From positions 38,067,120-38,131,119 of the forward strand of contig NC_044006.1 in the NCBI RefSeq assembly GCF_900496995.4: a stretch of DNA of 64,000 nucleotides. Direction: 5' to 3'. Below are positions 1 through 64,000 of the stretch, piece by piece (the stretch's first letter is position 1; the number at the start of each line of letters is the position of its first letter). A program made the translations under genes and the position numbers. The stretch comes from Aquila chrysaetos chrysaetos (lineage: Eukaryota > Chordata > Aves > Accipitriformes > Accipitridae). Below the pieces are notes generated by a model. That model saw nothing but the letters and a program-made list of their open reading frames with translations. It had not been told where the DNA came from and made no database searches.

Positions 1-3000
1 GGTCTTGGCATGGCATCTTGACTTCCGTGGGGCAAGAGCAGAGATTTCTGGGTACGGGCACGCGGACTGCAGGAGAAAGGCAAAAGCTTACCCAGCGCGT
101 GGCTGCAGCTGCGGCAGGGTTCAGCGAGGCTGACGGCCGCCTGCTGCAGCTCTGCCCGGGGGGGCGTGGGAGGCGGGTTGGGGTTCTTCCAGCCATTGCA
201 TTTACAGGATTCCTCGGCCTGAAACCAAAGCAAAGGGATATCAATCAACACTGGAAAACACAGGAACTTGCTGAAACCGCGCTACTTCAAAAGCAGTAGG
301 AAGTAATATTATTAATTACAAGTTGGGGGTTTGGTTTGTTTCAATGTTGTGGGGGGTGTTTTCGGGGTGTTTTGTCGCTGTTGCTTTGTTTGGTTTTGCT
401 TTTTTATCTACCACACAGCTAGACTTTATTTTCTAGAAATAATAAGAAATAGAACACTACCCCAAACAGAGAGATTAACATAGTTCTGGTAAGCAAACTG
501 TGCTCAGAAAAATACATACACAAACTCTGGCTAATTCCTTTACAGAAAGCCCTCACTCTAGAGAAAGAAGTATTCAAACATTTACTGGTATATCAACATG
601 TACAGATCCTGCCACCGACACCGTTTTAACAATTTAAACAGGTTATCTAACAGGCAACATACTTATCACTGCCTTAGCAGCTATACCGGCAACAAGGAAT
701 CATGCAACTAAAACCAAGCCTATGACAACCCAAGCAGGGTTAACTAAATACTGAAATAAGCAAACAATAACTGCACTATTGGAGAAAGCTGTCCAAAGCA
801 AAGCTTGGCCACAAAAGCAGCGGATGCCAAAGACAGTGACACTACAAATGCAACCCACTGCTTACCCTGGAAAGTTTATTTACGCTCACCGAGTGTGAAA
901 CACCACCGATAGAGTGCAGCTAAAAGGGGTGACCATGAAGGGAGAGGTTGTGACTTTGGTAATCATGTCTCAAATTGCTCAGATGTTCAAGGTCCCGATT
1001 CTAGTTATCCAAAGAGCAGCTTTACAGAAGGGGTTTTTCTTCTGCATATGCAAAGGATCTTAGTCATTTTGATGGTAAAGTACTTCCAACACCATTCATA
1101 CTCCTATTTGAAGATCTAATCGGAAGGAAAGCATGCTTTTCTACTGTTCAGAGATATCTGTGCACTGAGCTGTAACAAGATATTCATGAATTTGCAGTGC
1201 CAAGACCTCAGTGAGGAAAGTCTGCCAACTGCTGCATAATATTTATGACTGAAACAACCTTAGTAGGAAAAATTGTGATGTTAATATATCCAGCACTAAT
1301 GTGTCATTTTTCAAAACCAATTCTGAATATATTTAATGCAATCTATTTCAGGAACCTATTTCATTTTCCTTTTATATTTCAAAATCCCATCTTACCTAAG
1401 GAAGAAGCACCCAGGAGAAGCAGAAAGGATCACAGCTTGACAGCTCCTAAGACTGACAGCTTTGTAGATTGATGGTAAATTGTTCTTCCAAACTAACTTC
1501 AATATTCAGCAACCTGAGCACCAAGAAAAGCTCTGTCTGCAGTTTACTGAGCACCACATGATGTTTTTACAATCTCTAACGCTTAAGTATTTATCCGGCT
1601 GGGCTGCTGGCCCCAGGTGCCATGGCCTCTGCCTGCGCCCAGGGCAGTCTGGCAGGCACCAACGGGTAGGAGTTGCATTTTCAGCAGCTGGAGCCACCAC
1701 CAAGATGACTCAGAAATCCACCTGCAAGTGCCCAGCAAAAGCACTTCCACAGGCTTCTCTTGGAAAGGGGACAACCCGTGTCGCCCGAACCCCCTGGCTC
1801 TCCAAACTCACTGCGTGGGCGCAGGCTGCCTGCCACCCCATGTATTTATCATGTGGCATCGGGGAGGTTTCAGCATGAAATGGGGGAAGATTAAAACAAT
1901 TTTTTTTTTCAAGTCTCATAAAATGCAGTCTGGATGGGTTTATGGTGAATTTTATGTTATTTTTCTATCATGTTTTCTATGAGTAATATGATTGGCAGAG
2001 AAGTGAAGAAGGCCCAATGTTATTTTACAGCAGAAACCGTCTCTTACAGTTTCACAGGCGTTGAGCCAGTTTTACTTTTGTTTGTTTTCCAGACCTACAG
2101 GACCTCTTAAAGTTTAATGACTAGAAAGAGAGATCAGTGATTGAGTGACACCCATGAACGAACCATTGCTCTGGTGCGGGGACTTTGAACATCTGTGAGA
2201 TGATGTGAAACCCCACTGTCAATTAGCGTTTTGAGCTAGACGAAACCAATGCCAAATAAGCTATCCACACTCGCTTTGTGGGAGAGGCAACGTTGCCATG
2301 AAAGTTTTTGCAGTTAAGACAAGGATAGGGAAACTGTCATGGAAAAAAATGTCAGAAAATGAGATTATTGCCAAAGAAAATTCAAGAGACAATTGTAAAA
2401 AAGTTCTCAAACAAAAATTGACTGAATGTTATTTTAGGGAAGTAAGATTTGATCCTTCCCATGCAGCTGTCCAGACAAATGTTCAACACTGTAAATTACT
2501 GACATAATATCATGCTTATTATTAATTGCCTTAAATCATACCACAATGACACATGTCCGAAAAAAAACCCTCAAACTAGGCACAAGCTTTTTGAGAATTT
2601 TTTCGCAGAGTGGAAGCAGTATTTCACAGAAGCTCACCACACAGTGTTTACTATCAAGCCTAAAAACTATAAACAGTGAGTAACTACACAAACTTTAGTG
2701 TCACACAATAATTAACAGCAAAGATGCAAACAAACAGATGTACAGATCGTTATAACAACTCAGTTAAACTGCCAAAAATAAGTATCAACCCACCCACAGA
2801 AGAATAAAAACAGCATGCTAAACGGCAGATTTTTTCTGCCCTCAGTAGCATTTCCTTGCTAGATCTTTTTGAAGCAGCTGTTAATTTGTATTGTTCAAAT
2901 TATTCCAGAGACCTTTCTCAAACAACTAGTAGGGTGGGTTTTTTAATCTCTCTACAAAACACCAGAATCGCCATAAATGTTCTGTTAACCAAGGGGAAGC

Positions 3001-4954
3001 CCAACCCGAAAAGGTCCTCTTTAAAACTAAGCTTTCATTGTAGATGTTGACAGTGCAAGTATTTTGCAGTGAATACGCAATGTGCATTCCTCAGTGGCTT
3101 AAATTGCTGAGTTGTTTTAAGTCTTCCACAGCGTTTTGTTCATTCAATCCTTTCTTTCTTCCTTTTTTTTTTAATGTCACTCATCTGCTTTTCATTAGAA
3201 AATAAAGTATGACTTCACCTCTGCAAAAACTTAATTTAAGATCAAAACAGTTTTCAGGGGAGGAAGGAAAAGAAGCATTTGTACTAGTACATCCAGCCCT
3301 TGAAGTCCTGTTTTCTGGGACATCTGCAGAGCTTTGATAAAGCCACTGGAGAAAGTTGTGGACTTACTGAAGCCTGCAAAGTAATGACTATCATCTTTGC
3401 AGGCCCAGGGACCACAAACACTGCATCTTCATTGCGGTTTTTAATAAAACTGAATGAGTGCAATATAATAAAACCCAACAATTACACACTGTTGCCTGCC
3501 CCCCTCCTGCCCAAAAAAAACAGTGCAGAAATAATGTCCATTTTGCATTGTACAATATAATTTCAATCATTTTTTTGACCCTTTCCGTGTTAGGTGGAGC
3601 GTTACAATGTGGGAAATCAAACTGCCTGGTAGCGCTGGGCAGTGCAAACTGCAACTCTGGACAAACTCAAGTTACTGTTTCCTTTAAAATACTGAATATA
3701 CTGATAGCTGGTCAAAAATGGACGGTGAAAAAATACAGCACGTTTTAATACAGTTGGTAGCATTTTTAATTAAAAAGGAAGCACCTGAAAGTTACAACAT
3801 TGCACATCTCGGCCCCTTTTAAGTGGGTTTCAGGTGTGTGTCTAAATAATAATGAAAAAATGAAGAATTTTACAGTAACTTATGGACTAAAACATTCCTC
3901 CCCTTTTCGAATAGTGAAATAAGCATAGGAACCTGCAAACTTCAAGCAAACTTAATTACAAAGTAAAAGACCCCAACAGTCTTAAAACTGAGTTTCAAAA
4001 CAGCTGTTGTGCTGGGCTCTATTTCCAACTCAAAATCATACAGGTTGCCCTGTCTGGTAACTGAGATGCAAAGCAGACTCAACAGATTATATATACACGA
4101 CATTACAGATGTTTCTATTTCCAGCAAGTATAATTACTCTAGAAAAAATATTCTTCCTCCCAACACAAAAGCCATGTAAAATACCCTATAAGTTTTTTCC
4201 TGCAAGCAATAATCTCAAATTGATGCTTTTAACAGAGAACATCACACAAACCATAACAAATACATTGATTAATTTAAAATACATATTTTTCCTACTCAGA
4301 TGTCTAGAACCCAGCAACCAGATAGTTGGACACTGCTTGGAAAGCCACTCATACGTATCAGGAAATTAGCTGACCCATTTACCTTTAACAATACAAAATA
4401 AGCAATTCTATGTTCAGCTCTAAGGACATGTTCTTCATTTATAAATCAATCCAAGTATTTTATTCCCTGTATTTTCCAGTTTCACTTACAGAATAGATGT
4501 AGGCTACCATATAAAGCTTTTATTAACAATAGGGGCCCAATTCCCATCTTGTAAAGTTAATGGTAGATTTCCTATTTAAAGGAAGATGCTTTAATTGGGC
4601 CTGTAAGACATTGTAAAACAGACTCACCGCACTATGAAAATGATCGTAAGAAAGCTTTAGATGTCTTCTATGTCTCCTATCCACTTCTGCAGAAAACAAC
4701 TTTAATACATTTCCAGTTGAGCTTCAAGGAGCTGTACTCGCACTATACAGAGTCCAGCAGTAATACAGCCAAGTCTGCCTCATCTTAATCTGCCTTACAA
4801 AAGTCAGGAAAAAAAAAAATTTCATTACGGAAACGGTGGTACATATTTACCCTATGAACTCTTTTTTTATGTGTAGGAGCAGGAAAACTGCATAGAGGTC
4901 ACTCTAGGATGAAAAGTGGGAAGAAGTGCCTCTACCAAGGGTCAGCAGCTTGTC

Positions 4955-5110
4955 TGGAGCCTGGGACCCAGATTTTACTTCAACCTCTGCCACTCACTCA
5001 CCTGCTGCAGGGCCTTGCCCAAGTCATCTCATCATAACCCTTCTCACTCTCTGTCCATTTTGTTTATCTCAAGCACAAAGTCTTTCTTCAAGAGGCATTA
5101 TTCCCTGCTA
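4955..5110. repeat. Possible ancient MIR-like SINE fragment
   Basis: The order of short words in this stretch (CTGCCACTCACTCACCTG, then GCCTTGCCCAAGTCATCTC) resembles the core of the amniote MIR element. The match is by eye and divergent, so this is tentative. Confidence 0.35.
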
Positions 5111-5791
5111 CTTGTGCAAATGCCTCAGGCTATTGGGCTCTAATTATAAGCATCCAGGCATGTAAGATATATATATATAATGAGAAATAACCAATTTTAC
5201 AGAAAACAGTGTACTAAAATAGTACATATTTCAACTTGTTTACAAGAAAAACTCCCAGTGGGACTGGAGAGAGAGTTGTATTTTCACATACTGTAGACCA
5301 AGAGGGAAAAAAATGCCGAGACTCCCTCCTACATCTTCATTAAATATATTTATGTGTGTAAGTCACACAGTGCTGCTTTTATATAAAAGTGCTGCAAGCT
5401 CGCATGCCTCATGCTCAATTTCACACTGGGCAAAACCAAAACGATGTATGCAGCCATTCATACACGCACAGAGATAGCAAGTGCCAAATACAAAACCCCA
5501 CACAGCATACAGCACTTCTGTGCACTTCCAAAAGTCGTGAAAACTGTGCCAACTCTTAATATATATCTCATTGTTCAGAATGCACTTTCTTCCCCCCCAA
5601 ACGTGGGCATTTAAGAAGGGGTTTTTTACACAGAAGAGCCTGTTCTCTCCCTTCCACCCCGACCTTTTCTCACAGGGGAAAAAGTCAAGCAGAGCAGCTC
5701 AACAGCTACAACCCTCCTGTCCCAATTCTTTATCAGGAAAAAGAAAGAAACCCTACATTCCTCTAGTCTGGGCAGCAGCTCCCTAAACTTC

Positions 5792-6026
5792 TGTGATGGG
5801 TTGACCCTGGCTGGATGCCAGGTGCCCACCAAAGCTGTTCTATCACTCCCCCTCCTCAGCTGGACAGGGGAGAGAAAATATAACAAAGAGCTTGTGGGTC
5901 GAGATAAGGACAGGAGAGATCACTCACCAATTACCAACATGGGCAAAACAGACTCAGCTTGGGGAAAATTACCCCTGTAACCCCCCCCCCCCCGCTACCA
6001 AAACCTTGCCACACAAAGCCAATACA
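5792..6026. mobile_element. Internally deleted solo LTR of an avian endogenous retrovirus, 5-bp TSD
   Basis: The element starts TGTGATGGGTTGACCCTGG and ends CCAATACA, the TG...CA ends of an LTR, and is flanked on both sides by the 5-bp duplication ACTTC (5787-5791 and 6027-6031). The two ends resemble a bird LTR that, from memory, is normally several hundred bases longer; here about 235 bp remain, so most of the middle is missing. A run of C residues followed by GCTACCAAAACC lies in the right part. No internal retroviral genes are present. The family name is not assigned. Confidence 0.75.
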
Positions 6027-8910
6027 ACTTCACTCGCGTTCTGCTCAGGATATGTGCACGCTGAAGATGTCTTTGCCAGCAGTCTTCGTCCGTGTTTCCC
6101 GTGAAGAAAAGGGATCGCTGAAGAAACACCAGGAGGTCCCTCTTGGGGACTGAGCACCCTACCCCAGAGCAGTGCCTTTCCACCCTTTTCTGCTTGGCAT
6201 TTCTGCTGTCGCCAGTGAGACTCACCCTCTGCACAGCCATCAACCTCTCCATCTTCTTGTGTTGCTGCTCTTCATCCCCAGCGAACACACGCTCCCTGCC
6301 TCTGCTGCTCCCAGCATCTCTGAGGTTAAGTTCCTAATAAATTCTGTGTGCGGAATTTTGCAATGAATTGTACGTGGGAGAAGGCAATCAATGCTAAGGG
6401 TGGCATTGCGTATTTTCTGCACTCCAACTTGTACAGCTCTACGTAGATTTACACAAGATTCAGGTATGGCCACTACTTGAACGAACACGGATGTCCCCCT
6501 CGGAGATGGTGTGTTTGCCTTCTCTCACTCTTTTGCACTCACACACAGAAATGCAAAATAAATGGAAGAGAAGTTGCAACCCAAAGTAGGAAAAAGTTCA
6601 GAGTTACACTCTGCACGCAGTCTCTTGCAAACGACTAATGTTGCAAGCCAAGCAGTGTCATTTTGGAGGACCTGCCAGGTGTTTAGGAAGAAAAATAACA
6701 CATTCTTCCAACCTGCGCCATCCTTCCCCCTTTATCCCACAGGAGAAGCCACTTGATTAGCTTACACAGACCTTCCTGTCTGTCTACCTGCTTCTGTTTT
6801 GAGACCTGAAAGAAAGCTGCCTGCCACTGAATTACTGAAGAGAAGTGAAATAGCAAAAGTAGGTTATGCATTTTAATATGAACACAGAGCAGCGTTTAGT
6901 GCTGTGGCCGTGCATAGGACCTGGAGGGAGGAAGAGGCCCTGGGGTGCCCCTGGCCATGGGTCCCTCTCCATCCCTCACCGGTGTGCCAACCCAGGACTT
7001 CTCACGGAAGAGGGCCAGAAAGAACACCCCAGCAGAGCACCAGCAGTAACGAGCTGTCACCACACTGTACCCCACCACTGGAGCCCTGGGAGAGGGAAAG
7101 AAGGGCAGGCGCCAGGCCGCAGCGTGCTCTCCTCCCCTCTCAAATGGCACTCGTCTCCCTTCCAACAAAGCACCTGCGGCAGTGCCCGTGTGGGGCTGCT
7201 GAGTCCCCGAAAAAGCAAAAGGTTTGGGAGGAGACAAGGCTGCCTGCACATTCTCACAGCACAGCTACATCTGTGGGGCAAAGCACCTCAGGAGAAGGCT
7301 TTTGCCCTCACAAAGATCATCTGGAGGTACATCAGGGGAAGAAAAAAGAACTGACCAGGGAAGAAAAAAGCAATTCACAGACACACACGCACTCCTAACA
7401 GCCAGTAAAAATCTTACCCACCCTACAACCAGCTTCATTTAACAGCAAGTCTTGGTAACATTAAAATATGGGGGTGCAAAGGGGACTCAGCACTGGGAAA
7501 GCTTCAAACCACACCACCCAGCCTGCAGCGAGGGTGGCAAGTTTCAAGTACGCTAGCTGGTCTTTTAACTTACTGACACCAGCATAATCTTGCAATGTCC
7601 CACGCATGCACCAAAGCTGAAGTGGAGGTGCCTGTGTATTTGGAAGCAGCTACGGAATTGAAATGCGTGTGGCTTCCTTAATTTGCCCTCACATGACAAC
7701 ATTGCGCCATGCCTTCAGCATACAGTTACAGCTCCTCACACCACCAGACAGGAGGACTACAGAGCCATACTACGATGCTTCCTCAAGCACGTTAGCATTT
7801 AGTTTGCCCTTTCACTTAACGTTTGCCCTTTTGAGGCTCCAAAGTATGGGAACAGAGAAAATAAGATGCACACTTCTCACAAAGACCTATTTCCAACGCT
7901 GAAAGCATTACTAGAGGATTTGACATCAGCACTGCCAATCCGAACATGTCAGACCCGCTGTGCATCCAGCAATTGCCCTGACAGCAGCAGCGGAGCCAGC
8001 GGCCCGTGCTCCGAGCACACCGGTCCTCCTCTGCATGTGCAGAGGACAGACGACAGTGCCGGTCGCCACAGACCTCCGACGGCGGGAGCGACAGCTCTGA
8101 CCGAGCTCCCTCCATCCCCAGCAAATAGGCGAGTCCTGCTTCTCCCACCACGAAGAGAACCGCAGGTGGAGGGAAAGTGCTGGCGGAGGGGAAACCAGGG
8201 CAGCTCTCCTGCATAGGAGAGGCGACCGCCGGGCAGGTGCTGGAGAAGAGATCCCGGCTAGGGCAGGGTGCAGGTGGGCGGCGGTGCCCGCCTCCCGCCC
8301 GGGGAACCGGGCCGGCGCTACGTGACCGGCGGGGACACAACTTTCCCAAACCCGCAGGCCGCGCCCCTCCGCTTCTCTGCCAAAGGGGCTGGCGACGGTG
8401 CCAGCTCGGGGCAGCGGCTTTTGCGGTATCAACAGCTCTGCGCTGCGAGGCCGCCGCCGCCGCGCCCCGGCCCAGAGGCAGCCCCCGGGCGGGGCCGGGG
8501 GTGCGCTCCCCGGGGCCGGGGCCTCCCCCCAACCCCCCCGGGCAGGCGGGTGTCCCCGCTCCCCGCCGCGATGTTTACGCGGCGGGCAGCTGCGGCAGCG
8601 CTGCTAACCCAGCGCTTACCGCCAGCACCAGGAGCCGCCCCGCCCGCCGCCTCCCGCGGGAAGACGGACGGACGGACGCACGCCGGGGACGGGCACCTCC
8701 GCGGCCGCCCGGCTCGGGCAGGAGGAGGGCGGCGCTGCCCCCCGCGGTCCCCTCTTCGGGGCGTCCGGGGTTTATTTTTGCGACCGCCGGCCGGAAAGCT
8801 CCGGGGGAAGCAGGATCCGCCGGCACCGCCAGAGCCGCCACTTCCGCGGGGAGCGCCGGGCTGCAGCCGGGCCGCCTCCCCCGCCCGGCACGGCCCTTCC
8901 CCACCGCCTC

Positions 8911-8937
8911 CTTCCCTCCCTCCCTCCCTCCCTCCCG
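8911..8937. repeat. (CCCT)n microsatellite in KAT2B intron 1
   Basis: This is a perfect-looking run of TCCC/CCCT units just inside KAT2B intron 1, about 55 bp from the exon 1 donor. Confidence 0.85.
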
Positions 8938-8991
8938 TCAATCCCCACCCTCCGTGGGCGGGTGGGCGCCCGCGGCCGGGCGGCCGGGTAC

Positions 8992-9213
8992 CTTGCAAGC
9001 GGAGTAGACGCCCAGCTTCTCCAGCTTCTTGGCCCGCGGCGCGGCGCGCAGCTGCGCCTTCTTCCCCGCGGTGCGCGCCGAGCCGGGCCCCCCGGCGCTC
9101 TCGGCGGCGCTGCGGGCCGGCCCCCCGGCGGCCACCCCACCGGCGGCCGGGGAGCCCTGCTGCGGCCCGCCGCCGCCCGCCGCCCCGGCCCCGCCGCCGC
9201 CAGGCTCCGCCAT
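8992..9213 (-). CDS. KAT2B: KAT2B (PCAF) coding exon 1, N-terminus of lysine acetyltransferase 2B
   Basis: This exon encodes the first 74 residues of KAT2B/PCAF, the nuclear acetyltransferase of SAGA/ATAC-type coactivator complexes that modifies histone H3 and other proteins. The start is the ATG whose complement lies at 9211-9213. Residues 2-48 are a low-complexity Gly/Ala/Pro tract, followed by the conserved KKAQLRAAPR and AKKLEKLGVYSACK (to residue 74), which I recognise from the mammalian protein. The exon ends exactly after the AAG of SACK and is followed by a GTACC donor (8991-8990), phase 0. Only this exon lies in the window: the PCAF homology, GNAT catalytic and bromodomain exons would be beyond the left edge. 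The Gly/Ala tract is shorter than in mammals (about 100 residues to the same Lys, from memory). The minus-strand frame continuing to 8938 is intronic read-through. Confidence 0.93.
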
Positions 9214-10469
9214 GCCCGCGGCGCGGCGGCAGCCGCCCGTCCGGCCGGCCGGCGCGGTGCGGTGCGCCCGGCCCTAGACCCTCCCCTTCGCCGCGCCGCC
9301 GCCGGCTGCTCCCCGGGGGGGGGGGCGGGAGGAGGGACCCGCCGCTCCGCGGGCGGCTCCTGCCCCGCCGGGCGGGGGGGGTGGTGGGGGAGAATGGCCG
9401 GCACCCGCCTCCCGCCGCTGCGCACCGCGGGGGCGGGTGGCGGCGGCGGCGGCACCCGCTGCGTGCGGGAAGCTGCCACGGAGCCAGCCCGCCCCCCGGG
9501 AGGCTGCGGGGAAAGTCGCCCGTGAAAGAGGCGACATCGCTGGCTGCGCGCACCGCGCGGAGCCCGGGCCGGCGGCGGAGCGGGGCGGCCGCGCTCCTGA
9601 AGCCCGCTGAGCCCGCGGTGCCGCCGCAGCCTCCGTTCCCCCGCGTCGTGCCGCTACTTTGCTTGACTTAACCGTTGCGTTTCCCCACTGTGCGCTTGCA
9701 GCCGCTTTTAAAGGATTCCTTTTTTCCCCGGCTGATTTCTAATTCAATAGATAAACGCCAGTCGGTTTGACGTGCAGGAGAATTCAGAAACTCCCTGCTC
9801 AGTTCCTCGCGTCGTGTTTTTGGGGCTTGCTTTTTTTTTTTTTTTTTTTTTGTCCAGGAACAAGCGTTGACAGCAGGTCAACTTATGTCTTAAAGGGATT
9901 ACCTTTTAATTGAAAGCTAAAATTAAGTAAATGATCCCGCCACAGAAACTGCGCTCTCTGCACAGAAGCAAGTGCTTCGGGTTGGAGGCAGTTACGCTCC
10001 GTTGCACGTATGTAAAAAAAGCGGTTGAGCCGTGAGAAACCACAAATGGCAATTCTGTACTACGGCACCACGGTGTAAAAAGCTGAGGCTGGGCGTTTGC
10101 GTGGGATCTGCGGCTCTTTGATGTGTAAACCTGAAGCAGCAATATTAGTTTGGAAGGGAATCCCAGCATATAAAGAGCTCTCACAGGCGCAGGGCCTTGC
10201 CACCTTGTGCGGGGCAAGCAAAGATGACTCCAGACTTCTGCAAAGTTAGGAGTAGTATTGGGGGGGGAGAAAACACTTTTCCCTGTGGTTTCCCCCATCC
10301 CTCACCTTCTCAGCTCCTGGGGATATTTTCAAGCGTAAGGTTGTACGGCAAGTTAGCATATTCATCAAATGATGGGGAAAAAAAGAAAGGAATACAGGAA
10401 AACGCTGTAGTATTTCCCTGAAAAAGGGTGTCTGGGTTTGGGTTGGTTTTTTTGCTGAGGTTTTAAAAT

Positions 10470-10690
10470 CGATGGTGGGGGGGGGGGTCGGGATCTGCCC
10501 GCCCGGCCTCCGCCGCGGGGTCCCCGGGGCCGGCGACCCCGCGGCGGAGGCCGGGGCTGGCTTAGGGCTTCCCAGCAGCTGTGACAGCGACCCGTAAGAT
10601 GGCTGCTGCCATCCCCGGTGCTTTAAGACGGACTGTTAAGGTGGAGGAGCCGCTGCGCTCGGCGGCGGTTGCCCCAAGCTTCACAGCAAA
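10470..10690. promoter_or_regulatory. GC-rich patch upstream of KAT2B with a YY1-like motif and inverted repeat
   Basis: This CpG-rich block is separate from the main KAT2B island, about 1.3 kb upstream of its ATG. It contains a run of about 12 G residues (near 10478-10489), a long perfect inverted repeat (10502-10555) and AAGATGGCTGCTG at 10596, a good match to the YY1 consensus. It could be an upstream promoter element or the start of a divergent non-coding transcript. That is inference. Confidence 0.5.
10502..10555. repeat. 21-bp perfect GC inverted repeat with 12-nt loop
   Basis: The left arm at 10502-10522 (begins CCCGGCCTCC, ends GGGGTC) is the exact reverse complement of the right arm at 10535-10555 (begins GACCCC, ends GGCCGGG), with a 12-base GC-only loop between them. 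The fold would be a very stable hairpin. Confidence 0.9.
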
Positions 10691-13600
10691 TTAGAAGGGG
10701 GAAAAAAAAAAAAAAAAAAAAATCCAGTTTCGCTTAAATTTAAGAGAGAATGATTTTTTTAAATTTTTTTTTAAGCGTCTGAATCATGTTTTAGGATAAC
10801 AAATAGGTGCTGTATGGTAACAGTCACCTAAGAACCTCTTTGCATTTTTTTTATTTTATGCCGGTTAGGTTTCTACTCTCGGTCTCGAAAATGAAACTGT
10901 TACTGCTTAGTTTCACTTTCAGCTTTCCCACTGTTCTTCGGTAGCAAATGTTACAAGCAAAGAGCCCGTCTGAAACAACATATTGGCTCCTATGAACCGC
11001 TTAATGTCCATGCCTGAACATCGACTCACAGTTTTTCTGGGAGCTGCTGTAGCCTTTACATCCCCCAATATGTTTTCCTTTCTTTTTTTTTTTTTTCACT
11101 CCAAATCACTAGCTTCTCCTTTAAGCGGTAAGCTAATGATATTTAACCCAGCATTAGGTTTGCACACCGGCATATAAATTAATTACAAGTTTCAATTCTG
11201 AAAATATGTTTACTATTTTCACACAGGTGAGTAACTCCACTGATATTTATTAAGGCCACTCAGCGTGCATTTATGTCTGAAGCTGCACAGGCGAGTGTTC
11301 ACAGAATCACAGCCTAGGCAAATGACCTTATTCTTTCACCTTATTCTTAAAGGTCCTTAAAAGCCTGACAAGTTTTTACTTCCATTACAGTAAAATCAAA
11401 GATGAAAGTTGTTAGGAAGCAGATACTGACTTTAGTTAAAAGCCTGAATATTTGTTTACATTTCATGGTGTGTTTATGAGGTTGTAAGGGAAAAACACTG
11501 CTGTATTGCATGCAACAAGGCACTGGTTAGTATAAAGGCAAAAACCACTTTTACTGCAGTTCCTTCTTGAATCCTCAAGTGCACGGCTGTCTTACAACAC
11601 TACATCTCTTTTTTTCCTTTTTACCTTGCTTCTCACTAGATAACCAGAACAGTAAGTCTGCCAGCCTGTGGCTACGGATACAGTTACTATAGTAACATTT
11701 ATAAACACTAATTTCACTACACATGCAGAACTACTGCCTGCTACTGCAGAGGAGCAGCTTAGAAAGAAATCACTCTTTAACTGCAAATAGGTAAGCCTTT
11801 TTTTTTTTTTTTTTTAACTTTAAGCCTGATTTAAGTCATTGCTCTCATTCTAACTTTGTGCAAAGATATTGTTTAAAAAAAAAAAAAAGAAAAAAGTTTT
11901 ACTTTGTCTTAAACCGCTACAGTGACAAGTCAAATGTTACATTCACAATTTTGGCAAGAATAAGGAATGAAAAGATCATTTGCTGGCTGGAGACATGGGA
12001 CTATAACTTGGGCTGTGTTGACTTGTGGTGGCTTCAGTGAATGTAATTTGGCCAAGACAGGTTACAGTACATTAGGAAAAAAACAAAAAAAGTGTGCTTT
12101 GACATATGAGTGTATACACATCATTCTCGATTTCATATACCCAAGCTGGCTTTTTCTGTTGACTGAATTTACAAGCAAGTCCATATTAATTTTCTAATTG
12201 TAATGCATGCATAACTCTGAGCACAACAGAGCCACTCTGGTGTTTATTTTTCATCATTAAACATGCACTATGAAGACATTAAATTAGATTCAAACTCAAA
12301 GCATTGTCTGAAAAACCCTCGCCACATTTTTCAGTTTCTGTCCTTTGGGGCATGTCAATGGGTTTGCACAAGTCGAACTGACTATGAAACCTGCGTTTAG
12401 CAAGGAAGCGCTGGTGGGAGCCGAGCTACCTGCTGCCTGCCTGTGCTGCTCAGCTCACAAACTCAGGTGAGTAGCTGGGTGACTTCAGGAAGACTACTCA
12501 TCTGCATCAAATTAAGCAAGCCAGGAGCTGGATGAGACCCGGTGCCAGCTCCTGTGATTCTCAGGTCTCTCTCAGGCTGCTGATAACCCCAAGGAGGTGC
12601 CTGCTCAGAGCCCATGCTCCCAGCAGATGTGCATCTTGCATTTGTTGCTCCTGCCCAAATTCACTGTGAGCACCTGACAGGCTTAAATGCAAGAGCATGT
12701 GGGTTGTTCCAGCAAAGGAGGCGGTTGCATTCTTGATGCCAAGTCACAAAAGAGGAAATTAAAATGCAGTTTAGGGTGTGCCTGACGCCTGGTTATTACC
12801 TAGCTGTTATGTTGGGCTTTTGGGGCTCTCAGTCATGTAAGTTAAAGAATGACTCAACTGAGAGCCTAATGCTGAACGCTACCTCTCTGAGAGGGACCTC
12901 GCAGCCTGCAGCCATGCCCTGGGAGCCCACCCGTACCCCTCATCCCTGTCTCCCAGCCGAGAGGAGGGAGTGTGCCCAACCCAGCCCTCTCTCCCTCCTT
13001 TTGTTCAAGATGGAACTTTCTTCCTGCTGTCCCACCTGTTTTTATTCTTGCCATTGAATGCAAATGTGAAAAGCGGAGCTCTTGCCCCTCTGGGGAATTT
13101 CTTCGAGTATAAAATCCTATTGTGTCCTTTCATTAGCGCATTCCTGGTGGGTGAAGTGGCCTCCCTCTTGGCCACCACGCATTCAGGACTGCTATCAATA
13201 TTTTATGAATCACTGGAAGTATTAACAGTACAAAAGTTTTTGTTCATTGTGCTGTCTCTATTATCTTGTCAGCTTCCCATGGTGCTTACATGTGACTTTA
13301 ATAATGCAGATGGCAGACATTCCCACTAGGCCTTTGTCTGTTATAGGGAACCTCACACCCCAATTACCCAGTTTTTAAAGGGAAAAAAATGTGAAAATAA
13401 ATGGAGAAAATGTCATTGCCACACTCATGACTGTTTTAGTAACACAAATTTCTTGTTAGTGATGGAGCACTTAGCAGTTTTTATTCACTTTTTACCCAGA
13501 GGATGCCCTTCCTGACTGCAGTCAGTTTTGATTTAACACAAGCCAAGTGAGAAAACTAAAGGCTGGGCTTATGGAGCACAGGACATTTACTGCCTTTGCC

Positions 13601-16600
13601 AGTACAATGTGAAGCATTTGTGCGAATTTCAGAGGCTGCTTGTTAAAGTTACTTAGCCATCTGCAGTCACTGCATAGGCTTACACTGTTCTTTCGTGGTA
13701 GCGACAGCTCTGGATTGCTTCATGCAAACCTGGGACGTACTGTCTATTTTCCACTTACCTTTTTTTAATTCTGCCTCCACACAAGTTGTTTTTTTGTTTC
13801 ATTTATTCCTTTCTCTAACATCCTTTTCTCTTCTTCCTGCTACTTAATACCTGGCAGAGATCACCACCATTCTCTGGGACCCTGGTCAACATACTTTGTG
13901 CTTTGACAGTTTTTCTGACTAACCACCCCATGCCTACGTAGGGCAGGTCAGTCAGTGCTGGCATCCTTACAGACCCCTGGGCAACTGGCACAGACTCAGC
14001 AGGCAGGGGGTGGGAAGGAAGCATTTTCTGCTCTTTTCTTTTCTGCCTTTTTTCCTCTTTTCTGCTACCTGCACCCTTTTATTTCTGTAAGATGAAGTTA
14101 CACTGGCCTAAGCACATCTGACCGTGCAAGCCCCCTCCTGGGTCTTCCCCATATCTGTGTGGGAGAGCACCTGGAAAACCTAAGAATTATGGACAAAACT
14201 GCAAGCACCTCAGTTAAACCACAGATATTAAACAGGTTAAAAATCTCCGTTTAGACCAACCATAATCATGGTGTGTACAGCTGGGAAAAGCAGAGGAACC
14301 CCAGGAGTACAGCAGTAACTCCACACTTGGGTTTGTGGGGTGAGGGAGGCAGGGTGTCACTGGCAGGAGAGTGCAGGAGGCACGGTGACATTATCTTCAT
14401 CCATCTCTTGCTTCTGCCACCGCTTTCTCCTTGTGGATCCCCAAAACCTCACGTGCCTCCCCTGCCATGCTGAGCTCAGCGGGCTTGCAGCCTCTCTGCC
14501 CCACACAGGCACTCGGTGGGTTACAAACTGCTGCCTCTGCCCTGCCAAGACAGACCTAGCTACTGAGAACAGGTGCAAAATATCCGGAGTGTAAAAAGAG
14601 CTCATTTTGCCACTATTTTGCTACTCGCATTTCCCAGTTCGATGCTTCCTCCCAGCTGAGGAGCTGCACCTCTGCCTAACCAGACAGCATCACAAATTAT
14701 AATTCTCACCCAAGAAGACCTAATGATGGGGACCCTTTCCACTTTATAGGATGACATAAAACCAGTTGGCCTGGAATCCCAGGATTCCAGTTTTGGACAA
14801 CACTTAAGAAGATAAATAAGGAGACTAATTATCTTAATTTATCCCATAATTATTTTAATTATTAATCACTTCCTTCTTTCTTGCCTATTATCAGGTCTAG
14901 GGGTGGGAGTGTTCCCAAGTCCCCAAGGCAGGCTCTGCTCCTGGCATGATCCTGTGACCCACCAGGTTCTTCTTTATCTCTTCCCACACCTTTCATAACA
15001 AGACTTCCTTGAAGCTGCATCGTTGCTTCTGGGGATACAGTAAGCAGGGTTCTACACACACCTGAGTTGACTCACTTGGGAGAAGACGTCTTGTTTCTTC
15101 TGCAGCATTCCCTCTGCAGATTGTTTTGGAGACTGAGAGGGCCAGCCCCGCTAAAAGGGGTGGAAGGTGTAGGGCATGGCTGCTGGGTTATCAAATGAGT
15201 TTGTCTTTTCAGGTGGAGAGTTTTTCAGAGGTCTTGTATGCATTTAATAAAGGCTACTTAAGGTTTTTCAAATAAGATATAAGATCTTTGCTGCTTTGGC
15301 CAAAGGTGACCGTGTAAAACTGGGACCTGGTAAGGCAGCCCCTGCACAGGTGACAGCGCTTGCCTGTACCCCGGCTCGGGCTGTGCCACAGGGCATGCAC
15401 TGCACAGCACTGTCAACCTGCACCATGGCAAATGCTGCAGCCCCACCGGCCACCCGTGGCGGCTCCTTGGCAGGGGCCAGTCCCGGTGATGCCCAGAGTC
15501 CCCACCATGGCTTCTGTAGGCGGGTACGATGAATTCGCCAACAATTTTCCAGGGGAGGTGCCGCTACCGAACTGTGCGACAGGCAGAGGGAAGGGAAACC
15601 TGTTAGGAGGAGAGGAGCAGGGCTGAAGGCAGGGAGGCAACGGGAGCCATACCGTGGCATCACAGGCACGTGGGAAAGGGGGGACCGGGAGGGAAGCGCT
15701 GGCTGAGGCATGAGCAGAGGAAGGGCAGGGCAAGAAGTAAAGCAGGGAAGAAGGAAGAGACAGGCAAGGAAGCTGGTGCTGGTTCAGCAAGAATTTGCAG
15801 CAGTGAGGCCTGTTTATACATATTAACTGATAATAGCATGACCTCCATTTTACACCATACAGCCCTCCTCTGCCTCCTCCTGTGACCCACAGGCAGGCAG
15901 GCATCTTCCCAGTGCTGGTTTCAGCATCAATAATAGTCACTGTTTTCTAAGGCTACAAGTATGTAGCAAATAATAATAATAATAAAAACAAGTCTCACAG
16001 AGGAAGGAGTTCAGGACTAGAGATTGTGTAAGTTAAGTGCTGACTGTGACAAAGGTAAGCGAGGAAGAAGCACACTCTGGGTGGAGACAGGAACGATGTG
16101 TCAGAGGGAGATGACTGCATCTAGGACTCTTCTGTTTGGATACAAATCAGGTCCTGGGTCCTCAAAGCTCAATTAGCAACATCTTCACTAATTAAAAAAT
16201 GAGATTGTAGTGCCAAACTGCAGAAACAGAAAATAATCTCACCTTGCTATACGAACAGCAAGCAACTCCAAGTGCCACAGCTAGAGAGGGTTGCCAGAAA
16301 TACGAGGTTTACTGGGATGATGGTATCCTCTGCCATACAAGTCCCTGGCCTGCAGCCTTGTGCTCTGCCTCAGTTCTGCCCCTCTTACAGACAGGGTAGT
16401 GTATGGCAGAGAGGTGAAGCAGCCTCCGTCTCCTAGCAGCAGGACTAAGCACTGACCAAAAGGCTCTTTGTTGTGCCACAAACAGTAAATGTGATTTTTG
16501 CCCTTGAAAACACGTACGATCTCAAACTGTGGTTCACCCCCCATTCTTCTACATCTTCTATTTTTTTTTTTTTTTAACTGCTTCTATTTTTAGCTCAGAA

Positions 16601-19600
16601 CATTAAACAGTGCTGGGTTTTGGCTCCCTAAATAGGCACAGGGAAACTGCAGCGAGCTAGAAAGACGAATTTTTTCTTTTGCTCTCTGAGTCTGAGTGCA
16701 CTTTAGCTTCATGTATCGTGTTGTCACCACCTCACTGTTATCCTTTAACCTGACAGCAAAAAACTTGCAAGTCTGTATCTGTTCCTGATGAGGGAAATGC
16801 AAGGAAGGAGAGAAGGAAATACAGACTAATCTTTTTATTTCGTAAGAGATCAACAAAGGAAATGTTTCCTTTTTTAATTTCATTTTTACAAGGTTTTCAG
16901 CTATTAACATAAGCAGTGTATGCATACTATAAAAAATTAACATCAGGGCTGTCCTTTTAATAATTATGAGCAAAATGATTGCAACTGAAGAGTTGTAGCA
17001 TATCTTGTTGTTCTACATGAATTATTACCTATATTATCCTAGTTATTTACACATTGTAATAAAGCGGGACTGTTTTCATGCTCTGAAATTGTGATTTGTT
17101 AACACTTACACCCATTTACAGAGATACAAACATCTACAAAGTATGTTTGCTACAAATTAAGTTTACTGAGGTCAAACTAGCATTTTGTTGAAAGTTTTCA
17201 ATTTCCTGTCTCTAATCCAAGAGGCTTTTATGTACACTAAATGTAAAATAGGTTCATATTTAAAAGGCTGACAAAAAGCAGCTTACTGGATTTTCTCTAT
17301 ATATTAGTCCTAATTTTTCTCACGCCTGAATGCATCATCACGATGACAGCAGTGAAAAGGCTTGTGCGATCTCCCAGTCTCAAATTCAAACTATGCAGAA
17401 TAAAGGAAAAGGGATCTCGGCAAGCATATCTTTCCCTGCTAGTTTAATCATGTGCCTCCTTATCTGGCCCTATTAAAGTGGTGCAGCATTTCTAGAGGAG
17501 GCTGATGCTCACCTCTTGTGGAGAGATGGACTTTCCCATAAACTGGTCCTACAGCAGATTGAGAGCTGTAGCCACCTGCAAGCTCACCTCTGCAAGAACA
17601 AGGTATACTACAGTGTCATAAGGGGTTTTTAAGTGGTACCACCCTCTACTAAAGAGCCCAATTATAAAATTATAAGAAGAAAATATATCTCAGCTAATCA
17701 GAGGCATTTGATTCTTTAAGATGTATTGACATCAATTGAAGCTGGAGGAGGTTGGGGGTTCATGTTTTAATGCTCCAGTAATTCTCAAACAGTTGAAGGA
17801 ATTTCGTCAAACAACCATTACCACAGGAAAAAAGTGCATGCCTTGAAAAACAAGTCACAGAAATGCTTATAACCCAGAGGTGATGAACAGAAATAATGAG
17901 AGAGAAGAAACTGTACTTCCCAGCTGAAATCCTGGAAGAGACAACAGTTCCAAAATAGTTACTTTAAGGTGTGGCTGTATCAAGTTTAAGGAGAGAGCCC
18001 CAGAAAATGGATGAGGTTGAAACGGGATGAAATTACACTTGCAATGATGCTGTGGGATATTATTGCTGCTAAACCACTGTTGTTTGCCCTGGTGGTGGAT
18101 TAACAGCAGCTAACAATGGTCACAAAGTCAGAAATCTCAGAACAGAGAATACAATAAAACCCCGTAATATGTGCATTTTTGTCTGATATTTCTCATACAT
18201 ACACACATAAATACTAAATGCTAAATAAACAAACCAAACTTAATTGACTTAACAAACAAACACTACACTTTCATGCTTAGTAGTCAGATGATGTATAGGC
18301 TGGCAAGTTGAGCTTCTCACAGTGTCAGGATTTTGTGTTATTATGGTGTCTGTACACGTACGTTATGTGCTGATCTACGGGGAGAGGATGTTATCCAAGC
18401 AGCTGTAAGGCTTAGCTGCACATCATCTTATAGGTCACAGCAGCCATTCGAACAACTTTAACTTCATCTGCTGCCTAAGCAATATTGGTATTTCCTCTGT
18501 ATGTTATATACATATTTTCTTACCCATTTCAAATTATAGGCAGAATTCTTACTGCTGCTACCAATAGGGTTGCTTCATGTTTCCAGTAACTTAAAACTCT
18601 GCCAGATATTAACAGTTCATACTTAGATTTTCCAAGCCTGAAGCAGAATAATTTGAGAAAGTTCCAGGTAATATGGTTTAGCTCTTTCCGAGAATGTGAT
18701 TAGAAAAATACGTTGTTTTGCTTGTATTAAACCGAAATTCTAGTAACTATTTTATAGAAAAGCTCTAAGATTGTCAGGCTTTAAACTAGGGCTTGGAAAT
18801 TTGGCTGCGGTGGCATCAGTGGCACACCTTTTGTCATTCTTGTAAATTTACCCAAATCAGAGCAAGTTACAATAAAAGACGCATTGGTTTGCCGGTGCTG
18901 AGTAGAGACATGCCCATGTGTAGGTCCCCTCTGCACCGGCTGGCCTCTTATTACAGAGTGCCTCCCTAGGACTCACTCTACAGCTCTGACTCTTGGGTTT
19001 GTGGCACCAGGTGCCAGACCTAAGAATAGTAAGACAGCATCAAGGAAGGAGACTGAGGAGATAGAGACCGGGCTGGCAAGGAAGGGGAGACTGGAGCAAG
19101 GAGTTGAAGTGGGAGAAAGGAGGTGCATGGGGACAGGAGGAAGACAATTAGCTTTGGCTGGAGACTGGGCAGAGAGGCTTGTGCAGGCTAGACATTATGG
19201 TGTCCTGCAGTACCTGGCCTCGATTCCACATTTTCGGCCTCGTTGCTCTTCTGCAACCTCTGTTGCAAAGCACGTCTCTCCTTCCATCCTGATGACTGGA
19301 GAATACAGACGGCATGCACTGCTGCTCACAGGTTCTTGCGGCTCAACGAGCTGGGGTGTTTCCCACAGACCTAAAAGCTCAAATGCTGCTCGCCCATTTG
19401 ATACTACTTTTGTTCTTCATTATGCTTGATTGATTTAGAAACTGACACATTCAAAATCCATTCTACATTAAAGGAACATGAATATTGCAAAATCTAGCTC
19501 TTGTAAGCAAGGAAAAGCAATAGAACATTGTCCACATAAATGTAATTTACCTTCTGTATACCTAAATACGATGGTGTAAAGTAATTTTTTTCCAGTTGAC

Positions 19601-20174
19601 GTCTGAAGTCCTCACAACTAAAACTGATGGCAATGAGAGAGATTTGATTAAAGAGATACATCAATGCTTCTGGCTCTGTTTCATACTGCCCACGTAAGAT
19701 TGGTAGATTTTTTTTATCTTAATCTTGAATATGCCTTTTTTTTTTTTCCAAGTAGGAATTACACTCCACTACCATGTCTGGAAAGTAATGCATAGATACA
19801 GAAAAGCTGATGAGGAACTACGTCATATTTACAGTTCTGACAGTGTGAAGGCACAGGGCTATGCATTGAATCACAAGCAGGAAACAACTGACTGAAACCT
19901 CACTAGGTACAGGAATAATCTAAATTGTGTCATGAACTCTGTATTTCCAAACATTTCACTTCTTGATTTTGTTGTATTACTGATTTTTAACATAGTTACA
20001 ATTTTTATACAATCTCACATGGGTTTCCCAGTTTCTTGACCATGTATGCATTAGTATGCAATGATGCAATTCAGTTTATAAGAGAGTGAGAACAAAGCTT
20101 AGGCACATGTAGTGTTACCTAATATTAAAACGTTGAAATATGAAAACTCTTAACATATTCAACTCCTTTATAGA

Positions 20175-21198
20175 ATGACATGGGAGGAAAAATCTCAGGA
20201 CAAATCAAACCCACCTGATTTTGAACTTTCCAGAGATCAGGAAGATCACCTGGAGAAGGTCACAATTGCACCTGAGAACGATGATTCCAAGCACATTTCA
20301 ATTTTTTGCTCTGCATGTCAACAAACAATATATCCAGACCACCTTCTTTATCATAAAAAAACCCACAAAGCCCTAACTTTGCTGGGCTTTGATAGCCCAC
20401 AAACAAAAACTGACAATAAAACACTTTTGGCTCAGAGACAGCAACTAATTTCAAAATTGACCAAGATTCCTAAATATTCTGAGACACAGAGGCAGAAGAT
20501 TGATTATTCATTTGAATTCCTTATGGATAACCACACTCCAACATCATATCATGATCTTGCTAATATTAACAATCCTAGTACTTCTAAGAAAGTAAACAAT
20601 TCTTTAATAAAAGCATTATCAATTTGCCAAGATAAAAATTCCACATGGCAGGGAGACATGGAAGACAGATTTATTGTGCTTGACAACTATGGCAATAAGT
20701 CAGATACATGTTTTCTAGGGTTAGTTGATGGCTTTCACGGTGTAACAGCTGCAGAAACAGTTGCAGCAGAGCTTCCACTTTTATTTCTTGACCAGCTTGC
20801 TCAAACGGATTCCTCCTACAAAAAGAGTAAGGATGAACAGCAAATTCTAGATTCTTTTGCCACAGTAATCAAGGCAGATTACAGGGAAAAAGAGAAGATT
20901 TTCTCTGATAAACCAGGCAATGGCGAGGCCAACAAGACCAATATTTACGAATGGATTCACAAAGCATATGCCAAGTCCTTTTGGAGAATGGATAGACTTT
21001 TACGACTGGGAAGGAATGAGGTTTCCAAAGTTCACTGGAGTGGCTGTTCAGTGGTTACCTGTTTGGTGGAAAGAATCCCCAGCAAAGAGACAGATGGCAC
21101 TGAGGAAGAAGGAAGAAAACATTCTGAAAACAATACACATAGTCCATTAGCCGGGACAGCCGAAGGTGCTGCTGGGTTACTGCACATTGCCAATACAG
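20175..21198 (+). CDS. PP2D1: PP2D1 coding exon 1
   Basis: It encodes residues 1-341 plus one base of codon 342. The ATG at 20175 follows a likely splice acceptor (CTCCTTTATAG ending 20173), so the coding start probably sits at the beginning of a second, mostly coding exon after untranslated sequence. The donor is G|GTATGT at 21199. The frame stays open to 21263, but that is intronic read-through. Confidence 0.88.
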
Positions 21199-24100
21199 GT
21201 ATGTACATTCCACACCAGGATTTTTTTTGCCTAATAAAGAGTGAAAAAAATAAGCTAATCTAGAGATTTGTTGGCAGTAGATAGTTGGAGATAAAAAGCT
21301 GCAATTGCTTTAACTTGACAATGTGAAGGAGACATGATAAATTCCCTTGCAACTGATACTGGCATCAGGCAATACGTATTAAGCTTATCTAATAAGTACC
21401 TTCAACATATTTGAGTTAAAGCAGTGAAGTCAATTTACTAATGCAAAAGACACAGTTAAACATTCTGTAATACTACTCTTACAGAGGTCACTTGTGTAAG
21501 GACAATTTTTTTTTTTTTTTAAATCAAGATGAAGTTTAAAGTGTCATCATTTTAGGGCAGACAATCATAACTCTTCTGATTTTACATCTGATAAATTCCT
21601 TGTGTCAATGACACATGCTCAGGATATTCCTTTTATTAATTTGTTTCATTGAGACTAAGTGACACCACATTTTGCTACCAGCAAACTGAAAACATGATCT
21701 GGTGGGGATCATCTGAATTATTAATTTCTGAACTAGGAATTGGTTATTTACTGTTGTTACAGAAGATCTATTCAGACCTGTTTCCTCATGAAGTAGTGAC
21801 CTGCTTTGCCTTTCTATAGTGTAGAAAATCAGTTACTAATTACAATCAGAAATACTGATACATTCATAATGCTTCTCCACTCAGCCCTGCTGCAGGAAAC
21901 ACTAGACAAAGCTCTTGCAGTTCTTAGGAACTCCAGTCATTGTATCTTCCCACTTGGTGATTTTTGTTACCAGTTAAGTTCTCTTGTGTACAGAAGACAG
22001 GTGTAAGATTACAAGCAAGATACTTGCTTTCCCATGAAGGAGTACACAAGCAGAATTACAAAAAAAAAGCCATTGGGTGAATAGTCTCAAATGGATTTGT
22101 GTCTACGGTTATGTTCTCTGGTGTCTTCCAGTCTCTGCTTGAAGCACATGCCCAGCACTGTAACACTTTTCTATCACTCTCCCTAGCATGAGTAAGGAGC
22201 ATGCTAACACTGCAACTTTCCATCACCAGGGGCACTCATTCCTCCTCAGATGAGTGTATTCACAAAACTTTTAAGACTTCTTCATATTTCTTCACATAAA
22301 ATTTGACTGAAATTAATCAAGAGGGTCAAAGTTCAATAAAGGGAAAACCATTTGAAAGGCTTCATTTTTTTCAGGAGGCAAAAACCCCCAACCCCTAAAA
22401 ACATATTCCACACTTGGAAAAACTAAAAAAGTATTTTTGCTTAACAATAATATGCAATCCTCTGCCAGTCTGAGGAACACTATAAACAAACTTGAACATG
22501 CACTGACACTGAAATAAGTAACTGTGGTCTACCCCCTCCCTTTCCTCCATCTTCCCAGTGCTTGTTGCTATATCCATACTTCCTCTACCTCCAACAAGCA
22601 TTTCTGCTGCGACCAGAACTTTACTGTTACTGGTATCAAAATTGGTAGTTTAGCACTAGCACAGATATTCTTGCAGGAGATGCAGTCACACCTTTAACTG
22701 AATACAGGAGTACTCATATAAAGGTTATAATGTTTTCAGAACTAACAAATGCATTTGTTTTCACCTTATTGGGTAAGAAACCGACTTTTATTACAATGCG
22801 CTTGAGAGGTAGGATGAAGGTAAGAAAATTTGGTAGAGAATTCACCCAACCTAAGTTTTCTGGTTCTAGTTATCTGCCTCCATCCTTCCCTCCCAGATGA
22901 GATTTTCTGCTGGCTGCAATTAAAGATACTGTAAACTCAAGCTCTGCTAATGAGTTAAGGCTTGAAGTTCATCAGAGATACTTCAAGCCTTTTATGATTA
23001 AAGTCCACATTTTTGAACCACTTCTAAATACACATTTATTTAATCTAATACACTCAATTTTCCACCAATTGTATCACATCAAAGATTTGCACAACAAGCT
23101 TCATTTTCCCTCCAGGAATGTGTTCTTACAGAAGTATAGACATGTTCCTTCAGCACCAGGTAAGCAACTGAAGAGGATGGTCAGATACGAGGAGCAGGAG
23201 ATGGTGGCATTGGCCAGCTCTGTCTTCTTCATTTAGTCCCACATTGATAAGTCAGCTAGTTTTTGTTGATTCTTTTGCCCTGTCTCTCATTTGCAGACAA
23301 GCAACTTGCATCCAAAAGCGACAAGATTTTATTCTTTCTTGCAGTCAAATTGTTCCACATGGGTTATATTATGCCCTTTGTTATGCTTACAGCTGGTGGT
23401 CTTACTCAGAGGGTTCAAAGGAAATTTTAGACAATCTTCTAGTTGTCCATGGAAATCAGACGAAGGAGGAGGGAGCAAGCACAAGGAAACATTCACACAA
23501 CATAACTTAAGGCATCTACATTCTATAATCAATAGAACAGGTGTATCCTTCAGTTTGATATTCTGAATCACATTCTAGAGAAACCTGCCTTCACACAGAC
23601 TACACTTAGCTGCCTCCTACACTAGACAATGCCAATACTTTCCAAGAAATACAACTACTGTATAAGCAGTGCCTACTTATAAACACTTTCCAGACATCCG
23701 TGCCCTAGTCTAGCCAGATGGTACTAAAAATACAATATAAATTAACATACTGCAGCCAGATTAGCACCTGGAAAGCTACCATCCAACTCAAGTTCCTTCT
23801 GTAAGACACCACTTTTGCCCTTGTACCAACACATGGGAGCAGACCAGTCACCCCCCCAACACAAAAAATGGTCTTCTCCCACTGTAGCCATAGAGGATCT
23901 CAAACAATACATCACTTTGTTTCAGAGCTGCTTGCCTTTACACTCTACATTCAAGTCTGACAAGACTAGACACCCAGAGTGCTGGAATTTCTAACACTTT
24001 TCATTCTCAGCCTGCAGATTTCAAAAGTGTTGAGGGAAAGGTAAAGTACCTAAAGGAAAGAAGTTAGTCATTGACTTGTCGTGATGACTGTGAGAACTCT

Positions 24101-25946
24101 TGCTCCGTTGGGTCCCTTAACTGAGGACAAGATTTAAGGCATCATGTTAGTAAACTGTAAATTCTACACGATGTCCAAATTATTTTCAGGTACTAGAAAT
24201 TTTATACTGCTAAAAATAGTCTGAACCTGAAACCTCTTGATGAGTTCATTCAGCCATAATAATTTGAAAGCATACACTCTACTAGGAAAAAAAAAAGAAG
24301 AGTATTTGACAAAAATATGCACTCTTGCTTAAAAAACAGTCAAGGTGCAACATTTCTATCAGACTGCACTTTAAGCAGAATGAAATGTCACTTAAGACCC
24401 CTCATAAGAGTTTAGTTGCAGTCAGAAGAATAAGGTTCTGGAATAGTCTTCTGAATAATGGGAGGGGACAAAAACACAGAAAACTGCTGTAAAATAGAAC
24501 CAGATTCATTGATGGACATATTGTTGCCTGTGGCAGTAGATAATTGAACTATGACCTGAGTTTTTTTCCCAGTCCCTAGAAAAAGGCTAACTGCTGATGT
24601 AACAGCAGTATCTTAAAAAAAAATCAATATGCTATAATACAAAATATTACCTTATTTCATTTTTAGGTAATGCACATGCAGTCTTATGTAAGAATGGAAA
24701 GAGTCACTGCCTCTCAAAAGAGCACAGCACTTCTAATGTAAGCGAGAGAAAACGCATACTTCAGAATGGTGGAAACATCAGCACTAATGAACCAGATGGA
24801 TTAGTAGAGGGGTACCTGAGAACTACAAGGGGTCTTGGACATCATGGCAATCCAGTACTGAAAAGATCTGTTATACCTGTACCTCATACCATATCTGTCC
24901 CTATTAATGATAATTGTCAGTTTCTTATTTTAGCTTCTAATGGGCTTTGGGAGGTTTTGGATTACAATGAAGTACTTGCATTAACTCTAACAACATTCAC
25001 TCATTATTTGAGAATGTATGAATGTGTTCAACAAAACGCACCTTCTCCGTATAAGTGTCAGTATTTGATGCCCCTCACTGAAGACAACTTAAATGACTCA
25101 AACGCTGTTAAAGATCTGCAACATGGAATAGAGATACTGTATTCCAATAAAGACATTCTTCTCACTGACTCAAAAGGTAACCTGCAACAAAATAAGCCGA
25201 AATGTTCTAGGAGGAACTATTTGCCAAGTGAAGATGGTGTTCTTAAGGAAACCGATGACCACAAAAATCAAGCTGATCCAGAACCGTCCCTTTTCAGTAA
25301 CAATGAAGTAAATTCACAGAACAGAGAGATAAAACAGTTTGATTCTACCACACAAGGTGGCTCTGAAAAACTGAAACAGTTTGAGGAAAGAAAAGTTTAT
25401 GTATGTAACATCTTTCAGCCACAGCCACAGACTGCAGAGGAAGAAGAAACAGACACTGACACTTTCTGTGCAACAGGTCCAAGTCGCACCCATAAACAGC
25501 TGCAAGAGAATGTACTGGCAATAGGGTTTAAAGACATGAAACAGCTCCCACAAGATATAAAAGCATGCCTATCTCCAAAAGATACAAAAGCATGCCTATC
25601 TAATTATGACTCAGGTCCACAACTGGCACAAAAAATGGACTCCAAGATATTTTGTGACAAACCTGCAAGTTACACTGGTCAAGAACTGCTAAAGACTCTA
25701 GAACCAGTGGGTTCTAAACCAGCACCACAGTTCGAAGAGGACACAAAAACATACCTGTCCAATTGCAAATCACAAACTGCGGGAAGAGGCAGAGTCACCC
25801 CTGAGACACTCTATGACAATGCAGCAAGCTACATTAGTGAACAACTGGTAAAGACTGCATTAGCCGCAGGTTCAAGAGATAATGTTACTATTTTGATTGT
25901 ACTTCTAAATGGATGCGATGAGATACCCAATTACCTCAACATTTAA
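20175..25946 (+). CDS. PP2D1: PP2D1, PP2C-like domain-containing protein (predicted pseudophosphatase), 767 aa
   Basis: The CDS joins 20175-21198 and 24667-25946 across one phase-1 intron. The predicted protein is 767 aa. Residues 45-64 form a C2H2-like finger (C45-x2-C48-x11-H60-x3-H64). The PP2C-like fold spans about 155-760: E163/D164 in GDMEDRF, D185 in DGFHG (canonical DGHGG), G290-C-S292, HIANTGNAHAVLC at 337-349 (canonical GDS is GNA), NGLWEVLD at 433 (canonical DG is NG), and GSRDN with D746/N747. D185 and D746 are kept, but the metal-binding Asp of the DG motif and the GDS Asp are Asn, so catalysis is doubtful. The human protein is about 630 aa (from memory); the extra length is an acidic, repeat-bearing insertion between NGLWEVL and GSRDN. 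PP2D1 lies between KAT2B and RAB5A as in mammals. Its cellular role is poorly known. Confidence 0.9.
21199..24666 (+). other. PP2D1: PP2D1 intron
   Basis: GT at 21199 and AG at 24665-24666 (TTTCATTTTTAG) bound a phase-1 intron. It holds AT-rich sequence with poly(T)/poly(A) tracts and no recognisable gene. Confidence 0.85.
24667..25946 (+). CDS. PP2D1: PP2D1 coding exon 2 (C-terminal half with repeat insertion)
   Basis: The exon completes the split Gly codon (342) and reads without a stop from NAHAVLCKNGK to the TAA at 25944-25946. It carries the NGLWEVLD and GSRDNVTILIVLLNG motifs and, between them, an acidic low-complexity stretch with imperfect repeats. The frame upstream of 24957 is also open and continuous with this exon. 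A later internal start would truncate the PP2C fold. Confidence 0.88.
25485..25880 (+). repeat. PP2D1: Degenerate internal repeats in PP2D1 (copies of the final PP2C helix)
   Basis: Three related segments occur in frame: QLQENVLAIGFKD, then ASYTGQELLKTLEPVGSK, then ASYISEQLVKTALAAGSRD. The last is the ordinary PP2C segment before the DN motif. Between them recur DIKACLS, DTKACLSN and DTKTYLSN. A 9-codon direct repeat (GATATAAAAGCATGCCTATC versus GATACAAAAGCATGCCTATC) starts at 25554 and 25581. Confidence 0.75.
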
Positions 25947-26087
25947 AAATTTATCATAGGATAACTGGAGTGCCACAGTACATATAGTACAAGCTTATGT
26001 TTAGCCGTGTCATGTATTTACTTGTAATCATCTTAAATGCTGACCCATACAGTAAATCAGACATCTTGTCTGGAACTGTGCAAATGC

Positions 26088-26093
26088 AATAAA
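26088..26093 (+). terminator. PP2D1: PP2D1 poly(A) signal AATAAA
   Basis: A canonical AATAAA lies 142 bp after the PP2D1 stop codon. Cleavage would be expected at about 26105-26120, giving a short 3' UTR. Confidence 0.7.
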
Positions 26094-26139
26094 ACCTTCC
26101 GAAACTTTCAATAAGAAAGAGTAATCAAAAATCTTCTTT

Positions 26140-27512
26140 TCTTTTTTTTTAAACCACTTTATTCAAACCTGAGCACCTCAATATAAAACTAAACACTGGT
26201 GAACTGTCATTTTCCTTGCTAAACCCAGATTACTGCAAATTTAAAATCTGCATGAGTAAGTTTCTGCTATCAGTTCAACATTTAAATAGACTAATTCATC
26301 TCTTCTGACACACTTGGTAGATTTCATATAATGAAAATAACTAAAAGAATTAGTGCAATATACTGGACAGATCAAAATAAAATGTACTTTGGAAAACAAA
26401 GTTGCAAAGTTCATTACTGACAGACAGCAGTACTTATGTTACAGATACAGGAGCATCATTTATTACTGTTCTAGCCATAAAGGAAGAACTTAGAACCCCT
26501 TTTGATTAGAGAGGAAAAAAAGTTAGCTTTAAGTAACTGTACATTCTGTATACCTTTAAGCAACTCTTAAATATTACAGAAAGTATTAAACAAATGTAGA
26601 CTACAATGCAGAGTACCTATTTACAGTACATTAATATCCAAATTTAAAATCAAGATGGATGTACATAATCGTTAGTGCACTATTTTTTTCCTTAGGGGAA
26701 AAACATAAACTGTAATGGCCAGCAATGATCAAAAACAAGAAAGAAGTCACAGACACCAAGTTTGTTGTGGTTTTACTTGAAGAGCTCTTACAGTTTGTAG
26801 AGGAAAAAAGAAAAAGATCCTAAGTTGTAAAGTTGAATTTACTGGTCTGTACCCTCTGAACAGATTAGAAATGAAGTTAAGCTTGATTTATCACTAATTC
26901 CTTTAGATAACTAACTGGGTTGATATAATTTACATACAGTGTACCAACTAAAACTCCACTTTCCTGCAAGCATAGGGGTCTTAAAATTGTTAATGCAAGT
27001 ATTATTTGTAATTAAATTATTAACTATGGAATGTATAACTAAACAGTAGATACCTGCAGAAACAACTGGTTGCATCAATACTGTGAATAAGTATAAGTAA
27101 TTTTTAGACCCTGTTTCTAAAAAGGTTTTAAAGCACAATTGAGAATTATGAAAAGTCCCAACTCTATTTATTATAACAGTAATCAGTATTGAGGCTACAG
27201 GAACTGGCCAATTAGGTCCATGGAAAGTAGTTCTTCTACACCCCTAATGGTAAGTGATTTTTAAAACCTTTCAACTGAAGGAAGTTTATTCCGATTCCAT
27301 CTCTCCTCTACTGCTGAAACATTATAGCCAGTGGTGGATACATGCATGTTAAAATTTTAGGTCAAAAGAAAAATCTGTATCATGAACTTGACTATTGTAA
27401 GTCTCTTCGCTGTTTGGAAGCTGTACTGGGCCAGGTTAAGCACTCCAATTCCATGGTTATTAACAGTTAGGAAGCAGAAGAATATTCAGAACAGTTTAAA
27501 GCAATTGATGTT
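26140..27512 (-). other. RAB5A: RAB5A 3' untranslated region
   Basis: This AT-rich sequence follows the RAB5A stop codon up to the distal poly(A) signal at 26158-26163. Its exact end is inferred from the signal. Minus-strand frames inside it show no protein family resemblance. Confidence 0.65.
26158..26163 (-). terminator. RAB5A: RAB5A poly(A) signal (AATAAA on the minus strand)
   Basis: TTTATT here reads AATAAA on the minus strand, about 1.35 kb downstream of the RAB5A stop, followed in the transcript direction by an A-rich then mixed stretch. This gives a 3' UTR of about 1.35-1.4 kb. Other minus-strand AATAAA words at 26459-26464 and 27167-27172 could give shorter 3' UTR isoforms. Confidence 0.6.
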
Positions 27513-27628
27513 TTAGTTACTACAACATTGACTCTTGGGTGGTTGTGTGGGTTCAGTAAGGTCTACTCCTCTTCCTCTGGCAGAGTTCGCTCCTGCATTC
27601 TGTGGCTCATTCTTGGGCAATTTTTTTG
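27513..27628 (-). CDS. RAB5A: RAB5A terminal coding exon
   Basis: It completes an Ala codon, then reads [20 protein letters not shown] and onward to CCSN and the TAA at 27515-27513. The acceptor is GATTTTATAG|. The double cysteine near the end is the prenylation site of Rab GTPases. Confidence 0.97.
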
Positions 27629-30600
27629 CTATAAAATCAACAAGAAATAAGAGTTAAAACTGAGATTGTACTAAGATTAAATCACCTGAGTACACAAACA
27701 GTCAACACTTTATTACTCTATAAGCATATGAATATAATCACTATAAAATCTGATTTGATTCAGTGTGTTGGTAATAAAAGAAGTTAAGACACTTAACTTC
27801 TTAATGATTAACTACCTTATCTATGATTTTCAAGAGTGAAATGCATTAGCAACTTGAGCAGTAAAATTTATCTGCACTGGTATGCTATGCCAGTAAATGA
27901 TGGCTCTTGTGGGAATCCACCTACACAGAAGAGGCTTTAAGATCAGGATGTTAGTGCTAAAAGATACAGAAAGACTGAAAAGGCACAAAACACAGAAAGA
28001 AATGGGTCAAACTACTGCCCAGCTATCTAGCCAGAGTAAGTTTTTGCATACAACATATAAAGTAGCCCTCAGCACTAGATCAAGTCTCCTCTTTTTTGCA
28101 AGCTCTCTCTTCTCTCCAGCTCTTACGAGTCAATTGACAGTGATAATTTCTTTGTTGTCCTTGTAGCTCCAGGGTACCTCCTCAGTCCTGACGTGAAAGG
28201 TAAGGGTGACAAATGTTACCCTTCTGAGCAGTAGCTCATCTTAGCAATATTCTGATGGAGAGAATGCTAAGTTCTATGTAAAAGGACTTCCATGGGGCCA
28301 TCTTGCCCATGTTACCAGGACCCAACAACCATCCCTGTTCTACAGTTTGGCTGCATGCTTCAATTCCAAAGTAATTACTTTGACCAGCTTTTTTCCTAAA
28401 AGGAATGAAATGCAAGTATAACAGCCAGAAACCCAGCAGAGTACACATCAACAAGATGTGTTGTGATGCTAGATAATCTCAGGCTGCTAGGTAATCTCAT
28501 CTAGGCTCCCTTTCCCACAAAAGGTTAGACCAGACCATCTCTTGAGGTCCTTTCCAACTTTGGCTGTTCTACGATTCTGTGATAGAACCCAAGAGTTGAC
28601 ATGGTATTAAGCTATTGAGACAGTACAAAGGGACAAAGCACCAGTAGAAAAATGCTCTCAGAGCACTGTTGTTTTGGATTCTAGATACATTCTAGAACTG
28701 CAAATTAACATGATTTTTTTTTAACTGGAAGCTCTGAATGAGCTCTGAAGCAGTCAATTTACAAGCAGCTGTAGTTTGCATCCCTCAATTCTGTCCATGT
28801 TCTCATTTTTCTTTTTCTCCCATTTTTGAAGACCATATTTACACACGGTCCTAAGAACTGCATCCGTGTTGTGCGAAAGGCCATTCCAAGTTCCATGCAA
28901 TCCTTATAGCCTCGTCAAGATTTCCTTTCAGGGTCCACTGCTGCACAGATCTTGTTCTGATGCACTGACAAAGCTGAATTTCGCTCATCAATGTGAAAGA
29001 ATACTCACATGGACAACCAACCTTGCAGACAAAATACCTAGGTACTGACTGGGCATTGTTTTCTCAAGTTTACTTTGTATACTTCATTAAAATATGGAGA
29101 GGTAAGAACTATTGTGGATATAACAAATTACCAAAAAACCTATCAGATTTTGGGGATTAATTTTCTTTTTTTTTTTAAACAACATGCAAACTGCATCTTT
29201 AGACAAATTAATTTTTAAATTTCACCAGAACAGTGTAACTGAGCATTTCTGTACCATTAAATGCAGGCCTATCTAGAGCATTGATGAGAAAAATATACTT
29301 TCTACTCATACAGTTATGTGTTGTTCCCCCCCCTCCCCAAGTATTTATAGTTAATATGAAGCAAGTACTTGTTATAAAGTGTTGCTATAGTGATAATTTA
29401 ACTTGCATCTGCTCAAAGTTTGAACCATCCCACAAATTACTTTCTGCTTTACTGATTTGGAAAGCAGAAGATAAGAGCTCTTTAGAAACATTTAATTTTG
29501 ATAGCAATGCTATTTTTCACAAAAAGAAGTTGGATGGAGAGGTCACTGTAGTGCAAAACATGAAACAGATTTAATAAGGTTATTTGACAGTATACATTAC
29601 TAAACCCCAGTAGCAGAGCCACTACTGTGATTAAGGTTATTACTAAATAGGTTGGTGACCAGCCTAAAAACACATGCTTTCTTTTTCCTTCACTTTCAAA
29701 ATTTTATTAACAATGAAATATAATTTTGTGTCTATCAATGGAATTCACGAAATTTCTTAGTAATTTATACTTACTATTACATGTTAGCATCTTTACAGAA
29801 ATCCCTAAGATGACGTTAGGCCTAAAAATGTATTAGTAAATTTACTTTTCACATGAAGTGTCCTTTACTTATACTTGGACATTGAATTTAAGCGCACATT
29901 GTCATCTTTGGCACAACTTCCAGATTTCAGATAGCTGCATTTGGAATTCAAGCAAAATTTTAACACAAAAGTGTATTTAGCAAATATTTTGCTTAGACTA
30001 AAATGAATACTTGACTTTTTTTTTTTTAAGCAAGCCTATTATCATTCTGCCATTTTGAAATGTTTCCAGCTTCAATTACAGCTGTCTCATAAGAGGTACA
30101 TTATTGCAGGTTCTGCACCTATCCAAGGCAGTGTGGAATCTGCTGCAAACAACATACCATCAAAAGGCACACATGTATACACTTTCACTTACATTCTTAC
30201 ACTAATTTGATTAAAAAATGTCAAGTACATCTTACAATTAAGAAAAGCTGTGTAAAGCTTTTCATAGTTACCTATACCATGGGAAAGGTGTTTTTTTGTA
30301 TGTAACAACTAAAGCCTAATTTTGCTTGAACTTAAAGCAGTGCAAGTTTTCATCATGGAATCAAAACAGGTACACGGAGCTTGCTGACAGACTTCAAGAG
30401 TGACCTAGCTTAGCTATTCCAAGTTAACCGAAGTGTTTTGGTGCTTGACTGAAGACCTGTGCAACTGTGCTTCAAGTAAGTTTATCTGACTTCTGAACAT
30501 CAAAAAGGATCTGAAAGGGCCTAAGGAAACTTCACTGCCAGAAATAATTCAGGTGAAAAACAAAAGATCTTGGGTTAGGAAGATTGTGATGGTATGTATC

Positions 30601-33600
30601 TCCTGAAAACAATTCCCTTAAATTCTCAGTTTGTTCATAAACTCACCAATTGCCATGAATATTTCATTTACATTCATAGATGTTTTGGCAGACGTCTCCA
30701 TGAACAATAAGCTGTTGTCATCTGCATAAGCCTGTGCTTCCTGAAAGTTAACATAAGAATGCATTACTTGATTAAAAAAAAAATTAAAAAAAAAAATCAC
30801 ATAATCATTACACATTATACTTTTATTGCTACTAAGGAACAATTTCTATACCATTTTGAAAGAAAGAAAGTTTGTTTAGACAGCCATGTGACAATGTGTT
30901 ATTCATCAGCTATGAAGAAGTTACAATTCCATCATGCAGTTACACATTTAGAACTGCAATCTTAAAAATCCCTACTCATCTTAAAAATATCCAGATGGAA
31001 AAATCTCAGACAAAACTAAATAATAAATAAAAATATTTATTAAAAAGTCAACCCTGATCGAGAACACTAGCTGTGATAGCAAGAACAAATAAGCTCCAGA
31101 AAGTGCCATCAAATGTCAGAAAGTCTATTATTACCCTGGAAAGAAGGCAGTTTGTGAACTATCTTGAATCTTTCAATCATTGAGGCAGATGTATCAGAAC
31201 AGTTTCATTATCCTGACAGAAATTCACAATTATAAAACAAATACAGTATTAAGTATCTTGCCACATTATCTCCTTTTTCAGGCTGAATTTTGATCTGAAA
31301 TACACTGTTTAAAAGAAGTTTCCTATTTTTGCCACTTCCTGTTAGCCAATTCAGCTGACAATCCCCAGCTTATACTTGTGTAACTGCCATTGCATTCAAT
31401 AGGAAATCTGCAAAAAGCCAAACTACAGAATACCTATGATGAAAAAAATAATCTACAGCATTCTATATTCATTTAAGTGACATCTGCTAGTATCTATGTA
31501 ACTATATCTGAAATAACATATGAACAAATACCTAGACATCTAAAATGTGCTTTGCCATGAGAAAGGATTGTCAAGCCTGTGAGGAGCCCATAAATCCACA
31601 TTAACAAAAGAACGAACATTTGAAAAATATTAAGGTTGTAATTGTACAAAAAGTAGTAATGGTATTTCTACTTTGGTAATTAAATTTGATTAAGTTTTTG
31701 ATTGCACACATGTATGAAATTTTTGTGAAATACCACAATTTTTTACAAAGCACAAAGGTCTTCTGTCACACAGCTTTATGTTACCATTGACACGTAAGTA
31801 CAAAATTAGAAAACCGCATTGTTGAATTCTGGCAGAAAAATACCTAAAACACACTGCTAACCTTCATAGTCCGACTCCTACAGTTACAAAAGGATTCATT
31901 ACTATACACAGCAGTATCTCACACAGTGACACCAAATACCGATTAAAACCATTAAGAGAATTAATGACTAATAAATATGATCTTAATTCAAATTCAATCA
32001 ATCATGAATGGACCAGAACCACCTGCAGTAAGTTTTACATGCTTTGGCAGCTGTTTTCTGATGCCTTGGTTAAACTTTCTAGAAGATAAAATATAGCAGC
32101 GAGAGCACAGATACATCCACTAAACTAAAAAGAATGCCATGAAAACCACTATTAAAACTTGCACACTGCTTCAACAGTATGGCCTAAGCAACTTAAGCAC
32201 ATCAGTCAGCTTTGTATCATATGATAATCAAAATTCTCCTGCTGACAAGTCAGAGAGAATGGTTTGCACTGAGAACTACTACTAGCTCACCCATTGAAAC
32301 TCTAGTTACGGGTAATTTTGGGTAGAAGACAAGAGGCCACACCAAAGAACAGAACTGCAATTAGCCTTACAAATATGCAAATAAATTAGTTATTCCTCAA
32401 AGTCAAACTTAATTCTTCAAAAAAGTCTATTGCTACATATCACTTGTACAGAAATAGATTTTTTCAGTAGCATGTATAATTTAATTAGTTTCAGCTGACA
32501 TTTACATTTAACAACATGATCTCTATAAGAACCAGCTAGGCTATGCATATAAGCTCCTCCTATGTTTATTTACTTTCTATTTCAAGAAATATACAGAAAT
32601 TATGTACATACCTGGAAATCCACAGCTCTTTTGTTAGCTAGATCAGCTTTGTTTCCTGCTAAAGCTATTACAATGTTAGGACTTGCTTGTCGCTGAAGTT
32701 CTTTGACCCAATTTTTCGCTCTGGCAAAGGATTCCTGTTAATGATTGCAAAATGATGCAACTTGAGTTTTGTCATCCTTTTGTACTCACCTATTATCCCA
32801 ATCTCTGTTATCTATACTTCAAGCAAAAGACCAATGCAAGGCTGCTACCTTTGTCCAAAGGCACACTCCAACTTACCAACTGAGCTTTTTAGAACGAAAC
32901 ATTCCTACCTTAGTTCTCAAATGTGCTTAGTTGGGATAATGCTGAAAAAGTAAGTAAAGATAGGAAGATCTTTATGTTGACAGAGTAAGGAAAGAGAAGT
33001 GGTTGAGAGAGAAAACAGGAATTTTAATTTCTCTTCTAGAAGAATCAAGTTTATGAACAGCTATATTGAAAGGGTCTCGAAACACTTTCTAATTACTGAG
33101 CACTGTTCATTATGGTACAGGGTTTCTGGTTTTTTTGAGGGTTTTGGTTTTTAAGTCTCATTTTACCAAAAACAAGTGAAGCTTATCTGATCTAAGTTCA
33201 AATAAAAAGAAATCACATAACCTTAGGGTTTGGTCTCAATGGCTTGTGCTGCCTTTCCAATCCTTACCTGTAACTTGCAATAATATTAAAAATAATGTGT
33301 TTCACAATCAGAAATAAAGTGCCACCACGAATGTGGTGAGAGTAACACCTCAATTCTGGTAAATTGATTTAAAGGTGGGTTTGAAACACTTCCACAACAG
33401 AATTTGCTTTCTTTCTCTCTTTAATACAATAAAAAAACCCCTAGAAATGGTCTTTTGGCAAGAAAGGTTTACAGACACAATTTAACATTACATAGTCCAA
33501 TATGAAATAAGCAACCTGATCCAGTGAAAGATGTCACTGCCCATGGCAGGGGGGTTGGACTAGATGACCTTTAAAGGACCCTTCCAATGCAAACCATTCT

Positions 33601-36600
33601 CTGATTCTACGAAACAATGAATTGATTCACACAAATCAGTGAGAAAAATTAAGGAAAGATTGATGCAAGACTGCTAACTTCCAAATCCCCCTTGTGCCTC
33701 CCTAATATAGTACTTACCTCATTTGTGATGTCGTATACCACTATAGCTGCTTGCGCTCCTCTGTAGTACATGGGTGCTAAACTGTGGTACCGCTCTTGCC
33801 CAGCAGTATCCCAGATTTCAAATTTTACCGTTGTATCGTCAAGACATACAGTCTGGGTTAGAAAAGCAGCTACAAAAAAGATAGAGGTGCTGAAACCAGA
33901 AGTCTGCTTGTATCTCTATATTCTTATAAAATTATGTTCACAGGGATGCAAATATTTCCATAAACAATTCAAGCCTATTATTAAAATATAGCAGGTTTGA
34001 AGCAAGCATTAGCTGATAGACCATAACTCTGATCAACACAGAACAGTTATTTAAACAACCAGTCTTTCCTCAAGTTAAGGACATAACAAAGCAATAATTG
34101 GAAAGAATCCACCCCCCCCCCTTCTTTTTTAGTAGTAACCACAAGCCTTCTCAAGTCTTCTAGAAACACTTCTTCCTGCTTCAACAGACTATACAGAGTA
34201 CCAGTAACAGCATCCCATCATGCTATAATCCAACAGTTCAGATATTTACAGTTCTACACATTTACATTACTTGAATAGTATTTTAAAGCCTTGATTTTCA
34301 GCTCCTGACAACTCCACATTAGCTAATGGATATGGAAGAAAGAATCACTTCCCAAAAGTTCTTGTTCTTAAAGCAGCCATATTTTTGACTTTGCAAGTGA
34401 TCTCAAGAATTGATTTCAGCATAATTTTGACAGCCTGCAGTTTCAGGGAAACTTGCATCCATTGCCACTACAGCTGAATGCATTACCATAAACCATGGTC
34501 TTCTAATTACAGAAAACAGTAAGTCACTTATTCCAAGACTTCAAACAGTTACTCCTAGTAAAGATTTTCCATTCAGATTAAGGTACATATTAGAAATAGG
34601 GAGGTGAGTACCCACACAATATAGAAACCCATATTACAAAACTAAGCTAGAATCTCAAGTATTTCTTGGGGAAAAAAAACACTGAAAAGCAAGATTTCCT
34701 TGTACTGGGTTCCCTTAACCCTTTGAGTTTTAACTCAGCCATCTTTTCTACCTTAGCTTTAGAAGTTTAAAAATAAGCACACAGCTATTACAGTGGTCTG
34801 ACAGGCTGTCTTGATTATCTGCTTTGTTTGCCCAGTTATAGTACATATACAACAGAAAATGCAATAATTCCAAGAATTTAGATGAAAGTTTGAGCAATCC
34901 AGCATAAATGCTTGGAGTTGTTTTTCCAGCCATACAGTGAAATACTGTGGACTGGCTTGCCCTTGCTCCTTCCACAAACAAACAACAACAAAAAATATTT
35001 TAAGACCTTCTGCTTGATGAAACACTAAGGGAAGCCCCCTAGTTGGCTGAACTGGGGTCTCTCATCACTAAGCATACTGCCAGACTGTGGCCGATTTAAA
35101 TCAAATGTCTGAAGAGGCACTGACCCATAACCCTTGCATAGCTGGGATGTTACCCTGTCCCACAGACTCCAAGACATCATAGCTTATGAATCATTCCAAA
35201 ACTGCTGCAACTTTCAACTCAACTTATTACAGTAAACCAAAAGCAAGTCAATCTTGCTTTATAAAGGACACCGTAACTACCATACAGAAGCTGACTAGTT
35301 AAGTGGTCAAGTGTTCCTGTTTCAGGGGTATTAGCATCCATCACAGATGAGCAGGCAGGTTGGAGAAGGTAAAGGCTTTGATGTTCCAATGTTAAAGCAC
35401 CATAAATCTCTCTAAATGCTAAATATCCAAGCACTGGTAAAACAGGGTCCTCTTGGTAGCTCCCTAAGCAGCCCAGAACCAAAATAAAAAAAACCCAAAA
35501 CATACATCCTGCATCAGACTAAGGGCCACCTCCTCACAACCAGCTCAACTTTCTATTTCTCCAAGGCAGAGACAAGATGTTAAACAAGTGGAATTTGAAG
35601 TTCTTACAGACATTATTCTCTTCAACAGAAGAATGTACCTACACTCCATAAATGAAGGGATGTACTCAGGAAGAGAATTAAAACAAGGGTTTTATTCTAT
35701 GACATCCTCTTGTTTTTGTTGAAAGTACACTTCAACCACCACAAAATGCCTGTGGCATTTTGCTTCTGCAAACAAGGTAACTTTCTTCTATCTTGCAAGG
35801 CCATAGTAATTGACAATTAATCAGCTGTGTTAATTATCTGAAAGCCTATCATCCTTAACAGCCATACTTTTGTCTTAAGCAAATAACAGGCATTGCTACA
35901 CTAGTCTGAAGTGGCAAAGTCTAGTTATCAAACACACCACCACCATCCAACATGTCTGCCTTTAACTGCACTGTCTTTCAGATGTTTTTATTCAGATTCA
36001 CAATGCACATAAGCCTCTCTTTGTTAAAAGGCCCTTCTGTATACAAAGAAAATTATGCTTTAGACAACTACAAGCTACAGAGTTAGACAGCTTTCTCTAT
36101 GGAAAACTTTTTCTGAATCACAGCATTGCTACATTTCATATCTCTCAGTTGTATTATATGGCATTTCCTTGTTTCTATTTTATAGAGAAGAGATGCAAGT
36201 TAATACAGAGATTACATTAAACTCTATATATCAGAACGTGAACTTAAGCTCTTGTTTAACCTTTGTATAGATTTTAAACAGTGTAACAGGGTGTGGGTTA
36301 TCCCTGGTTCTAGCCAGACACTAAAACAAGAAAAAACAAAAAGGAGGTTAAATGAATTGGAGATCACTGAAATTGAACAATGAATTTCACTTCATTTTAA
36401 CAGTGTTTTTTTAACTAAAAACCACGTTGATATTGGGAAGTTAGTTCACTATAGATCATATTACCACATAGCTGTATGAGATAATAGAGAAACCTTTCAC
36501 ACTAACACTTATCCTAAAGCCATTATAAAACACACAAAGCCAAAAGCAAGCATTAGTAAGACTGCTAAAGGAGGAAAAAAGTGGTTCTCCATTTATGCTG

Positions 36601-37714
36601 ACAGACACAAAATAAATACATGTAACAGTTAGAAATAGGGTAAAAAAAAATGATGCAATGAAATTCAGCTTGTATTGATTTTTGTAAGCTTTGTAGATTG
36701 TTTACATTTCAACAACTGTTCATGTGCTAAGACACACACCAGACCACAGAAAGAGCTTCACATAAATACTACAATGAAACAGACTGATTCATGCAAGCAG
36801 CAACAGGGACTATTGGAGAATATTTATCAATCCATATATTTGTTTAAGTCTGTATGCCGTTGGGTAGTTTTAGGATAAGTCTAAATTTATCCAAGGACGA
36901 ATACAGCTCAAAGAACAAGCAACTTCAACATACAATATAACAGAAGAAATCTGTCAGGGGGGTGGGGGTGGGATAAAAATCTGTTCACAGTTAAACAGAT
37001 TTTTTTTTTTTTTAATTCTAGTAGCCAGCACCTGTTCTGTTTGAAGTCACAAAATGTAAAACCAGCACATTAAATTCTGTGATTACTAACAAAGAAAGGT
37101 ATATCCAGAAATGTAGCAAGTTCTCCCAAATCAAAAGCAAAGCCAGGATGCATAAATGACAACACAACCTTTTCTGATAATGCAGCACTTTGTTTTCATA
37201 GAAACTAAGTTCTTAATTCTTATTAAGCAGTTATTTCGTGCATTAAGCATACAGCACAATTAAAATAGCCACACATCCACCCACAAACAAAATGTAACAT
37301 CAAGCCCAGTTTTCAAAACTATGCAGTTCAAGCACATGTTTGCTTTCTCCACTTGACATGGATGTTTGCTACAGCCTTGTGCCAACTACAACTTCTAGCT
37401 TAGAAAGTTATAGTTCTCAATTAGAGACATAGGGCTCAGATTTGATCCTTGCTGTCAATAACCCATTCTAGAAGTGCCATTACATTCAAGGTTGTCAAGG
37501 GCAAGGACAACAAACTCAACATGAAACAAATTAACAGGATAATTTTCTCACCTCCAATCGTACTTTCTTGAAACTCATGAAACTGTCCTTTTACAAAACG
37601 AAGCACCAAACTTGATTTGCCAACTGCAGACTCTCCTAGAAGTACTAGTTTGAACTGGCAAATTTTATTTCCAGCATTTGGCCCATTGGGTCTTGTTGCT
37701 CCTCGATTAGCCAT
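27513..37714 (-). CDS. RAB5A: RAB5A, early-endosome small GTPase, 215 aa (complete)
   Basis: The CDS joins, in transcript order, 37714-37552, 33869-33718, 32734-32612, 30740-30647 and 27628-27513. All introns are GT-AG and the exons sum to 648 nt, exactly 215 codons plus stop, the vertebrate RAB5A length. RAB5A cycles between GDP and GTP on early endosomes and drives endosome tethering and fusion. Visible motifs are the P-loop GESAVGKS (27-34), switch I STIGA (51-55), WDTAGQE with Q79, NKAD (133-136), ETSAK, and the C-terminal CCSN geranylgeranylation motif. About eight substitutions separate it from the human protein as I remember it, nearly all in the N- and C-terminal tails. ATG at 37714-37712 is used (MANRGATRP). 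The in-frame TTG two codons upstream is not the likely start. The divergent C-tail ([11 protein letters not shown]) fits RAB5A better than RAB5B or RAB5C. Confidence 0.97.
27629..30646 (-). other. RAB5A: RAB5A intron (between coding exons 4 and 5)
   Basis: Bounded by the GTGAGT donor and TTTATAG acceptor. It holds a CR1 3'-end fragment at about 28470-28584 and otherwise AT-rich sequence with no recognised gene. Confidence 0.9.
28470..28584 (+). mobile_element. CR1 LINE 3'-end fragment
   Basis: The words GGTTAGACCAGACCATCT, GAGGTCCTTTCCAAC and a terminal ACGATTCTGTGATA match the conserved 3' end of avian CR1 retrotransposons, which ends in ATTCTRTGA repeats. The copy is 5'-truncated and mutated, in plus orientation inside a RAB5A intron. 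Confidence 0.85.
30647..30740 (-). CDS. RAB5A: RAB5A coding exon 4
   Basis: Thirty-one codons plus one base, [10 protein letters not shown] through NEIFMAI, with the ETSAK nucleotide-binding motif. The acceptor is TTAACTTTCAG| and the donor ATTG|GTGAGT. Confidence 0.97.
30741..32611 (-). other. RAB5A: RAB5A intron (between coding exons 3 and 4)
   Basis: A GT-AG intron of about 1.9 kb, AT-rich throughout. I see no other gene or repeat in it. Confidence 0.9.
32612..32734 (-). CDS. RAB5A: RAB5A coding exon 3
   Basis: Forty-one codons from ESFARAKNW to KRAVDFQ, including the guanine-specificity motif GNKAD. The acceptor is CATTAACAG| and the donor CAG|GTATGT. Both ends are phase 0. Confidence 0.97.
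32735..33717 (-). other. RAB5A: RAB5A intron (between coding exons 2 and 3)
   Basis: A short GT-AG intron of about 1 kb. It contains a plus-orientation CR1 tail at 33512-33612. Confidence 0.9.
33512..33612 (+). mobile_element. CR1 LINE 3'-end fragment
   Basis: CTGATCCAGTGAAAGATGTC, CCCATGGCAGGGGGGTTGGA, CTAGATGACCTTTAA and CCATTCTCTGATTCTACG in order match the CR1 3' end closely. It is a 5'-truncated copy in plus orientation. Confidence 0.92.
33718..33869 (-). CDS. RAB5A: RAB5A coding exon 2
   Basis: It completes codon 55 and runs from [11 protein letters not shown] to YDITNE, with the [12 protein letters not shown] switch II motif. The acceptor is TTTTTTGTAG| and the donor GAG|GTAAGT. Confidence 0.97.
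33870..37551 (-). other. RAB5A: RAB5A intron (between coding exons 1 and 2)
   Basis: A GT-AG phase-1 intron of about 3.7 kb, AT-rich. No other feature was recognised apart from short homopolymers (for example poly(C) near 34112-34121 and poly(T) near 37000-37013). Confidence 0.9.
37552..37714 (-). CDS. RAB5A: RAB5A coding exon 1
   Basis: It encodes residues 1-54 ([10 protein letters not shown] through STIG) plus one base of codon 55. The donor is GGAG|GTGAGAA. It contains the GTP-binding P-loop and the switch I threonine. Confidence 0.97.
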
Positions 37715-37803
37715 GCCCAAATTAGAAAGAAGTCCTTTTTTTCAAGCTCTTGAAACCAAGTTCCAGGATTCAGATCTCAGTGGTGCTTCTGCCAGTTAAC
37801 AAC
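37715..37803 (-). other. RAB5A: RAB5A 5' UTR part of the first coding exon
   Basis: Upstream of the ATG on the minus strand there is a plausible acceptor (CTGTCTTTCACGAACAG|) placing the exon start at about 37803. A second AG (CTGGCAG|) would start it at 37788. Which one is used needs transcript data. Confidence 0.5.
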
Positions 37804-40800
37804 CTGTTCGTGAAAGACAGTGGGTGGTATTAGATTTACAAAACAAGTAAGAAAAATCTTATTCACTAATGCAACATGGATTACATATAACTTGTCCTAA
37901 TATTTACTAAAGTCAATAGTCCAGAGTACAGCTACCATCACTGTTAAGATGTCAACTATAGACAAAATCTATGACAAATGAACCAGTTATCCTTCAGTAC
38001 CTACTCTTCCTATTAAAGCTTCAAATTTGGACATCAAAACCCAATTATGTTTCTTATTGCAAGACTTCAGTCTCTTATTTCTTAACATATCAAGATTGAA
38101 GTACAACACAACGGATTCAGACTTTCACATTATTGGTAAAATATCAAATTACAAGAAATAATATTTTTTCCATAATTTTGCTATTGCTAAGCAATATTCC
38201 AAAGTCAGCACCACTAAAGGATGCTAAAAAATTGAGCAAATTGGGAAAACTCAATCACCGCATCAAGTTCTTTGCAAGTATACTTCATCAATTCACTTCT
38301 ATCATGTACATCAAATGCAATTTCCTTAAATAAAAGTACAGAAGATCTTGACGTACAAATCACTAATACATTCTCCAGTTAACAATTGTACTTTAAGAAG
38401 CAAAACCACAAAGCCTTCCATATGTAGAAAAATGGATTGTCTTGACCAGTAAGAATTCCAGATCCCTTTGGGCAAGACACCAGAGAACTATCAGATGATG
38501 ATAAATTGCTACTTCCAATACTAACACACATGCTAGCAGATCAATATTCACAACAGAGATCTTCATTAACAACAAGTATGAACAGTGTATTCCTTAGTCT
38601 ACCTACTCTTCTTTCAAACTCCTTAAAAAAAAAAAATCACGATATTTATTCATATGGACAGGGAAGCCTTTAGACTCTGCTGATATCACTTCTGAGCCTA
38701 AGATTTATGTTTTTACACACTTCACAGTAGATATTAAATCTTTTTGCAGCTAGGCATTGATGTATGAAAGACTGGCATAATAATTTTCTGTATTCCCTTT
38801 CCTCCCAGTTCCCAAAACAAAATTCCAAGTGAGCCCATTGGAAATATGCCTAAGTAATGGTCACTCAGCTATCAGCGAGAGAAACACCTGCTTCTGTATT
38901 TCTGCTACCAAAAAAATCCAAACCAAAACAAAAAACCCCAAACCAAAATAAAAACCAGTTTATAAATTTGTCCTACTCCAGTTGATTACTTGAATTGTGC
39001 ACACTTTGTGGGGATACAGCTTTCCTAGCATCTAGAATGCAAGCAAGTTAGTTTAGAGCATGTTCTCCTACTGCAGAAAATGGCTTTAATACATATGTTG
39101 CAAAAAGGTAAGCAAACTTACTACTTTCAAACCATTTCTTGCTCCTTCTTCCTTATGGTAAGGCAACAACATTTTAAACCAAGCAATAGTCTTTAGCCAT
39201 CTTCCCATTTCAAACCACTTAGCACATATCAGGCACTTGAGCATTCCAGTTTGCTACACACCTAGCTCAGACACTAATCCTTCATTCTCCTTCCTAACTC
39301 TCCCTTTTGTAAACTCAACACAAGTCCCGAAGAATCTTCTTTTCTGGAAAGTGCTTCTAGCACCCTAGCAGAATCCCATCCTCCACTAAGATACTCCCTT
39401 ACAAACTAATTTCTATGCAATAAACGAGAAAGAAATCTTAGCATTATTTATTCACTAACGTAACAGTTGAAAAACTGGTATATTATTTCTCAGTGTAAAC
39501 AGAACTTGAATATAGGTCTTAGAAAAAAATATTTTCAACATCTTAAAGGCACTCCTATGTGCTCATGTTGCTCATTTTCCCATACCTCTCAAAATAATTT
39601 AGCTTCTTCCAGGCAGGATATTCCAAGCTTGTATTCATCCCTGTCTGTCCTGAGTTTGTGTCCTGTTTGACTATTATGATATTCTTAAATCAACAGATTT
39701 TTTTTTTAATTGCACATGATCTAATCAATATCAAATTTTAGACATATGTTCTTACAAACACGTGAAAGTATACTACAGTGAAAGAATGTTTCTCTGAAGC
39801 AAAAAAGCCCCTGCATATCCAACCACCATTATTATCAAGTATCATGATAACTACATACTAAAATTCTTACTCATTAAATTAATTTTGGTTGAATATTTTA
39901 GAATATAGTAATGGATCCAGTTATTTTGAAAGTACCAGACCTTTCATCCTTACAACATAAAACAATTCATGCACAGCTGGTGTATCGGTTCTCAGGCAAG
40001 ACTCTTCCCCCCACAGGTGCTGCTGAAATACGCCTCAGAAGTTGTGGAGCAATTTGGATAAAAATGGATCAGTGACAACAGTTAATCTCTCCCTAATTAT
40101 ACTATAAGAGAGAAAGAAGCAAGGCATAGCCAAAATATAGGTAGCTCAAAATACGGTTAGCCATTTGTTTATATTTTCCTTTGGAAAACTAATGAAGACA
40201 ATTAAGTTATTTCTGTTTTAAAATGAAATACACCTGTTTGCTATAGCATTCTAGTGTGTTCGGATAACCACGATATAATTTAAAACCCTTTAATCTTAAT
40301 TCCTCCCATGTTTTTCTACACTCTGCAGCATCAACAAAGACTCAAGGACTATACCCAATGACCATGTGAGTTAGTACTCTTTGGAGCAAGTGACTTCTAG
40401 ATGACACACAGTAAGGAAATCAACCCACGACACTGGTTACTCGCTATGACTACTTTTTCACTTGCTGTCTCCCATATTGAGAGCAAAAGGAGGCACGATA
40501 GAAAAACAGGCAAGACTGATTTAACTCACATAATATCTTATTTGTTTCAACCAGCCATTTACAGCTTTTAGTTATTCAGATTTATATCGCCTACAAAATA
40601 GTAATTACTATCCCTTGAAAAACTCCTTCAGAACCCAAAGCTGAAACAGGTTGTCAAGAAAAATACCTACCTAATTCAATTTTTGTAGATGCCCAAGCTA
40701 CAGAAGCTGTAAAACTACAGGTGTAGTGTAAACACAGGTGTAAACACACACTTACAACATCCCCCCTCCCCAAATCATTCTAGACACTCAGATACCACAT

Positions 40801-43800
40801 ACAAAAGTAACTAGCTGTCAAGATGACAAGAGATCACACTACCTGAGAGGAAGACCAGCAAGTCCCAGAAAGATACTTCAAACATCATTCATTCAATAGC
40901 CACATCAATATATCTAATAACTTAATAATAAAACCTACTACAGTCATACCACCCACTTTTTAACAGCTCAGGATAAAAAAAATATGCAAGACTGAAAAAC
41001 CTGATAGAGTGTTTTGATATATTAAAAAAGTCACTAACACCTATAAGTGTATATTGAAATCACCACCTTTTGAAATTTCATATGACATTGAAACTGTTCA
41101 GTAAGTTCACAACAAGGCAGCAAACAAACACAAAAAATAATGAACAGATTTTCTTAATCTGAAGAGAAGCAGTACTACAGTTTGACATAGCCATTACAGA
41201 ATGTTTTTGGCCTGTTCTTTTCACATTTGTGTGCTGAACATAGGGCCTCACAAGGATTTAAAAGCAGATTTCAATGCTACAGACCCCGTGCATTCTCCAA
41301 GTGTCAGATCACATTCATTCTCCAGTTCCTTAAGTCACCTGTAAAATACTAGCCTTGAGAACTAAAAAAAACCCCACCACAGAAAAGCAGAATACTACAT
41401 TCAGTACCCTACACACACACTGCAAATTCAAGTCTTTTTTGGCAAATCACTTTCAAGACAATTCCAAACACTTACTTCAAGTGCTTAGCAGCCATACCTA
41501 TTTTTTTACCCTTAGCTTTGGTGAAAATTTCTAGGAAAAGACCCGCTAACATCCCCCCCCCCCCATTTTTGTATGCTAAGCAGACTTTGTATTCAATATG
41601 TTTGTAACGTGTGAAGAAAGAAAACCTTGGTAAGACATTTTCATTCATCTACACAAAAGCAAGTACACAACTGTTGGACTTAAACCAAGCTCTTAAACTG
41701 ATACGTATGGAAGTTATGTAATGGAATTACTTATATAAAAATCTTCTGAGGAAAACACTATGGAAGTTTCTTAGATGGATGGCTTCACAAGGGTAAGAAT
41801 GAGGAAGATTTTCTTACTTTTATGGAGTTTAATGTGAGAACTCCATCATGTATTAAAAAGCAAGGCCCATTTTGCAGTCTTGGGCACTGCAGATACATAG
41901 GTCCTTCTAGTAAGTAGGAACTTTCACTGTTCTCGTGAAGAGCCCCAAAAGCACAGCAGCTCCATGCTGAGAAGCCAGAACAACAAAGTTTGGAGCACAT
42001 GATTAGGAAAGTACTCCAGTTAATCCTACCAAGTAATTTACCAGATGTTGGGTATTCTCATCACTCTAGAAGAGAAATTCATATGCTGCTAAATAATCTT
42101 TGTTAATGAGTTTTATTTATGAAAGAGAAGAGTCGTAAGTATTTTAATAGGTCACCACACAAATTTTACTATGTTTGAGTCTGCGTACAAAATACCAACA
42201 GTCCTAGCCAATACCTACAAAATCACAATTTAACGGCATAGTTCAGTCATGTAAGCATTCAGATCAGTGCCTATTTTAAACTACAAGAAAGCTAATACAG
42301 AAGTATCAAAATAACACTAGTGACAAAAGCCAGCCTACTGAAGAGATTAAGACAGCTAACACTGTTCCTACAGTGAATGTGATTAGAGTGCATTATCAAA
42401 TATAAAGACCACAACAAAAATTCACAATATATTTAAAACTCGAACATTCCACCACTTTTACATTTCAGGGCAAATGACAGCATTTCCTACCATGAACACG
42501 CTTACTACTGTAGTAATTTCTAATAAACTTTTTCACACTCCATGAACAGAGACAGATTATACAACGCTGAGGCTGCAACCATTATCTACTTTAAATTTGT
42601 TTATACTGGACTATCTTGAATGTTTTAAAAAGCCTTATTTATTAGGCACTCCTGCTAACCAGTTTTTTGTTTTTCCCTTCCAGGTTTGGCAGAGTTAGCG
42701 TGGCATCTTACTGCAGCTTTCAAGACAGTGATATGTACAACTGTCAAAACGCTTGTCACATATAAGCCAGTTTATATTGAAACATAATGAGACAGTAAGT
42801 TAAACAAGTGAATCAACACAGTCACTGCAAAAAAATCATATCCTTCCAATTAAAGATAATAATCTCATAAGCTCACATGAATGATGTATAGTACCAATTG
42901 CTTTCAGATAAACTGATTTATCATACAGGAAATATAAGTAATGATGACTGTACTGTCATTGTCTCTAGCCACCTCACTTCAGCCAACATCTACCTTTTTC
43001 CTGACATTTCTTATTACAGAGTAACAATACACACATGCAATCTAGCCTGCCTGCAACTCTGAAAAGTCACTACCACATTGGAAAAAACAAAAATGCCATG
43101 CTTTTTACTCAGAATGAACTTTACATGGAAGAAGCTGATTAGTTTCAGCTGCTTAATTAGCTGTTCAGCCTCTCTTTTCTATCCCCTGGCTCTGAAAAAG
43201 GCATAAAGTAGAAAAAAAAAAATTAAAAAATCGAAAATGCTGAGAGAGTAGTAGCCTTTCATGACCCATTGTTTGGAACATTTTGATAGTTTTTAAACAA
43301 TTCAGCTCTCCTCTGAAACATAAGAGGGCATAGGTTTATTCCTCCACCATACTCTAGCTTTATGTCTAGTTCCAATTAAGTCTTACGTAGAGCATACCCA
43401 GTGTACTAGGCCCGTCGTGATCCCCCGGATGGCGACGTGTTGTCAGAGTATTTTACTTCCCACCTTATTCAGCGTCCCTCCTCCGGCCGCAAGTGAAAGG
43501 GAAAGCGAGGGACCCATCACCCAACCTCCCCTTCCACACCTCACAAGCAACTCGAAGGGAGCAACCCTGCCCTTGTACCTGGACCCAGACAGCGGTAACT
43601 CACTGCAGGAGAGCCCGCAGGCAGGGAAGGATCCCCGCTCTCTCCTCGCCGCAGTCCCGGGCCCAGCCCCTCCAACCCCCGCCGCCGCCGTCACCACCAC
43701 CTCCCCTCCCCCGCGGCTCCCTTCCAGGCACAGGAATAAGGGGAAGTGGGAAAATCGGGGGCGCCATTTTGAGACGGGAAGGGAGAGACCAGCCTCCCCG

Positions 43801-43996
43801 CCCCGCACGCCGAGCTGCCCACCTCGGCAGCCCGCACCACGGCCCAGTGTTTCCGCAGGTGGCGGCGGCGCCCCCCAGAGCGGCGGCCGCCGGCAGGAGC
43901 CCGAAGAGACGACGCCCCCCTCCCTTCCCCCCCCCCCCCACCTCACCGCCGCCGCCGCCGCCGCCGGGCCCCCCCGCCCCGCCTCCGCCTCCTCAC
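37804..43996 (-). other. RAB5A: RAB5A first intron (5' UTR intron)
   Basis: It lies between the non-coding CpG-island exon and the first coding exon, about 6.2 kb. AT-rich, with a CAAAA-type low-complexity stretch near 38910-38958. No coding or RNA gene was recognised. Confidence 0.7.
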
Positions 43997-44290
43997 CTGG
44001 CCGGGCCGCGGCGGCCGCGCGCGGGGTAGGGGGAGTAGGGGGAGCCGGGCGGCGGCGGCGCAGCGACGTCCGTCCGTCCGTCGGGGCTGGCGGGTGAGCC
44101 GGGGCAGGGTGGGCGGAGGAGGGGGAAGAGGGGAGGCGGCTCCTCGGCGGGGCGCGGGAGAGGGGTGGGGGCGGGGGGCGGGGGCGCAGCCGTGCCTCAC
44201 CCAGCCCGCCGCCGACTTCCGCCGCCGCCTCTGCCCCGACCAAAACACACACACACACACACACACGGACGGACGGACGCACGTACTTCC
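43997..44290 (-). other. RAB5A: RAB5A non-coding exon 1 (3' boundary precise, start approximate)
   Basis: On the minus strand a consensus donor CCAG|GTGAGG lies at 43997/43996 within the CpG island, matching the known arrangement of a non-coding first exon for RAB5A. The 5' end is inferred to lie near the CRE/ETS/NRF1-like cluster at 44301-44356. The region includes CA and GGAC tandem repeats. Confidence 0.6.
44248..44279. repeat. (CA)n followed by (GGAC)n microsatellite
   Basis: A CA-dinucleotide run passes directly into GGAC tetranucleotide repeats, in the predicted RAB5A 5' end. Confidence 0.9.
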
Positions 44291-44300
44291 GCCGCCGCCG

Positions 44301-44356
44301 CCACGTCACGGTCCGCACGCGGCATGCGCTTCCGGTTCGCCTGCGCATCACGTGAC
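44301..44356. promoter_or_regulatory. RAB5A: RAB5A core promoter motif cluster (CRE half, NRF1, ETS, E-box)
   Basis: Within 56 bp lie ACGTCA (CRE half-site, 44303-44308), GCATGCGC (NRF1-like, 44322-44329), CTTCCGGT (ETS, 44329-44336), TGCGCA (44342-44347) and TCACGTGAC (44348-44356), a perfect USF/TFEB E-box. These are typical CpG-promoter elements. Their use is inferred. Confidence 0.6.
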
Positions 44357-44432
44357 TCCCTTTCTTCCCCACCTTCTCCTCCTCCTTTTGTTTCCTCTTC
44401 CCGCCCCCCCCCGGGGGGGGGGGAAAGCGGCC

Positions 44433-44446
44433 GTTACCATGGCAAC
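44433..44446. promoter_or_regulatory. Palindromic RFX X-box (GTTACCATGGCAAC)
   Basis: The sequence is a full two-half-site match to the RFX family X-box consensus GTNRCC-N(0-3)-RGYAAC. It lies upstream of the RAB5A promoter cluster. Binding is not shown. Confidence 0.65.
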
Positions 44447-46584
44447 GCGGGGGCTGGAAACCCTTCCATACCTTCTCCCCTCCCCGCAACAATCGCCACG
44501 TGCCAGCCCGCGCGGAGGCCTCTGGGAGAGGCGCGAGGCGGGTTGGGCGTCCCGGCCGGACCGCGGTACCCGGGCCCCGCGTCGCCGCCGCCGCCGCCGG
44601 ATGGAGCACAGGCGCGATGCGGGGCCGGAGGGAGGGAGGGGAGGGGTGTGTTCCCCCCGCCCAGGTTCGCTGCCTGTGTTTTGTAGCCGGGCAAGTCCCG
44701 AGGAGAGAGTAGTCGCTGCAGAGGTGGCCGGTCAGTGGGGTGGGAGCCTCGTCCGTTTGACCCGCTGGGTGTCCCGTACCTCCCGCTTCTCCTCGACGCC
44801 GAGGAGAAGGGTCTCTGGGAGCCACCAAGCATCTCCCGTGCCTGTCCTCTAGGGACTGCCGGTGCAGCACAGCCTGAGGAGGCCACGGCGGTGCCAGGGA
44901 TGGAAGCTGGGTGCCACACAGAAAAGGCCTGCTTTAATCCTTTAAAAGAACCAGATTCCAAAGCCATTAGTCAAATGAGTTGAAAGAAGGAACTACGCAG
45001 GAAAATCTGAATTACAGTTGGGAATTTGCCTAGCCTTTTTTTTGAAATTGAACAACCACTGAAAAAGCCTTAGAGACGGGCTCATTATTGGGAGAGTGCT
45101 AAAACTTAAAGAGAACAGGTTGCTAACAGAACAAGTCGTGAAGGCTTAGTAGGTGGATACAGACAATCTGACAATACATGCAAATATTAAGTAACACCTT
45201 GCTCTAGAGATTGTTGGACAAACATCATGCATTCTCTGTATTATGGGTGTATTTTATGAAGTCTTTGTGGTCCTGTGTGTCTGGTTTTATGTCAATAACT
45301 GAGGAAGAATGCTGAAAAATTTGAGGATAATTCAGGGATGGCCTTTAAGAATGGCGAAAAGACTGGAAAACTTGCCTCATGCTGGAAGGTGTGAACATCT
45401 GCTGACCTTGTAAGAGTAGGGTAAGGATCAGTTGGTCACAGAGTGTAAGAGGGCTGTATAGGAAACAAAACAGTGATGTTTTGTCTGTCTTCAATCTAGC
45501 AGATTTAACAAGGTCTAATAGTTGGCATTTGAAGGAAATAACAGAACTGGTAAGACATTTAATAAGTTTATCAATAATGGTGTTTAATCATTGGTACAAT
45601 TTAATGGAGATTGTTTAGATACTCCGTCCCTGGAAATACTGAATCAAGATTCAGTGTTGCTGCCTTCTCAAAACATGCTTTAGTTCAACCACATGTATTT
45701 AACTGAAGCAAAAACTAAGGTAGGGAAAGCCAATGGCCAGTGTTATACCAGAGCTGAGGCTCCATTATGGCATTCATTCATAAAATATATGACTTTAGTG
45801 TTAGTTGTCCAGTCAGTCCTCTTGCCAATGCAGGTTTATCTTCGCCTGTTGCTGCTACTTTAAGAGTATGCCAATAACAGAAAGAAAGGTATAATCAATC
45901 ATGTCACAGCCTTTTTCTTTTTTTTTAATAGTCTCCACTCTTTAGTGCTGCTTTAGAAATATCTCACTACTTGTAAAATACTATAGCCGATGGCCTTGTA
46001 GAATGAGAGGGAAATCAACAAATTTCATATTTGTCTCTTTTTGTGTTTTCCTTTTTTTTCGTCTTTTTTCCCCTTCCCTAGTATGGACATATCAATACTT
46101 TAAAAATTACTGAAGTGAATGGAATAAAACCTGACTGTTCTTTTTCTTTTCATCTTCTTCAGTTCTTCTTTTCCATGTACTTTTCCCTTGTTAGCAGATT
46201 GGTCTCCGTTCTGCTTTACTAAATAAAAGTTAATCACATACATAAATGCTTTTTGTAAGGCCAATATATAACTTTAAGAAAGTGAAAAAGACTTTGAGTT
46301 CACCAGTGATGTAGAATGCCAGATTAGCTCCAGAGAAATGTGTTTGAAAGTATGCAAGTTTTCCGAGCTGTGAGTTTGCTGAAGGTTACAGTAAAAATTT
46401 CTTTTGAGAATATTTGTAGGAGTTGCCCCTTAAATCAGGTAATCCTGCCCTAATGCACTGCTTATTTGCCGTAACCCTCTGACTGTTTTCAGTATGTTCA
46501 GCTGGACTGCAGGATTTGCTGAGCAAAACATCAGAATCCTGATAAACAGGTGGTTTTTACTATATACATGATGAGCATACATCC

Positions 46585-47155
46585 AAGCACCAGCCAGCAT
46601 CCAACCAACCTGGCAGCTGCTCAGTTGCTTGCTCTCTCACTCACTCGCCTCCCTGCCACGGGACAGAGAATAGAATAGGAAGAACAAAAGCAAGAAAACT
46701 TGTGGGTCAAGATAAAGACAGTTTAATAGATGAAGGAAAGAGGAGGGGGGAAAGGCAATATGAAGGAAATCACTCACTACCTCCCACAAACAGACCAATG
46801 TCCAACCAGTCTCCAAGCAGCAGCCGTCTTGGAAGCCAGCTCCTTTTTCCTCTACCTGCAATTTTTATTGCTGAGTATGATGCTATGTGATATGGGATAT
46901 CCCTTTTATCAATTTGGCTCAGCTGTCCTGGCTGTGTTCCCCTCCCAAGTTTCTTGCCCACTCCCAGCATACCCTCTGGGTGGGGACAATGACAAAGTGA
47001 GGAAAATGAGAAACCCTTGACCCTGTGCAAGCACTGTTCAGCAGTAGCTGAAGTATTGCTGCGTTATCAACACTGTTTTAGTCACAAATCCAAACGACAT
47101 CACTATACAGGCTGCTATGAAGAAAATTAGCTCCATCCTCGCCAGACCCAGTCCA
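46585..47155 (-). mobile_element. Old, diverged solo LTR related to the younger LTRs downstream
   Basis: Co-linear but diverged matches to the LTRs at 49653 and 56602 include CTTGTGGGTCAAGATAAAGA, GTTTAATAGA, the TCAGCTGTCCTGGCTGTGT block, TTATCAACACTG and GAAGAAAATTAGCTCCATCC. The ends are too degraded to define a target-site duplication. Confidence 0.65.
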
Positions 47156-49490
47156 TACATGGACAGTTTTGGATTAAAAAAAAATGAAAATACTACACTG
47201 TGAAGCTTTAGAATGACTTGAACTTAAATTCAATTTAGAGATTAAATGCTCATGTCATACCTGGCATTTCATGTTTCACTCGATCTACTCAAATAAAGAG
47301 CCACTGATGGAAGGTGTGATCCTAGTCCATTTCTGTTTCCAACTGCAAGCTTACACCTCTTGAGTAGGTTGTGATACCCTATAGCTGCAGGGTGAATTGG
47401 ATCAACCACTGATGTCATGCAAAAATTATTCACTAAAAAACATGGGTTTGCAGTGGCTCAGCTGACTGAGCCAGCTCATCTGTGGCTGCAGACTGACTAG
47501 ATCTGTTGCAGATGAGAGTAAAGCAGTATGAGTTTAGAGAAGACAAAGACCCAAGAACGACCGTCTTGTTTGGCAGTGAAATTTGGTTAGGTGTAATGTG
47601 AAACCACACGCTCAGTTTACACAAGAAGAATGAGAGAAAATACAAAACACAATGCAGCAACGTTCAGAAAAGAACTGTAACATTCCATATGTAGGGATCA
47701 GATATTCTATACTTCTAAAATAAATAAATAAATACTTTCTAAAATCAGAGTAATCGTTCAGATTAGCAAATGTATCTGAAATTCAAGGCTGAATGGGATT
47801 TTTGATGCAGGAATTATATTCATGTGATATACTTGCACTAATAAAAAGGGGGCAAAAGTGATAAAGAATGTATTACTTTCACATGAGAGATTAGAGAATT
47901 TTTCTCTTCAAAATCCTTTGAGCAGACTTAAGATATGTTGCAGTAGGCCATTTTGCTGAAATTGCTAGCAATGCAGTTTTGCTAGAATGCAAATCTCACA
48001 TGCTTTTTGTCTGTCAAGGATATAGGCAGTCCATGTTTTGGATTGTGTGATGGATGCACGCTGACACTTGGATACTACAACAGCAGAGCTACAATGCTGG
48101 TGTGTGGATAGAAAGTGTGTGTTACGGCCATGAGGTTCCTACCGGCTAACTAACTCCCTGGCCACAACACAGAGCTATAGTATGTCTCTCTTGCTTTGCG
48201 AAACTCCCAAATTGTTCATAGCTGGTTGATGCTGACATACGAGGTTAGTAGACAGTAAAGATACACTGTGAATGTGCAAAATAGAGGCAGGAGAGTGTGC
48301 GGCAGTAATCAAATGACTGAGTTCCAGTTATTGTATTTTGGGCTTGACAGGTCTCTCTGAATGTTAGTGGTGAAGATGAGTTTCTTCTGTTGTAGTCTGG
48401 ACAAATAGCTGTTTTAAGAAAAGCTCTGAAATCACCCGGATAGCCCTGTCAGTGATCATGTTTTCATATTTTATGTCATCTTGGGTCGTACATCAAATAC
48501 CAAAAGTGAAATTGTGTTGGATGACATTAACAAAAAAAATTTATGTTAGTGGATCATGATTTCACCAGATGGATTTCTATATATTCTAGCATTTCTCTGC
48601 AGAGTTTAATAATATGGCCTCTTCAGTCTTTTTGTGTTTAAATCTGACTCTAGATGTGTAATAATAAATGAAAGTTGTCTTTAGAGGATGTGCAGAATCT
48701 CTTTATTCTGTTCGAACTTCCCAGATTTGTTTTTATGTGTCCATCGGCTATAATATACTTTTTTCGGTCTTTCTTCTATCTCTGCTTGTGTACATTTTCT
48801 CTGTACATCCATTGGTTGGGTCATATCATAGCATATAGAACATGTGCAGCACATAGAAAGCAGTCATTTTCCATCCGTGAGTGAGTTGAATAAAACCATG
48901 AAAGTAGCCAGGCAGTAACAACAGCAAAGTGTATCAGCATAGCTAACGTCCTTCAACAGTTTCACAAAATTTGCAGCATTTTACATCAGGTTCTCTGGCC
49001 TTCAGAGACCTTAAGGAATATACAAACTTAGTGCTTTGACTGCCATCTATGCCAGCACCATAGTCAGAATGAGAACTGTGTTGCAGAACATGGGGTCTTT
49101 GTGCTTCATAAAGAAAGTAAAATGCAGGGTTTTAGTCAGTTTCCATTCCTCTGTTTTAGCCTGAACAAGACAGAAAAAGGCACTATATTGTGGGAATTGG
49201 ATGTCAGCAAATAGTGGTAACTTTCAAATGACGAGTACTGTTAAGTAAAAAAGTACTGCTGTAGAATGGAATGTTTTGTTCAACTTTTTCCCAAACAGAT
49301 TTCTCTAGACATCTGATTTTTTAACATAGGAGATGACAAATTCATGCTGAATTCAAGAAAGTTTTGGTTTTTTTTCTAAAATGGAGTTCAATTTTTTTTG
49401 TTAATTCATCAGCTTATCTTTAAAATTTACAGATCCTTCCTACCTAGAAATATTCTTCCTGCACACCAACTAACTTTCAATCTGAGAATG

Positions 49491-50450
49491 AAGATGACAC
49501 TGATTCCTAGAATGAGCAGAATTATAGGGAGAAGGGGCAGCTCTTTTGTTGGAGACATCTACATGGAACTTTGAGTTCATATTTTGTATCTCCACCATGA
49601 ACTTAGGAAAACACCTAGAAAATAGAGGTAAGAAACTCTAGCTTTTTACTACTGTCGTGGTTTAACCCCAGCTGGTAACTAAGCACCACACAGCTGCTCA
49701 CTCACTCCCCCCCACCCAGTGGGATGGGGGAGAGAATCGGGGAAAAAAAAGTAAAACTTGTGGGTTGAGATAAGAACGGTTTAATAGAACAGAAAGGAAG
49801 AAAATAATAATGATAGTAATAACAATATTAAAATGACAATAATAATAAAAGAATTGGAATATACAAAACAAGTGATGCACAATGCAATTGCTCACCACCC
49901 GATGCCCAGTCAGTTCCTGAGCAGCAATCCTTCCTCACCCAACTCCCCCCAGTTTATATACTGGGCATGACATCACATGGTATGGAATACCCCTTTGGCC
50001 AGCTTGGGTCAGCTGTCCTGGCTGTGTCCCCTCCCAACTTCTTGTGCCTCTCCAGCCTTCTTGCTGGCTGGGCATGAGAAGCTGAAAAATCCTGGACTTA
50101 GTCTAAACACAAATTAGCAACAACTGAAAACATCAGTGTGTTATCAACGTTCTTCTCATACTGAACCCAAGAGATAACACTATACCAGCTACCAGAAAGA
50201 AAATTAACTCTATCCCAGCTGAAACCAGGACAACTACCCTTTCTCATATTGTATATCCAGCCGTAATATGCTGAGAATGCACTTAGCCTGGCTTTTACCA
50301 GGCTGAATCCTATCTACTTTTAATGCAATGTATATGAAGCAAAAATCTTTCCAAATACATCCACTACTATTTGAGTTTCATTTCTGTGACTTCAAGATTC
50401 ACATTTTTAAGAATGTGGGTTTTTTCTGATAGGAGGTGAAAATATGGATG
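49491..50450 (+). repeat. Tandem duplication, copy 1 (960 bp)
   Basis: This block recurs at 50881-51840 at an offset of exactly 1,390 bp, with no difference found by eye. It contains a complete solo LTR with its target-site duplications, so the duplication is younger than the LTR insertion. Confidence 0.93.
49653..50232 (-). mobile_element. Solo LTR of an avian endogenous retrovirus (copy 1), TSD ACTAC
   Basis: The 580-bp element has TG...CA ends (TGTCGTGGTTTAACC ... AAACCAGGACA) and is flanked by ACTAC on both sides (49648-49652 and 50233-50237). On the minus strand it carries TATATAAA (complement near 49963) and downstream ATTAAA, the order expected of LTR promoter and poly(A) signals, so the element reads on the minus strand. 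A 5-bp TSD is compatible with an ERVL-type or related family. No internal genes remain. Confidence 0.85.
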
Positions 50451-50880
50451 TGCTTCGCACTGGCCCTTCCCCATGCCCCTGAAGAGTCAGAGGATACTGA
50501 GACACAAACGGATCCCTTAAATAGCAACTCTCCCTTTAAATGGGTAATTAAAAATAACCAAAACTGTGGTTAAAATAATTTCTGAAATTGCTTCATTGAT
50601 GGTGGAATTGTTGTGAATCAGGTTAAAAGTTTCTGAAGTTGATAAATGTAACATCTACGTTTCATGAACTGTATGTGAAGAAGCTGTTATCCATCTTAAA
50701 GATGGAACCAAACAGTTGAAACTTAGCAACACTCTCGTTACGTCTGTTGCTGGTTTAGCAAAATTAGGCTGCGCTGTGTTGACCTTATGTTCAGAATATC
50801 AGTATCTGCGGGAGCATACACATGTGTTACAGCCCTAAAACATCCTTATATTTTGTTCTTATCTCTGTGGAATCACACTG
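50451..50880 (+). repeat. 430-bp linker identical to EFHB intron 2 (55183-55612)
   Basis: The sequence from TGCTTCGCACTGGCCCTTCC to GTGGAATCACACTG matches 55183-55612 base for base on reading, in the same orientation. It fills exactly the gap between the two duplicated blocks. Confidence 0.93.
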
Positions 50881-51840
50881 AAGATGACACTGATTCCTAG
50901 AATGAGCAGAATTATAGGGAGAAGGGGCAGCTCTTTTGTTGGAGACATCTACATGGAACTTTGAGTTCATATTTTGTATCTCCACCATGAACTTAGGAAA
51001 ACACCTAGAAAATAGAGGTAAGAAACTCTAGCTTTTTACTACTGTCGTGGTTTAACCCCAGCTGGTAACTAAGCACCACACAGCTGCTCACTCACTCCCC
51101 CCCACCCAGTGGGATGGGGGAGAGAATCGGGGAAAAAAAAGTAAAACTTGTGGGTTGAGATAAGAACGGTTTAATAGAACAGAAAGGAAGAAAATAATAA
51201 TGATAGTAATAACAATATTAAAATGACAATAATAATAAAAGAATTGGAATATACAAAACAAGTGATGCACAATGCAATTGCTCACCACCCGATGCCCAGT
51301 CAGTTCCTGAGCAGCAATCCTTCCTCACCCAACTCCCCCCAGTTTATATACTGGGCATGACATCACATGGTATGGAATACCCCTTTGGCCAGCTTGGGTC
51401 AGCTGTCCTGGCTGTGTCCCCTCCCAACTTCTTGTGCCTCTCCAGCCTTCTTGCTGGCTGGGCATGAGAAGCTGAAAAATCCTGGACTTAGTCTAAACAC
51501 AAATTAGCAACAACTGAAAACATCAGTGTGTTATCAACGTTCTTCTCATACTGAACCCAAGAGATAACACTATACCAGCTACCAGAAAGAAAATTAACTC
51601 TATCCCAGCTGAAACCAGGACAACTACCCTTTCTCATATTGTATATCCAGCCGTAATATGCTGAGAATGCACTTAGCCTGGCTTTTACCAGGCTGAATCC
51701 TATCTACTTTTAATGCAATGTATATGAAGCAAAAATCTTTCCAAATACATCCACTACTATTTGAGTTTCATTTCTGTGACTTCAAGATTCACATTTTTAA
51801 GAATGTGGGTTTTTTCTGATAGGAGGTGAAAATATGGATG
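50881..51840 (+). repeat. Tandem duplication, copy 2 (960 bp)
   Basis: Second copy of 49491-50450, again with the solo LTR and its ACTAC flanks. After 51840 the two copies diverge: this one continues into unique sequence, whereas copy 1 joins the 430-bp linker. Confidence 0.93.
51043..51622 (-). mobile_element. Solo LTR (copy 2, duplicated with flanks), TSD ACTAC
   Basis: Same sequence and same ACTAC flanks as the copy at 49653-50232, shifted by 1,390 bp. It is therefore a product of the segmental duplication and not a separate insertion. Confidence 0.85.
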
Positions 51841-53973
51841 CATTTTTTACAGCTTAATAGTAGAGTTTTTTCTGTATAGGAGGTGAAAGAGATGTACTTT
51901 TCTCTACCTTGTTACTAGCTAGTTTTCTACAGTATCCACAGTAATTTATAATAGAAGCAGCTCCTGCAGATAAAAATGTTTTCCTGCTTTCTCTGGCACC
52001 TGGATGCATCATTTCTGGAAAGCAGCCAAAGAGGCATCTCCCTCTTCCACAAAGAGGCTAGCAAATGAGAGCATTTCTAAGAGCAGGTTTTTGGTCTGAG
52101 GGGGTTTAGGATCTGCTTCTAAGAGATGTGTGAAAAATAGTTAAGAGAAGCATGTCTATTGTTAGTAGGTTTCAAATTGATTTATAAGGACCCACATTTC
52201 TGCTGAAGAAAACAGAGGCGCAAAACAGAGAAGGCTGAGGACTTCTGCTCTGCTTGTTTCTGCAATAGGCATTCTGTTTACATGGCCAGGTCCTATTTTT
52301 CTACCTTTGACACAACCCACTCCATCGGGGCTGAGTGGATTCTTTAAATTAGCAAGTGTGGCCACCTACTGGGGAAAAAAAACAATGTAAAAATAAAAGA
52401 AATAACAGAATGTACATAAATGGTAATACCTTGAGCACAGGTAGCCAGCTAGAAATACAACAAACACAAGAATAAAAATTCAAGTCCCAGTTTCCTGTGC
52501 CCTACTATTACCATATAATTTTTGCGATACTATACTTTGCTCTTCCTCTGTATAAATAGTTCCTTCTTGTTCTGACAGCTTTATCCTTACCCAGTTACTC
52601 CTCTCAATCAGATCAAATTCATCTCTGATTTCTAACACCTGCTGTTTTGTTCAAATCATAGTTTAGCCTTTACTAGGTACAAATTGCACCTGACAGATGA
52701 ATGGATCACAAGGCAAGACGTAACTAATCGTTTTATTTTATGTATTGAACTACCAACAATTATTGCTTTATTTGGCAGGAGCACTCTAAACTTTCAGTAA
52801 CAACAAATATGATTGAAATATGAAATGAACTGAACACGTTAAGAATTTACAAGAGCTTCTTTAATTCCCAAGTGGTCGTGGATGTTCTATATTAGTGGTG
52901 TGGTACAGCCATGTCTACAGCAGAAAAACACACCTACGTTTGAAAAAGGGCACGAGCACGGCCACAGCTAGATAATAGCTGACGATAATATATGTTACCT
53001 GAAGAAGATGGGGCTATTTCCACACGTGCTAGAAGCTAGCTGATCATAGTACTGACATGTACTGTCGATGTGTCGGACAGCCGGAGCAGGTAGTCACGCA
53101 CCCCTACTGCCTGGTGGCCCGGTCACCAGAGAGCAATCGCTGCCCGAGCCTCTCATCTTGCATTTGTGGGAAAGGGTCCTGAGAATTAAATTTTAATTTA
53201 GCTTCCTTCATTTTAAATCCTTATCAAACAAATGTTAGAGCTGAGAATAAAATGGCAGCAGCTGGTAATGTTTGTTAATTAATTACAGTTGAGGTCTGTA
53301 TGTGTATCTAAAATTGGTTTTGCCGTCATAGGTCTATAGAGAATGGAGCAGGGTGTGATTAAATTAGGTGTTTTGCTGGGAAGATGGGGAGAGTTTACTA
53401 AATGTCACCTGAGAGTAAAAGTCTTTGTAAGAGCTGAGGGGCTTTTAAACAGCGGTGGAACTTGTTCAGTCTTACCCACGCTGCTTTCCTGAAATAATCT
53501 GCCTCTGTTTCTAAAAGGCAAATACAGTGGTTTAGATATACGATGTGTTGACTCATTTAAGACAAACAGTAAGAGCGTTCACGTGCCCTGATCTATCGGT
53601 AGTGCTGACAGGCTTCTCTCAGCCACCTCTGTGCCATTGTGTAGACGGGAGTTGCAGTTTTCTCTAGAGGAACAGTCTCAGTACAAAATGTTTTATTAAT
53701 ATGTTTATACATGTGACAACAGTTGTGAAAGGGGCTGTATTTTTTATTAGAATAATCAAAGAATTAAAGTTTGATCAGACTTTTGACCATGTAAGACTTT
53801 CTTTCAACCCAAACAAAACTCAATCCACCCGTCTGAAAGCTGGTGGATTTTCAAGAACTTTAGTAATTGGTCTAGGAAACATACTACCTCTGCAGTTGGA
53901 CCTTAATTATTTTCTTAGATCATGATGGACATGAAATAGCCTGAGTGCATTTTGTTTGCTGGATTTCTCCAGG

Positions 53974-54218
53974 GGGTGCGAGGGACATGGCGGGCGGGGT
54001 GTGAGAGGGGAGGACGGCGGGTGCTGGGTGCGAGGGAGATGGCGGGCGGGGTGTGAGGGGGGAGGACGGCGGGTGCTGGGTGCGAGGGACATGGCGGGCG
54101 GGGTGTGAGAGGGGAGGACGGCGGGTGCTGGGTGCGAGGGAGATGGCGGGCGGGGTGTGAGGGGGGAGGACGGCGGGTGCTGGGTGCGAAGGTCATGGCG
54201 GGCGGGGTGTGAGGGCGG
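53974..54218. repeat. GC-rich minisatellite, 52-bp units in 104-bp higher-order pairs
   Basis: The anchor word GTGCGA recurs at 53976, 54028, 54080, 54132 and 54184, a constant 52-bp period with four full units and a partial fifth. Units 1 and 3 share GACATGG and GAGAGGGG, while units 2 and 4 share GAGATGG and GAGGGGGG. The array therefore grew by duplication of a 104-bp dimer. It ends about 115 bp before the EFHB ATG. Confidence 0.92.
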
Positions 54219-54252
54219 CCGCGCCGCCGGACCCGCACGAGCGCTCCCGTCG

Positions 54253-54270
54253 CTGCCTCCAGGGGGCGCG
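54253..54270 (+). promoter_or_regulatory. CTCF-like motif at the EFHB promoter
   Basis: CTGCCTCCAGGGGGCGCG is close to the CTCF core consensus (CCASYAGRKGGCGC type). A weaker relative, CTCCAGGGGGTGCGA, lies at the left border of the minisatellite (about 53968). Confidence 0.5.
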
Positions 54271-54334
54271 GTGGCGCCGCCCGCTGCCGTTACCAGGCGA
54301 GTGGGGTAAACGGCCGGCGCGGCCCCATGCCGCC

Positions 54335-54400
54335 ATGGCGGGGATGCTGCGGCCCGTCTATGAGGGGAAGTTCACTGACAAGTTTCCTGAGCTGTCGGCC
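54335..54400 (+). CDS. EFHB: EFHB coding exon 1
   Basis: Twenty-two codons, MAGMLRPVYEGKFTDKFPEL then SA, phase 0, donor GCC|GTGAGT. There is no upstream in-frame ATG in the open frame, which extends back to 54209. Confidence 0.85.
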
Positions 54401-57400
54401 GTGAGTGCCTTCGCCGAAGGGGTCCCACCGTGGCCGCGGAGCCGCCCGCCCGCTTTCTGCGCGTTTCTGGGGCCGGGGTCTCGCCGTGGGCTGGGGGAAG
54501 AGGCTGGAGGAGGGGCGATGTGTGGGGCAGGCAGGCGCATTTCGCTTCGGTCCCCCCTCTCTCCCCCAAAAATGTGTGCGGTTCCTTTTTTCCCCCCTTT
54601 TATCAGAACGAGGACAATAAGACAACATCTCGTGCAAGGTGGCAGATCCCAGTTTGGCTTATTGTGCTTATGAGTACAATGGGTTTGGTTATGCCTTACT
54701 TTTTGATTGTATTGTGTAGGCTGGAAAGTTGCATCCCACTGGCGATACGGCTGCGAGTTGCCTCACTGAGGTTTTACCCAGGGTGAGTTGGTTTTTCAGA
54801 TGCTCCTTGTGAAAGTTTTGTAATGATTTCCCATTAGCAATTGTGCTTTGAGACAGGCCTTAAAAAAAAAAAAAAGAAAATCAGTGAAATCTTGGTCACT
54901 TATTCTACATCCCTTCTCTTTAGAAACTACTATTTTTTTTCTGATGTTAGTTTTTGTTACTTGGGATCAGAGAGAATTGCTGGTAGGATTGTAAAACGCT
55001 TCTGGCAGTTCTTTTTCACCATGCAGGTTTTACAAAATTCACCATGTTTGCTTAGATGGGACTAAGTAGAATTGTTTTAGACATTTTTTCTCTGGTAATA
55101 CAATTATAGTGATCATTATTAGGAATTACTATTACTTCTGATGGAGATCCTTCTTCTTTATCAAGGATGCCCCTCAGAATTGTGCTTCGCACTGGCCCTT
55201 CCCCATGCCCCTGAAGAGTCAGAGGATACTGAGACACAAACGGATCCCTTAAATAGCAACTCTCCCTTTAAATGGGTAATTAAAAATAACCAAAACTGTG
55301 GTTAAAATAATTTCTGAAATTGCTTCATTGATGGTGGAATTGTTGTGAATCAGGTTAAAAGTTTCTGAAGTTGATAAATGTAACATCTACGTTTCATGAA
55401 CTGTATGTGAAGAAGCTGTTATCCATCTTAAAGATGGAACCAAACAGTTGAAACTTAGCAACACTCTCGTTACGTCTGTTGCTGGTTTAGCAAAATTAGG
55501 CTGCGCTGTGTTGACCTTATGTTCAGAATATCAGTATCTGCGGGAGCATACACATGTGTTACAGCCCTAAAACATCCTTATATTTTGTTCTTATCTCTGT
55601 GGAATCACACTGAAATGGCTGCAGTACATTTTCTTTCCATTAATATTTTGCAAATATCTGGTGTAAAATTGTTTTTGCTTTGCTTTATATATAGCCCATT
55701 ACTCCAACTAGTGTGCGAAAGTTTCGAAATACAACAAATCCAGCTCCTGGTGTTGAAAGAATATTCTACGGCAGAGCAGATGATCCTGATATTGCAGCTC
55801 ACTTGACACATGGCATAGAGTCACGTTCTTCACTCAGTGTAAGAATGTGACTTGTTTACTTTTGTTTAAGAATGGACTGCTTAAGAATGTCCTTAATAAG
55901 AGCAACTGATTTCTTCATAGTCAGGGATAAAGGTACATAGCTGGGTTATTTACACTGCAGCATTTCACCGCTGTTGTGGATTATCTGAATTCTGAGGTCA
56001 ATTCATAGGATTTAAGTATCATGGTTGAAATAGGAAAACATTTGAAATCCAGTGACTTTTATCTTATCAGTGACTTAACTTTTGCAATGACTGCTGAATT
56101 ACTCATTTCATTTCAACATTTAAGTTAATGAACAGTCTCCTACCCACAAATTTTGCTGCTTTCTTTACTGATTACAGAGGTAAAACCTGCTGAGCTCTTA
56201 GCAAGAGAACTGCTATCTGAGAACGTGCTTAGTTCAGTGTAATTATTATGTATTCTTTCTTATCTCTGGGTTGAAACAGGTTTTGTTAGCTAAAAAGTGA
56301 TGGTTTGGTCAGACTATTTTGTGTGTATTCTTCAGAAATTATTTTTGTAATCTGTAATCAAACAACTGATCATTGGTGATTTTATCACATAATTATTGTT
56401 ACATTCTCTAAAAATAACAGTTGTGTTAGTAAAATATGCTTTTATGATGCATTTCATCAGCTGGGCTTGTAAATTAGTCATTTTCAGTTTTACAAATTAA
56501 GAAGTTGAGGCAAAGAGGAGTTAAGGTCTCAAAAATAAGTCTTCAGGTTGGAACATATAAGTCCTGATATTAGAGGATGTTGAGTAGGACATCTGTTAGG
56601 CTGTCGTGGTTTAACCCCAGCCAGCTACTAAGCACCACACAGCTGCTCACTCACCCCCGCCCCCAGTGGGATGGGGGAGAAAATCGGGAAAAGAAGTAAA
56701 ACTCGTGGGTTGAGATAAGAATGGTTTAATAGAACAGAAAAGAAGAAACTAATAATGATAATGACAACACTAATAAAATGACAACAGCAATAATAAAAGG
56801 ATTGGAATGGACAAATGATGCGCAGTGCAATTGCTCACCACCCGCCGATCGACACCCAGCCAGTCCCCAAGCGGTGATTCCCCCCGCTTCCCCCAGTTTA
56901 TATACTGGGCATGACGTCACATGGTATGGAATACCCCTTTGGCCAGTTTGGGTCAGCTGCCCTGTCTGTGTCCCCTCCCAACTTCTTGTGCCCCTCCAGC
57001 TTTCTCTCTGGCTGGGCATGAGAAGCTGAAAAAATCCTTGACTTTAGTCTAAACATTACTTAGCAACAACTGAAAACATCAGCGTTATCAACATTCTTTG
57101 CATACTGAACTCAAAACATAGCACCATACCACCTACTAGGAAGAAAATTAACTCTATCCCAGCTGAAACCAGGGCATAGGCTTATCCAACATGAAAAAGA
57201 AATCAGGTTTTTGGTGTCCCTCCTCCAAAGTTTTACATTGAATGGATTGATTTGTTTAGCCTGTACTGTCTGTTGAAGACTGTTTCACGCATTATTAATT
57301 AAATATTAACTTGAGGAAGAGCTGGAATCTTAGTGAGTTTGCTAAGCATGGGTTTGGATCAATTGTATTTGCTACTACTTTTTTCAGTATTTCTTTATAT

Positions 57401-60400
57401 AACATTTCACAAGAGTCTAATAATAAACCCTCTCTAGAGTCCCCATTACTTTGATGGGTAGCCTGAAAAATCAAATTATTTGTGAAGATCAAAATACCCT
57501 GTTTTGACATTTTTGAAACTTTCTTTTTGAGATTTTTTTTTTCCCTTGAAGTTGACCTAATTTTACAAGTAACTTCTATTGACCCAAGCACAGTGTGTAC
57601 ACTGAGAAAAAATTTTGTCCAACCTAGTGCTAAGCTTTGAAAACCCTGCTGAAGTAATTTCTGTTGGTATGTTGGTTTAGGATGCAATATTAGTGTATAT
57701 CTTGAAACATTATCTTTAAATTCTGCATCAGCAGAATTGGGAGTAGCTGTTTAGAGAACAGATAGTTTAACTGCTAATCAGTAGATGTTTTTAATCATAA
57801 GCACCAGGAGACTTCCTTCCAAAGATGTTATAACTGTAATAATTTTCACACTTAAGTTTTTTGGTCATATTATAATTTGACTACGGTTTCTAATATATGG
57901 TAAGAACAGAAAGGCTGCAGTCTGAAATTTTGTAAATTAACAAGTGGAAAAACTCGCATAAAAATACAAAGTTCTGTCTCACAATATGTATTTTATTTCA
58001 CAATACGTATTTTATTTAGCTGGAGGTTTAGCATGGCATTGATTATTAGTGGTCTCTCAAAATACAGTTTTGTTTTGCAACTTGGTAGATAAAATTATGT
58101 CAGTGTAATCATATAAGATCTCATTAGAACACTTATGATCAAACTTTTGTTCGTGTGTGTGTGTGTGAGGGGGTAGCCATAGTGATGTGTGAATTAATAA
58201 ATTTTGGTGGTTTTCCTGCCTCTTGTGTTGTTTGTGATGTCTTTAGGCAGCTTCATTGATAAATCCACTTCCTAAAACTAGTTTTCAACAAAAAATACAA
58301 GACAAAAAAGAATCGATCTACTTTAGTAATCGTCAAGCATCCTTGGGCAGATCACATGATCAATCTTCTATGTTACCTAAGGGCTTGGATATAATTAATA
58401 CTACATTTGGAACAAAAGTCATCCAAGGTAGGAAAATTTAGCGTTAAATCATATTTCTTCTAAATACAAGATAATCTGCAATTTAGTGTCTAGCACATAC
58501 TCTATGCTTCCAAGAATTCCAGCTTAATAGAAAAGTTATTATTATAGCAGTTATTGAAAGGCATAAAAATGTACTAGTATTTTTCAGTTATGATGAAGAA
58601 ACAAGCAACTGAGGACATTTGGTAACTAGTAGGGCTTTTGGCTCTGTTCCAGATCTGTCTTTGCAGATTTCCCCAGAGGACTGTTTAGGTAGCTGACAAC
58701 TTACCTTCTTTTTCCCAACTATTCTAATAGGTCTAATAAAAGATACTACCTTGACCTGTGAATCTTTCCTCCATAGATTGGAGCAAAACATGTATGTGTT
58801 GACCATATAACTCTTTTGCAACAGTTACGTTCATCTCAGTTTCTGTGAATTTTTTTTTTCCCTAGTCCCGTGTCATTTTGCTGTAAGATTCCTATAGATT
58901 GACTAGAAATGTGGTAAGAAGTATCATTCTTCCACAGTATTAGCATCTTTTCTAAGAATATATTGTTTAAAATTAAGAACCAACCAACCAAAACACCCAT
59001 TGCCATTACCTCCCCCAACCATATATTTATTCCTTACTTTCCAGATGGATCAGCTGGAGAGCTTATAAATCCACCAAAAACTTTTGAGGAAGTGGATAAA
59101 GAAGCCAGAGAAGGACATGATCTGTACATTGTGTCACACAGTGATTATTATGTGGGTAAGTTCAAAGGCTGATACTAATCTGCATAAAAAGTTCTAATAT
59201 AAATAAAGGTAATTGTTCCTCTTCGTGTCTTCAACACATATTGTATACTATTTTTTGAGATATAAACTATTACTTTTTAATACTATATCAATATAATACA
59301 AATTCTTTTTAAAAGTAATGATGTGAAAAAAATACTTACATGCAACTGAGAGACCATGACCTGTTTCTAGAACGGTAGGTCATTTCATGGTGAGTGTATT
59401 AGACAGTGTAAGAACTTAATGAAGGAGTTGGAAGCCTGATTTCTTTTGGGTGCTATTTGAAAAGCAAAGTATTTCCAGGAAACTAGAAACTCATAGATGC
59501 CCTGGTTGCTTATTGAGTTTGACATTGTCTATGCTACTGAGAACAATCTCAGGCTTAAAGCCACAGACTGTGAACCCAGCCCATTCCAGTAGTTTTACCT
59601 CTGGTTCCTCTTTTTTATCAGAATCCAAACAGAATTTCAGGGCAGCTGACTTTCTGATGGGGGAGCTCAGCATCAAGCTCTGGTTATAAGGAATTTCAGG
59701 CTGCTGAGTGGCTCTCTGGAATGCAGGTTCCTCAGCCTACAGCATCCTGCCTGTGAGTCTGTCCCACAGCTTCTGTCTCTGCCCTTCCAGTGGGCTGTGC
59801 CTCCACTGCTTTAGCCTCTGGGGGCTGTACTTGTGTGAAGTGGTCTGCTCGGGGATGGTTACCCTTTATCTCATAGGTCTGCACAGGAAAAGAGTGACTG
59901 ATATGCAAATAGCACTCTGAAATGCAATACATGTATTATTTTTGCAGCCACTTCTATTTTTCCCAGTTCCATGATTTTGACTTAGGCTGAGAGACTTATA
60001 TTGCTGCTCTATAAGATTAGTATTATAATAAAATTGCCTAATGCGCTAGAACCGACAGTTTTGTAGGTGCAGGCCAAACATATAAGAAACTGCAATACAG
60101 ATATTTCAGTTGTAATAATGTAAATTTTATATGGAGATAGTTATGTAGAAGTGAAATTACAGCACTGTGTTCTCTCACTGAGAAATTCTATTACAAGTAC
60201 TATTAGTACAAATTGGCCAAACTTGGAATTTTATTTCCTCACCTTTCTTAGGTGTTTTAATGGAATTATTCATTATCTGTTTCTGTCTCCTTTGTAACTT
60301 CTGCCCACAGGATCATGGAGAGGCCAAGCCAAAAACAGACAGATAGCAAAAAAAAAAAAAAAAAAAAAAAAGTCAACTATGTGCCCCAGTTTTGAACAAT

Positions 60401-63400
60401 AACATAAAAATTCCATGCTGCCATACAGCCAGAGGAAGCCCTTATTGGAAAGCATGCAGTGAATAATATTTTTTGAAAGTTCTAATTGCCATTATTTTCA
60501 AAAGATGATTGAAAAGACCTTGAAGAAAAGGAATGACTTTTTTTTCTGTGACAAGAAACATGCTTGCAGCTCACTTACATAGAGTACTTATGAGATATTC
60601 TTGTATGTGAAACCTCATTTTATAGGCAAGACTGGATTAATAGATTCTTGAAAAAGTAGGGTAATATCTTGTTTACAGTGAAGTCGGTGGCAAAATTTCC
60701 ACTGAAGTCAACATAGCACGAATATATCTGAAAGTACAGCACCTCAAAAATATTTTTTTTCCTTTTAGCATTTTTTTTTAACAAATAGTAAGTTAAACGG
60801 TACACAACTCTGCTCAGGTACAGACATTATAAAGTGATTTGTTTGCATGACCCTCACTACTTAGGCTATCTGGTATTTTTTCATTAATTCTGTTGGGCTA
60901 GTCTTTAGTCAGACATAAAAGGACATCCAACTATTTTACTACTGAAGCAGTTTTTGTTTTTCATTTTGCCTTTTATCTTCACTTTTGACAATGAGATTAT
61001 TCCTAACTACTTAATAAACATGGGGAATGCAAATCAGTTATCTTTAATTGAACAGAATTGTTAATAAGTTATTTGCTTTTGTTTCTTCATTGTTTTGTCT
61101 TAAGAATGAAGATACTGAGTACATTTTTCTTCCTGAGGTGTTTTATACAGGTTGAAATCCTTACTTTTTCCACAGGGGAAGCAATAAATAGGAAATATGA
61201 CTCACCAAACTTCAGCAAGTCTTTTGTTTATGGAATAGAAACCCCTCACTTTAAAGATGGGCGAAGTGTATCCAAATCCTTAAATTGGCTCTATGATCTG
61301 CAATTGTAAGTTACAATGAGTTAACAAGTTAATTAATGTTGTGAGTTCTCAAGAAGAGTAAGTCTTCATATTTGAAGATAATTTTACATCTCGCAATCCC
61401 ATCCTTAGCTATATTGAAGTGAATAGAAAATGCAGGGAGTAATTTTCAGAATAGTTTACCCAAAACAGTTCTACCATAGTATAACAGCACTTGGCATGTC
61501 TTTAAGCATTGCGTAAAGACACCTTTGATTTTAAATAGCAAGATTTTCAATTACTAAATTTGTGTTTGTCTTGCAGAGGAGTTGCTCTTGCCTTCTAACA
61601 TATAATATTTTTTAATATTATTGAAAAATTGTTGAATATTGTTAAACAAATATGTGTGAGTTATTTTCATAATTTGTAGGAAGAGGGCAGCAAAAATTGT
61701 ATCAAAACGAAGTGAGGATTTCAAGGAAAAATTTCAACCTCAGCTTGGAAAAGTTCTTGATCCGTAAGTAAGCAAAGATACCTTCCAAGAACAAGATGCA
61801 CTCACATTTGCCAAGTCTCCAATATCTTTTCTGTCTTAGGTAAATATTATAACTGTGCGCTCAATGCTTCCACTGCAGCACTCAGTTACAAAAAGGGACT
61901 TTCTACTTGCCCTAATTAGGCTGATAAGTACGCAAGTTACTAATGAGGGCTGTATTGTGTCTATGTGGTAAAGTTAAGTCTTACTCTTTAAATGATCTAT
62001 ATCTGAATTGATCAATTTGCATCAAGGAAATTACAAGCACACTGTAACATTCTGCCCCCCACCCCGTCTTTTGCGGTTAGGAAGGTTTGGAAGAACTGAA
62101 ATGTCTCACCTATTATTTGGGGATGTGTCCATTTTTCTTACTCTGACACTATTTTTGGCCATCTTTGTTTCATCACCTGTATTCTCACTTTATTACTTCT
62201 TTGGAAAAGGACATGGAACTAAATTGTGTTATTATCTAGCAGCATGTATCAATCTCAGTCAAATCATTTCATTGCTTCATAAACCTCAGGTGATCTGGAA
62301 TAGCTTTTTAATTTTACAAAACAGTGCTTATGAAAGGCTACAGTAGTCCTAAGGTACAGTGTTATCAGGATACAGCTGTGCTAAAATCTAGGGTTCCTGA
62401 ATGTATACAAAGACTGTCTTTGCAGATGCTCTAGATTTCTTCAAAATTGTGTCTGAAGACTCACAAACATTATTGACTTTGGTAGCAAAATTTAATTTTA
62501 AGCTCAGGATCACAGGCTTAAGTGACTGTGGAGAATTATGCCCATGGTACCTGTAAGAGTGAACACAAATGTAAGCCAGTTTCTCCTCTCCCCTTCACTG
62601 TGCCCTAGCTTACTGTGAAGTAGACCTGGAGCGTGAGCAGCATGAGGCAGTATGGTCAGGGAATATTGGTTGCAGTGCAAGCTCAAACCCAGCACTAATA
62701 TTACAGGACAGGTGCAAGCTAACCTAATTTTATTTAGTGAATTTTATACCATCCACATCCTATGTGTAATATGAAAATGATAAAAGAAAAATACTCATAG
62801 TAGTTTTTAGATTATAGTGCTTCCATCTCTGTGTGGGTTTTTTTTTGTTTGTTTGCTTTGTATTTTAGAACAAAGCACTCATTCTGTTTTCAATTTTGAT
62901 GGAGATTTCTGATTCATGTAACAGTTTAATAATGTAACATAGAGATAAAATGAACATTACATCTTTTTCAAATTAAGAAATAAAAAGCCAGTTCTTTAAT
63001 GTTACCAACAGCATCTTAATTTTCTGGGAAATAAAACTGGGCCCAGTTTTCCAGATTGGTTGCTGGTTTTGGTAGACACAAAATTGCATGTGAAAAAGCA
63101 GAGGTGTGATTCAATTTTTCCACTTTAGTCAAAAGTAGTTTATTTGGAGATGTCATTTCAGTTGGAGATCTGGTTTGTCCTAAACATTCCTACTATTTGA
63201 CTAGTATGTTATAAGGACTTTTCTCACTCATTTCTGTCATTGTCTTAGAAAAAAAAATACTTTAGCATAGAATGTTTTTCCTTTTAATGAGTATAAATGT
63301 TCAAAAAGTTAATGTTTACATTTGGTTGTGTTATATTACAAACAGCAAATGTTCTAAACAGGTATATAAAGGGATGCTTTTCTGGAATGGCAACTTGAAG

Positions 63401-64000
63401 CAAAGTACTGATAAACAAATTTCAGGTGAACTATGTGTATCATCCCTCATTATATAACAGATGAGCACTTTTTTAATAATAGCATGGGGTTTATTTTGGC
63501 TATTAATAAACTATTTGACAATTAACAAAGAAATATGCTTATTGACAGTATAGCAGAAACAATGAATGTTCCCCCAGGCCATACATTTGGAATGTTACTC
63601 CGTCCAGATGAATATGGTAAGTTCAGGGGCAGAATAAAATCTTACCTTGTTGATAAAACTATGCTGAAGTAATTACTGTTGGTTGTATAGCATATAATTC
63701 TCCTAAAATCTTAGAGGCAAGGTACAAAAATTTAATGGTGACAGTAAATTTTTGGAGGGGATATTTGAGAAGAATTGAAGTTGCTAGTGGGAAAAAAATG
63801 AATGCCAGAAATAAAGAAACTTTAGTTTTTTGTTGATCATGTTGTTTTGGTTTTTGTTGATTTTTAAAGCCTCTGTATCTAAACGTAAACAAGATGGGAC
63901 ATGACAGAAAACTCATATTGGCATCTAAGTGACAAAGTTAAAATGGCTATTTAAATCAATTATGTGTCTTTCCTCTCAATGATTTTTCCAGCACTTCTAC
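54335..64000 (+). CDS. EFHB: EFHB (CFAP21), EF-hand domain family member B, N-terminal part
   Basis: The CDS joins 54335-54400, 54720-54782, 55695-55838, 58247-58427, 59045-59155, 61176-61305, 61680-61763 and 63549-63616, giving 282 complete codons plus one base, and continues beyond the window. All junctions are GT-AG with matching phases. EFHB (CFAP21) is known as a microtubule inner protein of ciliary and flagellar doublets and has been linked to store-operated calcium entry. The conserved stretches VRKFRNTTNPAPGVERIFYG, INPLPKTSFQQKIQDKKES, VSHSDYYVGEAINRKYDSPN and PPGHTFGMLLRPDEYG identify it. The EF-hands lie in the C-terminal part outside the window. The ATG at 54335 has a strong context (GCCGCCATGG). 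The mammalian N-terminal extension, as I remember it, is not visible here. Confidence 0.93.
54720..54782 (+). CDS. EFHB: EFHB coding exon 2
   Basis: Twenty-one codons, AGKLHPTGDTAASCLTEVLP then R, between TTGTGTAG| and AGG|GTGAGT, phase 0 at both ends. Confidence 0.8.
55183..55612 (+). repeat. EFHB intron 2 segment copied into the upstream duplication
   Basis: This 430-bp intronic stretch matches 50451-50880 at an offset of 4,732 bp in the same orientation. It is the probable source copy, because it sits in continuous intron sequence. Confidence 0.9.
55695..55838 (+). CDS. EFHB: EFHB coding exon 3
   Basis: Forty-eight codons from PITPTSVRKF to HGIESRSSLS, acceptor TTTATATATAG| and donor AGT|GTAAGA. 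Confidence 0.93.
56602..57176 (-). mobile_element. Solo LTR in EFHB intron 3, TSD TAGGC
   Basis: A 575-bp element of the same family as 49653-50232, with TGTCGTGGTTTAACC at one end and AAACCAGGGCA at the other. The flanks TAGGC at 56597-56601 and 57177-57181 are a perfect 5-bp target-site duplication, showing an independent insertion. It lies antisense to EFHB, with TATATAAA on the minus strand. Confidence 0.88.
57980..58017. repeat. 19-bp direct tandem repeat, two units
   Basis: CACAATATGTATTTTATTT is followed at once by the same word with one change (ATACG for ATATG). Confidence 0.9.
58247..58427 (+). CDS. EFHB: EFHB coding exon 4
   Basis: Sixty codons plus one base, AASLINPLPK to FGTKVIQ, acceptor GATGTCTTTAG| and donor CAAG|GTAGGA. 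An alternative AG three bases on (a NAGNAG acceptor) would drop one Ala. Confidence 0.93.
59045..59155 (+). CDS. EFHB: EFHB coding exon 5
   Basis: It completes an Asp codon and reads GSAGELINPPKTFEEVDKEA onward to HSDYYV plus one base. The acceptor is TACTTTCCAG| and the donor GTGG|GTAAGT. Confidence 0.93.
59156..61175 (+). other. EFHB: EFHB intron 5
   Basis: A GT-AG intron with a 24-base poly(A) run at 60348-60371. A slightly GC-richer stretch at about 59480-59900 is open in short frames without recognisable product. Confidence 0.85.
61176..61305 (+). CDS. EFHB: EFHB coding exon 6
   Basis: It completes a Gly codon and reads EAINRKYDSPNFSKSFVYGI onward to NWLYDLQ plus two bases. The acceptor is CTTTTTCCACAG| and the donor TT|GTAAGT. 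Confidence 0.93.
61680..61763 (+). CDS. EFHB: EFHB coding exon 7
   Basis: It completes a Leu codon and reads KRAAKIVSKRSEDFKEKFQP then QLGKVLD plus two bases. The acceptor is ATAATTTGTAG| and the donor CC|GTAAGT. Confidence 0.93.
61764..63548 (+). other. EFHB: EFHB intron 7
   Basis: A GT-AG intron of AT-rich sequence. The 112-codon frame at 62008-62346 is hydrophobic in its middle but has no splice or family support. Confidence 0.85.
63549..63616 (+). CDS. EFHB: EFHB coding exon 8
   Basis: It completes a Pro codon and reads IAETMNVPPGHTFGMLLRPD then EY plus one base of a Gly/Ala-type codon. The acceptor is TATTGACAG| and the donor TATG|GTAAGT. Confidence 0.93.
63992..64000 (+). CDS. EFHB: Possible start of EFHB coding exon 9, cut by the window edge
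   Basis: A good acceptor (CAATGATTTTTCCAG|) ends at 63991, and the next nine bases would continue the phase-1 frame as Ala-Leu-Leu. Too little sequence remains to be sure. Confidence 0.4.

What the first reader, a model, noticed from the sequence alone, without database searches (positions are those of the whole stretch)
49491..51840. 1,390-bp-offset tandem duplication with a 430-bp linker copied from EFHB intron 2
Blocks 49491-50450 and 50881-51840 look identical, and the 430 bp between them look identical to 55183-55612, about 4.3 kb downstream in EFHB intron 2 and in the same orientation. Both junctions show short microhomology: TGAA is shared at the right junction (49488-49491 area, 50879-50882 and 55611-55614), and TG at the left junction (50449-50450 and 55181-55182). 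This is the signature of replication-based template switching (FoSTeS/MMBIR) with a templated insertion. The lack of any difference makes it either very recent, polymorphic, or a false duplication made by the assembler.
Basis: partly seen in the sequence, partly recalled or inferred. Interest (0 to 1): 0.75.

Follow-up and report, generated by a model that had tools for sequence, protein, structure and literature searches.

The report
Small recent bird template-switch duplication
A stretch of bird DNA near the EFHB gene appears twice in a row with a piece of nearby intron between the copies, the ordinary kind of scar left when DNA copying skips between nearby templates; it looks real and recent but is not a new kind of event.

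Summary
Block A (49491-50450) recurs without a difference at 50881-51840; the 430-bp linker L (50451-50880) is identical to 55183-55612 in EFHB intron 2, same strand. The joins share TG and TGAA, moderately beyond chance (0.6-1.4% of random draws). The window lies in a 1.23-Gb assembly in 144 contigs, in which L is found at these two places only and the left flank only here. A carries a solo LTR with its 5-bp target duplication in both copies, so the LTR came first. The layout (A and L doubled, 3,342 bp between them single, all direct) is a miniature DUP-NML-DUP, a known product attributed to FoSTeS/MMBIR. I favour one replicative event with two switches, but a 4,732-bp tandem duplication followed by a 3,342-bp deletion gives the same letters. 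An assembly artefact is less likely (no N, joins of 2-4 bp, nothing inverted) but could not be tested without reads. Zero differences in 1,390 sites suggest an age below about 0.5-1.1 million years. A new member of a known kind; interest low.

The parts
49491..50450 (+). Block A, left copy (960 bp; upstream of EFHB)
   Evidence: identical to 50881-51840, 0 of 960 differences
49653..50232 (+). 580-bp solo LTR inside block A, 5-bp target-site duplication ACTAC
   Evidence: ends and TSD; 38 of the 40 scored matches of block A in the genome are other copies at 89-92% covering this part; the family name TguLTR5-like is recalled; 5-bp duplications of the TguLTR5d study from PMC4540587 (passages)
50451..50880 (+). 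Linker L, templated insertion (430 bp)
   Evidence: identical to 55183-55612, 0 of 430 differences; 2 places found in the genome
50881..51840 (+). Block A, right copy
   Evidence: the non-LTR left part of A was found at these two places only
51043..51622 (+). solo LTR inside the right copy of A, same TSD
50449..50450 (+). Junction 1 microhomology TG (shared with 51839-51840 and 55181-55182)
50879..50882 (+). Junction 2 microhomology TGAA (shared with 49489-49492 and 55611-55614)
51841..55182 (+). Segment X, 3,342 bp, once in the window (skipped part; holds the start of EFHB with exons 1-2 and a G-rich minisatellite)
   Evidence: (length)
55183..55612 (+). Source of the linker, in EFHB intron 2

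Best explanation
A recent germline complex rearrangement, a miniature directly oriented DUP-NML-DUP, made in one replication-based repair event (FoSTeS/MMBIR or serial replication slippage). A nascent strand that had copied block A lost its template at its end. It re-annealed through TG 3,342 bp further on, at today's 55183, copied 430 bp of EFHB intron 2 and lost that template at 55612. It then re-annealed through TGAA back at the start of A (49489), copied A a second time and went on. Shown: the exact copies, their order and orientation, and the two junction microhomologies. Inferred: the ancestral order A-X-L, that both switches belong to one event, that it was replicative, and that the allele is real.
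For: The model rebuilds the window letter for letter from an ancestral A-X-L order. Both junctions carry microhomology (2 and 4 bp); random junction sets of similar layout reach that in 0.6% (larger at least 4, smaller at least 2) to 1.4% (sum at least 6) of 300,000 draws (cut-offs chosen after seeing the data). The pieces lie in the same orientation within 6.1 kb. [quoted passage not shown] Both ends of the forward jump fold better than shuffles (z -3.3 and -2.2; -2.5 and -2.1, where 3.6% of 250 random positions reach -2.2 and none -3.3).
Against: The two-step model fits equally well letter for letter. Microhomology of 2 bp alone is ordinary (P 0.17; 4 bp or more, P 0.02) and also fits end joining. 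The two ends of the backward jump show no unusual folding (z 0.8 and -0.4; 0.6 and -0.2). There is no extended similarity at the breakpoints (P 0.68 and 0.87). No reads, second haplotype or related species could be examined.
Confidence: 0.62

Rival explanations
1. Two steps: a 4,732-bp tandem duplication (A-X-L, joined at TGAA), then a 3,342-bp deletion of X from the first copy (joined at TG), leaving A-L-A-X-L.
For: Reproduces the window exactly and needs only simple mutations. Loss of the extra start of EFHB might even have been favoured (inference).
Against: Needs two independent rare events at one place within the short time allowed by zero differences (the weighing is inference).
Confidence: 0.15
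2. Assembly or library artefact: a chimeric molecule or wrong graph path placed A and L twice.
For: No base differs between copies. False duplications occur in bird assemblies, 2.3% of the VGP zebra finch and 0.5% of the VGP hummingbird assembly (PMC9516828, passages). Read depth was not available.
Against: [quoted passage not shown] the window has no N. The joins share only 2 and 4 bp, too short for an overlap-based join (inference). Missed-adapter chimeras are inverted (recalled), while here all is direct and the scan found 0 inverted exact repeats of 24 bp or more. No other copy of L or of the left flank was found in the assembly. 0 exact repeats of 40 bp or more in 200 kb of the same assembly, a sample too small to rule out rare errors.
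Confidence: 0.13
3. Double-strand-break repair: staggered breaks around A filled in to give the tandem copy, with L captured at the join by synthesis-dependent or polymerase-theta end joining (or copied from EFHB pre-mRNA).
For: Short microhomologies at both joins. The source of L lies in an intron, in sense orientation.
Against: A 960-bp stagger and a 430-bp insert are long for this route (recalled). No untemplated bases at either join.
Confidence: 0.08
4. An old duplication kept identical by gene conversion.
For: Tandem copies can convert one another (general knowledge).
Against: L and its source 4.7 kb away are also identical over their whole length, exactly up to the junctions, and the homopolymers and AAT runs in A are unchanged too.
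Confidence: 0.02

Closest known systems
Directly oriented DUP-NML-DUP complex rearrangement (human PLP1 locus, PMC6902434; passages, abstract)
   Same: Two direct duplications with a copy-neutral region between; one junction from the end of the proximal to the start of the distal segment, the other from the distal end back to the proximal start.
   Different: Here 960 bp, 3.3 kb and 430 bp; three cases there have copy-neutral gaps of 3,084 to 7,863 kb. In a bird-like genome; no disease link; no repeats at the joins, while some there use Alu or LINE pairs.
cis rDup in BRCA1-deficient tumours (PMC10482687, passages)
   Same: A shorter ectopic segment copied between two longer copies of a duplicated segment, explained there by a provisional microhomology-mediated BIR model.
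   Different: Tumour genomes; most reciprocal pairs there join distant sites; here the insert comes from 3.3 kb away.
Chicken Fibromelanosis rearrangement at EDN3 (PMC3245302, passages)
   Same: A bird rearrangement with two duplicated regions separated by a single-copy region; FoSTeS/MMBIR discussed.
   Different: Segments over 100 kb, 417 kb apart, joined in inverted orientation; this one is about a hundred times smaller and direct.

Membership tests
Directly oriented DUP-NML-DUP | Two segments doubled with a single-copy segment between them | tested here: met
   A and L twice, X once in the window; in the genome L 2 places, left part of A 2 places; X was not searched genome-wide
Directly oriented DUP-NML-DUP | Junctions link end of proximal to start of distal, and end of distal to start of proximal, all direct | tested here: met
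   Model rebuilds the window exactly; 0 inverted exact repeats of 24 bp or more
FoSTeS/MMBIR product | Microhomology at the junctions | tested here: met
   2 bp and 4 bp; joint chance 0.6-1.4%
FoSTeS/MMBIR product | All junctions made in one event | tested here: inconclusive
   Two-step duplication plus deletion gives the same letters
FoSTeS/MMBIR product | Microhomeology (imperfect similarity) around the joins, seen at about 32% of PLP1 join-points (PMC6902434 abstract); supportive, not required | tested here: not met
   Local similarity at chance level, P 0.68 and 0.87
False duplication (assembly) | Gap between the copies | tested here: not met
   No N in the window
False duplication (assembly) | Halved or very low read depth | not testable with these tools
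   No reads at hand

The most novel reading that the evidence does not exclude
A segregating bird allele made in one replication event with two microhomology switches at kilobase scale. Its forward jump, between hairpin-rich sites, leapt over the start of EFHB with its G-rich, G-quadruplex-prone minisatellite, which stalled the fork; the extra LTR copy then lies between the RAB5A and EFHB promoters and may alter their expression. (Against the stalling part: 19 of the 23 G-quadruplex-type runs in the window lie elsewhere without any duplication, and the minisatellite folds no better than shuffles in a hairpin model, z +1.5.)
Probability: 0.06. Interest if true: 0.4.

Novelty: new member of a known kind. 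Interest (0 to 1): 0.2.

Why it matters
It is a clean, base-exact, kilobase-scale example, in a bird-like genome, of a rearrangement class that the papers I saw describe in human disease loci and tumours. Being small enough for one long read or one PCR, it could be typed in a population. It also warns that exact A-L-A structures in assemblies should be checked with reads, and that the same letters can come from one or two events.

Tried and rejected
LTR-driven recombination: rejected, because no breakpoint lies in an LTR; the solo LTR is wholly inside A with its 5-bp TSD in both copies. L as a mobile element: rejected, L has 2 places in the genome, from 2 first-look candidates. Known structured RNA: 0 Rfam matches at gathering score in the window. 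Extended homology at breakpoints: none beyond chance. Hairpins: moderate at both ends of the forward jump only (2 of 4 breakpoints); the tool gave z -3.3 around 51840, my own shuffles a weaker -2.5, so I count it as suggestive. Imperfect repeat of about 37 bp on either side of 51840: P 0.019 against random positions of the window, not shown to be a cause. Rate of such structures in the genome: only 200 kb of an intended 1 Mb could be sampled, too little for a rate. In one search the printed figure for junction 1 (434) is trivial, because it compared the linker with its own source; the proper value (2 bp) is. In Pfam, the stretch 20154-21260 gave 0 families. PMC6389189 (great tit CNVs; passages) was looked at and not used. 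A species name was not established.

Full report
Observation. Block A (49491-50450) and 50881-51840 are identical at 960 of 960 bases. The 430 bp between them are identical to 55183-55612 at 430 of 430. Extended, the exact matches are 962 bp (49489-50450 with 50879-51840) and 434 bp (50449-50882 with 55181-55614). The junctions share TG (2 bp) and TGAA (4 bp). In the window there are 3 exact direct repeats of 40 bp or more: these two and a minisatellite. In 200 kb from four other places of the same assembly there are 0.

Setting. The window is part of a 1,233,704,830-base assembly in 144 contigs; of the contigs I drew from, the longest has 85,456,622 bases. Bird origin is inferred from the LTR family (recalled) and genome size; I did not establish the species. 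EFHB is on the + strand: ATG at 54335, exon 3 from 55695, exon 2 read by me as 54720-54782. Exon 3 matches solved chains named EF-hand domain-containing protein (E 1e-12) and EF-hand domain-containing family member B (E 3.1e-11). To the left are a PP2C-domain frame on + (24603-25943, E 1.8e-23) and a Ras-family frame on - (37439-37741, E 5.8e-10); the names PP2D1 and RAB5A, and the synteny with human, are recalled. So A lies between a RAB5A-like gene and EFHB, and the source of L lies in EFHB intron 2. No EFHB exon that I located is changed.

Content. A holds a 580-bp solo LTR (49653-50232) with target-site duplication ACTAC, and the second copy holds the same, so the LTR inserted before the duplication. 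It belongs to a large family: 5,552 first-look candidates, 40 scored, of which 38 are other copies at 89-92%. Its assignment to the TguLTR5 group is recalled; PMC4540587 (passages) records 5-bp target-site duplications for the LTR elements it studied, TguLTR5d among them. L is not repetitive: 2 places in the genome. The left part of A with its flank is found at its own place and, for the part inside A, at the second copy only. So the assembly shows no second, unrearranged copy of L or of the left flank; the right flank could not be searched.

Mechanism. From an ancestral order A-X-L, two models rebuild the window exactly. Model one is one strand making two switches: A, forward over X to L, back to A, onward. 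Model two is a tandem duplication of 4,732 bp followed by deletion of 3,342 bp from the first copy. The letters cannot tell them apart. I favour one event because two rare changes at one spot would have to fall within the short time allowed, and because this topology is described for directly oriented DUP-NML-DUP cases (PMC6902434, section-17 passages; abstract). Microhomology at both joins is beyond chance only moderately: 0.6% of 300,000 random draws reach at least 4 and 2 bp, 1.4% reach a sum of 6; taken singly, 2 bp or more has P 0.17 and 4 bp or more P 0.02. The sites at the two ends of the forward jump fold better than shuffles; those of the backward jump do not. No extended similarity surrounds the joins, so the microhomeology seen at about 32% of human PLP1 join-points is absent here.

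Age. With 0 differences over 1,390 sites, and 2.0e-9 per site per year (zebra finch, PMC12047795, passages), the 95% upper age is about 0.54 million years; with 1e-9 (my slower assumption), about 1.1 million; with 5e-9 per generation (PMC12047795; barn owl 4.96e-9, PMC13399160 abstract), about 216,000 generations. The allele may well be polymorphic. Gene conversion or assembly polishing could make it look younger.

Artefact. [quoted passage not shown] Here there is no N in the window, and joins of 2-4 bp cannot come from overlap-based joining (inference). Chimeric molecules remain possible; reads are needed. I give artefact 13%.

Verdict. It is a small new member of a known class of rearrangement.

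Noticed in passing
53974-54215: G-rich 52-bp minisatellite (4.7 copies, 95% matches) directly upstream of the EFHB start codon; four G-quadruplex-type runs on the + strand, of 23 in the window. It lies in the segment skipped by the rearrangement.
   Followed up: partly
56602-57176: A second solo LTR of the same family in EFHB, same orientation, with 5-bp duplication TAGGC; 506 matches, 57 mismatches, 29 gap columns against the LTR in A.
   Followed up: partly
46636-47138: Two decayed pieces similar to the same LTR (74% over 96 bp and 68% over 256 bp) upstream of the duplication; a further 72% match over 89 bp lies at 5830-5911.
   Followed up: no
51800-51895: Imperfect direct repeat of about 37 bp on either side of the right edge of block A (P 0.019 against random window positions); perhaps an older slippage scar at the same breakpoint.
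   Followed up: partly
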